Shown in pieces: positions 1-59,835 of a DNA stretch of 59,835 nucleotides (position 1 is its first letter; each line of letters opens with the position of its first letter). The notes under the pieces were generated by a model, which worked only from the letters and a program-made list of their open reading frames with translations, did no database searches and was not told the origin of the DNA. The DNA comes from Rhodanobacter sp. (GTDB taxonomy: Bacteria > Pseudomonadota > Gammaproteobacteria > Xanthomonadales > Rhodanobacteraceae): positions 1 through 59,835 of the forward strand of contig DZCM01000003.1 in assembly GCA_022730295.1 (NCBI GenBank). Reading direction: 5' to 3'. The position numbers and the translations under genes are program-made.

Positions 1-299
1 ACACCCGACCCAACGGAGCGGCGCAGGTGCGGTAGCCTGTACCGCTTCACCGGCACGACGTAGTAAGCCGTGTCGATGACAAAGAACGGAGCGCGTGAAA
101 ACTCAATGCCGCGATACGCACCCTTCCGGCCAAGGATAACGCCAGGGCCTTCGGCTAATGGCTCAGTCGTCCAACCGATCGGCCCGTTGCTTCCAAAGAC
201 ACGGTACTTCCCGCTCATCGCGTCGTAACCACGAAGCGCCTTGCCGTACTCAAGCGAGATTTCTTCGCCCCAAGTGCTGGCGCGCCACTCACCCGCCAT
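1..299 (-). CDS. hsdS: Type I restriction enzyme specificity subunit HsdS, N-terminal part (cut by window edge)
   Basis: About 99 residues are visible before the window ends. They read as the first half of an HsdS target recognition domain: [20 protein letters not shown] near the start, then [18 protein letters not shown] (about residues 53-63) and TAYYVVP (about 77-83), all typical of the S subunit that sets DNA sequence specificity for the HsdM/HsdR complex. The ATG at 299 lies inside the hsdM stop region, so the two frames overlap by 11 bases and are probably translationally coupled. The last ~15 residues before the edge look less typical, but too little is visible to call a frameshift. 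The target sequence cannot be deduced. Confidence 0.85.
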
Positions 300-2148
300 A
301 ACCCAAGCCTTTCAGATTGGCCTTGATGGCCTGCTCCAGCCTCAAGGACTCGTCGAACTGCGCTTCGAGTTCGGCAACGAGGCGCGGCATCTTTTCCTCG
401 AAGGGTTCGCCATCGTCTTCCACGGATTCGGCGCCGACGTAGCGGCCGGGGGTGAGGACGTAGCCGTGGGCGGCAATGTCTTGCGTTGTGGCGGATTTGC
501 AGAAGCCGGGGATGTCTTTGTAGGTTGGGCTGACGTCAGGAAGCCCAACATTTGCGTCTGCGGCGTTTGCTTTGCGTTGGGCTTCCCCCGGATCAAGTCC
601 GGGGTCAGCCCAACCTACGGAATCTGGATTCCGGCCTTCGCCGGAATGACGAGTAGGGCTGTCGGTGTGCTGCTGGCCGCTGCGCCAGGCGTGGTAGGTG
701 TCGGCGATGCGGGCGATGTCGGCGCCGGTGAGTTCGCGGTGGACGCGGTCGATGAGGGTGCCGAGCTTACGGGCGTCGATGAACAGGGTTTGCTTGCGGC
801 GATCGCGGGCATTGCGCGGGTTCGTACCCTCACCCCCTGCCCCTCTCCCGGAGGGAGAGGGGGAAGAGCGGCCGTGCGCAGCGTCTTTGCCGGATGGCGA
901 GATGAGCTTTGATCTTGTCAGGAACCACAGGCAGACGGGAATCGGGGTGGAGTAGAACAACTGGCCGGGCAGCGCGACCATGCAATCGACCAGATCGGCT
1001 TCGACGATGGCGCGGCGGATGTCGCCTTCGCCGGATTGGTTGGAACTCATGCTGCCGTTGGCGAGCACGAAACCGGCAACGCCATGCGGCGCCAGGTGAT
1101 GGATGAAGTGTTGCACCCAGGCGAAGTTGGTGTTGCCTTTCGGCGGCACGCCGAATTGCCAACGCACGTCGTCGTCGCGGCGCGCCCAGTCGGAATCGTT
1201 GAACGGCGGATTGGCCAGCACGAAATCCGCGCGCAGGTCGGGAAACAGATCGCGTCGGAATGTGTCGGCCTGCTCGGGGCCGAAGTCGGCCTCGATGCCG
1301 CGCAACGCCAGATTCATCACCGCCAAGCGGCGCGTGGTGGCGTTGGATTCCTGACCGTAGATGCTGATGTCGCCGATCCGGCCGCCGTGTGCTTTCACGA
1401 ACTTTTCCGATTGCACGAACATGCCGCCAGAACCGCAACACGGATCGAGGATGCGGCCCTGGTACGGCTGCAACATTGAAACCAGCAGGCGCACGATGCA
1501 CGACGGCGTGTAGAACTGTCCGCCTTTCTTGCCTTCGGCGCTGGCGAACTGGCCGAGGAAGTATTCGTAGACGCGGCCGAGGATGTCCTGACTGCTGCGC
1601 GATTCCGGACCCTCACCCCCAAGTTTTCCGTCCGCCCCTTGCGCGGTGGCCGAAGTAAGCGAGGGAAGCAGCGAGATGGTACCGATCAGGTCGATCAACT
1701 CGCCGAGCCGGTGCTTGTCCAGCGCGGGGCGCGCGTAGTCTTTCGGCAGCACGCCTTTGAGACGCGGATTGTCGCGCTCGATGGCAACCATCGCATCGTC
1801 GATGGTCTTGCCGATGGTGGGCTGCTTGGCGTTGGCCTGCAGGTGTGGCCAGCGCGCTTCCTTCGGCACCCAGAACACGTTTTCGGCTTTGTATTCGTCC
1901 TTGTCTTCAGGGTTGGCGCCGGCGTAATCGCCCTTGCCCGCGACCAGTTTGGTTTGGTGTTCCTCGAAACGATCGGAGTTGTATTTCAGGAAGATCAGCC
2001 CGAGCACGACGTGCTTGTACTCGGCCGCATCCATGTTGTTGCGCAGCTTGTCCGCGGCCTGCCACAGCTTGGCCTCGAAGCCGAGACTGGCGCCGTTGCC
2101 GTTGGAACCAGCGGTTTTGCGCGGCTTCGTCGTTTTGCTTGTTGCCAT
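289..2148 (-). CDS. hsdM: Type I restriction-modification methyltransferase subunit HsdM, with in-frame repeat insertions
   Basis: N6-adenine DNA methyltransferase subunit of a type I system. From the ATG at 2148 (preceded by AGGGG) it is 619 aa. The HsdM N-terminal helical domain spans about 22-160. The SAM-binding motif [10 protein letters not shown] is at 235-244 and the catalytic NPPF at 313-316, followed by the family C-terminal blocks [10 protein letters not shown] (~464-473), YHAWR and [10 protein letters not shown]. Three linkers are abnormally long: ~169-190, ~424-450 and ~498-545. They are encoded by palindromic repeat DNA, giving peptides such as [13 protein letters not shown] and [11 protein letters not shown]. 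The frame is kept and all catalytic motifs are intact, so the enzyme may still work. An upstream TTG at 2316 would add 56 residues unlike the family and is not favoured. hsdR is not in the window. Confidence 0.93.
521..651. repeat. Composite nested-palindrome element inside hsdM
   Basis: Two nested inverted repeats can be read directly. The outer 14-bp arms are taggttgggctgac (521-534) and its exact complement (604-617). The inner 10-bp arms are gaagcccaac (540-549) and gttgggcttc (576-585). Next to them is a compact hairpin, attccggc (628-635) with gccggaat (640-647). The unit sits in frame in hsdM and encodes the extra segment around residues 498-545. It resembles small non-autonomous palindromic elements normally found between genes. 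Confidence 0.8.
824..873. repeat. Palindromic repeat (family A) inside hsdM
   Basis: A ccctcacccc stretch is followed by cccctctcccg and gggagaggggg, forming a strong GC-rich hairpin. The same ccctcacccc/gggtgaggg signature recurs intergenically at 16252-16310 and as a remnant at 1612-1625. Here it is in frame and encodes about 16 residues of hsdM ([14 protein letters not shown]). Confidence 0.75.
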
Positions 2149-2362
2149 CCCCTGCCCCGGCCCGTTCTCGATATTCAGGTCAGCATGGTAGCGCCCGGCA
2201 TGCGCCACCGGCACTTCCGGCTTACTTGCAACAACAAGCGCGGTGCGGGCGGCACTCCATGAGGGCCACGTTGGTGGCAGCCGGCAAAAATCCATTTCGA
2301 TGAACCGCGCAGCCAACAGGCTATCGGGAAGGGTTCATGGGCTGGCTAGCGCTCCAGCAAAC

Positions 2363-2389
2363 AACAAGGCCCGCGCAGCGGGCCTTGTT
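2363..2389 (-). terminator. Rho-independent terminator after the MFS transporter
   Basis: A perfect 12-bp stem (aacaaggcccgc with gcgggccttgtt) closes a 3-nt loop. On the minus strand it is followed by a T-rich run. It lies 36 bases downstream of the transporter stop codon and before hsdM. Confidence 0.85.
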
Positions 2390-2424
2390 TGCCACAACGG
2401 AATTGCTCGAAATGCGAACGCGCG

Positions 2425-3756
2425 TCAATCGTTCGGCAACGCGCCCGACCGCCGGCTGATCCAGACCGCCGCCAGGGTGCCGATCGCGCCCGAGAGCAGA
2501 TACAGGCCGACGTAGTCGACGCCGGCGTATTCGGCCAGCGCCAGCGCCACCAGCGGCGCGAATCCCGCGCCGATCAACCAGCCAAGATCCGAGCTCAACA
2601 TGGCACCGGTATAGCGGTAGTCCGGCCGGAAGTTGGAGCTCACGGCACCGGCCGCCTGCGCGTGGGTGAATCCGAGCAAGGCGTAACCGAGGATGATGAA
2701 CAGGTAGCTGTTGATGGTGCCGCCGGAAAGCAGCAGCGCGGTCCAGCCGCTGTAGACCGCGATCAACACGCCGCCCACCGCGAGCGTGGTGCGGCGGCCA
2801 ATACGATCGGCGACGCTGCCCGAAAGCAGCATGCAGGGAATCGCCACCAGCGCACCGGCGATTTGCACCAACAGGAAGCTGACCAGCGATTGCTGCGTGA
2901 ACAGCACCGCCCACGACAACGCGAAGATCGTGACGAGGTGGAACATGGCGTAGCTGGCCAGCGGCGCAAACGCACCCAAGGCCACGTTGCGCCCTTGCGA
3001 GCGCGCCAACTCGCGCACCGGCGAGGGCACCAGGTCGCGCTGCTGCATCTGCTCGGCATAGCGTGGCGCCACCACCATCCGCAGGCGCGCGAACAAGGCC
3101 ACCACGTTTATCGCGAAAGCCGCGAAGAACGGGTAACGCCAACCCCAGTCAATGAAGTCCTGATGCGAAAGGCTGGTCCAGATGAACGCGAACAAGCCAG
3201 CGGCTATGATGAATCCAGCCGGGTCGGCTAGCTGCGGCAACATCGCGTACCAGCCGCGGCGTTCCTTGGGCGCCTTGAGCGCCATCAGTGATGCCAAGCC
3301 GTTCCAACTGCCGCCGAGCGCAAAGCCCTGGCCGAAGCGGAGTACCGCCAGGGCCGCGATCGCCCACCAGCCCAAGCTCGCATAACCTGGCAGGAACGCG
3401 GTACCCGCGGTCGCCATGCCCAGCAGGAACAGGGCAACGGTCAACTTGGTGACGAGTCCGAAATTCCGGTGCAGCACGAGGAAGAACATCGACCCAAGCG
3501 GACGCGCGATGAACGCCAGCGCGAAAATCGCGAACGCGAAGAACATCCCGTCGACGTGATTGGCGAACGGGAAAAACACGGCGGGAAACGCCAGCACGCA
3601 ACCAATGCCGAACACGAAGAAGTCGAACGACTGCGAGATGCGGCCGACGACCACGCCGATGGCGAGATCGCCGGGCGTGAAATTCCCGGCGTGGGAATCG
3701 CCGGACTGCACGGGAATGACCGAAGGATCGATGGACGAGGCGTTGGAAGTCGACAT
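2425..3756 (-). CDS. MFS transporter, metabolite:H+ symporter (MHS) type
   Basis: A 443-aa inner-membrane protein with about twelve hydrophobic segments after a ~28-residue polar N-terminus. It matches the MHS branch of the major facilitator superfamily (ProP/ShiA/KgtP-like): SQSFDFFVFG in helix 1, ARPLGSMFF (~84-92), LRFGQGFALGGSWNG (~139-153) and KAPKERRGWYAMLPQ (~161-175). The motif-A loop is normal in the C-terminal half (ADRIGRR, 316-322), but its N-terminal copy, usually GDRxGRK, reads LHRNFGLVTK. Substrate is not predictable; osmolytes and dicarboxylates are common in the family. It is divergent from cyoA and followed by a clear terminator, so probably monocistronic. Confidence 0.85.
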   Translation of the reverse strand: MSTSNASSIDPSVIPVQSGDSHAGNFTPGDLAIGVVVGRISQSFDFFVFGIGCVLAFPAVFFPFANHVDGMFFAFAIFALAFIARPLGSMFFLVLHRNFGLVTKLTVALFLLGMATAGTAFLPGYASLGWWAIAALAVLRFGQGFALGGSWNGLASLMALKAPKERRGWYAMLPQLADPAGFIIAAGLFAFIWTSLSHQDFIDWGWRYPFFAAFAINVVALFARLRMVVAPRYAEQMQQRDLVPSPVRELARSQGRNVALGAFAPLASYAMFHLVTIFALSWAVLFTQQSLVSFLLVQIAGALVAIPCMLLSGSVADRIGRRTTLAVGGVLIAVYSGWTALLLSGGTINSYLFIILGYALLGFTHAQAAGAVSSNFRPDYRYTGAMLSSDLGWLIGAGFAPLVALALAEYAGVDYVGLYLLSGAIGTLAAVWISRRSGALPND

Positions 3757-3926
3757 GTGTTTCCGTGACGGCGCCGTGGCGGCCGTTGGTCAAGTAAACC
3801 TGTTGCGTGAACCGCGCGCGATGGCAGCGGGACGAACCGATGCAATGCGCGCGGCGGCGCGCATTATCGCGCACCCGCACCACGTTTCGATCCAAATCGC
3901 GCCGGACAGCAAGCGTAGTGACGCGG

Positions 3927-3932
3927 TATTAT
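3927..3932 (+). promoter_or_regulatory. Possible -10 element for the cyo operon
   Basis: TATTAT lies 33 bases before the cyoA start in the gap between the divergent transporter and cyoA. No convincing -35 is visible at the proper spacing, so this is a weak call. Confidence 0.3.
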
Positions 3933-3964
3933 AGGACGGTTTCCTTGCTGCGCTCCATGCCCTC

Positions 3965-4960
3965 ATGTCCGTGAAACCCCTCCGCGGCTTGCTGTTGCTG
4001 CCGCTCGCCCTGCTGGGCGGATGTCATCTGGTACTGCTCAATCCCGCCGGCGACGTCGCGCGCCAGCAAAGCGACATCATGATCTCCACCACGGCGATCA
4101 TGGCGTTGATCATCGTGCCGGTATTGATTGCCATCGGCGTCATCGCGTGGCGCTATCGCGCTTCGAACCGTCAAGCCAGATACGACGCCACATGGGCTCA
4201 TTCGCCGCAACTGGAATTGCTGGTGTGGGCCGCCCCGCTGCTGATCATCATCGCGATCGGCGCGATCAGCTGGATCGGCACCCATATGGTCGATCCGTAT
4301 CGCCCGTTGCAGCGGATCGCGCCGGACCAGCCGGTGCCGGCCGGCGTCAAGCCGCTCGAAGTCGAAGTGGTGTCGTTGCGCTGGAAGTGGCTGTTCCTGT
4401 ACCCGCAGTACGGCATCGCCACGGTGAACCAGCTGGCCGCGCCGGTCGACCGGCCAGTCAAGTTCAAGCTGACCTCGGATGCGATGATGGATTCCTTCTT
4501 CGTGCCGGCCATGGCAGGGCAGATTTACACCATGCCGGGCATGCAGACGATCCTGCACGGGGTGATCAACAAGCCGGGTGAGTACCGCGGGTTTTCGGCC
4601 AACTACAGCGGCTCGGGTTTTACCGACATGCGCTTCAAGTTTCTCGGCATGAGCACCGCGGATTTCGACAAGTGGGTGGCCAGGGTACGTGCGGCGGGCG
4701 GCGATCTCGACCGCAAGACCTACGACCAGTTGCGTGTACCCAGCCGTGCCGCACCGGTGCAGTACTACGCGCATTTCGACACCGGCCTGTACAACCGCAT
4801 CCTGAATCTGTGCGTCGATCCCGGCCAGATGTGCATGAGTCAGATGATGGCCGCCGATGCCCATGACGGCGACATGCACGGCGATGCAGCCGGAAACGCC
4901 ATGTCCATGCCGCACGCCGTCTTGAAACCCGCCCCGGCACAAGCCGCCGCGAAACACTGA
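3965..4960 (+). CDS. cyoA: Cytochrome bo3-type ubiquinol oxidase subunit II
   Basis: 331 aa; the non-catalytic subunit II of a heme-copper quinol oxidase in the inner membrane. It has a lipoprotein signal with lipobox LLGGC (Cys ~20), two transmembrane helices (~40-62 and ~81-103) and a periplasmic cupredoxin-like domain. The domain contains [12 protein letters not shown] and [13 protein letters not shown] but lacks the Cys pair of a CuA centre, which marks it as a quinol rather than cytochrome c oxidase. The C-terminus (~275-331) is rich in Met, His and Asp and includes CMSQMM. It is the first gene of cyoABCD-surf1; cyoB follows after 23 bases. Confidence 0.95.
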
Positions 4961-4983
4961 TTCGATTCGAAGAGATTCACACC

Positions 4984-7014
4984 ATGCTTGAAGCCCTGCC
5001 CCATCGCGCAGCCATCTGGAATTTCCTGTTCGGGCGCCTGACGCTCGATTCCATGCCATTCCTCAAACCCGACCTCGAAGGCCGCATCGTCCTGGTCACC
5101 TTCATCATCGTCGCGATCGGCGGACTGGCCATCCTCGGCGCCATCACCAAGGCCCGCAAATGGGGCTACCTGTGGAAGGAGTGGTTCACCAGCGTGGACC
5201 ACAAGAAGCTCGGCATCATGTACATGATCCTGGCCACGGTGATGCTGCTGCGCGGGTTCGCCGACGCGGTCATGATGCGCTCGCAACAGGCGGTCGCCTT
5301 CGGCCCGCACATGGGCTACCTGCCGCCCGAGCACTACGACCAGATCTTCTCCGCGCACGGCGCGATCATGATCTTCTTCGTGGCGATGACCTACATCGTC
5401 GGCATCATGAACTACGTGATGCCGCTGCAGATCGGTTCGCGCGACGTGGCGTTCCCGTTCCTCAACAACCTGAGTTTCTGGTTCACGTTCTGGGGCGCGA
5501 TGTTGTTTATGCTGTCGCTGTTCCTCGGCGACTTTTCGATGGCCGGCTGGCTGGGCTATCCGCCCGTTTCCGAACTGCAGCAGGGATCCGGCGTCGATTA
5601 CTACATCTGGGGCCTGCAGTTGTCGGGACTCGGCACCCTGCTCACCGGCATCAACTTCGCGGTCACCATCCTGAAGCTGCGCGCGCCCGGCATGACGCTG
5701 ATGAAGATGCCGGTGTTCAGCTGGACGACGCTGTGCACCAGCGGACTGATCATCGCGACCTTCCCGGTGCTCACCGCCACGCTGTTCATGCTGGCGCTCG
5801 ATCGCTACGTCGGCACCCACTTCTTCACCACCGGCGGCGGCGGCAACGTGATGATGTACATCAACCTGATCTGGATCTGGGGACACCCGGAGGTGTACAT
5901 CTTGATCCTGCCGCTGTTCGGCGTGTTCTCGGAAATCGTGCCGACGTTTTCGGGCAAGCCGCTGTTCGGCTACTCGTCGATGGTATACGCCACCGTCGCG
6001 ATCATGATCCTGTCCTACCTGGTGTGGTTGCACCACTTCTTCACCATGGGTTCGGGCGCGGACGTCAACTCGTTCTTCTCGCTGACTACCATGATGATCT
6101 CGATTCCGACCGGGGTGAAGATCTTCAATTGGCTGTTCACGATGTATCGCGGACGCATTCGCTTCACGGTGCCGATGCTGTGGACGCTGGGTTTCCTGTT
6201 CACGTTCACCATCGGTGGCATGACCGGGGTGATGCTGTCGGTGGCGCCGGCCGACTTCCTGCTGCACAACAGCCTGTTCCTGGTCGCGCACTTCCACAAC
6301 GTGATCATCGGCGGCGTGGTGTTCGGCTCGTTCGCGGCGGTCAACTACTGGTTCCCCAAGGCGTTCGGGTTCAAACTCGACGAGTTCTGGGGCAAGGCCA
6401 GCTTCTGGTTCTGGCAGATTGGTTTCTGGGTGGCGTTCGGCCCTCTGTACATCCTGGGCCTGATGGGCGTGACCCGGCGTCTGAGCCATTTCGAGGATCC
6501 GAGTTTGCAGATCTGGTTCATCATCGCCGCCTTCGGTGCCTTCCTGATCGCACTCGGCATCCTGTCCTTCCTGATCCAGATCTACGTCAGCATCGTGCGG
6601 CGCAAGGCCTACGCGGTGGGCCACGATCCGTGGGACGGCCGTACCCTGGAATGGTCCACCTCGTCGCCGCCGCCCGACTACAACTTCGCGTTCATCCCCC
6701 TGGTGCGCGAGCGCGATGCGTGGACCGACATGAAGGCGCATGGCTTCCGGCGTCCGCTCGACGGCTTCAATCCCATCCACATGCCGAAGAACACGGCCAC
6801 CGGCGTCGTCATCGGCGTGCTGGCGTTCGCCTGCTGCTTCGGCCTGATCTGGTACATCTGGTGGCTGGCGGCGGCATCGCTGGCCGGCGTCATTGCCGTG
6901 GCCATCGCCCACACCTTTAACTACCACCACGACCATCACATCCCCGCGGATGAGGTGCGCGAGTTCGAACATGCCGGCAACTGGCAGCCGGAAACACGGG
7001 GCGTCAACGCATGA
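4984..7014 (+). CDS. cyoB: Cytochrome bo3-type ubiquinol oxidase subunit I
   Basis: 676 aa, the catalytic proton-pumping subunit that reduces O2 to water at a heme/CuB centre. All six metal ligands are visible: His125 (SAHGAIM) and His438 for the low-spin heme, His436 for the high-spin heme (VAHFHN), and His301, His350 and His351 for CuB. The HPEVY motif (301-305) supplies the His-Tyr crosslink. About fifteen transmembrane helices are expected, and length matches E. coli CyoB. A GAAGAGA ribosome site precedes the ATG. Its last four bases overlap the cyoC start (ATGA), indicating translational coupling. Confidence 0.97.
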
Positions 7015-7637
7015 ATACCACCGCCATTGATAGCGCCGCTTCCGTGCCGCCGGAATTTCTTTGCCGCGAGGAAGCGCCGCCGCGCAACGGCACCCTGCTG
7101 GGGTTCTGGATCTACCTGATGAGCGACTGCTTCATCTTCGCGTCGCTGTTCGCCTGCAATGCCGTGCTCGGTAGCAATTACGCCGGCGGGCCCACGGCCG
7201 CCGAAGTGTTCGACCTGCCCGGCCTTGCGCTCAACACAGCCTTGCTGCTGGTGTCGTCAGTGACCTTCGGTTTCGCGATGCTGGAGATGGCGCGCCAGAA
7301 CAAGCGCGCGATGCTGGGTTGGCTGGCGGTGGCCGGGTTGCTGGCGGCGGCCTTCGTCGGGCTCGAGATCCACGAGTTCCTCGGCATGATCGCCGAGGGC
7401 GCAGGTCCCGGCCGCAGCGCGTTCCTGTCCTCGTTCTTCACGCTGGTGGCCACCCACGGCCTGCACGTCACCCTCGGCATCCTGTGGCTGATCGTGCTGA
7501 TGGTGCAGACCACGAAGTTCGGACTCAACGAAGCCAACGTCCGGCGCCTGCAGTGCCTCAGCATGTTCTGGCATTTCCTCGACCTGGTCTGGGTCGGCGT
7601 CTTCAGCTACGTGTACCTGATTGGAGTGTTGCGATGA
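7011..7637 (+). CDS. cyoC: Cytochrome bo3-type ubiquinol oxidase subunit III
   Basis: 208 aa, five predicted transmembrane helices, of the cytochrome oxidase subunit III family. The N-terminus has [20 protein letters not shown] (~27-46), the subunit III hallmark carrying the conserved acidic residue, here Asp. [14 protein letters not shown] and [18 protein letters not shown] follow near the C-terminus. It supports the stability of the proton-pumping subunit I. It is coupled to cyoB by ATGA and overlaps cyoD by four bases at its own stop, so the three genes form one tight translational unit. Confidence 0.96.
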
Positions 7638-8026
7638 GCCATCCATCCGCATCCGGCGAAGCCGCACACGGCGACGGCGCCATGCACGAGCATCACGGCA
7701 GCCTGCGCGGTTACCTGACCGGGTTCATGCTGGCGGCGATCCTTACCATCATCCCGTTCTGGCTGGTGATGGGGCACGTCATCGCCGATACATGGCTGAC
7801 CATCTTCATCGTGCTGGTGCTGGCAGTGGTACAGATTTTCGTGCACATCCGCTATTTCCTGCACCTCGATGCACGCTCGGAAGGCGGCTGGAACCTGATG
7901 GCGCTCATCTTCACCGCCGTGCTGGTGATCATCGTGTTGGGAGCCTCGATCTGGGTCATGTACAACGAAAACGCGAACATGATGCCGATGTCGCCACAAT
8001 ATCGACACCACGTGCAGGGCAAGTAG
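7634..8026 (+). CDS. cyoD: Cytochrome bo3-type ubiquinol oxidase subunit IV
   Basis: 130 aa small accessory subunit with three hydrophobic helices after a His-rich N-terminus (GDGAMHEHHGSLRGYLTGF). The core contains VQIFVHIRYFLHLD, the signature of the CyoD/COX4 prokaryotic family, which helps assemble the CuB site. The ATG at 7634 overlaps the cyoC stop as ATGA, which fixes the start. It is followed after 21 bases by the SURF1 gene. Confidence 0.94.
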   Translation: MSHPSASGEAAHGDGAMHEHHGSLRGYLTGFMLAAILTIIPFWLVMGHVIADTWLTIFIVLVLAVVQIFVHIRYFLHLDARSEGGWNLMALIFTAVLVIIVLGASIWVMYNENANMMPMSPQYRHHVQGK

Positions 8027-8047
8027 CAGCCGGAGCGGGGGAACCCG

Positions 8048-8776
8048 ATGGCGCGCGGCCGCGGCAAGTTCGTGTTCTGGATGGCTTCGGCGAGCGTGCT
8101 GTTCGCCGGCTTCGTCCTGCTGGGCAACTGGCAGGTGCGTCGCTACCACCTGAAGCTCGGCATCAGCCACGCCATGCAAACCCGCGTGCACGCCGCACCC
8201 GTGCCCGCGCCGGGTCCGCGCGAATGGCCGCGCAGCGGGCAATCGCAGTACCTGCACGTCAGTCTCGGCGGCCATTACCTTCCCGGCGCGCAGACGCTGG
8301 TGCGCGGCACCAGCCGGGACGGCTACGGATTCTGGGTGATGACTCCGCTGCAGACGGAGCGCGGTTTCATCGTGCTGGTCAACCGTGGCTACATCCCCGA
8401 CAGCCTGCCGCAGCAGCCGGCCTTCGCCGGAACCAATCCGCCAATCGGTGCGGTGACGCTGACCGGACTGCTGCGTGCGAGCGAACCGGGCGGAGGCTTC
8501 CTGCGCAGCAACCAGCCGCAAAAAAACCTGTGGTACTCGCGCGATGTCGCCGCCATCGCCGCCGCGCACGACCTTCCGCCCGGCAACGTCGCGCCGTACT
8601 TCGTCGATGCCGATGCCGTCCCCGGCAACGCGCGCTGGCCAGCCGCCGGACTCACCCAGGTCCACATCTACAACCACAGCCTCGGCTATGCCATCACCTG
8701 GTACCTGCTGGCGCTGGGCACCCTGCTGTGCGCCGGCATCGTGATTTACCACGAACGGGCACTCGCGCGGGAGTAG
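8048..8776 (+). CDS. SURF1-family oxidase assembly protein
   Basis: 242 aa with the SURF1 layout: an N-terminal transmembrane helix (~9-26) followed by GNWQVRR, a periplasmic domain with VLVNRGYIP (~115-123), and a second helix preceded by NHSLGYAITWY (~213-223). SURF1 proteins help insert heme into subunit I of heme-copper oxidases. A GGGGGA ribosome site precedes the ATG, and the gene is last in the cyo operon. No cyoE (heme O synthase) lies next to it, so that gene must be elsewhere. Confidence 0.9.
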   Translation: MARGRGKFVFWMASASVLFAGFVLLGNWQVRRYHLKLGISHAMQTRVHAAPVPAPGPREWPRSGQSQYLHVSLGGHYLPGAQTLVRGTSRDGYGFWVMTPLQTERGFIVLVNRGYIPDSLPQQPAFAGTNPPIGAVTLTGLLRASEPGGGFLRSNQPQKNLWYSRDVAAIAAAHDLPPGNVAPYFVDADAVPGNARWPAAGLTQVHIYNHSLGYAITWYLLALGTLLCAGIVIYHERALARE

Positions 8777-8863
8777 CGCAGCTTATTCCGCCGGCCGGCC
8801 AATGGCGGCTCCTCCCGCCCGGCACCACGACTTCGTGCACAGGCCGTGCAATCGCGGGCGGGC

Positions 8864-8869
8864 TATATT
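8864..8869 (+). promoter_or_regulatory. Possible -10 element for the DUF885 gene
   Basis: TATATT lies about 34 bases before the start codon. It would give a leader of roughly 27 nt that includes a nine-T run. No clear -35 is seen. Confidence 0.3.
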
Positions 8870-8902
8870 CGGCACTCTTTTTTTTTCCGGGAATTGCCAA
8901 CC

Positions 8903-10747
8903 ATGCGTCCTGCCTTCGCGCTTGCCATGACCCTTGCGTTTGCGTCCATGGGGGCACTCGCCGCACCGTCCTCGACACCGGCAGCCACCTCAACCAACAC
9001 ACCATCCGCGCAATTGCATGCGCTGTTCGAAAAATCGTGGAACGCGCAGCATCCCAAGCCCGCCGAGGGCAGTACCGGCTACAAGCAGCTTTGGGGCGAT
9101 CCGGGCATGGCGCACGAGGCACGGCAGCTCGCGGACGCGAAAGCCAATCTCGCCGCGTTGAAAAAGATTGACATCGACAAACTCGATCCCACCGATCAGT
9201 TGAGTTACCGCCTGTTCGAATACCAATCGAACGATGCGATCGCTGGCGCTGCGTTTCCGGACGAAGCCCAGGGGCTGATTACACAGCTGTGGGGTCCGCA
9301 ACTCTCCGCCGACGAATTTCGCAGCGCGCATTTCGACAACGCCAAGGGCTACGCAGGCCTGGTCCGCAAGCTGAATGCGCTCGGGCCGTATCTCGCGGCG
9401 TTCACTGAACGCATGCAGCAGGCGATGGCCAAGGGCATCGTCCAGCCGCGCGTGGTGATGGAACGCGTGCCGGACGAAATCGCCGCGAACATCGCCAGAG
9501 ATCCCGAGCAAAGTCCCTACTACGCGCCATTCAAGAAGCTGCCGGATTCCATTCCGGCCACCGAGCAGAAAAAGTTGCGCGATGACGCCAAGGCTGCGAT
9601 CACCGGCGTCGTCAATCCGGCATTCGCGAAATTCCTGGCGTTCTTCAAGGACGATTACCTGCCGCACGCGCGCACCGCGATCGGCGTGTCCAGCCTGCCC
9701 GACGGCAAGGCCTATTACGCCTATCTCGTGCGTCACTACACCACCACCGACATGACGCCGGCGCAGGTCCACCAACTCGGCTTGAAACTGGTGGCGAAGA
9801 TTCACAGGCGGATGCATGCCCTGTTCAAGCAAATCGGTTTCAAGGGCAGCTACAAGGATTTCCTGCACTACCTGCGCACCGATCCGAAGTTCTACTACAA
9901 GAATCCTGACGACCTGCTCGAAGCCTACCGCGCCGCGACCAAGCGGGTCGATCCGCACACCGTCGACATCCTCGGCACCTGGCTGTTGCCGCGCGTGCCG
10001 TACGGCGTGCATCCGATTCCCGCCGCGCTCGCGCCCAACACCTACCCCGCCTATTCCGAACCGCCGTCCCGCGACGGCAGCCGCGCCGGCTACGTGGGCG
10101 TGAACCTCTACAAGCCCGAAACCCGGCCGAAGTACGAAATCCAGGTGTTGATGTGCCACGAAGGCCGGCCCGGCCACCAGTTGCAGATTCCCGTCGCGAA
10201 CGAACTGGACAACCTGCCGAAGTTCCGTCGATACGCTTACTACAACGCCTTCGGCGAGGGTTGGGCGCTGTACGCGGAAACGCTGTGCGACCAGCCGATG
10301 GGCCTGTACACCAACCCGTATTCGAAGTTCGGATATTTGGACTACCAGATGTGGCGTGCGGTGCGGCTGGTGGTCGATACCGGCATCCATGAATACGGCT
10401 GGACACGGGCGCAGGCGGTCAAGTACATGCAGGACAACACCGCGCTGACCGACCAGAACATCGCGACCGAGGTGGACCGCTACATCGTGTGGCCGGGACA
10501 AGCGCTCAGTTACATGATCGGCGAGCAGACGATCCTGAAGCTGCGCGCCGAAGCGAAGGAAAAGCTCGGCGACAAGTACACCTTGAAGGATTTCGACGAC
10601 GTGGTGCTGGGCCAGGGCAGCCTGCCGATAGCGGTACTGAAGGACGTGGTGAATCGCTGGATCGACAATACCCTCGCCGGCAAGCCCGCCGATCAACTCC
10701 CGTACGCCTGCAAACCGCGCACGGTGGAAGCCTGCGCGGCGAAATAG
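8903..10747 (+). CDS. Secreted DUF885-family metallopeptidase
   Basis: 614 aa from the ATG at 8903, chosen because it begins a normal Sec signal peptide (MRPAFALAMTLAFASMGALA, then APSST). The remainder is a DUF885 (PF05960) protein, a family with a mostly helical gluzincin-like fold. The putative metal site is HEGRPGHQ (His419, Glu420, His424), followed by GEGWALYAETL around 450-460, where the downstream acidic ligand is expected. Export is likely to the periplasm or beyond. Substrate is unknown; short peptides are a reasonable inference. It is separated from surf1 by 126 bases and probably has its own promoter. Confidence 0.88.
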   Translation: MRPAFALAMTLAFASMGALAAPSSTPAATSTNTPSAQLHALFEKSWNAQHPKPAEGSTGYKQLWGDPGMAHEARQLADAKANLAALKKIDIDKLDPTDQLSYRLFEYQSNDAIAGAAFPDEAQGLITQLWGPQLSADEFRSAHFDNAKGYAGLVRKLNALGPYLAAFTERMQQAMAKGIVQPRVVMERVPDEIAANIARDPEQSPYYAPFKKLPDSIPATEQKKLRDDAKAAITGVVNPAFAKFLAFFKDDYLPHARTAIGVSSLPDGKAYYAYLVRHYTTTDMTPAQVHQLGLKLVAKIHRRMHALFKQIGFKGSYKDFLHYLRTDPKFYYKNPDDLLEAYRAATKRVDPHTVDILGTWLLPRVPYGVHPIPAALAPNTYPAYSEPPSRDGSRAGYVGVNLYKPETRPKYEIQVLMCHEGRPGHQLQIPVANELDNLPKFRRYAYYNAFGEGWALYAETLCDQPMGLYTNPYSKFGYLDYQMWRAVRLVVDTGIHEYGWTRAQAVKYMQDNTALTDQNIATEVDRYIVWPGQALSYMIGEQTILKLRAEAKEKLGDKYTLKDFDDVVLGQGSLPIAVLKDVVNRWIDNTLAGKPADQLPYACKPRTVEACAAK

Positions 10748-10763
10748 TGACTGACTGAAAAGC

Positions 10764-10873
10764 CATCCCCCTCGATCTCCCTTCGTTTCGAAGGGGGAGG
10801 ACAAGCAGCAGGCTCCACGCGCACTTCACCCCCTTCCGCAGGAAGGGGGTCGCGCCGCAGGCGCGGGGGGATG
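10764..10873. repeat. Two-hairpin palindromic element with inverted termini
   Basis: A 110-bp unit bounded by catccccc (10764-10771) and gggggatg (10866-10873). It contains two internal hairpins: cccttcg/cgaaggg (10779-10795) and a perfect 10-bp stem, acccccttcc/ggaagggggt (10828-10850). The layout resembles a paired REP or small MITE. It lies between the DUF885 gene and the next gene and could act as a transcription attenuator or RNA-stabilising end. Confidence 0.7.
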
Positions 10874-10937
10874 AGTTCCGGCAAGCACGAAACCCCTGCT
10901 AAGCTCGCGCCACGCGAACGGACCGGGGAGCTCCGCG

Positions 10938-11738
10938 ATGCGATGGCTTGCAATCCTGGCATGCACGCTGGCAATTCTGCTGGCATCGGCACCCGTACAC
11001 GCGCAGACACGCGTGGAGCTGTTGGGCACGTGGCCCGCTGGCGATCCGGTGACGCTGCACAACGGCCAGAACTTCTACCTGCACCTTCGCTACCGCAGCG
11101 ACCAGCCCGTGCACATCTGGGTGCGGCCGTATTTCGAAGGCAAGCCGGTCAAGGCCGGCAGCAACCCCTCGCGCACCTACCCCGCCGGCAGTGGCGATGC
11201 ACTGGGCTGGTTTTTCCTGTTCGATCCCGGCGCACAGGTGGACGAGGTGCAAATCAAGGCCGGTGACGGATCGCTCGATCGCACGCCGGTCGTCGCGACC
11301 TTCCCCGTTTCCGTCACCAGCGACGACCAACCTGCCCAGGCATCCACCCGACCCGCGTGGCTGACGGCCTTGAACGCCGCCGACCAAACCGCGGCACGCG
11401 CGGATCACGAAAAATCCATGCTTCCGTCCGCGAGCGTCGGCGACACCGCGCTGTTCGGCGGATTCATGCTGGCATTCGTTGCGCTCGGCCTGATTGGCGT
11501 CGCCTGGCCCGCATGGGCGCTCTGGCGCTGGCGCGGCGGCTGGCGGATCGCCGCGGCGGTGCCGGCGATCGCGATGGGGTTCGTGATCCTGCGCATCGTC
11601 GTCGACACGGCGCGCGATCCCACCTCGCACAACCTGTGGCCGTTCGAGATCGTGATGTGGGGCGGGTTCAGTTGCCTGTGGATGCTGGCGGAAGGACTGG
11701 CGCGCAAGCTGGCGGGGGCGAATCGCGCGACGACCTGA
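10938..11738 (+). CDS. Secreted/membrane protein of unknown function
   Basis: 266 aa; family not recognised. Visible are a Sec signal peptide (~1-22, ending VHAQ), an extracytoplasmic beta-rich domain (~25-130) with HLRYRSDQPVHIWVRPYFEG, a linker, and two or three C-terminal transmembrane helices (~172-192, ~203-222 and ~235-255). A GGGGAG ribosome site precedes the ATG. The architecture suggests a periplasmic sensing or binding domain tied to the membrane, but no function can be assigned. It converges on the antiporter remnant, with only 12 bases between the stops. Confidence 0.75.
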   Translation: MRWLAILACTLAILLASAPVHAQTRVELLGTWPAGDPVTLHNGQNFYLHLRYRSDQPVHIWVRPYFEGKPVKAGSNPSRTYPAGSGDALGWFFLFDPGAQVDEVQIKAGDGSLDRTPVVATFPVSVTSDDQPAQASTRPAWLTALNAADQTAARADHEKSMLPSASVGDTALFGGFMLAFVALGLIGVAWPAWALWRWRGGWRIAAAVPAIAMGFVILRIVVDTARDPTSHNLWPFEIVMWGGFSCLWMLAEGLARKLAGANRATT

Positions 11739-11750
11739 ACCCGACACGCC

Positions 11751-12074
11751 TCACTCGCGCGGCACGGACCCCGGATTTTCCTCGAGCAGATCGCGCAGGG
11801 CAGCCAGCATCACGCCGGCGCCAAGTGCGCGCAGCTTGCGCAAATTGAAATCCAGCCCCAACGTAAACAGCAACAACACCACGCCGAGGTTGGCGATCGA
11901 CTGCATCGTCTTCTGGTCAGTCAGGAACCGCCACGGCACATGCGGGCCGATCAACACGCCGGCCACGATGTAACCCAACAGCACCGGCAGGCGCAGGCGC
12001 GGAAACACGACAACCACCACGCCCGCAGCCAGCATCACGCAAGCGAGGTCGCGAATGAACCCGATTTCGTGCAA
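11751..12074 (-). pseudogene. Truncated CPA2 (KefB-type) monovalent cation:proton antiporter
   Basis: 107 aa that match only the N-terminal end of a CPA2/Kef antiporter: HEIGFIRDLACVMLAAGVV, then RLRLPVLLGYIVAGVLIGPH, ANLGVVLLLFTLGLDFNLRKLR. Normal family members exceed 500 aa; this one stops right after the third helix with an unrelated tail (LRDLLEENPGSVPRE). The start is read as TTG at 12074 because a perfect AGGAGG lies six bases upstream; earlier in-frame starts lack a ribosome site. It looks like a deletion remnant. Whether the short membrane peptide is made is unknown. Confidence 0.75.
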
Positions 12075-12122
12075 ACCCGTCCTCCTGCTGGTGAAATTCT
12101 TCCAGGATTCAGCGCGGAATGC

Positions 12123-12152
12123 TTGACGCAGAACCCCGTTCACACGTATTCT
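12123..12152 (+). promoter_or_regulatory. Sigma-70-type promoter for the tRNA-Ala/Glu/Asp cluster
   Basis: TTGACG (12123-12128) and TATTCT (12147-12152) are separated by 18 bases. The predicted transcript would begin about 10 bases before tRNA-Ala. Both boxes are close to consensus and correctly placed. Confidence 0.7.
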
Positions 12153-12168
12153 TGCGCGCTTCCTGTGT

Positions 12169-12244
<76 letters not shown>

Positions 12245-12255
12245 ATCCGCACGCT

Positions 12256-12331
12256 GTCCCCATCGTCTAGAGGCCTAGGACACTACCCTTTCACGGTGGC
12301 GACCGGGGTTCGAATCCCCGTGGGGACGCCA
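12256..12331 (+). tRNA. tRNA-Glu (TTC)
   Basis: A 76-nt cloverleaf with encoded CCA. GTCCCC pairs with GGGGAC, the anticodon loop reads ctttcac (TTC), and GGGGTTCGAATCCCC forms the T arm. It starts 12 bases after tRNA-Ala. Confidence 0.96.
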
Positions 12332-12412
12332 TGGTTGCTGGCATGGCAAGCGGTGCTGCAAGTAGAATGCGCAGTCCATCCATTGGGCGGCCAAGAAAAA
12401 TCGGAACAATGC

Positions 12413-12489
12413 GGAGCGGTAGTTCAGCTGGTTAGAATGCTGGCCTGTCACGCCGGAGGTCGCGGGTTCGAGTCCCGTCCGCTCCGCCA
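12413..12489 (+). tRNA. tRNA-Asp (GTC)
   Basis: A 77-nt cloverleaf with encoded CCA. The acceptor GGAGCGG pairs with CCGCTCC, the loop ctgtcac gives anticodon GTC, and the T arm is CGGGTTCGAGTCCCG. It lies 81 bases after tRNA-Glu and just before a strong terminator. Confidence 0.96.
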
Positions 12490-12508
12490 ATTCCGACCAC
12501 GAATACGC

Positions 12509-12545
12509 ACAACAAAAACCCCGCAAACGCGGGGTTTTTGTTGTG
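12509..12545. terminator. Bidirectional terminator between the tRNA cluster and clpX
   Basis: cacaacaaaaaccccgc and gcggggtttttgttgtg form a 17-bp perfect stem with a 4-nt loop. The T-run on each strand can end both the plus-strand tRNA transcript and the minus-strand clpX transcript. Confidence 0.92.
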
Positions 12546-12561
12546 CGTCGTCTACTCGCAA

Positions 12562-13848
12562 TCAGGCGACGTCACCTTCCGCGCGCGGCAGTGCAAGATT
12601 GCCGCGATAAATCAGGTAAGGCTCGGCCTGACCATTGATGACGGCCTCGTCCACCACGACCTTGCTGACGTGTTCCAGCGACGGCAGCTCGAACATGGTG
12701 TCGAGCAGCACGCTCTCGAGGATGGTGCGCAGTCCGCGTGCACCGGTCTTGCGCTTGATCGCACGCTTGGCGATCGCGGTGAGCGCGTCGGGCCGAAACT
12801 CGATCTCGACGCCCTCCATGTCGAAGATCCGCTTGAACTGTTTGGTGATCGCGTTCTTCGGTTCGGTGAGGATCCTGACCAGCGCGTCTTCGTCCAGCTC
12901 GTCCAGGGTCGCCACCACCGGCAGGCGGCCGACGAACTCGGGAATCAAACCGTACTTCACCAAATCTTCCGGTTCGACGCTGGCCAGCAGCGTGCCGACG
13001 TTCTGCTTGCGCTGCTTGCTGCGGATCTCGGCCGAGAAACCGATGCCCGTGGTTTCCGAACGCTGCTGGATCACCTTGTCAAGGCCGGAGAACGCGCCGC
13101 CGCACATGAACAGGATGTTCTTGGTGTCGACCTGCAGGAACTCCTGCTGCGGATGCTTGCGCCCGCCCTGCGGCGGCACGCTGGCAACGGTGCCTTCGAT
13201 CAGCTTCAACAGTGCCTGCTGCACGCCTTCGCCGGACACGTCACGGGTGATCGACGGGTTCTCGCTCTTGCGCGAAATCTTGTCGATTTCATCGATGTAG
13301 ACGATACCGGACTGCGCCTTCTCGACGTCGTAGTCGCACTTCTGCAAGAGCTTCTGGATGATGTTTTCGACATCTTCGCCAACATAACCCGCTTCGGTCA
13401 GCGTGGTCGCATCAGCGATGGTGAATGGCACATTCAGAAGCCGCGCGAGCGTTTCGGCCAGCAAGGTCTTGCCGCAGCCGGTCGGGCCGATCAAGAGGAT
13501 GTTCGACTTGGCCAGCTCGATCTCATCCTTCTTCGCGCGCGATTCCACGCGCTTGTAATGGTTGTACACGGCAACCGCCAACGCCTTCTTGGCGCGGATC
13601 TGCCCGATCACGTACTGATCGAGCGTGTCCATGATTTCGCGCGGTTTGGGCAGCTGGGTGCGGCCGGACGCGGCCTTTTCTTCCAACTCTTCGCGGATGA
13701 TGTCGTTGCACAGCTCGACGCATTCATCGCAGATGAACACGCTCGGGCCCGCGATCAACTTGCGGACTTCGTGCTGACTCTTGCCGCAGAACGAGCAATA
13801 CAGGATCTTGCCGCCTTCGCCGCCGCGGCTGGGCCGGTCCTCGCTCAT
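12562..13848 (-). CDS. clpX: ATP-dependent Clp protease ATP-binding subunit ClpX
   Basis: 428 aa AAA+ unfoldase that feeds substrates to ClpP. The N-terminal zinc-binding domain has Cys18, Cys21, Cys40 and Cys43. Walker A is GPTGCGKT (121-128), followed by Walker [11 protein letters not shown], an [18 protein letters not shown] sensor region and an IGF-type ClpP-docking loop ([12 protein letters not shown]). A GGAGC ribosome site precedes the ATG. It is the last gene of tig-clpP-clpX. The lon gene that often follows clpX in this lineage is not here; a terminator and tRNA genes occupy that position. Confidence 0.98.
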
Positions 13849-14000
13849 CTTTCAGCTCCGTAAATCATTCGTGGTGGCGTAAAACGAGTAGCCCCAATGC
13901 AGGCCGCAGCATAGCACAGCCGAACCGGGGGTCCGGCGTGCTGCTGGCATCGGAGACGCACAAGAAACAAGTGAAAAATCGTGGCTTTGCGACGGATGTC

Positions 14001-14639
14001 TCAGGCCGACTTCACCGTCTCGTCAGGACGCCGCTCGAACACGGTGTCGATCAGGCCGTATTCCTTCGCCTCTTCGCCGCCCATGAAGCGGTCGCGCTCC
14101 ATGTCATGGGCAATCTGCTCGACCGTCTTGCCGGTGTGCTGGGCATAGATTTCGTTGAGACGGCCACGCAGGTACAGGATTTCCCTGGCGTGGATCTCAA
14201 TGTCGGTGGCTTGGCCCTGCGCTCCGCCGGAAGGCTGGTGGATCATGATGCGCGCGTTCGGCAAGGCGAAGCGCTTGCCCTTCTTGCCCGCCATCAGCAG
14301 CAGCGACGCCGCGCTGCACGCCTGGCCGATGCACATGGTGCTGACGTCCGGCTTGACGAACTGCATGGTGTCGTAGATCGCAAGACCGGCGGAAACCACG
14401 CCACCCGGGCTGTTGATGTAGAACTGGATGTCCTTCTCGGGGTTCTCCGATTCCAGGAACAGCATCTGCGCCACCACCAGGTTGGCAACGTTGTCGTCGA
14501 TCGGGCCGACCAGGAAGATGATGCGTTCTTTCAGCAGGCGCGAATAGATGTCGTAGGAGCGCTCGCCGCGCGAGGTCTGTTCGACCACCATCGGCACCAG
14601 GTTCAGATTCTTGATTTCACTGTTCATCGGGTGCTGCAT
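14001..14639 (-). CDS. clpP: ATP-dependent Clp protease proteolytic subunit ClpP
   Basis: 212 aa serine peptidase forming the tetradecameric chamber that partners ClpX. The catalytic triad is visible: Ser109 in [11 protein letters not shown], His134 in MIHQPSGG, and Asp183 in [23 protein letters not shown] forms the substrate groove. A short N-terminal propeptide is likely, as in other ClpP. GGGAG lies before the ATG. tig ends 28 bases upstream; clpX starts 152 bases downstream and may also have its own promoter. Confidence 0.98.
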
Positions 14640-14667
14640 GGAATTCTCCCGTGGATGGACGCGGCAA

Positions 14668-15972
14668 TCAGGCCGCGGGGCCCTGCGGGTGCATCACCTC
14701 ATCGAAACTCAAGGTCACCTCGGTCGTGTCGGCATGTTCTGCCACCCACTCCGAAACCTGATCCTCGAGCACCGCGGTACGCACGTTCTCCATCAACTGG
14801 GGGTTGCCGCGATACAGTTCAATGACCTGCTCGGGTTCCTCGTAGGTCGAGGCGATCTTGGCGATGCGCTCGGTCACCTTGCGGTTGTCGACGCGCAGAT
14901 TGTTGCTTTGCGCGATCTGACGCAGCAGCAAGCCCGCGATCACGCGCTGGTGCGCGATCGGCTGGGCAGCCTCCATGGCCGCGGCCGGAATCGCCTGCTG
15001 GCCGAGGTTCGGCATCGCCGCACGCACCAGTGATTCGGATTCGGCGCGCTCCAGCACTTTCGGAACTTCGATGTCGGCGTAAGTCGCAGCGAGCTTGCTG
15101 CCGACTTCGTTGCGCAGGCGCGCGCGCAGCGCGTTATCGAGTTCACGCTCGAGATTGGCGCGCACTTCCCTGCGGAAGGTCTCGACCGAACCATCGGCAA
15201 TGCCGAAGTTGTGGATGAAAGCCGCGTCCACTTCCGGCGTCTTCGGTTCCTGCACTTCGCCCACGCGCAGGTCGACGTGCGCCTGCTTGGCGGCCAGCTG
15301 CGGGATCGGAAACGCCGCCGGGAACTCGGCGTCGAAGGCGACTTCATCACCCTGCGAGTGACCCTTCAGCGCGTCGTCGAACAGGGCCAGCGCGGTGTTG
15401 CCGTCGATGATGGTGGCAGCGCGCTCGCGGCCCTCGGCCGGATGCCGGAAATCGTCCGCCTGCGCGGAATAATCGACGATCACCATGTCGCCGGTCTGGG
15501 CGGCACGCGCGACCTTCTCGAACACCCGGCGCTGCACGCGCAGGGTCTCGATCATGTGGTCGACGTCGGACTCGCCGACCTCGGCCCGCGGACGGTCGAC
15601 CTTGAGCAGGGAAACCTCAACCGTCGGCAGCTCCGGCATGACCTCGAAGGTTGCCGTATAGGCAATCTCGCCATCCTTGGGTTTGCCATCGGTGTCGATG
15701 TTCGGGTTGGCAACCGGCTGCAGGTTCTGCGCGCGCACGGCCTCGCTGAAGGTGCTGCCGATCAGGTCGGACAGGGCTTCACCGCGCACCTGTTCGCCAA
15801 ATCGCTGTTCGATGACCTTGGCCGGCACCTTGCCGGGGCGGAAGCCCTTCAGGCGCACGCTGCGACCCAGCTCGGTGAAACGCTGGCGCACCTTGGTCTC
15901 GTACTGTTCGGCGGGAAACTTGACGATCAGCTTGCGCTCGAGCTTGCCGACGTTTTCAAGGGACACTTGCAT
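14668..15972 (-). CDS. tig: Trigger factor, ribosome-associated chaperone and peptidyl-prolyl isomerase
   Basis: 434 aa, the normal trigger factor length. The ribosome-binding domain has [17 protein letters not shown] (~44-60; the family GFRxGKxP signature). A FKBP-like PPIase domain (~150-245) contains [14 protein letters not shown], and a helical C-terminal chaperone domain follows. It acts on nascent chains at the ribosome exit. The ATG is preceded by AGGAG. As first gene of tig-clpP-clpX it sits directly downstream of the tRNA-Leu/Lys/His cluster on the same strand. Confidence 0.97.
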
Positions 15973-16119
15973 GGTGGTCTGGAACTCCTGAAATCACTGT
16001 GCGCTTGGCGCGTTTGTTGGCAGCGCCGCATGACGTGTTGCCGCCGGCATGTCCAGGGAGCTCGCAAGATCCCATCCATGACAGAACTTTCGAAGGCGCC
16101 ATCCCTGGTCGAAGCTCCG

Positions 16120-16204
16120 TGGTGCGAAAGGCGGGACTCGAACCCGCACGGGTTGCCCCACTGGAACCTAAATCCAGCGCGTCTGCCAGTTCCGCCACTC
16201 TCGC
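16120..16204 (-). tRNA. tRNA-Leu (TAG)
   Basis: An 85-nt class II tRNA with a long variable arm and encoded CCA. GCGAGAG pairs with CTTTCGC; the loop atttagg gives anticodon TAG; the T arm is CGGGTTCGAGTCCCG. Confidence 0.95.
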
Positions 16205-16251
16205 CCGCTCCAATCACGAATGATATCGCGCGCAGCGCGATTATCACTCCT

Positions 16252-16310
16252 CCCTCGCCCGCCTGCGGGAGAGGCGGCCGCAGGCCGAGCGCTCCGCGCT
16301 GGGGTGAGGG
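16252..16310. repeat. Family A palindromic repeat between tRNA-Leu and tRNA-Lys
   Basis: Bounded by ccctcgccc and ggggtgaggg, with an internal 8-bp stem gcctgcgg/ccgcaggc (16261-16285) and a second small hairpin agcgc/gcgct. It shares the GGGGTGAGGGT end with the copies inside hsdM. It would be transcribed within the tRNA precursor. Confidence 0.65.
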
Positions 16311-16333
16311 TGCACAGCTGCAACAGATGAAAA

Positions 16334-16409
16334 TGGTGGGCCGTGTAGGATTCGAACCTACGACCAAGAGATTAAGAGTCTCCTGCTCTACCAACTGAGC
16401 TAACGGCCC
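16334..16409 (-). tRNA. tRNA-Lys (CTT)
   Basis: A 76-nt cloverleaf with encoded CCA. GGGCCGT pairs with ACGGCCC; the loop ctcttaa carries anticodon CTT; the T arm is TAGGTTCGAATCCTA. Confidence 0.95.
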
Positions 16410-16433
16410 GCAAACCCTGCATTGTATAAGAAA

Positions 16434-16511
16434 TGGGGTGGATGATGGGACTCGAACCCACGACAACCGGAATCACAATCCGGGACTCTAACCAGCTGAG
16501 CTACATCCACC
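16434..16511 (-). tRNA. tRNA-His (GTG)
   Basis: A 78-nt cloverleaf with encoded CCA and the extra 5' G typical of tRNA-His. The loop ttgtgat gives anticodon GTG. It is first in the minus-strand His-Lys-Leu cluster. Its 5' end is repeated 51 bases upstream. Confidence 0.95.
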
Positions 16512-16604
16512 ATTGATACGTATTTGCAAGTCGCAGCTTCCCGCGCTCCTGCAACATCCACCATTGAAACACGAGCCCATGTCGCGGCTGCCGCCGCTCC
16601 TGCA
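16503..16604. repeat. REP-like pair with a 14-bp direct repeat at the tRNA-His 5' end
   Basis: Two copies of a tcgc(a/g)gct...cgctcctgca unit (16526-16553 and 16579-16604) lie upstream of tRNA-His. The first is enclosed by the direct repeat acatccaccattga (16503-16516 and 16554-16567), whose first copy overlaps the 5' end of tRNA-His. The remaining bases up to xseB (to 16781) show no gene. Confidence 0.6.
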
Positions 16605-16781
16605 TTATTCGCAACGTGACACCTGCAGGGGACGCAAGGCCCGACCGATGCCGCAGCCACCGCTGCAGCCGCAACAACAATCACGGCGAGCCGACAATTT
16701 TCCCTGCGCAGACCAAAACTTGCAAGCGCCGCGAAACACGGCCGGATTGCTTCGCCACCCGTGCTGCGCTAGTTTGCGCGC

Positions 16782-17057
16782 ATGCCCAAGTCTTCTTCCA
16801 AGCCCACGGTCACGGCAGCTGAGACCGACGCCGTCACCCGTTTCGAGCAGTCGCTGGGCGAGCTGGAGCAACTCGTCGGGAAGATGGAGGACGGCGAATT
16901 GAGCCTGGACGAGTCATTGCGCTCGTTCGAACGCGGCATCGCGCTGTATCGCGACTGCCAGGCCGCGTTGCAGCAGGCCGAAGCGCGGGTCAAGCTGCTG
17001 CTGGATCCGGCGCAACCGGACTCGGCGCAGCCGTTCGACGCCGCTGACGAAACCTGA
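16782..17057 (+). CDS. xseB: Exodeoxyribonuclease VII small subunit
   Basis: 91 aa, the usual XseB size. The family core is clear: [44 protein letters not shown], followed by AEARVKLL. XseB multimers bind the large subunit XseA to form the single-strand-specific exonuclease VII. The start is the ATG at 16782. The next gene is convergent and a terminator follows, so it is not in an operon with ispA/dxs as in many relatives. The C-terminal ~15 residues are acidic and variable, as usual. Confidence 0.93.
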
Positions 17058-17107
17058 AAACTGCTCGCGGCCGACAAACCCGACTGCTGCGGTGGCAACG
17101 CTGCAAA

Positions 17108-17136
17108 CAGAAAGCGGGCCGATGGCCCGCTTTCTG
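17108..17136. terminator. Terminator between xseB and the DUF4870 gene
   Basis: A cagaaagcgggcc/ggcccgctttctg stem of about 13 bp with a 3-nt loop. It lies between convergent genes and can serve both. Confidence 0.88.
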
Positions 17137-17159
17137 TTGCTGTCTTTCCAAATCGCGAG

Positions 17160-17534
17160 TTACTTGATCAGCCGCAACGCGATCGGGTAGCGGTAGCTGC
17201 CCTTGCTGCTCACCGCGACGGCGGCAATGATGCAGAACACCAAGTTGGCGAGCAATACGATGAAGATCAGAACAAACCCGATCAGCACGAACATCAGGAT
17301 CCAACACACCACAATGCCGATAAGGATGGTGATTTGAAAGTTCAGCGCCTCTTTGGCCTCATCGGTCAAATAGCCCTTGGCCGGGTTGTCCTTGTTCATC
17401 AGCCAAATGATCAGCGGCAAGATGAAGCCCAGAACAATCCCAGACAAGTGGGTGATCATCGCGAGGCTCTTGTCGTCGCTTCCGCCAGCCGCGGCGGGCG
17501 GACTGGGTGGTACGGCTTCCGGTGGCACGCTCAT
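17160..17534 (-). CDS. DUF4870-family small membrane protein
   Basis: 124 aa from the ATG at 17534, chosen because GAGGGGAGC lies just upstream; an earlier start adds 17 atypical residues. After a Pro/Ala-rich start comes KSLAMITHLSGIVLGFILPLIIWLMNKDNPAKGYLTDEAKEALNFQ, split across helix 1 and the conserved DUF4870 loop, then two hydrophobic helices and a short basic end (YRYPIALRLIK). The family is common and of unknown function. No operon partner is evident; the next upstream gene is 113 bases away. Confidence 0.88.
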   Translation of the reverse strand: MSVPPEAVPPSPPAAAGGSDDKSLAMITHLSGIVLGFILPLIIWLMNKDNPAKGYLTDEAKEALNFQITILIGIVVCWILMFVLIGFVLIFIVLLANLVFCIIAAVAVSSKGSYRYPIALRLIK

Positions 17535-17647
17535 GGACTTGCTCCCCTCGAAGTAGTGATGGTGGGCGAGTGGAAACCCGCACACAGACTCTCCACCCGC
17601 GCGAGCCGGGTGTCAAGCATTGGTGCGAGCCAGCATCTGAGGCCAAT

Positions 17648-18856
17648 TCACGCGGCAGCGCGCGCGCTCCGAACCAACCCGTCGATCGGCGCAACACCAT
17701 CGCTACCGGGGAAAACCCGTGATGCCAACAGCGATTCCGAAACGCCCAAGTGCGAAGCCAGCACACCCTTGAACACCGAGCGAAAATCGGTGGTCGCGTG
17801 CACGTCGCGGTTCTGATACAGCTCGCCGGATCCGATGCCAGGCCACTGTCCGGCCACGCGTCCGCCGTGCAGCGCGCCGCCAGCAAGGAACATCGAACCG
17901 CCGGTACCGTGATCGGTGCCGCCGGTACCGTTGACGTGGGCGGTGCGGCCGAATTCGGTCGCGACGATCAAGATGGTGCGGCCCCACATTCCACCCATCG
18001 CCTGCTGGAACGACTTCAGGCCAGCATCCAGTTCGGCGATCTTGCTGGTGACGATCGCCGCCTCGTTGGCGTGGGTGTCCCAGCCCTCGTCCTCGACGAA
18101 GGCCACGCGCGGGCCGTCACTCTTGCCCATGAAGGTGCCCGCTGCACCCATCATCACCGGCAGGCCGCCCTGCTTTTTCTTGCCGGGTTTGCTGCTCGCC
18201 AGCATTCCGATACCTGACTCGGGAACCGGCGAATCGTTTTGCTGAGCCACAGCGCGCGCAAACGGCGAGGCGAGGCGCGTGTCTGCGGCGTACAAAGGTT
18301 GCAGCCGCTGCAGCAGGATCGGATTGACCTCGGTCGGCAGCGGCGGCGACCACGTCTCGACCTTGGCCGAGCCGCGCATCGTCAGCGGCATCACCGCCGC
18401 GCACGCGAGCCCATCCACGCCCGGCATGCTGGCGATGCAGCGGTTCAACCATCCCGTCTGTGACCCGTCCGGTTTCGAAGTGCCATTCTCGACGCAGTTC
18501 TGGGCCTGGAAATGCGAGCGGCCCCAGTACGGCGGCGCGGCCGCCACCACCGGCATGAACTGACCTTGTGCATACAATTGCGCGGCGTAGTTGAACGACG
18601 GATGCAAAGCAAACACGCTGTCCAACTTGTGCGCGGGTTTCGCCGCCGAGGGCGACAGCGCCAGCGCACCGCGAATGGCCTGATAGCCAGGATCGCCATA
18701 CGGCGGCACCGATTCGAGACCATCGAGCCCGCCGCGCAGCAGCACGAACAGGAAGCGCGTGTCCGCACCGGTGGCGGCGAAGGTGAGCTTGGGCCAAACC
18801 AGCAAGGTCGCGGTGCCGACGGCGGCGGTGCCAAGGAATTGTCTGCGGGTCAACAT
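17648..18856 (-). CDS. DUF1501-family exported protein
   Basis: 402 aa from the ATG at 18856, preceded by GGAGGG at 7 bases. The N-terminus MLTRRQFLGTAAVGTATLLVW is a Tat signal (RRQFL), so the protein is exported folded. DUF1501 belongs to the alkaline phosphatase/sulfatase-like superfamily. Visible blocks are [21 protein letters not shown] (about 34-54), EDEGWDTHANEA, VATEFGRT and GGTDHGTGGSMFLAGGALHGG, where Asp/His residues could bind metal. It starts directly after the DUF1800 stop, and the two families are usually paired. Function is unknown. Confidence 0.9.
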   Translation of the reverse strand: MLTRRQFLGTAAVGTATLLVWPKLTFAATGADTRFLFVLLRGGLDGLESVPPYGDPGYQAIRGALALSPSAAKPAHKLDSVFALHPSFNYAAQLYAQGQFMPVVAAAPPYWGRSHFQAQNCVENGTSKPDGSQTGWLNRCIASMPGVDGLACAAVMPLTMRGSAKVETWSPPLPTEVNPILLQRLQPLYAADTRLASPFARAVAQQNDSPVPESGIGMLASSKPGKKKQGGLPVMMGAAGTFMGKSDGPRVAFVEDEGWDTHANEAAIVTSKIAELDAGLKSFQQAMGGMWGRTILIVATEFGRTAHVNGTGGTDHGTGGSMFLAGGALHGGRVAGQWPGIGSGELYQNRDVHATTDFRSVFKGVLASHLGVSESLLASRVFPGSDGVAPIDGLVRSARAAA

Positions 18857-18858
18857 AT

Positions 18859-20352
18859 TCAAACCCTCCACTGGAACGTGGGGCTGGCGAACAGCGTGGC
18901 GTAGGCCTGACGTTTGGATTCCGCCCGGCGAATGGCTTGCGCGGTGTCCTCATCGAGCAGCGGGCCAAGGATGTCCTGCGCGAACGCGAGCGGTTCACCA
19001 CCGCCTGACGCAACATGTGCCGACAAGGCTTCCGCTGCCTGCACGCGTTTCCAGAGGCCATCTGGATCAACCCAGTTGGCCGAGTTGTCGGAGAACCCGG
19101 CCGGTGAGCGTGGATCGAACACCGGCTGACCCAGCGTCGTCAACAATCCGAGCACCGGTTGCGGGCGGCCTTGCAAATCAATTTGCGCCGCGCGCAACGC
19201 GGAAGTGACAAAATCCTGCGGCGTCTTGAACTTGCGCGCTTCGCTGCCCCACGCTTCCGGACTTTCGATCAGCGTGCGATACACGGCGGCAAGATCGGTG
19301 TCGTGATCGAGGTAACTTTTGGCCATCCGATCCACCAGGGCGGGCGGCGGATCGTCGGACACGAAATGCTGCGCCAGCTGCAGCGACAGGTGCCGCGCGG
19401 TCGCCGGGCGGTGGGCAAGAAAATCGAGGATCGCCTTGCCCTGCTCGAAGCCGCCTTCCGCAAACGTCTTGCCCAGCACGCGGCGCGCGCCGGGCTCGTG
19501 CGCGTTGGCGCGGAACACGAAAGCAGAATCGGGTTGCCGGCCGTTCGCGAACTCGCGCTTGGCGGCCACGCTCCAACCGGTGAGCGCACGCGAAAATTCG
19601 GTGACGTCGGCCTGCGTGTATCCACCATTGACGCCAACCGTGTGCAGTTCCATCGCTTCGCGGCCGAGGTTCTCGTTGAGGCCGCCGGCCTTGCCCTTGC
19701 CGGCGTCTCCATCGCGCGCCAAGCGCGCGGCGATGCGACGGCCGAGCCGCGAATCCGGCCCGACCGAGCGCACGTTGTCGAGATACAGCAGCATCGCCGG
19801 GTGGGTTTCGACCGCCAGCAGCATGTCGGCAAAGCGTCCGGTGACATGCGGACGGATCGCCTCGCGCTCCATCGGCGCGGCGAACAGGCGCGCCGAAAAT
19901 TTGTCCACCGACACCGCAAAATGGTTGGACCAGAATCGCACCAGCCGCTCGACGAACGGTGTCGCCGTGCCGGTGGCAATCCGGATGCGCGCGGAGAATT
20001 CGGCCAGCAAGTCCTTCCGCTGCTCCTGCCGATACGGTTGCAGGGCCTGCTTGAGTGCGGCTGCCGCAGCCTTGGTGTCACCGGGCGGCCCCGGCATCTT
20101 GCCGGTCAGGAAGTCGCGCCGGCCGCGACCGCCCTGCTTGAACTCGCGCCGGATGGCAAACAACTGTATTTCATCCCGCAGGTAATCGATGCTGGTCGGC
20201 AAACCCGCAAGGAATTGTGCGCCATCCGGACCCCGTGCAAGCTGCGTTTCCAGCCATGCGCGCGGATCGTGTGCGCCCGCGAGATCGCCGGGCTTCGCAC
20301 CCAGTCCAAACCGATTGACTGCCGCGGTCACGGCATTGCCGGTTGCGCCCAT
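18859..20352 (-). CDS. DUF1800-family protein
   Basis: 497 aa, mostly helical DUF1800 (PF08811) protein. Family blocks include VNRFGLGAKPGDL (12-24), ERLVRFWSNHFAVSVDK, GRFADMLLAVETHPAMLLYLDN, NENLGREAMELHTVGVNGGYTQADVTEFSRALTGW and LSLQLAQHFVSDDPP. No signal peptide is visible, although its partner DUF1501 is Tat-exported; hitchhiking export with the partner is possible but unproven. An AAGGTGA ribosome site precedes the ATG. Biochemical role is unknown. Confidence 0.9.
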   Translation of the reverse strand: MGATGNAVTAAVNRFGLGAKPGDLAGAHDPRAWLETQLARGPDGAQFLAGLPTSIDYLRDEIQLFAIRREFKQGGRGRRDFLTGKMPGPPGDTKAAAAALKQALQPYRQEQRKDLLAEFSARIRIATGTATPFVERLVRFWSNHFAVSVDKFSARLFAAPMEREAIRPHVTGRFADMLLAVETHPAMLLYLDNVRSVGPDSRLGRRIAARLARDGDAGKGKAGGLNENLGREAMELHTVGVNGGYTQADVTEFSRALTGWSVAAKREFANGRQPDSAFVFRANAHEPGARRVLGKTFAEGGFEQGKAILDFLAHRPATARHLSLQLAQHFVSDDPPPALVDRMAKSYLDHDTDLAAVYRTLIESPEAWGSEARKFKTPQDFVTSALRAAQIDLQGRPQPVLGLLTTLGQPVFDPRSPAGFSDNSANWVDPDGLWKRVQAAEALSAHVASGGGEPLAFAQDILGPLLDEDTAQAIRRAESKRQAYATLFASPTFQWRV

Positions 20353-20431
20353 GGATTCACCTTGCCTGGAACAGACAAGGCCATAACGCGCATCGGGTAG
20401 CCCCGGTTGACCGGCGGACCACCCGGTGCCG

Positions 20432-21802
20432 CTACTCGCCCGCCACGGTCATCCTGTCGATCAGGATCGAACCGGTCAGGATCGCGCCGCGCGGATCGAC
20501 ATCCGCGCCAATCGCCTGCACGTCCATGAGCATCTCGCGCAGGTTGCCGGCGATGGTGATTTCTTCGACCGGATAAGCGATTTCACCGTTCTCGACCCAG
20601 AATCCTGCGGCGCCACGCGAATAGTCACCGGTCACGATCGACACCCCCTGTCCGATCAGGTCACTGACCAGCAGCCCCGTACCCAGCCGTTGCAACATCG
20701 CGGCGAAGGTTTGTGGTGTCTCGCCGTCTCGCGCGCCGGGTGCCACCACGAGGTTGTGCACGCCGCCGGCATTGCCGGTGGTCGCGAGGCCCAGCTTGCG
20801 GGCGGAATAACTCCCCAAGACGTAACGTTGCAGCACGCCGCCCGTGACCAAGGCAGACTCGCGCGTGGCCACGCCTTCTGCATCGAAGGCCGCCGACGCA
20901 TGCCCGCGCTTGCGAAATGGCTGCTCGGTGATATCCACGAACGGCGGCAGCAGCGGTTTGCCGGCGTGGTCGAGCAGGAAGCTCGCACGCCGGTACAGCG
21001 ATCCACCACTCACGGCACCGGCCAGATGGCCGATCAGGGTGCGCGCAACTTCCGGCGCGAACAGCACCGGACACTCGCGGGTGCCGAGCCGGCGCGCACC
21101 CAGACGCGCCACCGTGCGCTCCGCGGCGGTGCGGCCGATCATGTCGAACGCCGGGAAGTCGTGCGCATCGCGCACATACTCGTACCAGCCATCGCGTTGC
21201 ATCGCGTTGCCCTTGCCCGCAATCAGCGAACAGGAAATCGAGTGGTGGGTGCCGCGCTCGCGGCCAACGAAACCGTGTGAATTCGCATACACCGCGACAC
21301 CGCCGCCACATTGCACACTGGCGCCTTCAGAGTTGCTGATCGCGGCATCGGCGCGACCAGCGCCCTCGACTTCGCGGCCAATCTCGATGGCACGTTCGAC
21401 CGATGGTTCCCACGGGTGCCACAGGTCGAGGTCGGGAAACGTCTTCTGCATCAAGGCAGCATCGGCGAGGCCGGCGCAGGGATCGGGTTCGGTATAGCGC
21501 GCGATCGCGCAGGCCTGCGCCAGCGTGGCCTCGATGGACGATAGTTTCAGGTCCGCGGTGGAGGCACTGCCCTTGCGTTGCCCGAAATACACGGTGAGGC
21601 CAAAACCGCGGTCACGATTCCGCTCCACGGTTTCGACTTCCCCAAGGCGTACGTTCACCGAAAGCCCGGTGCTGACGCTCGCCGAGACTTCCGCCTGCGA
21701 GGCCCCCGCGGCGCGGGCACGGCGGATCACATCCTCCGAAAGCTCCGCGAGACGATCCAACTCGGCAACGCTGCCATCTGCAACACTGACATCAGGGTTC
21801 AC
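20432..21802 (-). CDS. pmbA: Metalloprotease subunit PmbA/TldE
   Basis: 456 aa from a GTG at 21802, favoured because AAAGGA lies six bases upstream; an in-frame ATG at 21835 lacks a ribosome site and would nearly touch darP. PmbA (TldE) forms a heterodimer with TldD that degrades unfolded peptides and matures modified peptides. As expected for the non-catalytic partner, no HExxxH motif is present. Conserved blocks include GFGLTVYFGQRKGSAST, GGSLYRRASFLLD and IVTGDYSRGAAGFWVENGEI. It is divergent from darP. The partner tldD is just beyond darP. Confidence 0.94.
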   Translation of the reverse strand: MNPDVSVADGSVAELDRLAELSEDVIRRARAAGASQAEVSASVSTGLSVNVRLGEVETVERNRDRGFGLTVYFGQRKGSASTADLKLSSIEATLAQACAIARYTEPDPCAGLADAALMQKTFPDLDLWHPWEPSVERAIEIGREVEGAGRADAAISNSEGASVQCGGGVAVYANSHGFVGRERGTHHSISCSLIAGKGNAMQRDGWYEYVRDAHDFPAFDMIGRTAAERTVARLGARRLGTRECPVLFAPEVARTLIGHLAGAVSGGSLYRRASFLLDHAGKPLLPPFVDITEQPFRKRGHASAAFDAEGVATRESALVTGGVLQRYVLGSYSARKLGLATTGNAGGVHNLVVAPGARDGETPQTFAAMLQRLGTGLLVSDLIGQGVSIVTGDYSRGAAGFWVENGEIAYPVEEITIAGNLREMLMDVQAIGADVDPRGAILTGSILIDRMTVAGE

Positions 21803-21849
21803 GCACGATCCTTTTGACCTTTGTTTCACGACCATCGACTATAGCGCGC

Positions 21850-22368
21850 ATGCCACGCTCCACTGAACATTCCGACGTGATCGACGACGGCCCCAGCCGC
21901 ACCGCGCTGCGTCGCGAGGCGCTTGACGTGCTGGTCTTCGCGCGCCAGCTTTCCGAGCTGCCACCCGCGCGCCTCGCCAAGCTGGAGCTGCCCGACGCTG
22001 TCCGCGACGAGCTTGCCAGCGTGCAATGCACGCCTTCGCACATCGCCCACAAACGCGCCCTCGCGCACCTCGCCAAGGTCATGCGCGCACACGCCGAGGA
22101 CGACTTCGCAAGTGCGCGCGCGGCGCTGGCCAACGACAAGGCGTCCGGCATGCGCGGCGCCGCCGGGCTGCATCGCGTGGAAGCACTGCGCGAGAAGCTG
22201 CTCGGCGACAACGGCGACACCGTACTCACGGAACTCATCGCAACGCACCCCGATCTCGATCGCCAGCACCTGCGTGCACTGATTCGGCAAGCACGTCTGG
22301 AACGCGACAAAGCCAAACCGCCACGAGCATCCCGCGAGCTGTTCCGCATCCTGCGTGATCTTTTGTAG
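21850..22368 (+). CDS. darP: Dual-action ribosomal maturation protein DarP (YjgA family)
   Basis: 172 aa from the ATG at 21850. It matches the YjgA/DarP family, which binds late 50S intermediates and promotes peptidyl-transferase centre folding. Visible are SRTALRREALDVLVFARQLSELP near the start, then HIAHKRALAHLAKVMR and a basic C-terminus (LIRQARLERDKAKPPRASRELFRILRDLL, split by family blocks). The family normally sits next to pmbA, as here. Its stop codon lies within a palindromic repeat (22364-22387) that separates it from the convergent tldD. Confidence 0.92.
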   Translation: MPRSTEHSDVIDDGPSRTALRREALDVLVFARQLSELPPARLAKLELPDAVRDELASVQCTPSHIAHKRALAHLAKVMRAHAEDDFASARAALANDKASGMRGAAGLHRVEALREKLLGDNGDTVLTELIATHPDLDRQHLRALIRQARLERDKAKPPRASRELFRILRDLL

Positions 22369-22437
22369 GCGCGGCGGAAGCCGCGACCAGCATGCGGCAC
22401 GATCGCAATTCGCAGCGCGCTTTCCAGCGCTCTTCCA
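22364..22437. repeat. REP-like pair (family C) between darP and tldD
   Basis: tgtaggcgcggcggaagccgcgac (22364-22387, four bases over 20 but shown by its two arms gcggcgg/ccgcgac) is followed by a degenerate inverted copy ending gcgctcttcca (to 22437). The first copy includes the darP stop codon. The same unit recurs at 16526-16604 and 55806-55864. Confidence 0.6.
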
Positions 22438-22446
22438 GAACGCCCA

Positions 22447-23883
22447 CTACGCGGTGCCACCCACCGTCATTGCCAGGACCTTGGTAGTCGGCATGCCGAC
22501 GCCGACCGGCACGCTTTGACCTTCCTTCCCGCATATGCCCACGCCTTCGTCCAGCGCGAGATCGTTGCCGAGCATCGCCACACGGGTCAGGACGTCAGGA
22601 CCGGAGCCAATCAGGGTCGCGCCTTTGACTGGCCGCGTGATCTTGCCGTGTTCGATCAAATACGCCTCATTCGCCGAGAACACGAACTTGCCATTGGTGA
22701 TGTCGACCTGGCCGCCGCCGAAGTTGACGGCGTACAAGCCGCGCTCGACCGAGGCGATGATTTCGGCGGGGTCGCGCTCGCCTGCCAGCATGTAGGTATT
22801 GGTCATGCGCGGCATCGGCAGGTGCGCGAAGGATTCACGGCGGCCATTCCCGGTTGGCGTCGCGCCCATCAGGCGCGCGTTGTGCTTGTCCTGCATGTAA
22901 CCCACGAGCCGCCCGTTTTCGATCAGCGTGGTGCAGTTCGTTGACGTACCTTCGTCATCAATGCTTAGCGAACCACGCCGGCCCGGCAAGGTTCCATCGT
23001 CGACCACGGTGACGCCGTCTGCCGCGACCTTGTCGCCCATGCGCCCAGCGAACGCCGAGGTGCCCTTGCGATTGAAGTCGCCTTCCAGACCGTGTCCGAT
23101 GGCCTCGTGCAGCAGCACGCCCGGCCAACCTGGCCCAAGCACCACGTCCATCGTGCCGGCCGGCGCCGCGACCGCATCAAGATTAACCAACGCCTGGCGT
23201 ACGGCCTCGCGCGCCCACGCGTGCGCGCGGCCGGAATCGATCAGTTCGCGGTAACCGCAGCGGCCGCCGCCGCCGGCATAACCGGATTCGCGGCGCTCGC
23301 CAGCTTCCGCGATCACCTGCACGTTGACGCGCGTCAACGGCCGCACGTCGGCCGCGAGCGTGCCGTCGGCGGCTGCAACCAGCACCGAGTCGTGTACCGC
23401 GTTCATGCTCACGATGACCTGCTTGATGCGCGCATCGAGACTGCGCGCGAGCGCGTCGAGTTCGCGCAACAACGCGATCTTCGCGGAATTGTCGAGTGCC
23501 TCGATCGGGTCGGCGGCCGGATACAGCGCGCGCGCGTTGCGCACCGTCAGCGGCTTGCCGGAACCGTTCCCTGACTGCGCGATCGCACGCGCGGCGCCAG
23601 CGGCTTCCAGCAGCTGCGGCAAAACGATGTCGTCGGAATAGGCAAAGCCGGTTTTCTCGCCCGACACCGCGCGCACGCCTACGCCCTGCTCGATCGAATG
23701 GCTGCCGTCGCGCACGATGCCGTCCTCGAGCACCCACGATTCGCTGCGCGAATGCTGGAAGTACAGGTCTGCCGCGTCGATCGAAGGTGCCATCACGCGT
23801 GCGAATACGCGCTCCAAATCACTCGTCGAGAGTCCGCCCGGTGCGAGCAGGTTGCGTTCGACGAGGGCGAGTGGGGAATCCAT
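22447..23883 (-). CDS. tldD: Metalloprotease TldD
   Basis: 478 aa, the zinc-bearing subunit of the TldD/PmbA protease. The metal motif HExxxH is present as HEAIGH (259-264) in [16 protein letters not shown]. The C-terminal beta-sheet domain includes [27 protein letters not shown] (family block with conserved Arg) and [27 protein letters not shown]. An AAGGA site precedes the ATG. It closes the long minus-strand run from leuS and is 71 bases after yhdP. Confidence 0.96.
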
Positions 23884-23954
23884 CGGGCTGCGATCCTTGG
23901 GTTGATCTCACCCAACTTAAGGGCGGATCCACCGTTCCGCAAGCAATCGTGCAG

Positions 23955-26900
23955 TCAGCGGGGCGTACCTGCGGAACCCGCCGGCGCTGGCGCGACCGAC
24001 ACGGACACCGCCGGCGCAGGACTGGCAGCGCTCTCCGTTGGCGCTGACGACGCATTCGCGGCAGCTGCCGGGGTGCTGGACGCCGGGGCGGGCGCAACGC
24101 TGAAAGCGCTTGCCGACGCACCATTCAGTACGTGCGGGTGCGGCGATTCCACCGCTACGAACTTCGGCTTGTCCCAACTGCCGGTAACGAGATAGGTATT
24201 GTCGGCGGCATGGTTGATGCTGTTGCCGAGCAAGCCCTGCACCACCAGCCCTGCCGCCGCCCCCACGGGGCCGCCGATCGCTGCTCCCACAATGGGCAGC
24301 GTCGCACCGAGGTGCGGCACCGCGGTCACCGTGGCATCAAAATCGCGCGCACGGAAACCAACCCGGCCGTGCATGCTGATTTGCGCCGCAGGCGCCTTGA
24401 TCGCCATGTCGTTCGTGAACGCGTTGCCATCGGCAAATCGCAATGTGGCGGTGGCGCGATCGAATCCGAACCCGGTCTTGAATACGTCGCCGAAATGCAA
24501 TGCCAGCCGGCTCGGCAATTCACGCACCGACAACAGGCCCAACATCCTGCCAAACCCTGGCTGCACCGCAAGGATGCGTCCATGGCCGATATCGAGCTTG
24601 ACGGCGCCATCCATCCAGCCGAGCGAGAAGGCCGACGGCGAACCCGGCCAAGTGCTGTCGATGTGGATGTGGGTATTGCGCCCGCCTGCGAGCAGGCCCT
24701 TGAAGCCGAACGCCGCCAGCGTGTCGCCGAAATCCTGCGACGAGATATCGGTCACGAAGTGCGATGTGCTGACTGCGGCGGTGCCGTTCCAGTCGCCGCT
24801 TGAATGAATCGAAAAATCCTTGCCGGCGGAATCGAACTTTGCAACGTGCATGCCAGTCAGGGTCGGCGCGCTTTCAAGGCTGGTCTTGCCAAGATGCGCA
24901 GCGCCGAGCCGCAAGTCACCCACGGCAACGTGGAGCGGCGGCACCGCGGACGGCGAGACAGGAGATGACACCGGTGGTGGTTCCGGCGTCGCCGGTTGCT
25001 TCGATGCCGGCGGCTCCGGCCAGTACAGGTGCTGCAGGTTCGCGCTGATTCCACGCGTCATCAGCGCGCTGGTCGATACGTTTACGGTGCCCTTTGCGGC
25101 AGCACCATCGAGCGTGATGGTGTCATCCTGCGCATTCGCGGCGAAACCGATTCGCATGAAACCCAGGTGCGTACCGAAGACCTCGGCATCGCCGGTCGTG
25201 ACGTTCACGCTGCCAAGCTGCGGAAACGAACCGCCCTGCCCGCTGCCCGTCGCCTGCGCGATCCAGCCACCGACATCGAGCCGTGGCGCATGCCCCGTCA
25301 CCACCAGACCGCTTGCGGGTATCTGCGTCGGCGGAGCGCTGCCGAGGTTCACTGCCAACGCGGCCGGCATGTTGCGGGTTGCGTCCGCGAGGCGTCCGCG
25401 CAACCGCAGCCGATCACCCAGCGACACACTCAACGGCGCACCATCGGGTGGCAATTGCAAGCTCACCAGCAATGGCCACTGTGCCGCTGCAGGTTTGTCC
25501 AGCGGCGCCGGAAAATCCAGTGCGATGCCGGTCAACTTCGATTGCACCGTGAGGATCGGCGTTACCGGTGCGTTCGCCGTCGCCGCAAGCACCTTCACGC
25601 CAATGTGGAAGGGCGCGACACCCTGCGCATGTGCGACCAGCGCTGCAAGATCGGGATAGCCCTGCACCAGGGTCTGTGCCGACATGCTGGTATCGAGGGA
25701 CGCCTCGACAACGTCCTTGGGATCACTGACGCCGCTGGCCACAGCCAGTGACAGCGCCGCGGGCGAACCCCGGAATCCGGCGGCAAGATCATTGGCGGTG
25801 AAACCGCGGCCTTTTATCAGCAGCGGACCCGTGACGTTTTTCAACGCCAACTGCCACTTCGGCGCCGTCACGTCCGCCCGGGCCAGATCGACGCGTCCAC
25901 TGAGCGTGAACTTTTCCGCATCGTCGAGCGGAATCGACAGGTTGATTCCGAACTTGCCGGAGCCACCCACCGTCAAGCCCGTCAGCGCATCCGCAGCGTT
26001 CGCGCCAACCGGGCTGTGCCGCACGAAATCCAGCAAGGCAGCACCGCTGCCCTTGCCGCTGATGTCGAGTCCGAGCACACCATGTGCGAGATCCGGAATC
26101 GTGGCCACGGCATGCTCCACGTTGACGTCGCGCACGCTCACGTGGTCCGCGGCAATGTGCATGGTGTTGTTGACGAAATCGACGTCGGCGTCGACATGGG
26201 TCGAGCGCGGCCATGCATCGGAAAAGTTGAAGGTTGCATCCTCGACCCGCCCGGCCGCCTCGAACTTGCCCTGGTGATCCAGGAAAGGCCAGGCATCCAG
26301 CGGGCCGCGCACCAACACGCGCGCCGACGTGACCTTGCCGGCAACCAGCGCATGATCGAGCCACGCGACCAGCTTCGGCGGCATCGAGCGGTACGGCCAA
26401 AAATAATCCGCATCAGGCACCTCGGCGTGTTCGACTGCGGCGAACGCGGAGAGGAATGGCGCATGGCCCTTGCCCGGCCAGATCAGGCGCGCCTCGGCGT
26501 TGCCGGCAAAGCTGCCCATCTCGAAATACAGCGCCGGCGTCGCGATGTTCCAGTCGCCAGCGTCGCGCCAAGCCACGAAGGTACCGCCCAACTTCTCGAA
26601 CACGTACGGCTTGCGAAACACATCCGTCAGCGCCACGGTCGCCGTCTGGGGTGGCAACTCCAGCGACATCGCCGCGTTGTCGGCGCGGAACGTGGCATGC
26701 GCCAACTGCAGCCCCGGGATCTTGCCGGTCGCATCGGCTGCAAGCGCCGACGTGCGCGCCGTCAGGTAGTACGCACCGGCTTCCCGCCATTGCAACGCGG
26801 CGGTGTCGATGCGCCCACTCGGCTGTGCCTTGTGCACCCAGTCCGCAAATGCAGGCGGCGCCTGCGGGGCCAACGCCAGCAACGACAGCCACGGTGCAAC

Positions 26901-27923
26901 ATCGACCGCTCGCGCTGCGCCGCTGACCTGCCACGCACCAGCATGCCCGCGCAGCTGTGCAATGGCACCACCCGCAGCATCAATGTCGGCCTTGGCTTCG
27001 CCCGGTCCGCGCCATGCGAAATTCCACCCATCCGCAACGCGCGTGGCGCCCAACACCCCGGACAGCGAGGTTATCGCGACTCGCCGCCCATCAGGCGCAG
27101 CCACACCGAGGTCGCGCAGCGCGTACCGCACCCGCGCGGAAGCAAGTTTTCCATCGTGCCATCCGCCCCAGAATTCAACGTCGCCACGGCCACTGCCGAT
27201 CGCGTAGCCGCGCAGGTCGAGTCCGCGCGTCGCTGCCACGAAATCAAGGTTGCGAGTTGACAGGTAAAGCTCGTAGTCCCGCGTCGCAGGCTCCATGCGC
27301 CCGGCCACGGTGACCGCTTGGTGCGTGCCCTGCTGCTGGATAAAACCTCCGATTCGCACTGAGTCGCCAACGTTGACCGCACGCAGGTGCGGCGCGAACA
27401 GCCGCCATGCATGCCCGGACACCTGGTCGACAATGTCGACACGCACGTCGCCCAGGTCGAGGTCGACCGGCAACGATTGCAGTGATGCGTGTGCCTGCCC
27501 TTCCGAACTCCCGAAGCCGTCCACGCGCCAGCCTGCGGCCGAGTGCACCACGCGCATTTCCACGCCGCTCACGCGCAATGTGATCCAGCGGTGCGCGGGC
27601 CGCAGCCACGCGCCGAAGTCAAACTTGAGCGCCGCTTGCGGCAAGGTGATCGACTGGCCGCCGTTCACCCCGGGTCCCAGCGTTAAATCGCTGACGGTCA
27701 GCAGCGGCCCCGACGGTTGCCATTCACTGCTGATCGCCGCGAACTTCACCGGACGATGCAAACGGGCCGACAGTTCCTTCGCGATGTAATCGGGATGGTG
27801 CGTCGCCCACGGCAGCACCGCCTGCACGAGGCCCACGAACACCGCCGCACCGATCAGCAACACCGCGACCAGCGCCATCACGGCGAAGCGCAAGCGACGC
27901 AAGTGGCGGCGCCAGGGATTCAT
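23955..27923 (-). CDS. yhdP: YhdP family AsmA-like envelope lipid-transport protein
   Basis: 1322 aa from the ATG at 27923. One N-terminal transmembrane helix (~15-40) anchors a very long periplasmic beta-rich domain of DUF3971/AsmA type. Such proteins form hydrophobic bridges that move phospholipid between inner and outer membranes. Near the C-terminus the AsmA-like blocks DIGHGRILAVQPGFGRMLGLLSVRELPSRL and FAIK-like MAIKAPAAQISMHGRVGFRARDFD are visible, followed by a glycine-rich helix (IVGAAIGGPVGAAAGL) and an Ala/Pro-rich tail of ~80 residues. It is preceded by rng, as in many gammaproteobacteria. Confidence 0.92.
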   Translation of the reverse strand: MNPWRRHLRRLRFAVMALVAVLLIGAAVFVGLVQAVLPWATHHPDYIAKELSARLHRPVKFAAISSEWQPSGPLLTVSDLTLGPGVNGGQSITLPQAALKFDFGAWLRPAHRWITLRVSGVEMRVVHSAAGWRVDGFGSSEGQAHASLQSLPVDLDLGDVRVDIVDQVSGHAWRLFAPHLRAVNVGDSVRIGGFIQQQGTHQAVTVAGRMEPATRDYELYLSTRNLDFVAATRGLDLRGYAIGSGRGDVEFWGGWHDGKLASARVRYALRDLGVAAPDGRRVAITSLSGVLGATRVADGWNFAWRGPGEAKADIDAAGGAIAQLRGHAGAWQVSGAARAVDVAPWLSLLALAPQAPPAFADWVHKAQPSGRIDTAALQWREAGAYYLTARTSALAADATGKIPGLQLAHATFRADNAAMSLELPPQTATVALTDVFRKPYVFEKLGGTFVAWRDAGDWNIATPALYFEMGSFAGNAEARLIWPGKGHAPFLSAFAAVEHAEVPDADYFWPYRSMPPKLVAWLDHALVAGKVTSARVLVRGPLDAWPFLDHQGKFEAAGRVEDATFNFSDAWPRSTHVDADVDFVNNTMHIAADHVSVRDVNVEHAVATIPDLAHGVLGLDISGKGSGAALLDFVRHSPVGANAADALTGLTVGGSGKFGINLSIPLDDAEKFTLSGRVDLARADVTAPKWQLALKNVTGPLLIKGRGFTANDLAAGFRGSPAALSLAVASGVSDPKDVVEASLDTSMSAQTLVQGYPDLAALVAHAQGVAPFHIGVKVLAATANAPVTPILTVQSKLTGIALDFPAPLDKPAAAQWPLLVSLQLPPDGAPLSVSLGDRLRLRGRLADATRNMPAALAVNLGSAPPTQIPASGLVVTGHAPRLDVGGWIAQATGSGQGGSFPQLGSVNVTTGDAEVFGTHLGFMRIGFAANAQDDTITLDGAAAKGTVNVSTSALMTRGISANLQHLYWPEPPASKQPATPEPPPVSSPVSPSAVPPLHVAVGDLRLGAAHLGKTSLESAPTLTGMHVAKFDSAGKDFSIHSSGDWNGTAAVSTSHFVTDISSQDFGDTLAAFGFKGLLAGGRNTHIHIDSTWPGSPSAFSLGWMDGAVKLDIGHGRILAVQPGFGRMLGLLSVRELPSRLALHFGDVFKTGFGFDRATATLRFADGNAFTNDMAIKAPAAQISMHGRVGFRARDFDATVTAVPHLGATLPIVGAAIGGPVGAAAGLVVQGLLGNSINHAADNTYLVTGSWDKPKFVAVESPHPHVLNGASASAFSVAPAPASSTPAAAANASSAPTESAASPAPAVSVSVAPAPAGSAGTPR

Positions 27924-27998
27924 CGAATCCACACGTCTACACGCGCCATCCCGGTGGACGACGGACCTGCGCGCTGGAGCCCAATTTTGCGCGCCTTG

Positions 27999-29480
27999 TC
28001 ACAACAACACGACATCGAACTGCTCCTGCGCGTATTGCTCTTCCGGCTGGAAGCGGATCGACTTGCCGATGAAGGCTTCGAGCTCCTGCACCGCCGCGGA
28101 CTCCTCTTCCAGTATCCGCGTGACCACGCGCGGCGAGGCCAGCACCAGCAACGCTTCGGCCTGGAACTGGCGCACCGCGCGAGTGATCTCCCGGAAGACC
28201 TCGTAACCAACTGTCTCGGCCGTCTTGACGATGCCGCGGCCCGAGCACGCCGCGCACGGTTCGCACAACTGTCTCGCGAGGCTCTCGGTGGTGCGCTTGC
28301 GAGTCATCTCGACCAGGCCCAGCGGCGACATTTCGTACACCGTGGTTTTCGCGTGGTCGCGGGCCAGCCCTTTCTCGAGCGTGCGCAGCACCTGACGCTT
28401 GTGCTCGTCGTCGTGCATGTCGATGAAGTCGATGATGATGATCCCGCCGAGGTTGCGCAGGCGCAGTTGCCGCGCCGCCGATTGTGCCGCCTCGAGGTTG
28501 GTGCGGAACGCGGTTTCCTCGAGGTCACGGGTACCGAGATAGGCACCGGTATTGACGTCGACCGTGGTCATCGCCTCGGTCTGGTCGATCACGAGGTAGC
28601 CGCCGGATTTCAATGGCACATCCTTGCGCAGCGCCTTCTGGATTTCATCCTCGACGCCGTACAACTCGAAGATCGGCCGTTCCCCCGGGTAGTGCTCGAC
28701 ACGCCCGGCCAGCCCGGGCATGAACTGGCGCGCGAATTCGAGGGTGTGTTCCCATGTTTCGCGCGAATCGACGCGTACTTTCTCGATGTCGTCGTGCATC
28801 AAGTCACGCAGCACGCGCAGCGGCAAAGGTGGTTCCGCATACACGCGCTCACCGGGTTTGGCTTGCGCGATCGCGGCGGACACCGACTCCCACACGCGCG
28901 TGATGTAGGCGACATCCTCCGCGAGCACCTTGGCATCCAACCCCTCCGCATTGGTGCGTGCAATCAAGCCGAACTTGCCGCCTTCGACCAATCCGGCGAG
29001 CACGCCGCGCAGGCGCTCGCGTTCGGCCTCGTCCTCGATCCGGACCGACACGCCAAGCGTTGTGCTGTCCGGCAGCAGCACAAGATAGCGCGAGGGAATC
29101 GAAAGGTGGCCCGACAACCGCGCGCCCTTGCTGCCGATCGGATCCTTGATGACCTGCACGATGATGCGCTGGCCTTCGTGCACCATCTCGGTGATGGCTG
29201 GAACAATGACCGGCGTGCTTGCATCGCGGTCTGCGGGCTCGCCATCCACGGAGGGGCGCGCCAGGTCCGCCGCGTGCAGGAAGGCACTGCGTTCCAGGCC
29301 GATGTCGACGAACGCAGCCTGCATGCCGGTCATCACCCGCCGCACCTGTCCGCAGTAAATGTTGCCGACGTAACCGCGGTGACTGCTGCGCTCGACATAC
29401 ACTTCCTGCAGCATGCCGTTCTCGACCACGCCGACGCGGGCTTCACGCGGCGTGACGTTGATCAGGATTTCTTCGGTCAT
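27999..29480 (-). CDS. rng: Ribonuclease G
   Basis: 493 aa RNase E/G family endoribonuclease that matures 16S rRNA 5' ends and degrades mRNA. An N-terminal S1-type RNA-binding fold (~38-120, GYVGNIYCGQVRRVMTGMQAAFVDIG blocks) is followed by the catalytic core with VDVNTGAYLG and GGIIIIDFIDM, whose two Asp residues bind magnesium. CEPCAACSGRG near ~405 is the zinc-link. It lacks the RNase E C-terminal scaffold, so RNase G is the better call. Neighbours maf and yhdP match the usual order. Confidence 0.96.
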   Translation of the reverse strand: MTEEILINVTPREARVGVVENGMLQEVYVERSSHRGYVGNIYCGQVRRVMTGMQAAFVDIGLERSAFLHAADLARPSVDGEPADRDASTPVIVPAITEMVHEGQRIIVQVIKDPIGSKGARLSGHLSIPSRYLVLLPDSTTLGVSVRIEDEAERERLRGVLAGLVEGGKFGLIARTNAEGLDAKVLAEDVAYITRVWESVSAAIAQAKPGERVYAEPPLPLRVLRDLMHDDIEKVRVDSRETWEHTLEFARQFMPGLAGRVEHYPGERPIFELYGVEDEIQKALRKDVPLKSGGYLVIDQTEAMTTVDVNTGAYLGTRDLEETAFRTNLEAAQSAARQLRLRNLGGIIIIDFIDMHDDEHKRQVLRTLEKGLARDHAKTTVYEMSPLGLVEMTRKRTTESLARQLCEPCAACSGRGIVKTAETVGYEVFREITRAVRQFQAEALLVLASPRVVTRILEEESAAVQELEAFIGKSIRFQPEEQYAQEQFDVVLL

Positions 29481-29566
29481 GCGCCGGCATCGGATGAAAC
29501 GGAGGTTCCCTTATAGCCCGCCACGGCTGAACCTGTCGATGCAGGAAGCGCCATGGATCCGGCGGC

Positions 29567-30139
29567 TTACACCGCGATACCGGCACGCCGCAACAGTGTC
29601 GCAGTCTCGAACAGCGGCAATCCCATCACGCCCGAATAGCTGCCGGCAAGATGCCGGATGAACGCCGCTGCACGTCCCTGGATTGCGTACGCCCCGGCTT
29701 TGCCGAGCGGCTCCCCGGTGGCCGCGTAGCGGGCGATGCCGGCATCGGCGAGCGTCGCAAACGTGACCTGCGACTCGCACGCCAGCACATCGACGTTGCC
29801 CTGCCATGCGCAACAAACCACCGACACCACCGTGTGCGTGCGTCCGGACAAGACGTGCAGCATGGCTGCGGCGGCGTCCGCGTCGACGGGCTTGCCGAAC
29901 ACCCGGTTGGCCAGTACCACCTCGGTGTCGGCGCCCAGCACCACGGCCTGCGGATCGCGCTGGAACACCGCATGTGCGCCTGCCCGGGCCTTGTCGCAAG
30001 CGACGCGCGCGACGTAGGCGCGCGGCGTTTCGCCCGGCGCGCGAACTTCGGGCACGTCGATGTCGACGATTTCGAATTCAATGTCGAGTTGCTTCAGCAA
30101 CTCGCGCCGGCGTGGCGACCGGGAGGCCAGATAAAGCAT
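29567..30139 (-). CDS. maf: Maf-type nucleoside triphosphate pyrophosphatase
   Basis: 190 aa, complete. The signature [12 protein letters not shown] (~4-15) is the nucleotide-binding Maf motif, followed by [14 protein letters not shown] (~50-63) and the catalytic Asp region VVLGADTEV, then [14 protein letters not shown]. The family hydrolyses dTTP, UTP and modified pyrimidine nucleotides (YhdE-type) to monophosphates. The close link to rng supports the YhdE-like dTTP/UTP pyrophosphatase subtype. The 189 bases before it, up to rlmH, hold no recognisable gene. Confidence 0.94.
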
Positions 30140-30328
30140 GGCGCCAGCATACCGCCGCCGGTGGCAGGGAACCTGTCGGGCTTGGTGGTCGAGGCGAGGA
30201 TTCGGCTGTGTGAGACTGACCCTGCCCCGTTTCCCGGAACGCGAGCTCAGCCTGGAGCCAGCCCAGGTCTATGCGTGGCGCACACAGATCCGTCCATATC
30301 GGCATCGCCGGGCTTCGGCGGCCCACCC

Positions 30329-30799
30329 TCAGGCGCGATGGTAAGGATGCCCATTGATGATCGTCACCGCGCGATACAACTGCTCGGCAACCACGAGGCG
30401 CACCAGCATGTGTGGCAGGGTCAACGGGCCGAGCGACCAGCGCTGGTCGGCGCGCTGCAGCACCTCGCGGGCGTGGCCGTCGGGTCCGCCGATCAGGAAG
30501 GCGAGATCGCGCCCGCCCATGCGCCAGTTCGACAATTGCTGCGCAAGCTGTTCGCTGGACCAGGTGGCACCACGGCCATCCAGCGCGATGACATGCGCAT
30601 CGCGCGGCAGCGCGGCCAGCAACGCGGACCCTTCGGTCAGCATGGCCCGCGCGTCGGCATGGCCCTTGCCACGCGCGCCGGGTTTCAACTCGATGAGTTC
30701 CAGCGGCAGCTCGTGCGACAAACGCTTCGCGTATTCGGCGTAACCGTCCGCGACCCAGCGCGGCATGCGTTCGCCGACCGCGATCAAACGCGCACGCAT
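30329..30799 (-). CDS. rlmH: 23S rRNA pseudouridine-1915 N3-methyltransferase RlmH
   Basis: 156 aa SPOUT-class methyltransferase that methylates pseudouridine 1915 in helix 69 on assembled 70S ribosomes. The SAM-binding knot is visible as FLIGGPDGH (~104-112), followed by LPHMLVRLVVAEQLYRA and the C-terminal NGHPYHR block. Length equals the E. coli enzyme (155 aa). It follows rsfS by 9 bases in the usual rsfS-rlmH arrangement. Confidence 0.96.
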   Translation of the reverse strand: MRARLIAVGERMPRWVADGYAEYAKRLSHELPLELIELKPGARGKGHADARAMLTEGSALLAALPRDAHVIALDGRGATWSSEQLAQQLSNWRMGGRDLAFLIGGPDGHAREVLQRADQRWSLGPLTLPHMLVRLVVAEQLYRAVTIINGHPYHRA

Positions 30800-30809
30800 G
30801 GTGTGTTAC

Positions 30810-31214
30810 TCAGCCTGCGTTGGCAGCTTCGGGCACTTGGTCACCCACCGTCCACAGGCGTTCCAGCCCGTAGAACTCGCGGATGCGCGGCAGCATCACG
30901 TGCACGATGATGTCGCCGAGATCGACCAGCACCCATTCGGCTTCCTGCTCGCCTTCGACACCGAGCGGCAGCATGCCCGCGCGTTTGGCGAACTTCACGA
31001 CTTCGTCGGCGATGGACTTGACGTGGCGCGACGAGGTGCCGGAAGCAATGATCAGCAGGTCGGCAATCGAGGTGCGCCCGCGCACGTCGATTTCACGCAC
31101 ATCCTGCGCCTTCAGCTCTTCGAGAGCTGCCAAAACACGGCGGCGCAGCATGGCGAGGTTGGGCGGACGAACGACGGACGATGCGGCGGGGCGTGACTTG
31201 GTTTGGCTGGTCAA
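30810..31214 (-). CDS. rsfS: Ribosomal silencing factor RsfS
   Basis: 134 aa from a TTG at 31214. Upstream in-frame starts would add a long Arg-rich stretch unlike the family; an ATG at 31151 is the other candidate (113 aa). RsfS binds ribosomal protein uL14 and blocks subunit joining during starvation. Family blocks: ALEELKAQDVREIDVRG, IADLLIIASGTSSRHVKSIADEV and EWVLVDLGDIIVHVMLPRIREFYGLERLW (given in pieces). Placement between nadD and rlmH is the standard order. Start uncertain; identity firm. Confidence 0.9.
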   Translation of the reverse strand: MTSQTKSRPAASSVVRPPNLAMLRRRVLAALEELKAQDVREIDVRGRTSIADLLIIASGTSSRHVKSIADEVVKFAKRAGMLPLGVEGEQEAEWVLVDLGDIIVHVMLPRIREFYGLERLWTVGDQVPEAANAG

Positions 31215-31359
31215 GTTGTGGAAGGCCTCGGGCCCGATGGCACGCGGATTGCGCGCCACCAGTATGCACCCGCGGTGGCAGTTCGCAAGTGCGCTACCAG
31301 GGCCCGCCAATACCGCCCATGGCCTGCGGCAAATCCAGAATTGGGTGCGACAGCGCAGC

Positions 31360-32040
31360 TCACCGCGAATCGGAACTCGCGGGTCCCGGGTCTCGGAATT
31401 TCCGGTACGGCGCCAGCAGCGCCGGATCTTCCAGCAAAGCCTGCGGCACCAGCCAGCGCGGGTCGCCGCCATTCGCCAACAGGTTGCGGATGCGGGTGGC
31501 GGAAATGCCGAGCGCGGTCACGGCGATGTTGAACATCCGGCCCGCCGGCGTGGTGCGCAAGGTCTGCGCACTGACGGCCGCACGCGCCGCAACTTGCGCA
31601 GCCAGGTCCTCGGGCACCGCCGGGATCTGGCCCGGTCGCGTCAAGATGCACACATGTGCCAGCTCGAACAGTTCGCGCCAGCGATGCCATTCCACCAAGC
31701 CGGAAAACGCATCGGCGCCGATCAACAGCATCAACGGGCGTTGGACACCGATCTGCGCGCGGAAGGAAGCCAGCGTATCGAAGGTGTACGAAGGGCCGTC
31801 ACGATCGAGTTCGCGCAGGTCGAGCTGCAGGCGATCCTGTCCGGCCAGCGCTGCACGCAACATCGCGGCACGCCGGGCGGCGCTGGCAACCGGCTGGGAA
31901 CGATGCGGCGGCACCTTGGCCGGAACGAGAAATACCTCGGCACCGAGCGCCTCGGCGGCTTCCCACGCCGCACGCAAATGCCCGACATGCACCGGGTCGA
32001 AGGTGCCGCCGAAGACCGCCAGTGGACGCGTCGGGCTCAT
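31360..32040 (-). CDS. nadD: Nicotinate-nucleotide adenylyltransferase
   Basis: 226 aa from the ATG at 32040, preceded by GGA at 8 bases. It adenylates nicotinate mononucleotide to deamido-NAD in NAD synthesis. The nucleotidyltransferase motif GGTFDPVHVGHL (~10-21) and the ISATRIRNLL motif near 186-195 are both present. The last visible region is basic and variable. holA lies upstream in the same direction, separated by a 115-base gap that carries a large inverted repeat. Confidence 0.95.
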   Translation of the reverse strand: MSPTRPLAVFGGTFDPVHVGHLRAAWEAAEALGAEVFLVPAKVPPHRSQPVASAARRAAMLRAALAGQDRLQLDLRELDRDGPSYTFDTLASFRAQIGVQRPLMLLIGADAFSGLVEWHRWRELFELAHVCILTRPGQIPAVPEDLAAQVAARAAVSAQTLRTTPAGRMFNIAVTALGISATRIRNLLANGGDPRWLVPQALLEDPALLAPYRKFRDPGPASSDSR

Positions 32041-32062
32041 CAGGAAATCCACAGCGGAAACA

Positions 32063-32143
32063 GTCCGCAAATAAACGCGAATGAACGCGAATTACAGCCG
32101 TTCATTGCTCTTCCATTTGCGTTCTTTGCGTTCATTCGCGGAC
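32063..32143. repeat. Large inverted repeat between holA and nadD
   Basis: The left arm starts gtccgcaaataaacgcgaat (32063-32092) and the right arm ends gcgttcattcgcggac (32115-32143). They are near-perfect complements over about 29 bases with a 22-base loop. Each arm is built of repeated (g/a)aacgc(g/a)aa units. It would form a strong RNA hairpin inside the holA-nadD transcript. Confidence 0.7.
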
Positions 32144-32155
32144 AGATCTGCTTTT

Positions 32156-33184
32156 TTATGCGGCAAGCATGGTTGCGGCGACGCGCGGTTGCGCAATCGC
32201 CACGATGAGGCGCTCCGTTTCGCGCCACGGGTCGCCGGTATCGCGGCCCTTGGCCATGCGGTCGATGCGCGCACACTGGGCAAGACAACACCGCCAATGC
32301 GCGGTGCCGCGGCCGGCGCGTTTCAACGCACCCGCAAACAGTTGCTGGCGCGCAGGCCAGAATCCGTATTCGTCGCGTGCGCCCGTCGCGAAATCCGGCG
32401 CCGCGGCCAGCCGATACGCCAGATCCAACTGGTTGAGCAGCCAGCCCAGCATCGGGATCAACTCCTCGCCTTCACCACGCAGGCCTGTCAGCACGTGCAG
32501 CGCACGCGCGGCATCTCCCCCGAAGGCCGCGTCGGTAAGGTTGTAGACGTTGTACCGCGCATTGTCGGCATCCAGCGCCTCCAGGTCCTCGGCCGTCACC
32601 ACTCCGCCTTCGCGCAGCAGTGCCAGCTTGTCGATTTCCTGCGCAATCGCCAGCAGGTTGCCCTCGGCGCGCGTGGCCAGCAAGGCCACGGCATCGTCAT
32701 GGGCCGAGAAGCCCTTGCCGTGCATGCGCGCGTGGATCCAGGCCGGCAACTCATCGAATCGCGGCGGCTTCAACCACGCGTAAACGCCGACACGCTCGAC
32801 CGCCTTCACCCACGCGCCTTCGTGCTTCTTGCTCCACTCGGCGGCACTGATCAGCAGCACGGTATCTTCGGCGGGCGCCTTGCACCATTCGGTGATGGCT
32901 GCGGAACCATCGCGATCGGCCTTGCCGGTTGGCAAGCGCAACTCGATCACGCGACGGGTAGCAAACAGCGAGAGGCTCGCGCTACTGCGGGCCAGCCGGT
33001 CCCAATCGAAATGCGCGTCGACATCCAGCACCTCGCGCTCGCTGTAGCCCGATGCGCGGGCCCTGGCGCGAATGGCGTCACCGGCCTCCTGCAACTGCAG
33101 CGGCTCCTCGCCGCCGAGCAGGTAAACCGGCGCGAGCGCGCCCTTCTCCAGCGTGCCCAGCAAAGTCTGCAAAGCGTTCGCCAC
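32156..33184 (-). CDS. holA: DNA polymerase III subunit delta
   Basis: 342 aa from a GTG at 33184 (E. coli HolA is 343 aa); it starts 10 bases after the lptE stop. HolA is the clamp-loader subunit that opens the beta clamp. Visible blocks: LAPVYLLGGEEPLQLQEAGDAIR, TRRVIELRLPTGKADRDG, RFDELPAWIHARM and a C-terminal helical collar with LLNQLDLAYRL. There is no Walker A, as expected for delta. The conserved lptE-holA-nadD order supports the call. Confidence 0.93.
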   Translation of the reverse strand: MANALQTLLGTLEKGALAPVYLLGGEEPLQLQEAGDAIRARARASGYSEREVLDVDAHFDWDRLARSSASLSLFATRRVIELRLPTGKADRDGSAAITEWCKAPAEDTVLLISAAEWSKKHEGAWVKAVERVGVYAWLKPPRFDELPAWIHARMHGKGFSAHDDAVALLATRAEGNLLAIAQEIDKLALLREGGVVTAEDLEALDADNARYNVYNLTDAAFGGDAARALHVLTGLRGEGEELIPMLGWLLNQLDLAYRLAAAPDFATGARDEYGFWPARQQLFAGALKRAGRGTAHWRCCLAQCARIDRMAKGRDTGDPWRETERLIVAIAQPRVAATMLAA

Positions 33185-33194
33185 GAGTCCGGCC

Positions 33195-33734
33195 CTAGCG
33201 GGACGACGGTGGCGGCGTGGGCACCAGCACACCATCATGGGCATGCGCTTCGAGCCGGCGCATCACGGCATCGGTCATCTCGCGCACGAGGCTACGCCGG
33301 ATCGACTCGGTCTCGCTGGTGATCGCCGAGAACTGCGTCTGGTCCACCGCAAACTCGTGCGAAAGGTCGATCGTTTGCACCGGGATCAGCGTGACGCCGT
33401 TGTCCGCCGTCACATTGAATTCGACGTGCATCCCGACGTTGTATTCACCCACGCGCTGGTAACCGCTGGTCAGCAGGCGCGAGGAAAACGCAGCCTTCGT
33501 GACGTCCAGTGTGGGGACGCCCTCGGCCGGCGCATCCAGCACGTCGACCTTGTTGGCACGCAACGTCGAGGCCAGCGAGCGCTTGAGCGCGGTTCCACCA
33601 TCTACCTTCAGGTACACACTCTGCGCCATCGCCTGCGGCAGCGCCGCACTGCGGCGCAGGTGGAAGCCGCAGCCAATCAGCAGTACGCAGCTTGCAATGC
33701 ACCACGCAAACACCAGCCAACGACGGATGTGCAT
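33195..33734 (-). CDS. lptE: LPS-assembly lipoprotein LptE
   Basis: 179 aa outer-membrane lipoprotein that plugs the LptD barrel and helps insert lipopolysaccharide. The signal peptide ends in lipobox LIGC (Cys22), followed directly by GFHLRRSAALP, the usual LptE start after the lipidated Cys. The rest alternates strands and helices as in the family; the tail is Pro-rich. leuS lies 59 bases upstream and holA follows immediately, the standard order. Confidence 0.94.
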   Translation of the reverse strand: MHIRRWLVFAWCIASCVLLIGCGFHLRRSAALPQAMAQSVYLKVDGGTALKRSLASTLRANKVDVLDAPAEGVPTLDVTKAAFSSRLLTSGYQRVGEYNVGMHVEFNVTADNGVTLIPVQTIDLSHEFAVDQTQFSAITSETESIRRSLVREMTDAVMRRLEAHAHDGVLVPTPPPSSR

Positions 33735-33793
33735 CGAATCAGCTCCTGTCTCGAACCCGCGCGAGCATACCAGCGGCCTCCATCGCCGCCGCG

Positions 33794-38067
<4,274 letters not shown>

Positions 38068-38092
38068 ATCCCCGCACACCACTTTGGATGCC

Positions 38093-39001
38093 ATGAACAT
38101 CAAACCCGCTCCCGGCAACGCCGCCGCAGCCACCGCATCGTTCGTCTTCGAAGCGGGCGAAGCCAACTTCGAAGCCGGCGTCCTGCAGGCATCGTTGCAG
38201 ACGCCCGTACTGGTCGACTTCTGGGCGACTTGGTGCGGGCCGTGCAAGACGCTCGGCCCGATCCTCGAAAAACTCGCGGACGATTACGCTGGCGCATTCC
38301 GGTTGGCCAAGGTTGACTGCGACAAGGAACAACAACTCGCCGGAATGTTCGGCGTGCGCAGCATCCCGACGGTGGTTCTGATCAAGGGCGGGGAAATCGT
38401 CGATGCGTTCTCCGGCGCGCTGCCGGAGACACAGGTGAAGGAATTCCTCAAGCGCCATCAGATTGACCCGGCGAACCGCATCGAAGCGCCCGCGCAGGAC
38501 GCTGATGACGCCACGCCCGTCGCGCTCGAAACGCCGCAGGCTGCAGTCGCAAGGTTGCAACAGGCACTCGCCGCGGCGCCTGACGACGCCGGTCTGCAAC
38601 TCGATCTCGCATTGGCCCGCGCGCGCGCGGGCGACACCGGCGGCGCACAGCAAACACTGGATGCCCTGCCCGTCAACCTCGCCGAAGACGATCGCGCCAA
38701 GGCGCTGACCGCGATGCTGGCCATGCAACAGTCGCTGGCGGACATTCCGCCCGCGGCCGAGTTGCTGGCGCGCGTCGAACGCGACCCGCGCGATTTCGCC
38801 GCGCACGACGGACTCGGCGTGCGCCAGTTGCTGGGCGGCGATGCCGCGGACGCGATGCAGCACTGGCTGGCGATCCTTGCCGGCGACCGCGGCTGGAACG
38901 AAGGCCTCGCGCGCAAGCGCCTGCTGGATGCATTCCGCATCGTCGACGACGAAGCACTGGTCGGAGCCACCCGCCGCAAGATGTCCTCGCTGCTGTTCTG
39001 A
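38093..39001 (+). CDS. cnoX: CnoX-like chaperedoxin: thioredoxin domain plus TPR (YbbN family)
   Basis: 302 aa from the ATG at 38093. The N-terminal thioredoxin domain (~15-125) has VDFWATWCGPCKTLGPIL with both active-site cysteines (Cys48 and Cys51), so it may be redox active; E. coli CnoX has lost the active CxxC. A C-terminal TPR-like helical region (~150-300) follows, typical of YbbN/CnoX, which protects substrates from oxidation and hands them to GroEL/DnaK. No signal peptide, so cytoplasmic. It may be cotranscribed with the upstream amidohydrolase, 25 bases away. Confidence 0.9.
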   Translation: MNIKPAPGNAAAATASFVFEAGEANFEAGVLQASLQTPVLVDFWATWCGPCKTLGPILEKLADDYAGAFRLAKVDCDKEQQLAGMFGVRSIPTVVLIKGGEIVDAFSGALPETQVKEFLKRHQIDPANRIEAPAQDADDATPVALETPQAAVARLQQALAAAPDDAGLQLDLALARARAGDTGGAQQTLDALPVNLAEDDRAKALTAMLAMQQSLADIPPAAELLARVERDPRDFAAHDGLGVRQLLGGDAADAMQHWLAILAGDRGWNEGLARKRLLDAFRIVDDEALVGATRRKMSSLLF

Positions 39002-39047
39002 CCTCTTTCCCATCCAACCCGCGTCCATCGCCGCAAGGGAGCATGGG

Positions 39048-39425
39048 ATGGCCTTCCACCCGTTCCACTACGAGCATCACAACGAGAAGTTGCTGCCGTG
39101 GCGCCGGTTCCTCGTGCGTCGTGTCGGCAATGCACTGTTGGTGGGCAGTACGGTCATCCTGGTCTCCTTGCTGGCCGGCATGCTCGGATACCGGATCACC
39201 GAAGGCATGGATTGGCTGGACGCGTTTCTCAACGCCTCGATGATCCTCGGTGGCATGGGCCCGGTGGCAACGATGCACAGCGACGCCGGCAAGCTGTTCG
39301 CGGGCATCTACGCGCTTTACAGCGGCCTGGTGCTGGTCGCGACCGCGGGCCTGCTGCTGGCGCCGTTCCTGCACCGGTTGTTGCACCGGTTTCATCTCGA
39401 GCGTGGCAGCAGCGATACCGACTGA
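39048..39425 (+). CDS. Small two-helix membrane protein with channel-like layout
   Basis: 125 aa from the ATG at 39048, preceded by AAGGGAG. A His-rich, basic N-terminus (HPFHYEHHNEK) leads to helix 1 (~24-48), a re-entrant-like segment (MDWLDAFLNASMILGGMGPV, ~54-73) and helix 2 (~81-107), then a basic, acidic-ended tail. The order resembles the minimal TM1-pore-TM2 unit of potassium channels (Ion_trans_2), and AGKLFAGIYALYSG resembles the start of the inner helix. The TVGYG filter is absent; the position reads ILGGMGPV. Function is unknown. Confidence 0.8.
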   Translation: MAFHPFHYEHHNEKLLPWRRFLVRRVGNALLVGSTVILVSLLAGMLGYRITEGMDWLDAFLNASMILGGMGPVATMHSDAGKLFAGIYALYSGLVLVATAGLLLAPFLHRLLHRFHLERGSSDTD

Positions 39426-39667
39426 CCCCGGCCGCGCTGTTTCGGCGCGGGACTTCGTGTATCACGCTCCATCGACGCGCCGCCACTCCGCCGGCCAACC
39501 GGCCGCACTGACTGCCGTCACGAGACCGGGAGTACCGGCCGGGTTGGCGGTGCCCGGAATGCATGACTTGTGGCGTATGAAGTGGGGCGCCCGCAAGCGC
39601 ATACTCGGGCTACCATGGGCGTCGCCTGACGCCCATGCCCCCAGTCCCATCCAGCCGGAAATCGCCC

Positions 39668-41320
39668 ATGAAAGCCAATCACCTTGCCGTCGCGCTCGCC
39701 TCGCTGATGTTGTGCAGCGCACCTGCCTTTGCCGCTCCGCCCTCCAGCGCGGCAAACTCCGCATCGGCTGCATCCGGCAGCCCGGACAACAGCAGCCCAT
39801 CGGAAAACCTGATCCAGCGCCTGATGAAGCCGATGTCCTCGACGACCAAGGGCAGCGTCACCGTCGAAGGCAAGACGATCAACTACGAAGCCGTCGCCGG
39901 CACTCTGGTGATCAACGGCACCGGCGCGGACGAAACCACGCCGCAGGTGGCGATGGGCTATTTTGCGTACTTCAAGCAGGGTGCCGATGCATCGAAGCGC
40001 CCGATCACCTTCATCTACAACGGCGGCCCCGGCTCGTCCACCGTATGGCTGCACATGGGCGCGTGGGGTCCGAAGCGCGTCGTGACCAACGATGACACGC
40101 ACACGCCGGCCGCTCCCTACAAGCTGGTCGACAACGAATACAGCCTGCTCGATGCCAGCGACCTTGTCTTCATCGACATGCCCGGCACCGGTTTCGGCCG
40201 CCTGCTGCCGCAGGGCAAAGACGCGGGCGCGATCGCCAAGGACCGTTCGGATCTCGCCAAGAAAATCTGGGGCGTGGACGGTGACGGGCAGGCCTTCTCG
40301 CGTTTCATCACCCAGTTCCTGTCCAAGTACGGCCGCTGGAATTCGCCCAAGTACCTGTTCGGCGAAAGTTACGGCACCACGCGCTCGGCGGTGCTCTCCA
40401 GCATCCTGCAGGAACAGGACAACGTCGATTTGAACGGCGTGATCCTGCTTTCGCAGATCCTCAACTTCAACACCAGCGTCGACGGCGCAAGTGCCGACCC
40501 GGGCATCGACCTGCCCTACGTTCTCGCGTTGCCCACCTACGCGGCCACCGCGTGGTACCACCACAAGCTGCCAAAGTACGACAACGGCAAGCTGGGGCCA
40601 CTGCTGCAGGAATCCATCGCCTTCGCCAAGGGTGAATACCGCGATGCGCTGTACGCGGGCTCCACCTTGAGCGCAGCCAAGGAGCGCGAGGTCGCCGAGA
40701 AGCTGCATGACTTCACTGGCCTGCCGGTCGCCTACCTGATGCGCGCCAACCTGCGCGTCGATGGCGGCATGTTCGAACACGAACTGCAAATCGATTCGGA
40801 TATCGCCACCGGTCGCCTCGATACCCGTTTCTCCGGCCCGGTGATGGACCCGATGAGCAAGGAAACCTACTACGACCCGCAGTCGGCCGCGATCAGCTCC
40901 GCGTACGTGTCAGCCTTCAACAACTATGTGCGCAAGGACCTGAAGTTCGGCGACAACATGCAGTACCGCCCGGACGTGTACGATGTGGGCAACTTCGACT
41001 GGAGCATGAAACACCGCGCGCCCGGCTCGCGCTACCCGAGCGACGGCACCTTGAATGTGATGGGTGATCTCGCCGCGGCGATGAAATACAACCCGAACCT
41101 CAAGGTGATGGTGAACGGCGGCTTCTACGACCTCGCCACCCCGTTCTACGCCGCGATCTACGAGGACGAACACCTGCCGATCACCCCGCAGCTGCGCAAC
41201 AACATCAGCTATTACTTCTACCCGTCGGGGCACATGGTGTATGCACACATTCCGTCATTGAAAGCACTGCATGACAACGTGGTGCAATTCATCGACTCGA
41301 CCGACAACCAGGGCAAGTAG
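39668..41320 (+). CDS. Secreted S10-family serine carboxypeptidase
   Basis: 550 aa from the ATG at 39668, which begins a Sec signal peptide (MKANHLAVALASLMLCSAPAFA). Alpha/beta-hydrolase S10 fold. The catalytic triad can be placed at Ser234 (FGESYGT), Asp488 (GGFYDLATP) and His522 (SGHMVYAH). The oxyanion/substrate segment YNGGPGSSTVWLHMGAWGP near 116-134 is the serine carboxypeptidase signature. It would trim C-terminal residues of peptides outside the cytoplasm. The 242 bases upstream carry no visible gene. Confidence 0.92.
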   Translation: MKANHLAVALASLMLCSAPAFAAPPSSAANSASAASGSPDNSSPSENLIQRLMKPMSSTTKGSVTVEGKTINYEAVAGTLVINGTGADETTPQVAMGYFAYFKQGADASKRPITFIYNGGPGSSTVWLHMGAWGPKRVVTNDDTHTPAAPYKLVDNEYSLLDASDLVFIDMPGTGFGRLLPQGKDAGAIAKDRSDLAKKIWGVDGDGQAFSRFITQFLSKYGRWNSPKYLFGESYGTTRSAVLSSILQEQDNVDLNGVILLSQILNFNTSVDGASADPGIDLPYVLALPTYAATAWYHHKLPKYDNGKLGPLLQESIAFAKGEYRDALYAGSTLSAAKEREVAEKLHDFTGLPVAYLMRANLRVDGGMFEHELQIDSDIATGRLDTRFSGPVMDPMSKETYYDPQSAAISSAYVSAFNNYVRKDLKFGDNMQYRPDVYDVGNFDWSMKHRAPGSRYPSDGTLNVMGDLAAAMKYNPNLKVMVNGGFYDLATPFYAAIYEDEHLPITPQLRNNISYYFYPSGHMVYAHIPSLKALHDNVVQFIDSTDNQGK

Positions 41321-41376
41321 GGTGGGCATTACCCGCCATCGACGGCACCGGTTGACGCCAGTCTTCGATGCGGAAA

Positions 41377-41403
41377 CTTCCCTCTCCGTTCGGGAGAAGG
41401 AAG
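41377..41403. terminator. Hairpin between the S10 peptidase and the sigma-factor operon
   Basis: cttccctctcc and ggagaaggaag form an imperfect 11-bp stem with a short loop between convergent genes. No long T-run follows, so it may end transcripts only weakly. The bases resemble family A repeats. Confidence 0.4.
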
Positions 41404-41424
41404 AATCCAAAGGCGCGCCGGTTG

Positions 41425-42093
41425 TTACTCGCGTTCGAAGCGTGCGATCTCGTCCAGCGCCGCTTCGGCGCGCCGGATGGCACTGCCGGCGAAGTTGTGC
41501 TGCAACCAACGGACATGCCCAAACCGCCGCAGCAGCCAGAATGCGAGCATGGCGAGCGCCACCGCGAATACGCCGTTCATGAGCAACCACAGCGGCAAAC
41601 CCGGCGCGGCACGCCACATGTCGACGCCGGCACGCGCGGTGTCATCGAGCATCAGCATCAGCACCGCCGGAATCCAGATGAAGGCACCCAGCAGCACGAA
41701 TGCGGGCGTTTCCACCCGCACCCGCCACGCGCCCAGTGCAGCGAGCCGCCGCTGGATCTCGACGACCGGCGCCGCATAGTCGATCGCTTTCAGCGAATAG
41801 AGCAGGCGCCCCGCAAATGCGACCATCAGGATGCCGAACACCTGCATCACCACTCCGCAGGCCACTGCGCGCCAATCGCCGAGGTGGGTGGACCAAAAGG
41901 CAACGCCCCACAGGATGGCCGCAACGCCGAACGCGATCTGAGCGGATTGTCCCCAGCGCAACGGCCGCAGGCTGCGATGCAACCTGTCGGACTGACCAGC
42001 ACGCACCAGCTGCAAAGCCATGGCATGCGTGTGGGCCGTGCGCGCATCCAGTTCCTGCCACAGTGATTTCATTTCGTCGAGTTCCATGATCAT
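41425..42093 (-). CDS. Four-helix membrane protein coupled to an ECF sigma factor
   Basis: 222 aa from the ATG at 42093, which overlaps the sigma-factor stop as ATGA, so the two are translationally coupled. A cytoplasmic-looking N-terminus (~1-45, MELDEMKSLWQELDARTAH) is followed by four hydrophobic helices (~48-65, 70-95, 125-147, 160-182) and a charged C-terminus. By context it could be the anti-sigma factor, but no HxxxCxxC zinc anti-sigma motif is present. The family was not recognised. Alternative: a membrane target of the sigma regulon. Confidence 0.78.
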   Translation of the reverse strand: MIMELDEMKSLWQELDARTAHTHAMALQLVRAGQSDRLHRSLRPLRWGQSAQIAFGVAAILWGVAFWSTHLGDWRAVACGVVMQVFGILMVAFAGRLLYSLKAIDYAAPVVEIQRRLAALGAWRVRVETPAFVLLGAFIWIPAVLMLMLDDTARAGVDMWRAAPGLPLWLLMNGVFAVALAMLAFWLLRRFGHVRWLQHNFAGSAIRRAEAALDEIARFERE

Positions 42094-42656
42094 GCTCCGA
42101 TGGTTTGCGCGGCAACCGTCTGCGCGCGCAGGTTTTGTTTGATGCGGTTCAACTTGGTCGCAACATTCGTTGGTGAAATACCGAGCACGCCGGCAATCTC
42201 GGCGTAGCTGCGGTCTTCCAGGTACAACAGCACCAACGCGCGGTTGAGTGGATCGAGGCCGCCGATGAAGGCGTGTAGCGCAGCGGCGCGCTCGTCGCGC
42301 TGCAATGCCTCGACATGCGAAGCATCCCCGTTTGCAAGCGAATCGCGATGCATGCCGTCCAGCGATTCGATGTACTCCGCGCCGGCGTGTTTCACGCTGC
42401 GCACATGCGAAATGGCAACGTTCAACGCGACCCGGTACATCCAGGTCGAGAACTTCGCATGCGTTGCGTCGTACGAAGCGAACGAACGCCACAACTGAAA
42501 CGCGATTTCCTGCGCCAGATCCTCGCGATCATGCGGCGTGCGCGCATAGACGCCGGCCACCTTGAACACCACGCGCTGATGCTCGCGCAGCAGGATCTCG
42601 AAGCGCCGTTGTCGTTCCCCGTCCACCATCGCCAACCATCCGAACTGTTTGCCCAT
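42090..42656 (-). CDS. ECF-type RNA polymerase sigma factor
   Basis: 188 aa from the ATG at 42656; an ATG at 42629 is a close alternative. Region 2 is visible as DREDLAQEIAFQLWRSFASYDATHAKFSTWMYRVALNVA (given as one block of the -10 recognition domain). Region 4 is LDPLNRALVLLYLEDRSYAEIAGVLGISPTNVATKLNRIK near the C-terminus, containing the helix-turn-helix. No region 1 or 3, hence ECF. It is cotranscribed with the membrane protein downstream and divergent from the DUF502 gene. Its signal is unknown. Confidence 0.9.
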   Translation of the reverse strand: MGKQFGWLAMVDGERQRRFEILLREHQRVVFKVAGVYARTPHDREDLAQEIAFQLWRSFASYDATHAKFSTWMYRVALNVAISHVRSVKHAGAEYIESLDGMHRDSLANGDASHVEALQRDERAAALHAFIGGLDPLNRALVLLYLEDRSYAEIAGVLGISPTNVATKLNRIKQNLRAQTVAAQTIGA

Positions 42657-42743
42657 GATTCGCCCACGCGCGAAAAAAGTCACAGGCAGCCGCGCAGCGC
42701 GTCTCGACTACAATGCCCCAACCCCGGGAGGAACGCCGCGTCC

Positions 42744-43427
42744 ATGCCCAGCCTGCACATCAAACGCTATATATTGACCGGCTTGCTGGCCGTGATTCCG
42801 GTGTGGGTCACGTGGGTAGTATTCAAGTTCGTGTTCACCCTGCTCGCGGGTGCGGGCGCGCCACTGGTCACAGGCATCATCGGTCTGATCGGGCTCGGCT
42901 CCCCGGACATTGCCCGGGAACTGCATCGCGACTGGGTCATCTCGATCCTCGCCTTCGTGCTCACGGTGGTGGTGCTGTATGTGCTCGGCTGGTTGTCAAC
43001 CAAAGTACTGGGGCGGCGCATCCTGAGCGCCTTCGACAGCCTGCTCTCGCGCATTCCGCTGGTGCACACGATCTACGGCGGCGTCAAGAAACTGATGACC
43101 TTGATGCGCAACAAGCCGGGCGGCACCCAGCGCGTGGTGCTGATCGACTTCCCTTCGCCGCAATTGAAAGCCATCGGTTTCGTCACCCGCACCTTCACCG
43201 ACACGAGCGGCCGCGAAATCGCTGCGGTCTACGTGCCGACCACGCCCAACCCGACGGGCGGTTATCTTGAGTTGGTGCCGACCGATCGTTTGATCATGAC
43301 CGACTGGAGCATGGACCAGGCGATGGCCTTCATCGTTTCGGGCGGCGCGGTCGGCCCCGAGCTGTTGCCGGACCTCGAGCCACCGCCTACCACACGCGTC
43401 GCGCAACCGGATCTCGCCACGCGGTGA
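42744..43427 (+). CDS. DUF502-family membrane protein
   Basis: 227 aa from the ATG at 42744, preceded by GGGAGG. It has two transmembrane helices (~9-32 and ~62-86) and a soluble domain with family blocks SRIPLVHTIYGGVKKL, VVLIDFPSPQLKAIGFVT and VYVPTTPNPTGGYLELVP. DUF502 proteins are widespread with unknown role. The tail is Pro-rich and variable. Its stop overlaps the thpR start (GTGA), so it is coupled to thpR. Confidence 0.9.
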   Translation: MPSLHIKRYILTGLLAVIPVWVTWVVFKFVFTLLAGAGAPLVTGIIGLIGLGSPDIARELHRDWVISILAFVLTVVVLYVLGWLSTKVLGRRILSAFDSLLSRIPLVHTIYGGVKKLMTLMRNKPGGTQRVVLIDFPSPQLKAIGFVTRTFTDTSGREIAAVYVPTTPNPTGGYLELVPTDRLIMTDWSMDQAMAFIVSGGAVGPELLPDLEPPPTTRVAQPDLATR

Positions 43428-44005
43428 CGCCGACGCCGGCCAGCGACGCTGCGGAAACTGCGCGCTGCTTTCTCGCGCTGCTGCCGGACACGGCCAGCCG
43501 TAGCGTCCTGTCGACGTTGCGCGAATCGCATGCCGGCGCAACCACCGCCAACCCGCGCGGCTTGCGCTGGGTCGACGCCCCCTCACTGCACCTGACCTTG
43601 CGCTTCCTCGGCGACACGACGAACACGCAAATCGAGTACCTGAAACACATGCTGCCGACGTTGGCGCGCGAACTTCCCGGAATCAGCAGCCGCCGCTGCG
43701 CGATCTGGCCCAACCGCGCACGACCGCGCGTGCTGGTGTTGGAACTGGATGCGCCGGATGCACTGCACGCGCTCGCACAAGCCAGCGAGGCGCTGGCGTA
43801 CAAGTGTGGCTACGAGCCGGATCCACGGGACTTCAAGGCCCACCTCACCCTGGCCCGCTTGCGGCCCGGCTGTGCGCTGGCGAGCCCGGGCGTGCCGTCC
43901 GTGCAACTGGCGTTCGACACGCTGGCCCTGATGGCCAGCAACCTGCAGACGACGGGCGCGCGCTACACGATCCTCGCCAGCGTCACCTTGCCCGCGCCCG
44001 CGTGA
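43424..44005 (+). CDS. thpR: RNA 2',3'-cyclic phosphodiesterase (2H/LigT family)
   Basis: 193 aa starting with GTG at 43424, which overlaps the DUF502 stop as GTGA. The two HxTx motifs that define 2H phosphoesterases are clear: HLTLRFLG near residue 57 and HLTLARLRP near 145. The family opens 2',3'-cyclic phosphates at RNA ends. The N-terminal RCFLALLPD block also matches ThpR. It is followed by a 227-base leader before rhlE. Confidence 0.92.
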   Translation: MTPTPASDAAETARCFLALLPDTASRSVLSTLRESHAGATTANPRGLRWVDAPSLHLTLRFLGDTTNTQIEYLKHMLPTLARELPGISSRRCAIWPNRARPRVLVLELDAPDALHALAQASEALAYKCGYEPDPRDFKAHLTLARLRPGCALASPGVPSVQLAFDTLALMASNLQTTGARYTILASVTLPAPA

Positions 44006-44232
44006 AGCGCCGTTCAGCAAAATCCGCTACACTACGCCCCGTTTGACGCGCCGCACCCCGAACTTCCCTTGTGATTCGGACTGATCGAGAAGCCCTCCCG
44101 GCCTCGATCGCCGATTCCTGCCACTCGCACGTCGCGCATACCCGGCAACGCATCCGCGCCTGCCGCAAAACAGTTGCACTTACTCGCAGCGCGGTTCTTG
44201 GGAACGCTCCGGGTTACACAGGAGTTTTCTCA
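44006..44232 (+). promoter_or_regulatory. Long leader region of rhlE
   Basis: 227 bases without a gene. A possible -10, TACACT (44028-44033), would give a ~190-nt leader. gatcgag (from 44087) and ctcgatc can pair over about 12 bases of loop. A good AGGAG lies just before the rhlE ATG. The leader is unusually long for this window; regulation is only inferred. Confidence 0.35.
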
Positions 44233-45633
44233 ATGTCTTTCGAATCGCTCGGGCTTGCGCCCGCGTTGCTGCGCGCGCTTGCCGAACAGGGCTACACCAC
44301 CCCCACCCCGATCCAGTCCGCGGCGATCCCGCTGGCGCTGGAAGGCCACGACCTCATGGCCGGGGCCCAAACCGGCACCGGCAAGACCGCCGCATTTGCG
44401 CTGCCGTTGTTGCAAATGCTCGGCGCCGGCGGCGAACCAACCCAACGCAACCAGACGCGCCGTCCGCGCGCGCTGGTACTGACCCCGACCCGCGAGCTTG
44501 CCGCGCAGGTCCACGACAACGTGCGCGCCTACGGCAAATACCTGCACGTGAAGAGTTGCGCGGTATTCGGCGGCGTCGGCATGGGCGGCCAGATCCAGAC
44601 CCTGCGCCGCGGCCTTGACCTGATCGTCGCCACGCCAGGCCGCCTGATCGACCACATGCAGCGCCGCAACGTCGATCTTTCCGCCGTCGATTTGCTGGTG
44701 CTGGACGAAGCCGACCGCATGCTCGACATGGGTTTCCTGCCGGCCTTGAAACAGATCCTAGGCGCCTTGCCGAAGCAGCGCCAGACCTTGCTGTTCTCGG
44801 CCACCTTCGTGCCTGAGATCAAGCAGCTCGCTGCGCAATTCATGCGCAGCCCGCGTGAATTACAGATGGCCGCGCCGAACGCCGTGGCGGCGGGCGTCAG
44901 CCATCGCGTGCATCCGGTCGATGCGGACAAGAAGCGCGACCTGCTGCTGCACGTGCTGGCCGCCGACAGCCGCCGCCAGACCCTGGTGTTTTCGCGCACC
45001 AAGCACGGCTCGGACAAACTGTGTCACCACCTGGAGCAGCACGGCTTCCGTGCCGCCGCCATCCACGGCAACAAGAGCCAGGGCCAGCGCACGCGCACCC
45101 TCGCCGATTTCAAGAACGGCAAGCTCACGGTGCTGGTCGCCACCGACATCGCCGCGCGCGGGCTGGACATCAACCATTTGCCAGCCGTGGTGAACTACGA
45201 CCTGCCGATGGTCGCGCAGGACTACGTGCACCGTATCGGCCGCACCGGCCGCGCCGGCGCCGAAGGCTTGGCGTTGTCGCTCGTCAGCCGCGAAGAAGCC
45301 GGTCTGCTGCGTGACATCCAGAAGCTTTTGAAACAGGAAGTTGCGATTGAAACCATCGAAGGTTTCGAGCCAACCTGGTCGCTGCACATGGATCGCGCCA
45401 GCGCACCAGCGCAACGCCGGCCGGGACCGCGCAACAGCAACCCGCGCGGCGCGCGGCAAGGCTGGGGCAACCGCGAACGCAGCAGCAGCGAACAAACGCC
45501 GCGGCCGGCCAAGCACGCCCATGCACGGCGCCCACATGCGGCACAGGGCGAAGCCGCCCACACCGCTGCACGGCCCGGCACCGGCAAGCAGCGCCGCAAC
45601 CGCAACGACCGCCAGTGGGCCAAGCCGCGCTGA
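44233..45633 (+). CDS. rhlE: ATP-dependent DEAD-box RNA helicase RhlE
   Basis: 466 aa from the ATG at 44233, preceded by AGGAG. Full DEAD-box set: Q motif (GYTTPTPIQ), motif I AQTGTGKT, Ia PTRELAAQ, Ib TPGRL, motif II DEAD, III SAT, IV LVFSRTK, V ARGLDI and VI HRIGRTGR. The C-terminal ~90 residues are Arg/Ala/Pro-rich and disordered, as in RhlE, probably for RNA binding. Role: remodelling of ribosomal or cold-induced RNA. The longer reading frame upstream (to 44071) has no family similarity. Confidence 0.95.
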   Translation: MSFESLGLAPALLRALAEQGYTTPTPIQSAAIPLALEGHDLMAGAQTGTGKTAAFALPLLQMLGAGGEPTQRNQTRRPRALVLTPTRELAAQVHDNVRAYGKYLHVKSCAVFGGVGMGGQIQTLRRGLDLIVATPGRLIDHMQRRNVDLSAVDLLVLDEADRMLDMGFLPALKQILGALPKQRQTLLFSATFVPEIKQLAAQFMRSPRELQMAAPNAVAAGVSHRVHPVDADKKRDLLLHVLAADSRRQTLVFSRTKHGSDKLCHHLEQHGFRAAAIHGNKSQGQRTRTLADFKNGKLTVLVATDIAARGLDINHLPAVVNYDLPMVAQDYVHRIGRTGRAGAEGLALSLVSREEAGLLRDIQKLLKQEVAIETIEGFEPTWSLHMDRASAPAQRRPGPRNSNPRGARQGWGNRERSSSEQTPRPAKHAHARRPHAAQGEAAHTAARPGTGKQRRNRNDRQWAKPR

Positions 45634-45643
45634 AAAATACTGA

Positions 45644-45665
45644 TGGCGGCAGCACGCTGCCGCCA
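45644..45665 (-). terminator. Terminator for the beta-CASP gene
   Basis: tggcggcagc/gctgccgcca is a perfect 10-bp stem. On the minus strand it is followed by a TATTTTT run, giving an intrinsic terminator immediately after the stop codon. Confidence 0.75.
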
Positions 45666-45669
45666 CCAG

Positions 45670-47055
45670 TCAGACAGTCACGCGCAGGTCCGGAATCGGC
45701 AGCGTGACCTTGCAACCCCAGCGTACTTTCAAGGCCCCGGCCAGCTTCGAGCGGCCGGGATCTTCACCGTGCACGAGGCACACCGGCGGATGCTCCGGGA
45801 TCTTGCCGTACCACGCCGACAGCCCATCCTTGTCGGCGTGCGCTGACAAGCCGCCGACCGTGTGCACATGCGCGCGCACCGGGATCTCGTCACCCAACAG
45901 ATGCACGTGCTTGGCGCCCTCAACGATGCTGCGCCCGAGCGTGCCGTTGGCCTGATACCCCACGAACACGATGTGCGCCGCCGGGTTGGCGAGGTTGTGG
46001 CGCAGGTGGTGGCGGATGCGTCCACCCGTGCACATGCCGGAGCCCGCGAGGATCACGGCGTGATGATGAATCGCATTGATGCCGCGTGAAGTTTCGCCGT
46101 CCTGACTGAGCGTCAGGTTCGGCAGCTTCAACGGATGCGGCTTCTCCGCCCACAGCGCCTTGGCGCCGGCATCGAACAGATCCTCGTGACGGTCATAGGC
46201 TTGGGTGACGCGGATCGCCATCGGGCTGTCGAGAAAAATCCTGAACTCGCCCAAGCTCCATTCATCGAAATGCTCGGCGAAGAAGTACAGCAATTCCTGC
46301 GTACGCCCGACCGCGAAAGCGGGAATCACCACGTTGCCGCCGTCGCGATGCGCGGCGGCGAAAATATCCGCCAGCTCGGCAATGGTGTCCTGCCGCGACT
46401 TGTGCAAGCGATCGCCATAGGTCGATTCCATCACCACCAGATCCGCGGCCGGTACCGGCGCCGGATCGCACAGGATCGGCGTGCCGGTGGGGCCGAGGTC
46501 GCCACTGAACACCAGCCGGCGCGTCGTGCCGTTCTCGGCGGCGGCGAGTTCGACCGTGGCCGAGCCGAGGATGTGCCCCGCGTCGCGCAGGGTCAAGTTC
46601 ACGCCCGGCAGGATTTCCGTGGGTTCGTTGTAGGCGACCGGCCGCATCGCCTTGGCGGCATCATCGACAGCTTCCTGGGTGTACAACGGCACCGTGGGTG
46701 GCTGGCCCGGCTGCAGATGTTTGTTGTCCCACTCGGCATCCATCGCGGCGATGTGCGCGCAATCGGCCAACATGATCGTAGCCAAGTCCACCGTCGCCGG
46801 ATGCGTGTAGATCGGTCCGGAAAATCCGCGCTTGACCAGCAATGGCACGCGCCCGGTGTGATCAATGTGGGCATGGCTCAACACCAGCACGTCGATCGAC
46901 TTCGGATCGAACGGAAAATCCGCGGCGTTACGCGTATCAGCCTTGCGATCGCCCTGTACCATGCCACAGTCGAGCAACACACGCTTGCCGCCGACTTCCA
47001 GCAGATGGCACGAACCCGTGACCTCGCCCGCTGCGCCGTGAAACACGATGTCCAT
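45670..47055 (-). CDS. Beta-CASP metallo-beta-lactamase fold RNase/hydrolase
   Basis: 461 aa. The metallo-beta-lactamase zinc motif HAHIDH (61-66) and later DAGHILGSA and FSGDLG supply metal ligands. The beta-CASP insertion (VIPAFAVGRTQELLYF and PMAIRVTQAY) and the C-terminal RMMBL block (VGGLSAHADKDGL) complete the CPSF/YSH1-like architecture. Such proteins are endo- or 5'-exoribonucleases; the exact activity here is not known. AAGGAG precedes the ATG. It is divergent from the M13 peptidase. Confidence 0.93.
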   Translation of the reverse strand: MDIVFHGAAGEVTGSCHLLEVGGKRVLLDCGMVQGDRKADTRNAADFPFDPKSIDVLVLSHAHIDHTGRVPLLVKRGFSGPIYTHPATVDLATIMLADCAHIAAMDAEWDNKHLQPGQPPTVPLYTQEAVDDAAKAMRPVAYNEPTEILPGVNLTLRDAGHILGSATVELAAAENGTTRRLVFSGDLGPTGTPILCDPAPVPAADLVVMESTYGDRLHKSRQDTIAELADIFAAAHRDGGNVVIPAFAVGRTQELLYFFAEHFDEWSLGEFRIFLDSPMAIRVTQAYDRHEDLFDAGAKALWAEKPHPLKLPNLTLSQDGETSRGINAIHHHAVILAGSGMCTGGRIRHHLRHNLANPAAHIVFVGYQANGTLGRSIVEGAKHVHLLGDEIPVRAHVHTVGGLSAHADKDGLSAWYGKIPEHPPVCLVHGEDPGRSKLAGALKVRWGCKVTLPIPDLRVTV

Positions 47056-47249
47056 GCGTATGCTCCTTCGCTTCGATGTGGCTCGCCGCAGTATGCCCGC
47101 CCCGAACCGCGACGCAAGCCATGGCCCGCGCCGGGCATGACCAACGGCCTATGCATGTCCAAAGCGGGTGAATCGCTGGCACAATCGACAGTTCACGCGG
47201 TGCGCGCAGCGCGCCCGCGACCTGTTTCGCATCGCCATAGGACGAATCC

Positions 47250-49394
47250 ATGCAAAAGCATCTGCTGACCCCAATCGCATTGGCCATCGGCACGGCGCTG
47301 GCCGTCGCCGGTTGCAGCAACACCAGCCAGAACCAGGCCACGCAGGCACCGGCCAGCGCGACATCGACAGCCGCTCCGACAGCGGCGCCGGCGCCGGCGT
47401 CGACGGTGGTGATACCGCCGAACCAGTCAATCGCCTTCGATCTCGACAGCACGTTCAAGCCGTGCGACGACTTCGCGAATTACGTCAACGCCAACTGGAA
47501 CAAGGCCAACCCGATTCCGTCCGACCAGACCCGCTGGGGCGCGTTCGGCATCCTGCAAGAAAAGAGCATGCTGGAGCAGAAGCAGCTGCTCGAAACCGCC
47601 GCGTATGACGCCAAGCACGACACCGGCTCCAAGCTCGAACAGAAGCTCGGCAACCTGTATTCGGCAGGCATGGACACCGCGGCCATCGACAAGCTGGGCT
47701 ACGACCCGATCAAACCGCAGCTTGCCGCCATCGACGCGCTGAAGACACCGGCCGACATCGCCACCTTCATCAACACCAGTTACGACAACGGTGACGGCTA
47801 CGTCTTCAGCTTCGGCTCCGGCGCGGATTTCAAGGACGCAAGCAAGCAGATCGGCTACGTGTTCCAGGATGGCCTTGGCCTGCCAACCCCCGCCTATTAC
47901 ACCGACGCCAAGTACAAGGACATCCGCGATGCCTATGTGAAATACATCGCCAAGTCGCTGGAACTGGTGGGCACACCCGCCGCGGATGCCGCCAAGCAAG
48001 CCGACCAGGTGTTGGCGTTCGAAACCGATCTGGCCAAGGCATCGCTCACGCCGACCGAATTAATCAATCCCGACAACAACTACAATTTCGTCAGCATGGC
48101 CGCGGCCGACAAACTCACCCCGCACTTCAATTGGGAAAATTTCTTCAAGGCGCAGGGCGTGGACATCGGCAAGGGCTTCTCGCTGTCGCAGCCGAAGTTC
48201 ATCGCCGAGTTCGACAAGTTGCTGGCGCACGCCCCCGCCGCGCAGTGGCAGGCCTACCTGAAGTTCCATCTGGTCAACAGCACCTCGTCGGATCTGAGCC
48301 AGCCCTTCCAGGACAACCGTTTCGACTTCTACGGCAAGACGCTCGCCGGCCAGCCTCAGCAGCAGGCTCGCTGGAAGCGCGTGATCGGTGCCGTCAACGG
48401 TGCGATGGGCATGGGCCTTGGCGAACTGTACGTCGCCAAGTATTTCCCACCCGAGGCCAAGGCACGCGCCGAGCAACTGGTCGCCAACATTCGTGCAGCC
48501 TTCAAGGAACACGTGGAAAACCTCACCTGGATGAGCGACGCAACCAAGAAGAAGGCGCTCGACAAACTGGCGCTGTACTTGCCCAAGATCGGCTACCCCG
48601 ACAAGGGCGAGTGGCGCGACTGGTCGGGCCTGGACATCCAGCCGGGCAACTGGTATGCCAGCCTCGAAGCCGCTTCGAAGTACAACTACCACTACGACAT
48701 CGCCAAGATCGGCAAGGCCACCGACCGCAAGGAATGGGGCATGACCCCGCAGACGGTCAACGCCTATTACAGCGATTCCACCAACACCATCAACTTCCCT
48801 GCCGCGATCCTGCAACCGCCGTTCTTCTATGCCAAGGGTGACGACGGCGTGAACTATGGGGGCATCGGCTTCGTGATCGGCCACGAAACCACCCACGGGT
48901 TCGACCTGGGCGGCAGTCAGTTCGATGGGCATGGCAACAAGGAAAACTGGTGGACACCCCAGGACAGGAAGAAATTCGATGCCTTGGAAACAGCTCTGGA
49001 AAATCAGTACGACGCCTACATCCCGATCCCCGGCAAGCCTGACCTGCACGTCAATGGCAAGATGACGATCCGCGAGTCGACCGCCGACCTTGGCGGCCTC
49101 AATATCGCCTACACCGCACTGCAGAACGCACTCAAGGCCGACCCCAAGGAAGCGGATGCGAAAATCGACGGCATGACCGAGGACCAGCGCTTCTTCCTGA
49201 ACTCGGCGCGCGTGTGGGAAGGCTCTTCCCGCGAGAAGACCGCCGAGCTGATGTTGAACGTCGATCCACACCCGCCAGCGCAAATCCGCGCATTCTCGTC
49301 GGCCAGCAACATGCCGCAGTTCGCGCAGGCGTTCCAGTGCAAGCCCGGCGACAAGATGATGCACACTGGCGACAAGCTGGTGAAGATCTGGTGA
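47250..49394 (+). CDS. M13-family (neprilysin-like) zinc metallopeptidase, lipoprotein
   Basis: 714 aa. The signal peptide ends in lipobox VAGC (about Cys22), so it is probably membrane-anchored outside the cytoplasm. The gluzincin motif HETTH (His545, Glu546, His549) and the third ligand Glu609 in ESTADLGGL are present, with the upstream NAYYSDSTNTINFPAAILQPPFF substrate segment typical of M13/PepO. It degrades oligopeptides. An AGGA site precedes the ATG. Two strong hairpins follow the stop, so it is likely monocistronic. Confidence 0.96.
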   Translation: MQKHLLTPIALAIGTALAVAGCSNTSQNQATQAPASATSTAAPTAAPAPASTVVIPPNQSIAFDLDSTFKPCDDFANYVNANWNKANPIPSDQTRWGAFGILQEKSMLEQKQLLETAAYDAKHDTGSKLEQKLGNLYSAGMDTAAIDKLGYDPIKPQLAAIDALKTPADIATFINTSYDNGDGYVFSFGSGADFKDASKQIGYVFQDGLGLPTPAYYTDAKYKDIRDAYVKYIAKSLELVGTPAADAAKQADQVLAFETDLAKASLTPTELINPDNNYNFVSMAAADKLTPHFNWENFFKAQGVDIGKGFSLSQPKFIAEFDKLLAHAPAAQWQAYLKFHLVNSTSSDLSQPFQDNRFDFYGKTLAGQPQQQARWKRVIGAVNGAMGMGLGELYVAKYFPPEAKARAEQLVANIRAAFKEHVENLTWMSDATKKKALDKLALYLPKIGYPDKGEWRDWSGLDIQPGNWYASLEAASKYNYHYDIAKIGKATDRKEWGMTPQTVNAYYSDSTNTINFPAAILQPPFFYAKGDDGVNYGGIGFVIGHETTHGFDLGGSQFDGHGNKENWWTPQDRKKFDALETALENQYDAYIPIPGKPDLHVNGKMTIRESTADLGGLNIAYTALQNALKADPKEADAKIDGMTEDQRFFLNSARVWEGSSREKTAELMLNVDPHPPAQIRAFSSASNMPQFAQAFQCKPGDKMMHTGDKLVKIW

Positions 49395-49402
49395 TATTTG
49401 GC

Positions 49403-49432
49403 GCGACCGCGAAGCACGGGCTTCGCGGTCGC
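49403..49432 (+). terminator. First hairpin after the M13 peptidase
   Basis: gcgaccgcgaag (49403-49414) pairs perfectly with cttcgcggtcgc (49421-49432), loop six bases. It is followed only by a short GTTAC, so termination strength is uncertain. Confidence 0.6.
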
Positions 49433-49450
49433 GTTACTGCGCACCCCTGA

Positions 49451-49478
49451 ACGCCGCACGCAAGTGCGGCGTTTTTTT
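49451..49478 (+). terminator. Intrinsic terminator after the M13 peptidase
   Basis: acgccgcac pairs with gtgcggcgt around a 4-nt loop, followed by seven T residues. A textbook rho-independent terminator. Confidence 0.9.
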
Positions 49479-49553
49479 CCTGATTCTGCGCACCACGAGC
49501 CGTGCAGCGCGGGACGCGCTACTTACGCGCCTGTCAATCCGTGAATTTGTTAT

Positions 49554-49568
49554 TGCGAATCGTTCGCA
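49554..49568. promoter_or_regulatory. Fur-box-like operator for the siderophore receptor
   Basis: tgcgaa-tcg-ttcgca is a perfect 6-bp inverted repeat with a 3-base centre, embedded in attgcgaatcgttcgcatt. It resembles proteobacterial Fur boxes of the GCGAAT-type and sits ~157 bases before the receptor start. Iron repression is inferred. Confidence 0.6.
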
Positions 49569-49724
49569 TTCGTATTAGTATCCTTCCTTCATCTCGCACG
49601 CAGACGTGCGCTAACCCATCGCGCCCGCAGCACGGACGAACCTGAGGAATTGAGCGGCCGGCGCCGCCCTTCCCGCGGATTCTCTCCGCTGGCTGCGCAC
49701 GCCGCACCACAAGGATTCGATTTC

Positions 49725-52082
49725 ATGTCGTCCGGCATCAAGCATCGCAAGCACGCACCACCCTGCAAACACCGCCACCCACTTGCGCTGACCACCCTGA
49801 TGGCCGGCATCGCCGTAGCCCTGCCGTCGTTGGCGAGTGCAACCTCGCCCGCCGCGTCGACGCCAGCAACCGCGGCCGCCGCTTTGACGCAGTTGCCGAC
49901 CATCCACGTAACCGCAACGCGCAACCCGTACAAGATCGACGCAGTCCAGTCACCCAAATTCACCCAGCCGCTGCTCGACACACCGCAGACGATCAACGTG
50001 ATCAGCAGCGACGTGATTACGCAGCAAGGTGCGACCACGCTCACCGAGGCCTTGCACAACAGCCCCGGCGTCGGCACGTTTTTTGTTGGTGAAAACGGCA
50101 GCACTTCGACCGGCGATGCCGTCTACATGCGTGGCTTCAACGCCTCCGGCAGCATTTTTGTCGACGGCGTGCGCGATCTCGGCTCGATTTCGCGCGACGT
50201 GTTCGACACCGAGCAGGTCGAAGTGGTCAAGGGCCCTGACGGCACCGTGTATGGCCGCACCACACCGACCGGTGCAATCAACATGGTCAGCAAGCAGCCG
50301 CTGTTGGACAACCGGGCATCAGCGACGCTTGGCTATGGCAGTTGGAACCAGCAGCGCGGCACGGCCGACTGGAATCAGGTGATCGGCGAGCACGCGGCAT
50401 TCCGTCTGAACGTGATGGATCAGGACAGCGGCATTCCCGGCCGTGACAACGTGAAGAATGACCGCTGGGGTATCGCGCCTTCGCTCGCGTTCGGACTCGG
50501 CAGCGCCACCACCGTGTATCTCGACTTCCTGCACATTACCCAGGACAACGTGCCCGACGGTGGCGTGCCGACGATCGGGCTGCCGGGTTATTCGTCGCCC
50601 GATCCCGCACGCCCGTTTCTTGCCGGCGCAGCCAAGGTCGATCCTTCCAATTTCTACGGCACCGATGCCGACCATGATCGCGTCAGCACCGACATGTTCA
50701 CCGTGATCGTCGAACATGACCTGTCCGGCCGCGCCGCGCTGCAGGACACCTTGCGCTGGGGCCGCACGCACGAAAACTATCTGCTGACGTCGTGGCACGG
50801 CAAGGCCGCGAATATCGCCACGCCGGATCCGGCCGACCCGTCGACCTGGACGCTGACGCGTGACATCCCGACTTTCAAGGACCAGACCAACCGCATCATC
50901 ACCAACCAGCTGAATCTCAGTGCGCACTCCCTGAGCGGTGGCGTTTCGCACAGCCTGAGCACCGGGCTCGAGTTGACGCGCGAGGAGCTGGGCACCGGCG
51001 GTTACGCCGCACTCGATGACAGCGGATGGACCGCAGCGAACCTGTATCACCCCGACCCGCATACTGCGACCGGCCTCGTCACCGGCGACAATGGCAGCTG
51101 GAGCCATGGCCGCACCGACACAGCCGGGATCTACGCCTTCGACAGCATGAAATTCGGCGAACATTGGATGCTCGTGGCGGGTGGACGGCTCGATCACTAC
51201 AGCACCAAGTTCGAAAGCGTCGTTGCTTGCGGCGGTCACGGCAAGCCTGCCTGCGGCAGCCTGCCGAACGGCACAGCGGTTCCCGGCCTCGACGCCGGCA
51301 AGCGCGGCAATCTGGCCAGCTACAAGCTGGGGCTGGTGTACAAGCCTGCCACCAACGGCAGCGTGTATGCCAACTTCGCGACCGGCAGCGAACCGCCCGG
51401 CGGCAACACCCTGGCTTTCAGCAGCTCGGCGAGCAATACCGACAATCCGGTTTTCAGCCCGCAGCAAGCGCGCACGCTGGAAGTGGGCACGAAGTGGAAC
51501 GTGTTCAGCGACCAGCTGCGGCTGAGCGCCGCGCTGTTTCGTACCGTCGTCAGCAATCTGGTGGTGCAGGACCCGGTGGACCTGCAGTACTACCAGATCG
51601 GCCACGAACGCGTGCAAGGCATCGAGCTGGGGGCGGTCGGACAAATCACGCGGCATTGGGCCGTCAGCGCCGGCTATACCTTGATGAACACGCACGCGGA
51701 CGGCGGCATCATCAGCAGTTCGACCACACCTTCGGCGCCGGCCACCGACGGCTCCGGCACACTGGCCTACACGCCCCGGAGTTCGTTCACGGCATGGAGC
51801 ACCTGGCGCCTGCCGCACAACCTTACCGTGGGCACCGGGGCGCGCTATTCGGGCGAGATGCAGCGCGGCCACGATGGCGCCATTGGCACGCCGTCCTACA
51901 CCGAGGCATACTGGGTATTCGACGCGATGGCCAGTTACGCCATCAACCGGCATGCGTCGATGCAACTGAACGTCTACAACCTGTTCGACACCCATTACGT
52001 CGCCGCGATCAACAAGAGCGGGTATCGCTACACGCCCGGCGCACCGCGCTCGGCCTTGCTGACCTTGAACCTGAGGTTCTGA
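49725..52082 (+). CDS. TonB-dependent siderophore receptor (Fiu/catecholate type)
   Basis: 785 aa from the ATG at 49725. A long signal peptide (~1-38) with a basic start is followed by a TonB-box-like segment (PTIHVTATRNPY), the plug domain (~60-170; PQTINVISSDVITQQG, YMRGFNASGSIFVDGVRDLG, VEVVKGPDGTVYGRTTPTGAINMVSKQP) and a ~600-residue beta-barrel ending in Phe, as outer-membrane barrels do. It imports ferric siderophores with TonB energy. The PiuC-type oxygenase directly downstream points to the catecholate Fiu subfamily. A Fur-like site lies upstream. Confidence 0.93.
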   Translation: MSSGIKHRKHAPPCKHRHPLALTTLMAGIAVALPSLASATSPAASTPATAAAALTQLPTIHVTATRNPYKIDAVQSPKFTQPLLDTPQTINVISSDVITQQGATTLTEALHNSPGVGTFFVGENGSTSTGDAVYMRGFNASGSIFVDGVRDLGSISRDVFDTEQVEVVKGPDGTVYGRTTPTGAINMVSKQPLLDNRASATLGYGSWNQQRGTADWNQVIGEHAAFRLNVMDQDSGIPGRDNVKNDRWGIAPSLAFGLGSATTVYLDFLHITQDNVPDGGVPTIGLPGYSSPDPARPFLAGAAKVDPSNFYGTDADHDRVSTDMFTVIVEHDLSGRAALQDTLRWGRTHENYLLTSWHGKAANIATPDPADPSTWTLTRDIPTFKDQTNRIITNQLNLSAHSLSGGVSHSLSTGLELTREELGTGGYAALDDSGWTAANLYHPDPHTATGLVTGDNGSWSHGRTDTAGIYAFDSMKFGEHWMLVAGGRLDHYSTKFESVVACGGHGKPACGSLPNGTAVPGLDAGKRGNLASYKLGLVYKPATNGSVYANFATGSEPPGGNTLAFSSSASNTDNPVFSPQQARTLEVGTKWNVFSDQLRLSAALFRTVVSNLVVQDPVDLQYYQIGHERVQGIELGAVGQITRHWAVSAGYTLMNTHADGGIISSSTTPSAPATDGSGTLAYTPRSSFTAWSTWRLPHNLTVGTGARYSGEMQRGHDGAIGTPSYTEAYWVFDAMASYAINRHASMQLNVYNLFDTHYVAAINKSGYRYTPGAPRSALLTLNLRF

Positions 52083-52088
52083 CCGCCG

Positions 52089-52766
52089 ATGTTGCTACAC
52101 CTGGCCAATGTGCTTGACGCTCCGGCGGTCGCGCGGATGCGCGCCGCGCTCGCTGCTGCCGAATGGACCGACGGCCGCGAAACCGTCGGTTCGCAGGGTG
52201 CGCAAGTGAAGCGCAACCAGCAGCTGCCGGACGCATCGCCGTTGCGCGCGCAACTCGGCCGCGAGGTGCTGGCAGCCTGCGCGCGTCACCCGTTGTTCCA
52301 CACCGCCACCCTGCCGGTGAAGATCCTGCCGCCACGCTTCAACCGTTATGCGGACGGCGGTACCTATGGCGCACACGTCGATGGCGCGGTGATGGCGCTG
52401 ACCGACGGTAGCCAGTTGCGCAGCGACATCGCCTGCACGCTGTTTCTCGCCGACCCGGACAGTTACGACGGCGGCGAGCTGGTCGTGGACGATACCTACG
52501 GCGAGCACGAAGCGAAGCTGCCCGCTGGTGATGCGGTCGTGTATCCCGCATCCAGCTTGCACCGGGTCGAACCCGTCACCCGTGGCGCGCGCATCGCGGC
52601 ATTTTTCTGGATCCAGAGCCTGGTGCGTGAGGAAGCACAGCGGCGCACCCTGCTGCAACTGGATGGCGCCATCCAGCGGCTCACGGATGATCATGCCAAC
52701 GTTGCTGCGGTCAAGCAGCTCACTGGCGTCTATCACAACCTTTTGCGACAGTGGGCGCAGACATGA
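52089..52766 (+). CDS. PKHD-type Fe(II)/2-oxoglutarate oxygenase, PiuC/YbiX family
   Basis: 225 aa, starting 6 bases after the receptor stop, so cotranscribed. Jelly-roll oxygenase with iron ligands His96 and Asp98 (GAHVDGAV) and His158 (SSLHRVEPV), and Arg168 near the 2-oxoglutarate position. N-terminal VGSQGAQVKRNQQ is the PiuC block. In E. coli the homologue YbiX is paired with the catecholate receptor Fiu. It may modify the siderophore or protein partner; the true substrate is unknown. Confidence 0.93.
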   Translation: MLLHLANVLDAPAVARMRAALAAAEWTDGRETVGSQGAQVKRNQQLPDASPLRAQLGREVLAACARHPLFHTATLPVKILPPRFNRYADGGTYGAHVDGAVMALTDGSQLRSDIACTLFLADPDSYDGGELVVDDTYGEHEAKLPAGDAVVYPASSLHRVEPVTRGARIAAFFWIQSLVREEAQRRTLLQLDGAIQRLTDDHANVAAVKQLTGVYHNLLRQWAQT

Positions 52767-52944
52767 CGAGTGCGATCTCACTGATCGCCGCGTGCCGGAA
52801 GCATGAATTGTCTGGAAGGCCTTCACGTCGCAACAGCGCGGAACCGCCATCCGTGGCCTGACTTTCCAGGACGGCTGGTTCACTATTCTCCAACAGCAAG
52901 CTGGACGCGCGATAATACGCAACCTTGCCTCAAGCGAAGTTGCG

Positions 52945-55776
52945 ATGGACTACTCCCCCGGTCAACGCTGGATCTCCGAAGCGGAACCGGAACTCGGACT
53001 TGGCACGGTACTGCGCTGCGATGCACGCGCGGTGCAAATGCTGTTCGCGAAATCGGGCGTGGTGCGCAATTACGCGGCCAACGGCGCCCCGCTCGCGCGC
53101 GCCGCCTTCCGCGTCGGGCAACGCGTCACCGGCCACGGCGTGGCCTTCGTGATCGACCGCATCGACTTGCGCGACGGGCTGCTGGTGTACTCAGGCGAGC
53201 GCCGCGAACTGACCGAAGGCCAGCTCGACGACGAGCAATCGCTGTCACACGCCGACGCGCGACTGATCTCGGCGCGAGTCGACAAGCCCCACCATTACGA
53301 GTTGCGCAAGCAAGTACTGTTCGCCCGTGCTGAAGCGCGCCGTTCCGCCGCCTGGGGCATCCTGTCCGCGCGCGTCAACCTGCTGCCGCACCAGTTGGGC
53401 GTGGTAGCTGCCTGCATGGAACGCGAGCACCCGCGCGCCTTGCTGGCCGACGAAGCGGGCTTGGGCAAGACCATCGAAGCCGGCATGCTGATTGCCCGCA
53501 TGCTGGCCGCCGGCCGCGCCACGCGCGTCTTGATCGTGCTGCCGGACGCCCTCACCGTGCAATGGTTCGTGGAGATGCGGCGGCGTTTCCAGCTCGCCTT
53601 CGCGCTTGTCGACGAAGAGCGCTGCACCGCCATCGAAGCCGCCGACCCGGAGCGCAATCCGTTCGAGGACGAACAACTCGCGATCGCCTCGCTGGCGTGG
53701 CTGGCGCAATCGCCGCGCCGGCAGCGCGAATGCATCGGCGCCGGTTGGGACATGCTGGTGGTCGACGAAGCCCACCACCTCGAATGGGAACCTGGCACCG
53801 CCAGCCCCAGCTACACCGTGGTGGAAGAACTGGCGCGTGCGACACCCAGTCTGATCTTGCTCACCGCGACGCCTGAACAACTCGGGAGGCGCGGTCATTT
53901 CGCGCGCCTGCGGCTGCTCGATCCGGCGCGCTTCCACGACCTCGATGCCTACCTTGACCAATCCGCGAACTACGCCGAACTCTCCCCCATTGCCGATGTG
54001 ATCGCCGCGCGTGAGGCACTGACTGCCGACGCCATCGCGAACCTGCGCGCGCGCTTTCCGCACGACCCAGCCCTGCATGCCCTCATTGACGTCTATCCGG
54101 AACAGGCGGCAGCACTGCTTACGGCACTGATCGACCGCCACGGCACCGGCCGCGTGATGTACCGCAACCGCCGCGCAGCCGTCGGTGGCTTTCCCGGACG
54201 GCAACTGGCCGTCGACACGGCGGTACCGATGCCGTCCCCCGACGCCCAGCAGCGCATGCTCGCGGAATTCAACAGCGACATCGGTGACGCCGCCACACCG
54301 GAGCGCGCGCCCGCCTACGCGGACGACCCGCGCCTCGGTTGGCTCGCCGCCCTGCTGGCCGCGCATGCGGACGACAAGTTCCTGCTGATCGCGACGACCC
54401 GCAACAAGGTCGAGGCGATTGAAGCCGCCCTGCGCACGCGCACTGGCGCGACGTTCGCCGGCTTCCACGAAGGCATGACCCTGCTGCAACGCGACCGTGC
54501 CGCCGCGTGGTTTGCGCAGCCGAATGGAGCACGCGTGCTGCTGTGCTCTGAGATCGGTTCGGAAGGACGCAACTTCCAGTTCGCACATCGGCTGGTGCTG
54601 TGGGACCTGCCGCTTGACCCCGACCTGATTGAACAGCGCATCGGCCGGCTCGACCGCCTCGGGCAAACGCGGCGGGTGGCGCTGCAGGTGCCGCCGCTTG
54701 CAGGCACCGCGCAGGAAGCACTGGCGCGCTGGCACGCCGAGGGCACACGGGTGCTGCGCGAATGTCCCGCCGATGGCCGTGAACTGCTGCACCGGTTCGG
54801 CAAATCCATCGCCCAGGTCGCACGCGCGCACGCCGTCGCCGGCGAAGCCGACGATGCCGAGCTCGACAGCCTTGTCGCCGCCACCGCCGAGGTGCATGCG
54901 GAACTGTCGCGCGCCGTTGCGGATGGCCGTGACCGCTTGCTGGAACTCGCGGCCATGCATCAGGGCGGCACCACCCTGCTCGACGCCATGCGTACCGGCG
55001 ACGCCGACGCGGCGGCACATGAACTGATCCAGCAGTGTTTCGAGCCGTTCGGCATCCAGGTTGAAGACATGGACGACGGCAGCCTGCTGCTGAATCCGGA
55101 ATGGCTGGCCACCGATGCGTTGCCGGGCTTCACCGACGGGCCGCGCCGGATCACCTTCGACCGCACGCTGGCACTGGCGCGCGAGGACCTGGAATTGCTG
55201 CGCATGGATCATCCACTCGCCGCAGGCGCAGTCGACCTGCTGCTCACGGGTGAACACGGCAACTCCGCGTTCCTGATCGATCCGGCACTGCCCGCGCGCA
55301 GCGTATTGCTGGAAGCACTGTACGTCGCCGAATGTGTCGCGGACTTGCGCCTGGATACGCCACGCTTCCTGCCGCCCACGCCCATCGTGGTGTGTGTGGA
55401 CTCGCGGCTTGCAGCGCGCGACTACGCGCCGTCGGCATCAGCCCTCGCGCGCGCGCGCGAGCGAAACCTCGATATCTCGCGTTACCGCCGGCATCTCGCG
55501 CAACTGGTTCCGCCGATGCTGGAGCGTGCGAGTGAATTCGCCGGCGACGCACTTCGCGAGGTTGTCGCCGCTGCGCTGCTACGTGCGCACACCAGCCTCG
55601 ACGCGCGTCTGGAGCGCCTGCGTGCGCTGGCGCAAGTCAATGGCTCGGTACAAGCTGCCGACATCGCGCGCGCAGAGACATCCCGTGAAGCGATCTTGTT
55701 GGCGCTCGCCAACGCGCGGCCACGTCTCGATGCCGTGCGCATGGCGGTCAGCCCGGATTTCCTGTCACTGCGCTGA
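52945..55776 (+). CDS. rapA: RNA polymerase-associated ATP-dependent protein RapA
   Basis: 943 aa (E. coli 968). SWI2/SNF2 ATPase that recycles RNA polymerase. The N-terminus (GQRWISEAEPELGLGTVL) is the RapA Tudor-like domain that binds polymerase. LLADEAGLGKTIEAG (~166-180) is the Walker A region and VVDEAHHLEW (~272) the DEAH box; C-terminal helicase motifs include LLCSEIGSEGRNFQFAH and QRIGRLDRLGQ. The C-terminal RapA domain is complete. A weak -10-like GATAAT lies at 52911. It ends convergent with secF across a repeat. Confidence 0.95.
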   Translation: MDYSPGQRWISEAEPELGLGTVLRCDARAVQMLFAKSGVVRNYAANGAPLARAAFRVGQRVTGHGVAFVIDRIDLRDGLLVYSGERRELTEGQLDDEQSLSHADARLISARVDKPHHYELRKQVLFARAEARRSAAWGILSARVNLLPHQLGVVAACMEREHPRALLADEAGLGKTIEAGMLIARMLAAGRATRVLIVLPDALTVQWFVEMRRRFQLAFALVDEERCTAIEAADPERNPFEDEQLAIASLAWLAQSPRRQRECIGAGWDMLVVDEAHHLEWEPGTASPSYTVVEELARATPSLILLTATPEQLGRRGHFARLRLLDPARFHDLDAYLDQSANYAELSPIADVIAAREALTADAIANLRARFPHDPALHALIDVYPEQAAALLTALIDRHGTGRVMYRNRRAAVGGFPGRQLAVDTAVPMPSPDAQQRMLAEFNSDIGDAATPERAPAYADDPRLGWLAALLAAHADDKFLLIATTRNKVEAIEAALRTRTGATFAGFHEGMTLLQRDRAAAWFAQPNGARVLLCSEIGSEGRNFQFAHRLVLWDLPLDPDLIEQRIGRLDRLGQTRRVALQVPPLAGTAQEALARWHAEGTRVLRECPADGRELLHRFGKSIAQVARAHAVAGEADDAELDSLVAATAEVHAELSRAVADGRDRLLELAAMHQGGTTLLDAMRTGDADAAAHELIQQCFEPFGIQVEDMDDGSLLLNPEWLATDALPGFTDGPRRITFDRTLALAREDLELLRMDHPLAAGAVDLLLTGEHGNSAFLIDPALPARSVLLEALYVAECVADLRLDTPRFLPPTPIVVCVDSRLAARDYAPSASALARARERNLDISRYRRHLAQLVPPMLERASEFAGDALREVVAAALLRAHTSLDARLERLRALAQVNGSVQAADIARAETSREAILLALANARPRLDAVRMAVSPDFLSLR

Positions 55777-55805
55777 CAACGAGGCCGCCTCGCAGTCGGG
55801 CGCTT

Positions 55806-55864
55806 GGTCGCGGCTTCCGCCGCTCTTGCGCCGCCGTGCCTGCGACAGCGCCGCCGCTCTTGCA
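55806..55864. repeat. REP-like pair (family C) between rapA and secF
   Basis: ggtcgcggcttccgccgctc followed by ttgc (55806-55829), and a second copy gacagcgccgccgctcttgc (55844-55863). The unit matches those near tRNA-His and after darP and lies between convergent gene ends, where it could stabilise or end transcripts. Confidence 0.6.
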
Positions 55865-55917
55865 GGATGGCCAGAAGGCCAGACCCGCGCCCGCCGAGAA
55901 CAGCCACCCGCAGACGC

Positions 55918-56877
55918 CTACGGCCGGCTCGCCAGCTCCGCGTTGTCCCGCGTCACCGGCATCAGGTCTTTCTTTGAAACTCCCAGCCACAGCAATACCG
56001 GGCTGGCGAAGAAGATCGAGGACAGGGTACCAACCAGGATACCGATCAGCATCGTGACCGAGAACACGTGCACGGCCGGCCCGCCGAACAGGAACAGCGA
56101 CGCCATCGTGATCGCCGTGAAGGTCGACGTGATGATGGTACGCGACAGGGTGTTGTTGATCGCGCGGTTGAGGATCTGCTTCGACTCGGCCTTCCGGGTC
56201 AGCCGGAATAGTTCACGCACGCGGTCGAACACCACCACCTTGTCGTTGATCGAGTAGCCGACCACCGCCAGCACTGCGGCCAGCGCGGTCATGTCGAACT
56301 CGCGCTGGGTCAGCGCGAGGATGCCAACCGTGATGATGGTGTCATGGACTTCGCTGGCCAGCGCAGCAACGGCAAAACGCTTCTCGAAACGCATGCCGAG
56401 GTACAGCATGATGCCGATGATCACCACGATCACCGCCGACACACCACTGGTCTTCAGCGCCTTGCCCACCTCGGGGCCGACGAAATCCGGTGGATGCAAG
56501 AGCGTCACATTCGGATGCCCGGCCTTGAGCGCCGCGAGCACCTGGTTGGAAACCTTGGTCGCAACCTTGTCGGGGCTTTCCTTGCCGGTATTCCTTGGCG
56601 GCTGCAGGCGGATCGAAATCACGCGGGTGCCGCCAACGCTCTGCACCACCGTGTTTTCGAAGCCGGCACCGATCAGCGCCGTGCGCACGTGACCGACGTC
56701 GATCGGCTGCTCGTACTTCACGTCGATCAGGATGCCGCCGGTGAACTGCAGGCCGTAGTTGAGGCCCTTCACCGCAATGGCCCACACCGACACGATCAGC
56801 AGAATCGCCGAGATGACGATGCTGACCTTGCGCATGCCAAGGAAGTCGATGTTGAGGTCGTGGTGGAAAATTTCCAT
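55918..56877 (-). CDS. secF: Protein translocase subunit SecF
   Basis: 319 aa inner-membrane protein with six helices, part of the SecDF-YajC complex that uses the proton gradient to pull exported proteins through SecYEG. Visible: GLNYGLQFTGGILIDVKY near the start (SecF P1 entry), VGYSINDKVVVFDRVREL (the conserved D(D/N)xVVxxDR block) and SRTIITSTFTAITM. It starts 44 bases after secD, in the usual yajC-secD-secF order. Confidence 0.97.
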   Translation of the reverse strand: MEIFHHDLNIDFLGMRKVSIVISAILLIVSVWAIAVKGLNYGLQFTGGILIDVKYEQPIDVGHVRTALIGAGFENTVVQSVGGTRVISIRLQPPRNTGKESPDKVATKVSNQVLAALKAGHPNVTLLHPPDFVGPEVGKALKTSGVSAVIVVIIGIMLYLGMRFEKRFAVAALASEVHDTIITVGILALTQREFDMTALAAVLAVVGYSINDKVVVFDRVRELFRLTRKAESKQILNRAINNTLSRTIITSTFTAITMASLFLFGGPAVHVFSVTMLIGILVGTLSSIFFASPVLLWLGVSKKDLMPVTRDNAELASRP

Positions 56878-56921
56878 GGGGTTTCGTCGTGTTTGATTGG
56901 CGGGCTGCTACCGGATGGGAG

Positions 56922-58781
56922 TCAGACCCACAATGTCGTGTATTTCTTGCGACGGCTGTGCAGCAACGCCGTGAAGGCATGCGTCATGGTCACCGAGGTG
57001 AACAGCGAGGTCAGGATGCCGATGCCGAGCGTGATGCCGAAGCCCTTGATCGCGCCGGAACCGACCGTCACCAGGCCCAGCGCCGCCAGCAAGTGGGTAA
57101 CGTTGGCGTCAAGAATCACCGACCAGGCCTTCTCATATCCGGCGCGGATCGAAGCCAGCGGCGTCGAGCCGTTGCGCAATTCCTCGCGGATGCGTTCGCA
57201 GATCAGCACGTTGGCGTCGATCGACATGCCGAGCGTCAGCACGATGCCGGCGATGCCTGGCATCGTCAGGGTCACGCCGATCGCCGACATCACCGCAATC
57301 AGGATCAGCAGGTTGAAGGTCAGCGCGATGTCAGCCACGATGCCGAACAGGCGGTAGTAGATCGCCGCCGCCAGCAGCACCAGCGCGAGTCCGAGGATCA
57401 CCGCGCGTTCACCGGCCTTGATGTTGTCCTGGCCAAGGCTGGGCCCGATCACGCTCTGCTGCACGATGTTCATCGGTGCGGCCAGCGAACCTGAGCGCAG
57501 CATCAACGCGAGATTCTGGGCCTCCTGGGTGGTGAGGCCCGTAGTCTGAAACTTCTTGCCAAACACGCCCTGGATGACCGCATTGTTCAATACGGTTTCG
57601 GTGGTCTTGGTGGAGTGGACTTCCTTGCCATCCACCATCTTCACCACGGGCGTGGTTTCGATATAGACCACGCCCATGTGTTTGCCGACGTTTTCGGTGG
57701 TGAAGTCCAGCATCTTCGCCGCGCCGGCAGAATTGAGTTCCACGCTGGCTTGCGGTTGCCCTGTTTGCGGATCGACACCCGAAGTAGCACTCACCAACTC
57801 GTCGCCACTGACGATGACGCGCTTTTTCAGCACGACCGGAGTGCCATCCTTCATGTAGTAGAGGCGGTCATCGGGTGGCACGTCGCCGGTGCGAACCGCT
57901 TCCGCCACACTCACATTGGGATCGTCAGCGTGGTACTCAAGCGTGGCAGTAGCGCCGAGCGCGCGCTTGGCCTCCGCCGTGTCCTGGACACCCGGCAGTT
58001 CCACCACGATGTGGTTCTCGCCCTGCTGCTGGATCAGCGGCTCGGACACGCCCAACGCGTTGACGCGGTTGCGCAGCGTGGTGACGTTCTGCGAAATCGC
58101 TGCCTGCGCCAGCTTCGATATCACGCTCGTCTTGATCTTGGCGATCAACGCATAGCCGCCGCCGGGCGTGCGGCTCTCGGTCATGTCGAGGTCCGTGGCG
58201 TCTGTGCCGATCGCGGTCATCGCCTTGTCGCGCGCGTCGCCGGTCTTGAAGATAGCTTGCACGCCGTCGCCACTCAGCGACACCGCATCGAAGGCGATGT
58301 TCTGCTTGCGCAGAGTTGAGCGGATGTCATCAAGGTAGCGCTGCTGCTGTTTCTTCAGCACTGCATCCTGGTCCACTGACATCAGAAAGTGCACGCCGCC
58401 CTGCAAGTCGAGGCCCAGCGGCATCGACCGGCCTCCGAGCTTCTGCAACCACGCCGGTACGGTGGTGGCGAGGTTCAGCGCGACGGTGTAATCGTCGCCC
58501 AGCGCGAGCCGCAAGGAGTCCGAACCGCGCAGCTGCACCTCGGTATTGGCGAAGCGAATCAACATCCGTTCGTTCTGGATAGTGATGTCCTGGAACGGGA
58601 TCTTCGCCTTGTCGAGGTCGGCAGCAACCTGCTGTTTCAGCGCCTCGTCCAGCTTGGCGTCATGGTTGGCGGAAATCTGCACGGCCGGCTGCGGCGGGAA
58701 CGCGTTGGGCGCGGCGTACAGCAAGCCGAGCAGCATGGCAATGCCGACCAGCCAGTATCTCCAGCGGGGAAAGTCATTCAT
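56922..58781 (-). CDS. secD: Protein translocase subunit SecD
   Basis: 619 aa (E. coli 615). The first helix (~9-25) is followed by a large periplasmic P1 domain; LGLDLQGGVHFLMSVD (about 102-117) is the SecD signature. Five further helices form the C-terminal half with LTLPGIAG-type MPGIAGIVLTLGMSIDANVLICERIREEL carrying the proton-relay Asp. It works with SecF and YajC in the inner membrane. yajC ends 52 bases upstream. Confidence 0.97.
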   Translation of the reverse strand: MNDFPRWRYWLVGIAMLLGLLYAAPNAFPPQPAVQISANHDAKLDEALKQQVAADLDKAKIPFQDITIQNERMLIRFANTEVQLRGSDSLRLALGDDYTVALNLATTVPAWLQKLGGRSMPLGLDLQGGVHFLMSVDQDAVLKKQQQRYLDDIRSTLRKQNIAFDAVSLSGDGVQAIFKTGDARDKAMTAIGTDATDLDMTESRTPGGGYALIAKIKTSVISKLAQAAISQNVTTLRNRVNALGVSEPLIQQQGENHIVVELPGVQDTAEAKRALGATATLEYHADDPNVSVAEAVRTGDVPPDDRLYYMKDGTPVVLKKRVIVSGDELVSATSGVDPQTGQPQASVELNSAGAAKMLDFTTENVGKHMGVVYIETTPVVKMVDGKEVHSTKTTETVLNNAVIQGVFGKKFQTTGLTTQEAQNLALMLRSGSLAAPMNIVQQSVIGPSLGQDNIKAGERAVILGLALVLLAAAIYYRLFGIVADIALTFNLLILIAVMSAIGVTLTMPGIAGIVLTLGMSIDANVLICERIREELRNGSTPLASIRAGYEKAWSVILDANVTHLLAALGLVTVGSGAIKGFGITLGIGILTSLFTSVTMTHAFTALLHSRRKKYTTLWV

Positions 58782-58833
58782 GGGTACGCAACTGACGGTG
58801 TAGGGGCGAGCAGCGGCCCGCGGGCGCGCGGGC

Positions 58834-59160
58834 TCACAGCGACTTCAGCGTGCCTTTCGGCAACACGGTGGTAACCGCACCTTTCTGAACGCGGATGCGC
58901 ACGTTGTCGGCGACTTCCAGCGTAACGAAATGGTCGCCGATGTCGTCAACCCGGCCGACGATGCCCGCGGCGATCACTTCATCGCCCTTGGCCAGCTCCG
59001 AGATCATCTTGCGCTGCTCCTTGGCGCGCTTTTGCTGCGGGCGAATCAGCAAGAAATAGAAGACCACGAACATGACGGCCAGGAGCCCGTAGGTGAACAT
59101 CGGGTTCGTGGCGGCCGGCTGCGCGGCAGGCGCCGCAACAGCGGTGATGAATGACAACAT
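58834..59160 (-). CDS. yajC: Preprotein translocase accessory subunit YajC
   Basis: 108 aa from the ATG at 59160. One N-terminal transmembrane helix (~24-42) with FYFLLIRPQQKRAKEQRKM, the YajC signature, then a small beta-rich cytoplasmic domain (GIVGRVDDIGDHFVTLEVADNVRI). Longer upstream reading is out of family. It is first of yajC-secD-secF; tgt, which often precedes yajC, is not here and a divergent asparaginase-domain gene takes its place. Confidence 0.95.
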   Translation of the reverse strand: MLSFITAVAAPAAQPAATNPMFTYGLLAVMFVVFYFLLIRPQQKRAKEQRKMISELAKGDEVIAAGIVGRVDDIGDHFVTLEVADNVRIRVQKGAVTTVLPKGTLKSL

Positions 59161-59342
59161 GCGGGAACTCTCACTTTGGTGGGTCGGACGGCCAGCCAAA
59201 GGACTGGGCGGCCAAAAAGACAGCGGATTATGGCATGGCTGGCCGCCACGCGCACACCACGCGGCGGGAAAGGCGACGAACCGATGCGGGGGCTTTGACA
59301 CGCTGCGATAATCGGCAGTTCCCCCTTCGCGGACCCGCCAGC

Positions 59343-59831
59343 ATGCAGCACCTCACCATCATCACCACCGGCGGCACCATCGACAAAGTCTATTTCGATG
59401 CCAAGTCCGACTATCAGGTGGGGGCTCCGCAAATCGGCGAGATCCTGGAGCAGCTCGGGGTCAGCTTCGAATTCGACGTGGTACCGGTGCTGCGCAAGGA
59501 CAGCCTCGACCTGACCGATGCCGACCGCGCCAGCATCCGTGCGGTGGTGGAACAACAACCGCACCGGCACATCCTGATCACGCACGGTACCGACAGCATG
59601 GTCGACACCGCGCGGGCGCTGGCGAATCTTCCCGGCAAGACCATCGTGCTGACCGGCGCGTTGAACCCCGCCCGCTTCCAGGGTTCGGATGCAGTGTTCA
59701 ACATCGGCTGCGCCGTCGGCGCGGTGCAGAGCCTCGGCGACGGGGTATGGATCGCGATGAATGGCCGCATCTGGGACCCGGCGCACGTGCGCAAGAATCG
59801 CCCAGCCAACCGGTTCGAGGAAAGCGCCTGA
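59343..59831 (+). CDS. Stand-alone asparaginase N-terminal domain protein
   Basis: 162 aa and complete, about half the length of bacterial L-asparaginases. Catalytic N-terminal motifs are present: TTGGTID (8-14, Thr12) and HGTDSM (81-86, Thr83/Asp84), with TGALNP at 104-109. The C-terminal domain is missing, and no lysine occupies the usual catalytic Lys position after VFNIG; the stretch reads AVGAVQSLGDG. It may be an amidohydrolase of another kind or have lost activity. No signal peptide. It is divergent from yajC with a 182-base gap. Confidence 0.85.
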   Translation: MQHLTIITTGGTIDKVYFDAKSDYQVGAPQIGEILEQLGVSFEFDVVPVLRKDSLDLTDADRASIRAVVEQQPHRHILITHGTDSMVDTARALANLPGKTIVLTGALNPARFQGSDAVFNIGCAVGAVQSLGDGVWIAMNGRIWDPAHVRKNRPANRFEESA

Positions 59832-59835
59832 AGGC

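Follow-up and report, generated by a model that had tools for sequence, protein, structure and literature searches.

An in-frame composite palindrome in hsdM

The window, that is, the whole stretch of 59,835 nucleotides analysed here, is the start of contig C19 in a draft genome of Rhodanobacter sp. (2.27 Mb, 81.6% complete). Its open reading frame at 289-2316 on the minus strand, with a probable ATG at 2157, is hsdM, which encodes the type I DNA methyltransferase subunit; the product contains the HsdM_N and N6_Mtase domains, and the solved structure that matches it best is 3khk. The frame runs for 675 codons without a stop and its invariant motifs are intact. A first alignment with 81 relatives (five more loci were left out as partial or split) revealed three extra stretches in the window protein, all encoded on the minus strand and all facing gaps in most relatives: S1 (1610-1668, residues 217-235), S2 (811-903, residues 472-502) and S3 (526-675, residues 548-597). 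An enlarged alignment held 120 of 135 loci, the other 15 being partial or split. In the moderate-quality AlphaFold2 model of HsdM (mean pLDDT 67, pTM 0.58, 33 sequences), pLDDT falls below 50 in six segments (the N-terminus, 165-190, 206-215, 420-447, 497-543 and 573-581), and the second, fourth and fifth of these are the three inserts. S2 and S3 are both low-confidence loops, the latter probably disordered; the model places segment 420-447 between a strand pair and segment 497-543 between a helix and a strand, and in it the linkers look like loops that tolerate inserts.

At S3, two palindromic elements (520-651) are translated in frame as part of hsdM. The first is a REPIN, an inverted pair of GTAG-tagged REPs, which occupies 520-618 (99 nt, or 33 codons) with its tags at 520-523 and 615-618; it consists of a first REP at 520-549, a 26-nt spacer at 550-575 and a second, inverted REP with an inner hairpin at 576-618. 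The second is a CGTC-tagged REP on the minus strand (622-651), which contains a hairpin (628-635/640-647, 8 of 8 positions paired) and is translated into 10 residues. The REPIN itself holds three inverted repeats, at 520-534/604-618 (15 of 15 paired), 539-549/576-586 (11 of 11) and 576-592/598-614 (17 positions, 88%). Folded as single-stranded DNA, the 132-nt composite reaches -44.1 kcal/mol (z -8.1), a value matched by none of 200 dinucleotide shuffles. Of the three coding-strand frames only one is open through the element, and it is the one that hsdM uses. A search of Rfam over 400-950 returned only two lncRNA matches, below the gathering score.

Much of this had been anticipated by a sequence-only reading, which described nested inverted repeats and a separate hairpin at 521-651, with the shape of a small mobile palindrome, translated as about 45 residues between YHAWR and KDIPGFC. 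The repeats map as described, the mobile-type palindrome turns out to be a REPIN plus a CGTC REP, and the frame is indeed kept between these two motifs: S3 measures 162 nt in the window against 24 nt, the commonest length among relatives, which amounts to about 46 extra codons. Its statements that relatives have a short linker and that the catalytic motifs survive also stand, given the 24-nt linker in 54 of 111 resolved loci and the invariant motifs in the open frame. The palindrome at 827-861 in S2 had escaped it, as had what may be a decayed one in S1, near 1610-1668.

Copies of the elements and a REP-associated transposase

The exact sequence GTAGGTTGGGCT occurs six times in the genome, always as part of an inverted pair. 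One of the three pairs is that of the hsdM REPIN, another lies at C67:1692-1791, outside the neighbouring genes by our reading (L002), and the third, at C83:2773-3443, brackets an open reading frame that scores 203 bits against the NCBIfam model of REP-associated tyrosine transposases (RAYT; cut-off 80), with no match in Pfam at 0.001. The genome thus contains a RAYT gene bracketed by the same REP that is found in hsdM. When one mismatch was allowed, we obtained 12 matches to GTAGGTTGGGCT (six of them with one mismatch) against 33 for the reversed control; a single core is therefore not rare, and only the exact inverted pairs count as evidence. These pairs, one of which surrounds a RAYT, make it most likely that entry was RAYT-dependent and that the REPIN reached hsdM by this route. 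The high copy number that is usual for REPINs, although not required here, was not found, with three exact pairs in a genome that is about 82% complete.

The CGTC core is dispersed, with 84 matches at up to one mismatch (four exact) against 18 for the reversed control, and the 30 matches inspected include non-palindromes. According to PMC3733652, CGTC REPs have no transposase of their own. The search for other copies proposed by the sequence-only reading thus found pieces of the element elsewhere, including the pair outside genes at C67, and the proposed alignment with close HsdM proteins showed the nearest relatives (L032 and L126) to lack the peptide; no close homologue carried the peptide without the DNA repeat.

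A second palindrome and its copies

In S2, a palindrome of a type that we label D lies at 827-861 on the minus strand. It is made up of a tail, CCCTCACCC, at 827-837 and a hairpin at 841-861 that reads CCCTCTCCC-GGA-GGGAGAGGG. The D core has 18 copies in the genome of the window and none in the control; it was present in 12 of the 16 genomes tested, with up to 83 copies in genomes other than that of the window, and the reversed control gave 0 to 4. One copy, at C17:3115-3135, shares a 21-nt core with 841-861 and lies 60 nt from a DUF559 domain at C17:2750-3055, so that the hairpin of the S2 element also flanks a DUF559 gene in the same genome. At 827-861 DUF559 itself is absent and the window holds only one hairpin end. 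Among the 15 of 18 D copies that we checked, three are in frame within genes, namely hsdM, metH (L295, G000:C40), where the activation domain is split, and a glycosyltransferase gene (L301, G000:C80). The last two show that restriction genes are not the sole hosts in this genome. Another copy (L293) lies in a long frame with no Pfam match.

Elsewhere in the window, a further D-type half is found at 16267-16310 (GGGAGAGG and GGGTGAGGG). S1 contains a D tail, CCCTCACCCCC, and the region near 1610-1668 is possibly a decayed D element; S1 showed no significant palindrome in the inverted-repeat test (p 0.93), and for that reason we set it aside as a third palindrome.

Palindromic inserts in the HsdM linkers of relatives

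We could establish the length of S3 at 111 of 136 loci, 54 of which have 24 nt and 29 of which, including the window, have at least 40 nt. Among the 25 loci of unresolved length are L147, L074 and L166, whose inserts are visible otherwise. On the tree, the row nearest to the window (L032, 86% identity over 481 kept columns) has no insert at S2 or S3, nor has L126, also among the nearest relatives, while the S3 insert of another near relative (L031) is long but encodes a different peptide and fails the inverted-repeat test. The inserts vary in family, length and peptide, the longest in S3 reaching 145 codons, and many long ones resemble palindromic elements of other families. We recognized D-type inserts in S3 of L043, L055, L088, L097, L135, L151 and L148, GTAG-type inserts in L161, L133, L168, L147 and L149, a CGTC-type insert in L128 and other types in L142 and L073. 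Examples of proteins with inserts at both S2 and S3 are those of the window, L043, L055, L058, L073, L088 and L148.

Judged against dinucleotide shuffles (p at most 0.01), an inverted repeat was significant in 5 of 20 long inserts at S2, 9 of 29 at S3 and 1 of 6 at S1; L161, L133, L168 and L166 are outside this set. None of the long inserts at three further variable sites in these proteins passed (0/19, 0/8 and 0/17, or 0/44 in total), so that S2 and S3 together (14/49) differ from the other sites with a Fisher p of 5e-5; the remaining 35 of the 49 failed the test. A simple scan for hairpins with stems of 10 or more and one mismatch showed the same trend, with four hits in S2 (8.1 per 10 kb), six in S3 (7.0) and two in S1 (5.1), against 14 in the rest of HsdM (1.2), 56 in other long frames (1.9) and 44 outside frames (3.7), but it is noisy and we prefer the shuffle test with its control sites. 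On a FastTree tree built without the S1-S3 columns, the 25 S3 carriers among 126 rows require 22 changes, the carriers being labelled by eye and support being low for 49 of the 122 inner branches. We conclude that the S2 and S3 linkers are recurrent landing or retention sites for different palindromic families in many HsdM lineages. The sequence-only reading had considered such an element unusual in a restriction-modification gene of this lineage, a view contradicted by these two linkers, which hold different palindromes in several phyla.

The GTAG-type inserts have common features. The REPIN of L161, a protein from a different part of the tree, is 68% identical to that of the window and shares its codon position and frame. 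In six of the seven inserts with a readable left end (window, L161, L133, L168, L147 and L166) GTAG is preceded by CC, the seventh (L149) having CT, and the inserts of the window, L161, L133 and L168 end in TAC, which is the conserved tyrosine codon before (D/N)IPGFC. In L166 a frameshift lies inside the S3 insert, which contains a run of G. In L133 the GTAG half-element is repeated four times in tandem and encodes VGAGLVPAQ repeats in HsdM.

We found no copy of the L161 REPIN in its genome (G398) besides itself, and only the tandem units themselves for the L133 element in G320, which counts against the idea that such elements are abundant in the genomes of their own hosts. The L133 unit had three matches in G411, three in G110, two in G046 (the genome of L074) and one in G222, and none in the genomes of L053, L028 or the window. 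All those of G411 are near its hsdM, one of them separated from the other two by about 0.9 kb. These observations fit hsdM genes carrying elements that they would have gained in another host.

Some relatives are peculiar in other ways. In two unrelated hsdM genes, L061 and L152, a stop (TAG and TAA, respectively) replaces the same glutamine (YG-Q-ESN, near query residue 322), and the frame is open before and after it. In L143 the reading frame of HsdM extends past RYVGAEAIEDD and takes in what looks like a GIY-YIG nuclease domain. In S2 of L073, two palindrome copies bracket what is presumably a miaA-like piece, with NN inside, an arrangement that is possibly a scaffolding artefact.

Hairpins around DUF559 genes

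The 145-codon S3 insert of L148 is organized as a hairpin with its tail, a DUF559 domain and then tail and hairpin in inverted orientation. A search for DUF559 (PF04480) in 17 genomes, partly chosen for their hsdM inserts, gave 21 matches in 10 genomes, and at 10 of these 21 loci a full D hairpin lay no farther than about 100 nt from the domain. Of 369 genomes drawn evenly from the class and not chosen in that way, 78 had a DUF559 match at 1e-15. We then tested 61 loci (the 21 above and, from the class draw, the 29 new ones with the best scores and 11 long-frame stretches) for the pattern CTCCC, 1-16 nt, GGGAG within 170 nt. The 61 loci represent 58 distinct places, 56 of them testable, with a hairpin on both sides in 37, on one side in 8 and on neither in 11, against 11 of 413 control windows located 500-1270 nt away. 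For the 29 testable places in L249-L277, the corresponding numbers were 20, 6 and 3.

Fourteen matches from the class draw lie in open frames of at least 300 amino acids, and when all 14 were inspected, 10 proved to sit in restriction-modification or DNA-methyltransferase genes. The hosts are HsdM (G135, G190 and G300), HsdS (G096, G190 and G202), HsdR (G280), N6_N4_Mtase proteins (G190 and G236) and a DUF1156 protein with a sub-threshold methylase match (G285); the others are an aminotransferase (G259), an AIRS-domain protein (G190) and two frames without a host domain (G185 and G255). Hairpins on both sides together with a host domain occur in eight cases, seven of which are restriction-modification or methyltransferase genes, which again speaks against the element being unusual there; G236, G285, G300 and the AIRS protein are the four cases that lack a hairpin on at least one side. 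The 17-genome search added a MmeI-type gene, another HsdS and, in Chloroflexi, metH as hosts, and a weak DUF559 match was seen in a frame of 1744 amino acids (L192).

A DUF559 gene is found in the S2 or S3 linker of HsdM in three genomes, in one of them with a one-sided hairpin. It has both hairpin ends in the hsdM of L148 and L283; in G300, where HsdM belongs to another family, it occupies the position of S2 and is flanked by a hairpin on just one side. The hsdM and hsdS of one G190 locus each contain DUF559, the former with a D hairpin in S2 and the domain in S3, where the right end is out of frame. In three HsdS genes (L176, L181 and L283, 3986-5881), the DUF559 element is located just ahead of an LFPDR...PEGW stretch; judging from these sequences, the specificity subunit perhaps also has a recurrent insertion site.

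We give an even chance to the idea that the hairpin-DUF559-hairpin arrangement is an undescribed class of bacterial mobile element, in which a Vsr-like nuclease would take the place of RAYT and have its own family of palindromic repeats. The CCCTCTCCC/GGGAGAGGG repeats, including the one in S2 of hsdM, would be its non-autonomous copies, and the element would enter the linkers of restriction-modification genes in frame and travel between species in these highly transferred genes. Its arrangement suggests that the element is mobile. In Caulobacter without a cytosine methyltransferase, the SOS response depends on VsrA, a protein with a DUF559 domain, according to parts of PMC12907096, which supports the action of a DUF559 protein on DNA in cells.

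Origin of the inserts

We consider it very probable that the S3 element arose when mobile palindromes of the REP type, namely a CGTC REP and a GTAG REPIN, inserted at least twice into an exposed HsdM linker, where an in-phase open frame and the tolerance of the linker allowed their retention, with a D-type palindrome in S2 and linkers that are hit recurrently. This reading draws on direct observation of the structure of the element, its copies, the RAYT, the absence of the peptide from close relatives, the recurrence of inserts and the hairpins around DUF559. A CGTC REP would have inserted in the S3 linker, as would a REPIN of a tiny family with a transposase-flanking copy elsewhere in the genome, and both would have been retained because one open frame joins hsdM in phase and the linker accepts extra residues. 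The third palindrome, of the type that also bounds DUF559-nuclease genes, would have entered the next linker, S2. RAYTs, and perhaps DUF559 nucleases too, would move the elements, and the insertions that land in frame in tolerant linkers would survive; HsdM presumably tolerates them and remains active. Restriction genes may be overrepresented among the hosts because they are modular and mobile between species and carry the elements along. The in-frame D elements in metH and a glycosyltransferase gene of this genome, like the DUF559 element in the Chloroflexi metH, count against a special role for restriction genes.

It could be argued that the inserts are under selection, the extra loops or mRNA hairpins tuning the assembly, specificity or expression of HsdM, since inserts recur at two homologous sites and several proteins bear them at both. 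We find this unlikely, given that the inserts differ in family, length (up to 145 codons in S3) and peptide, that about half of the HsdM genes (54/111) have the plain 24-nt linker and that the insert loops are of low confidence in the model. That hsdM is a decaying pseudogene, open by chance, is in our view quite unlikely: the draft genome is fragmentary, the gene is near a contig end and some relatives (L166, L061 and L152) have stops or shifted frames, yet no stop interrupts its 675 codons, the invariant motifs are kept and only one of three coding-strand REPIN frames is open. A single ancestral insertion inherited by all carriers, suggested by the window and L161, whose related REPINs share codon and frame, is highly improbable, because the two are far apart on the tree with neighbours that have other inserts or none, 22 changes are needed for 25 rows and the families differ.

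Relation to known systems and significance

Repeated insertion of REP-type palindromes thus accounts best for what is seen in hsdM. The inverted GTAG REP pair, the REP-flanked RAYT and the CGTC-tagged REP, as well as the spacer, the hairpins and the terminal tags, are features that the window genome has in common with the GTAG REPIN/RAYT and CGTC REP systems as presented in parts of PMC3116915 and PMC3733652, whereas it differs from the REPIN systems of Bertels and Rainey (2011, PMC3116915, in part) in having only three exact pairs. REPs and REP dimers in frame within genes such as uvrA, dnaE2 and recB are described in the main text of PMC3733652 (Di Nocera 2013), and in the recB of two species a REP lies at about the same place. 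The copy in the window alone is therefore not a new kind of insertion. In contrast to those hosts, as far as the main text covers them, the host here is HsdM, and the same linker has been hit in many lineages; that text contains none of the words "restriction", "hsd", "methylase" and "methyltransferase". The likeness to Rickettsia palindromic elements that the sequence-only reading had pointed out holds in so far as a palindrome is kept in frame inside a protein-coding gene. The identity of the element is another matter, this being a RAYT-type REPIN with a CGTC REP and not evidently a Rickettsia element, a distinction that we draw by description and not by sequence comparison.

With Caulobacter VsrA, as described in parts of PMC12907096, the genes reported here have in common a DUF559 domain in a PD-(D/E)XK nuclease; they differ from VsrA and Vsr-like nucleases in that most of the tested ones are bounded by inverted hairpins and some lie in frame within other genes. 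In the literature searched (mostly open-access, without preprints) we found nothing on REPs in hsdM or the repeated use of HsdM linkers, nor anything on hairpins around DUF559 or its mobility; both the repeated insertion into HsdM linkers and the DUF559 hairpin element are new to us.

Palindromic repeats are thus not confined to intergenic DNA, as the same places in a DNA-methylating enzyme repeatedly gain peptide loops from them. A very common palindromic repeat, for which we knew of no mover, probably has its partner in the DUF559 nucleases, which makes the origin of this repeat testable. Restriction genes, for their part, may serve to transport such repeats from one species to another.
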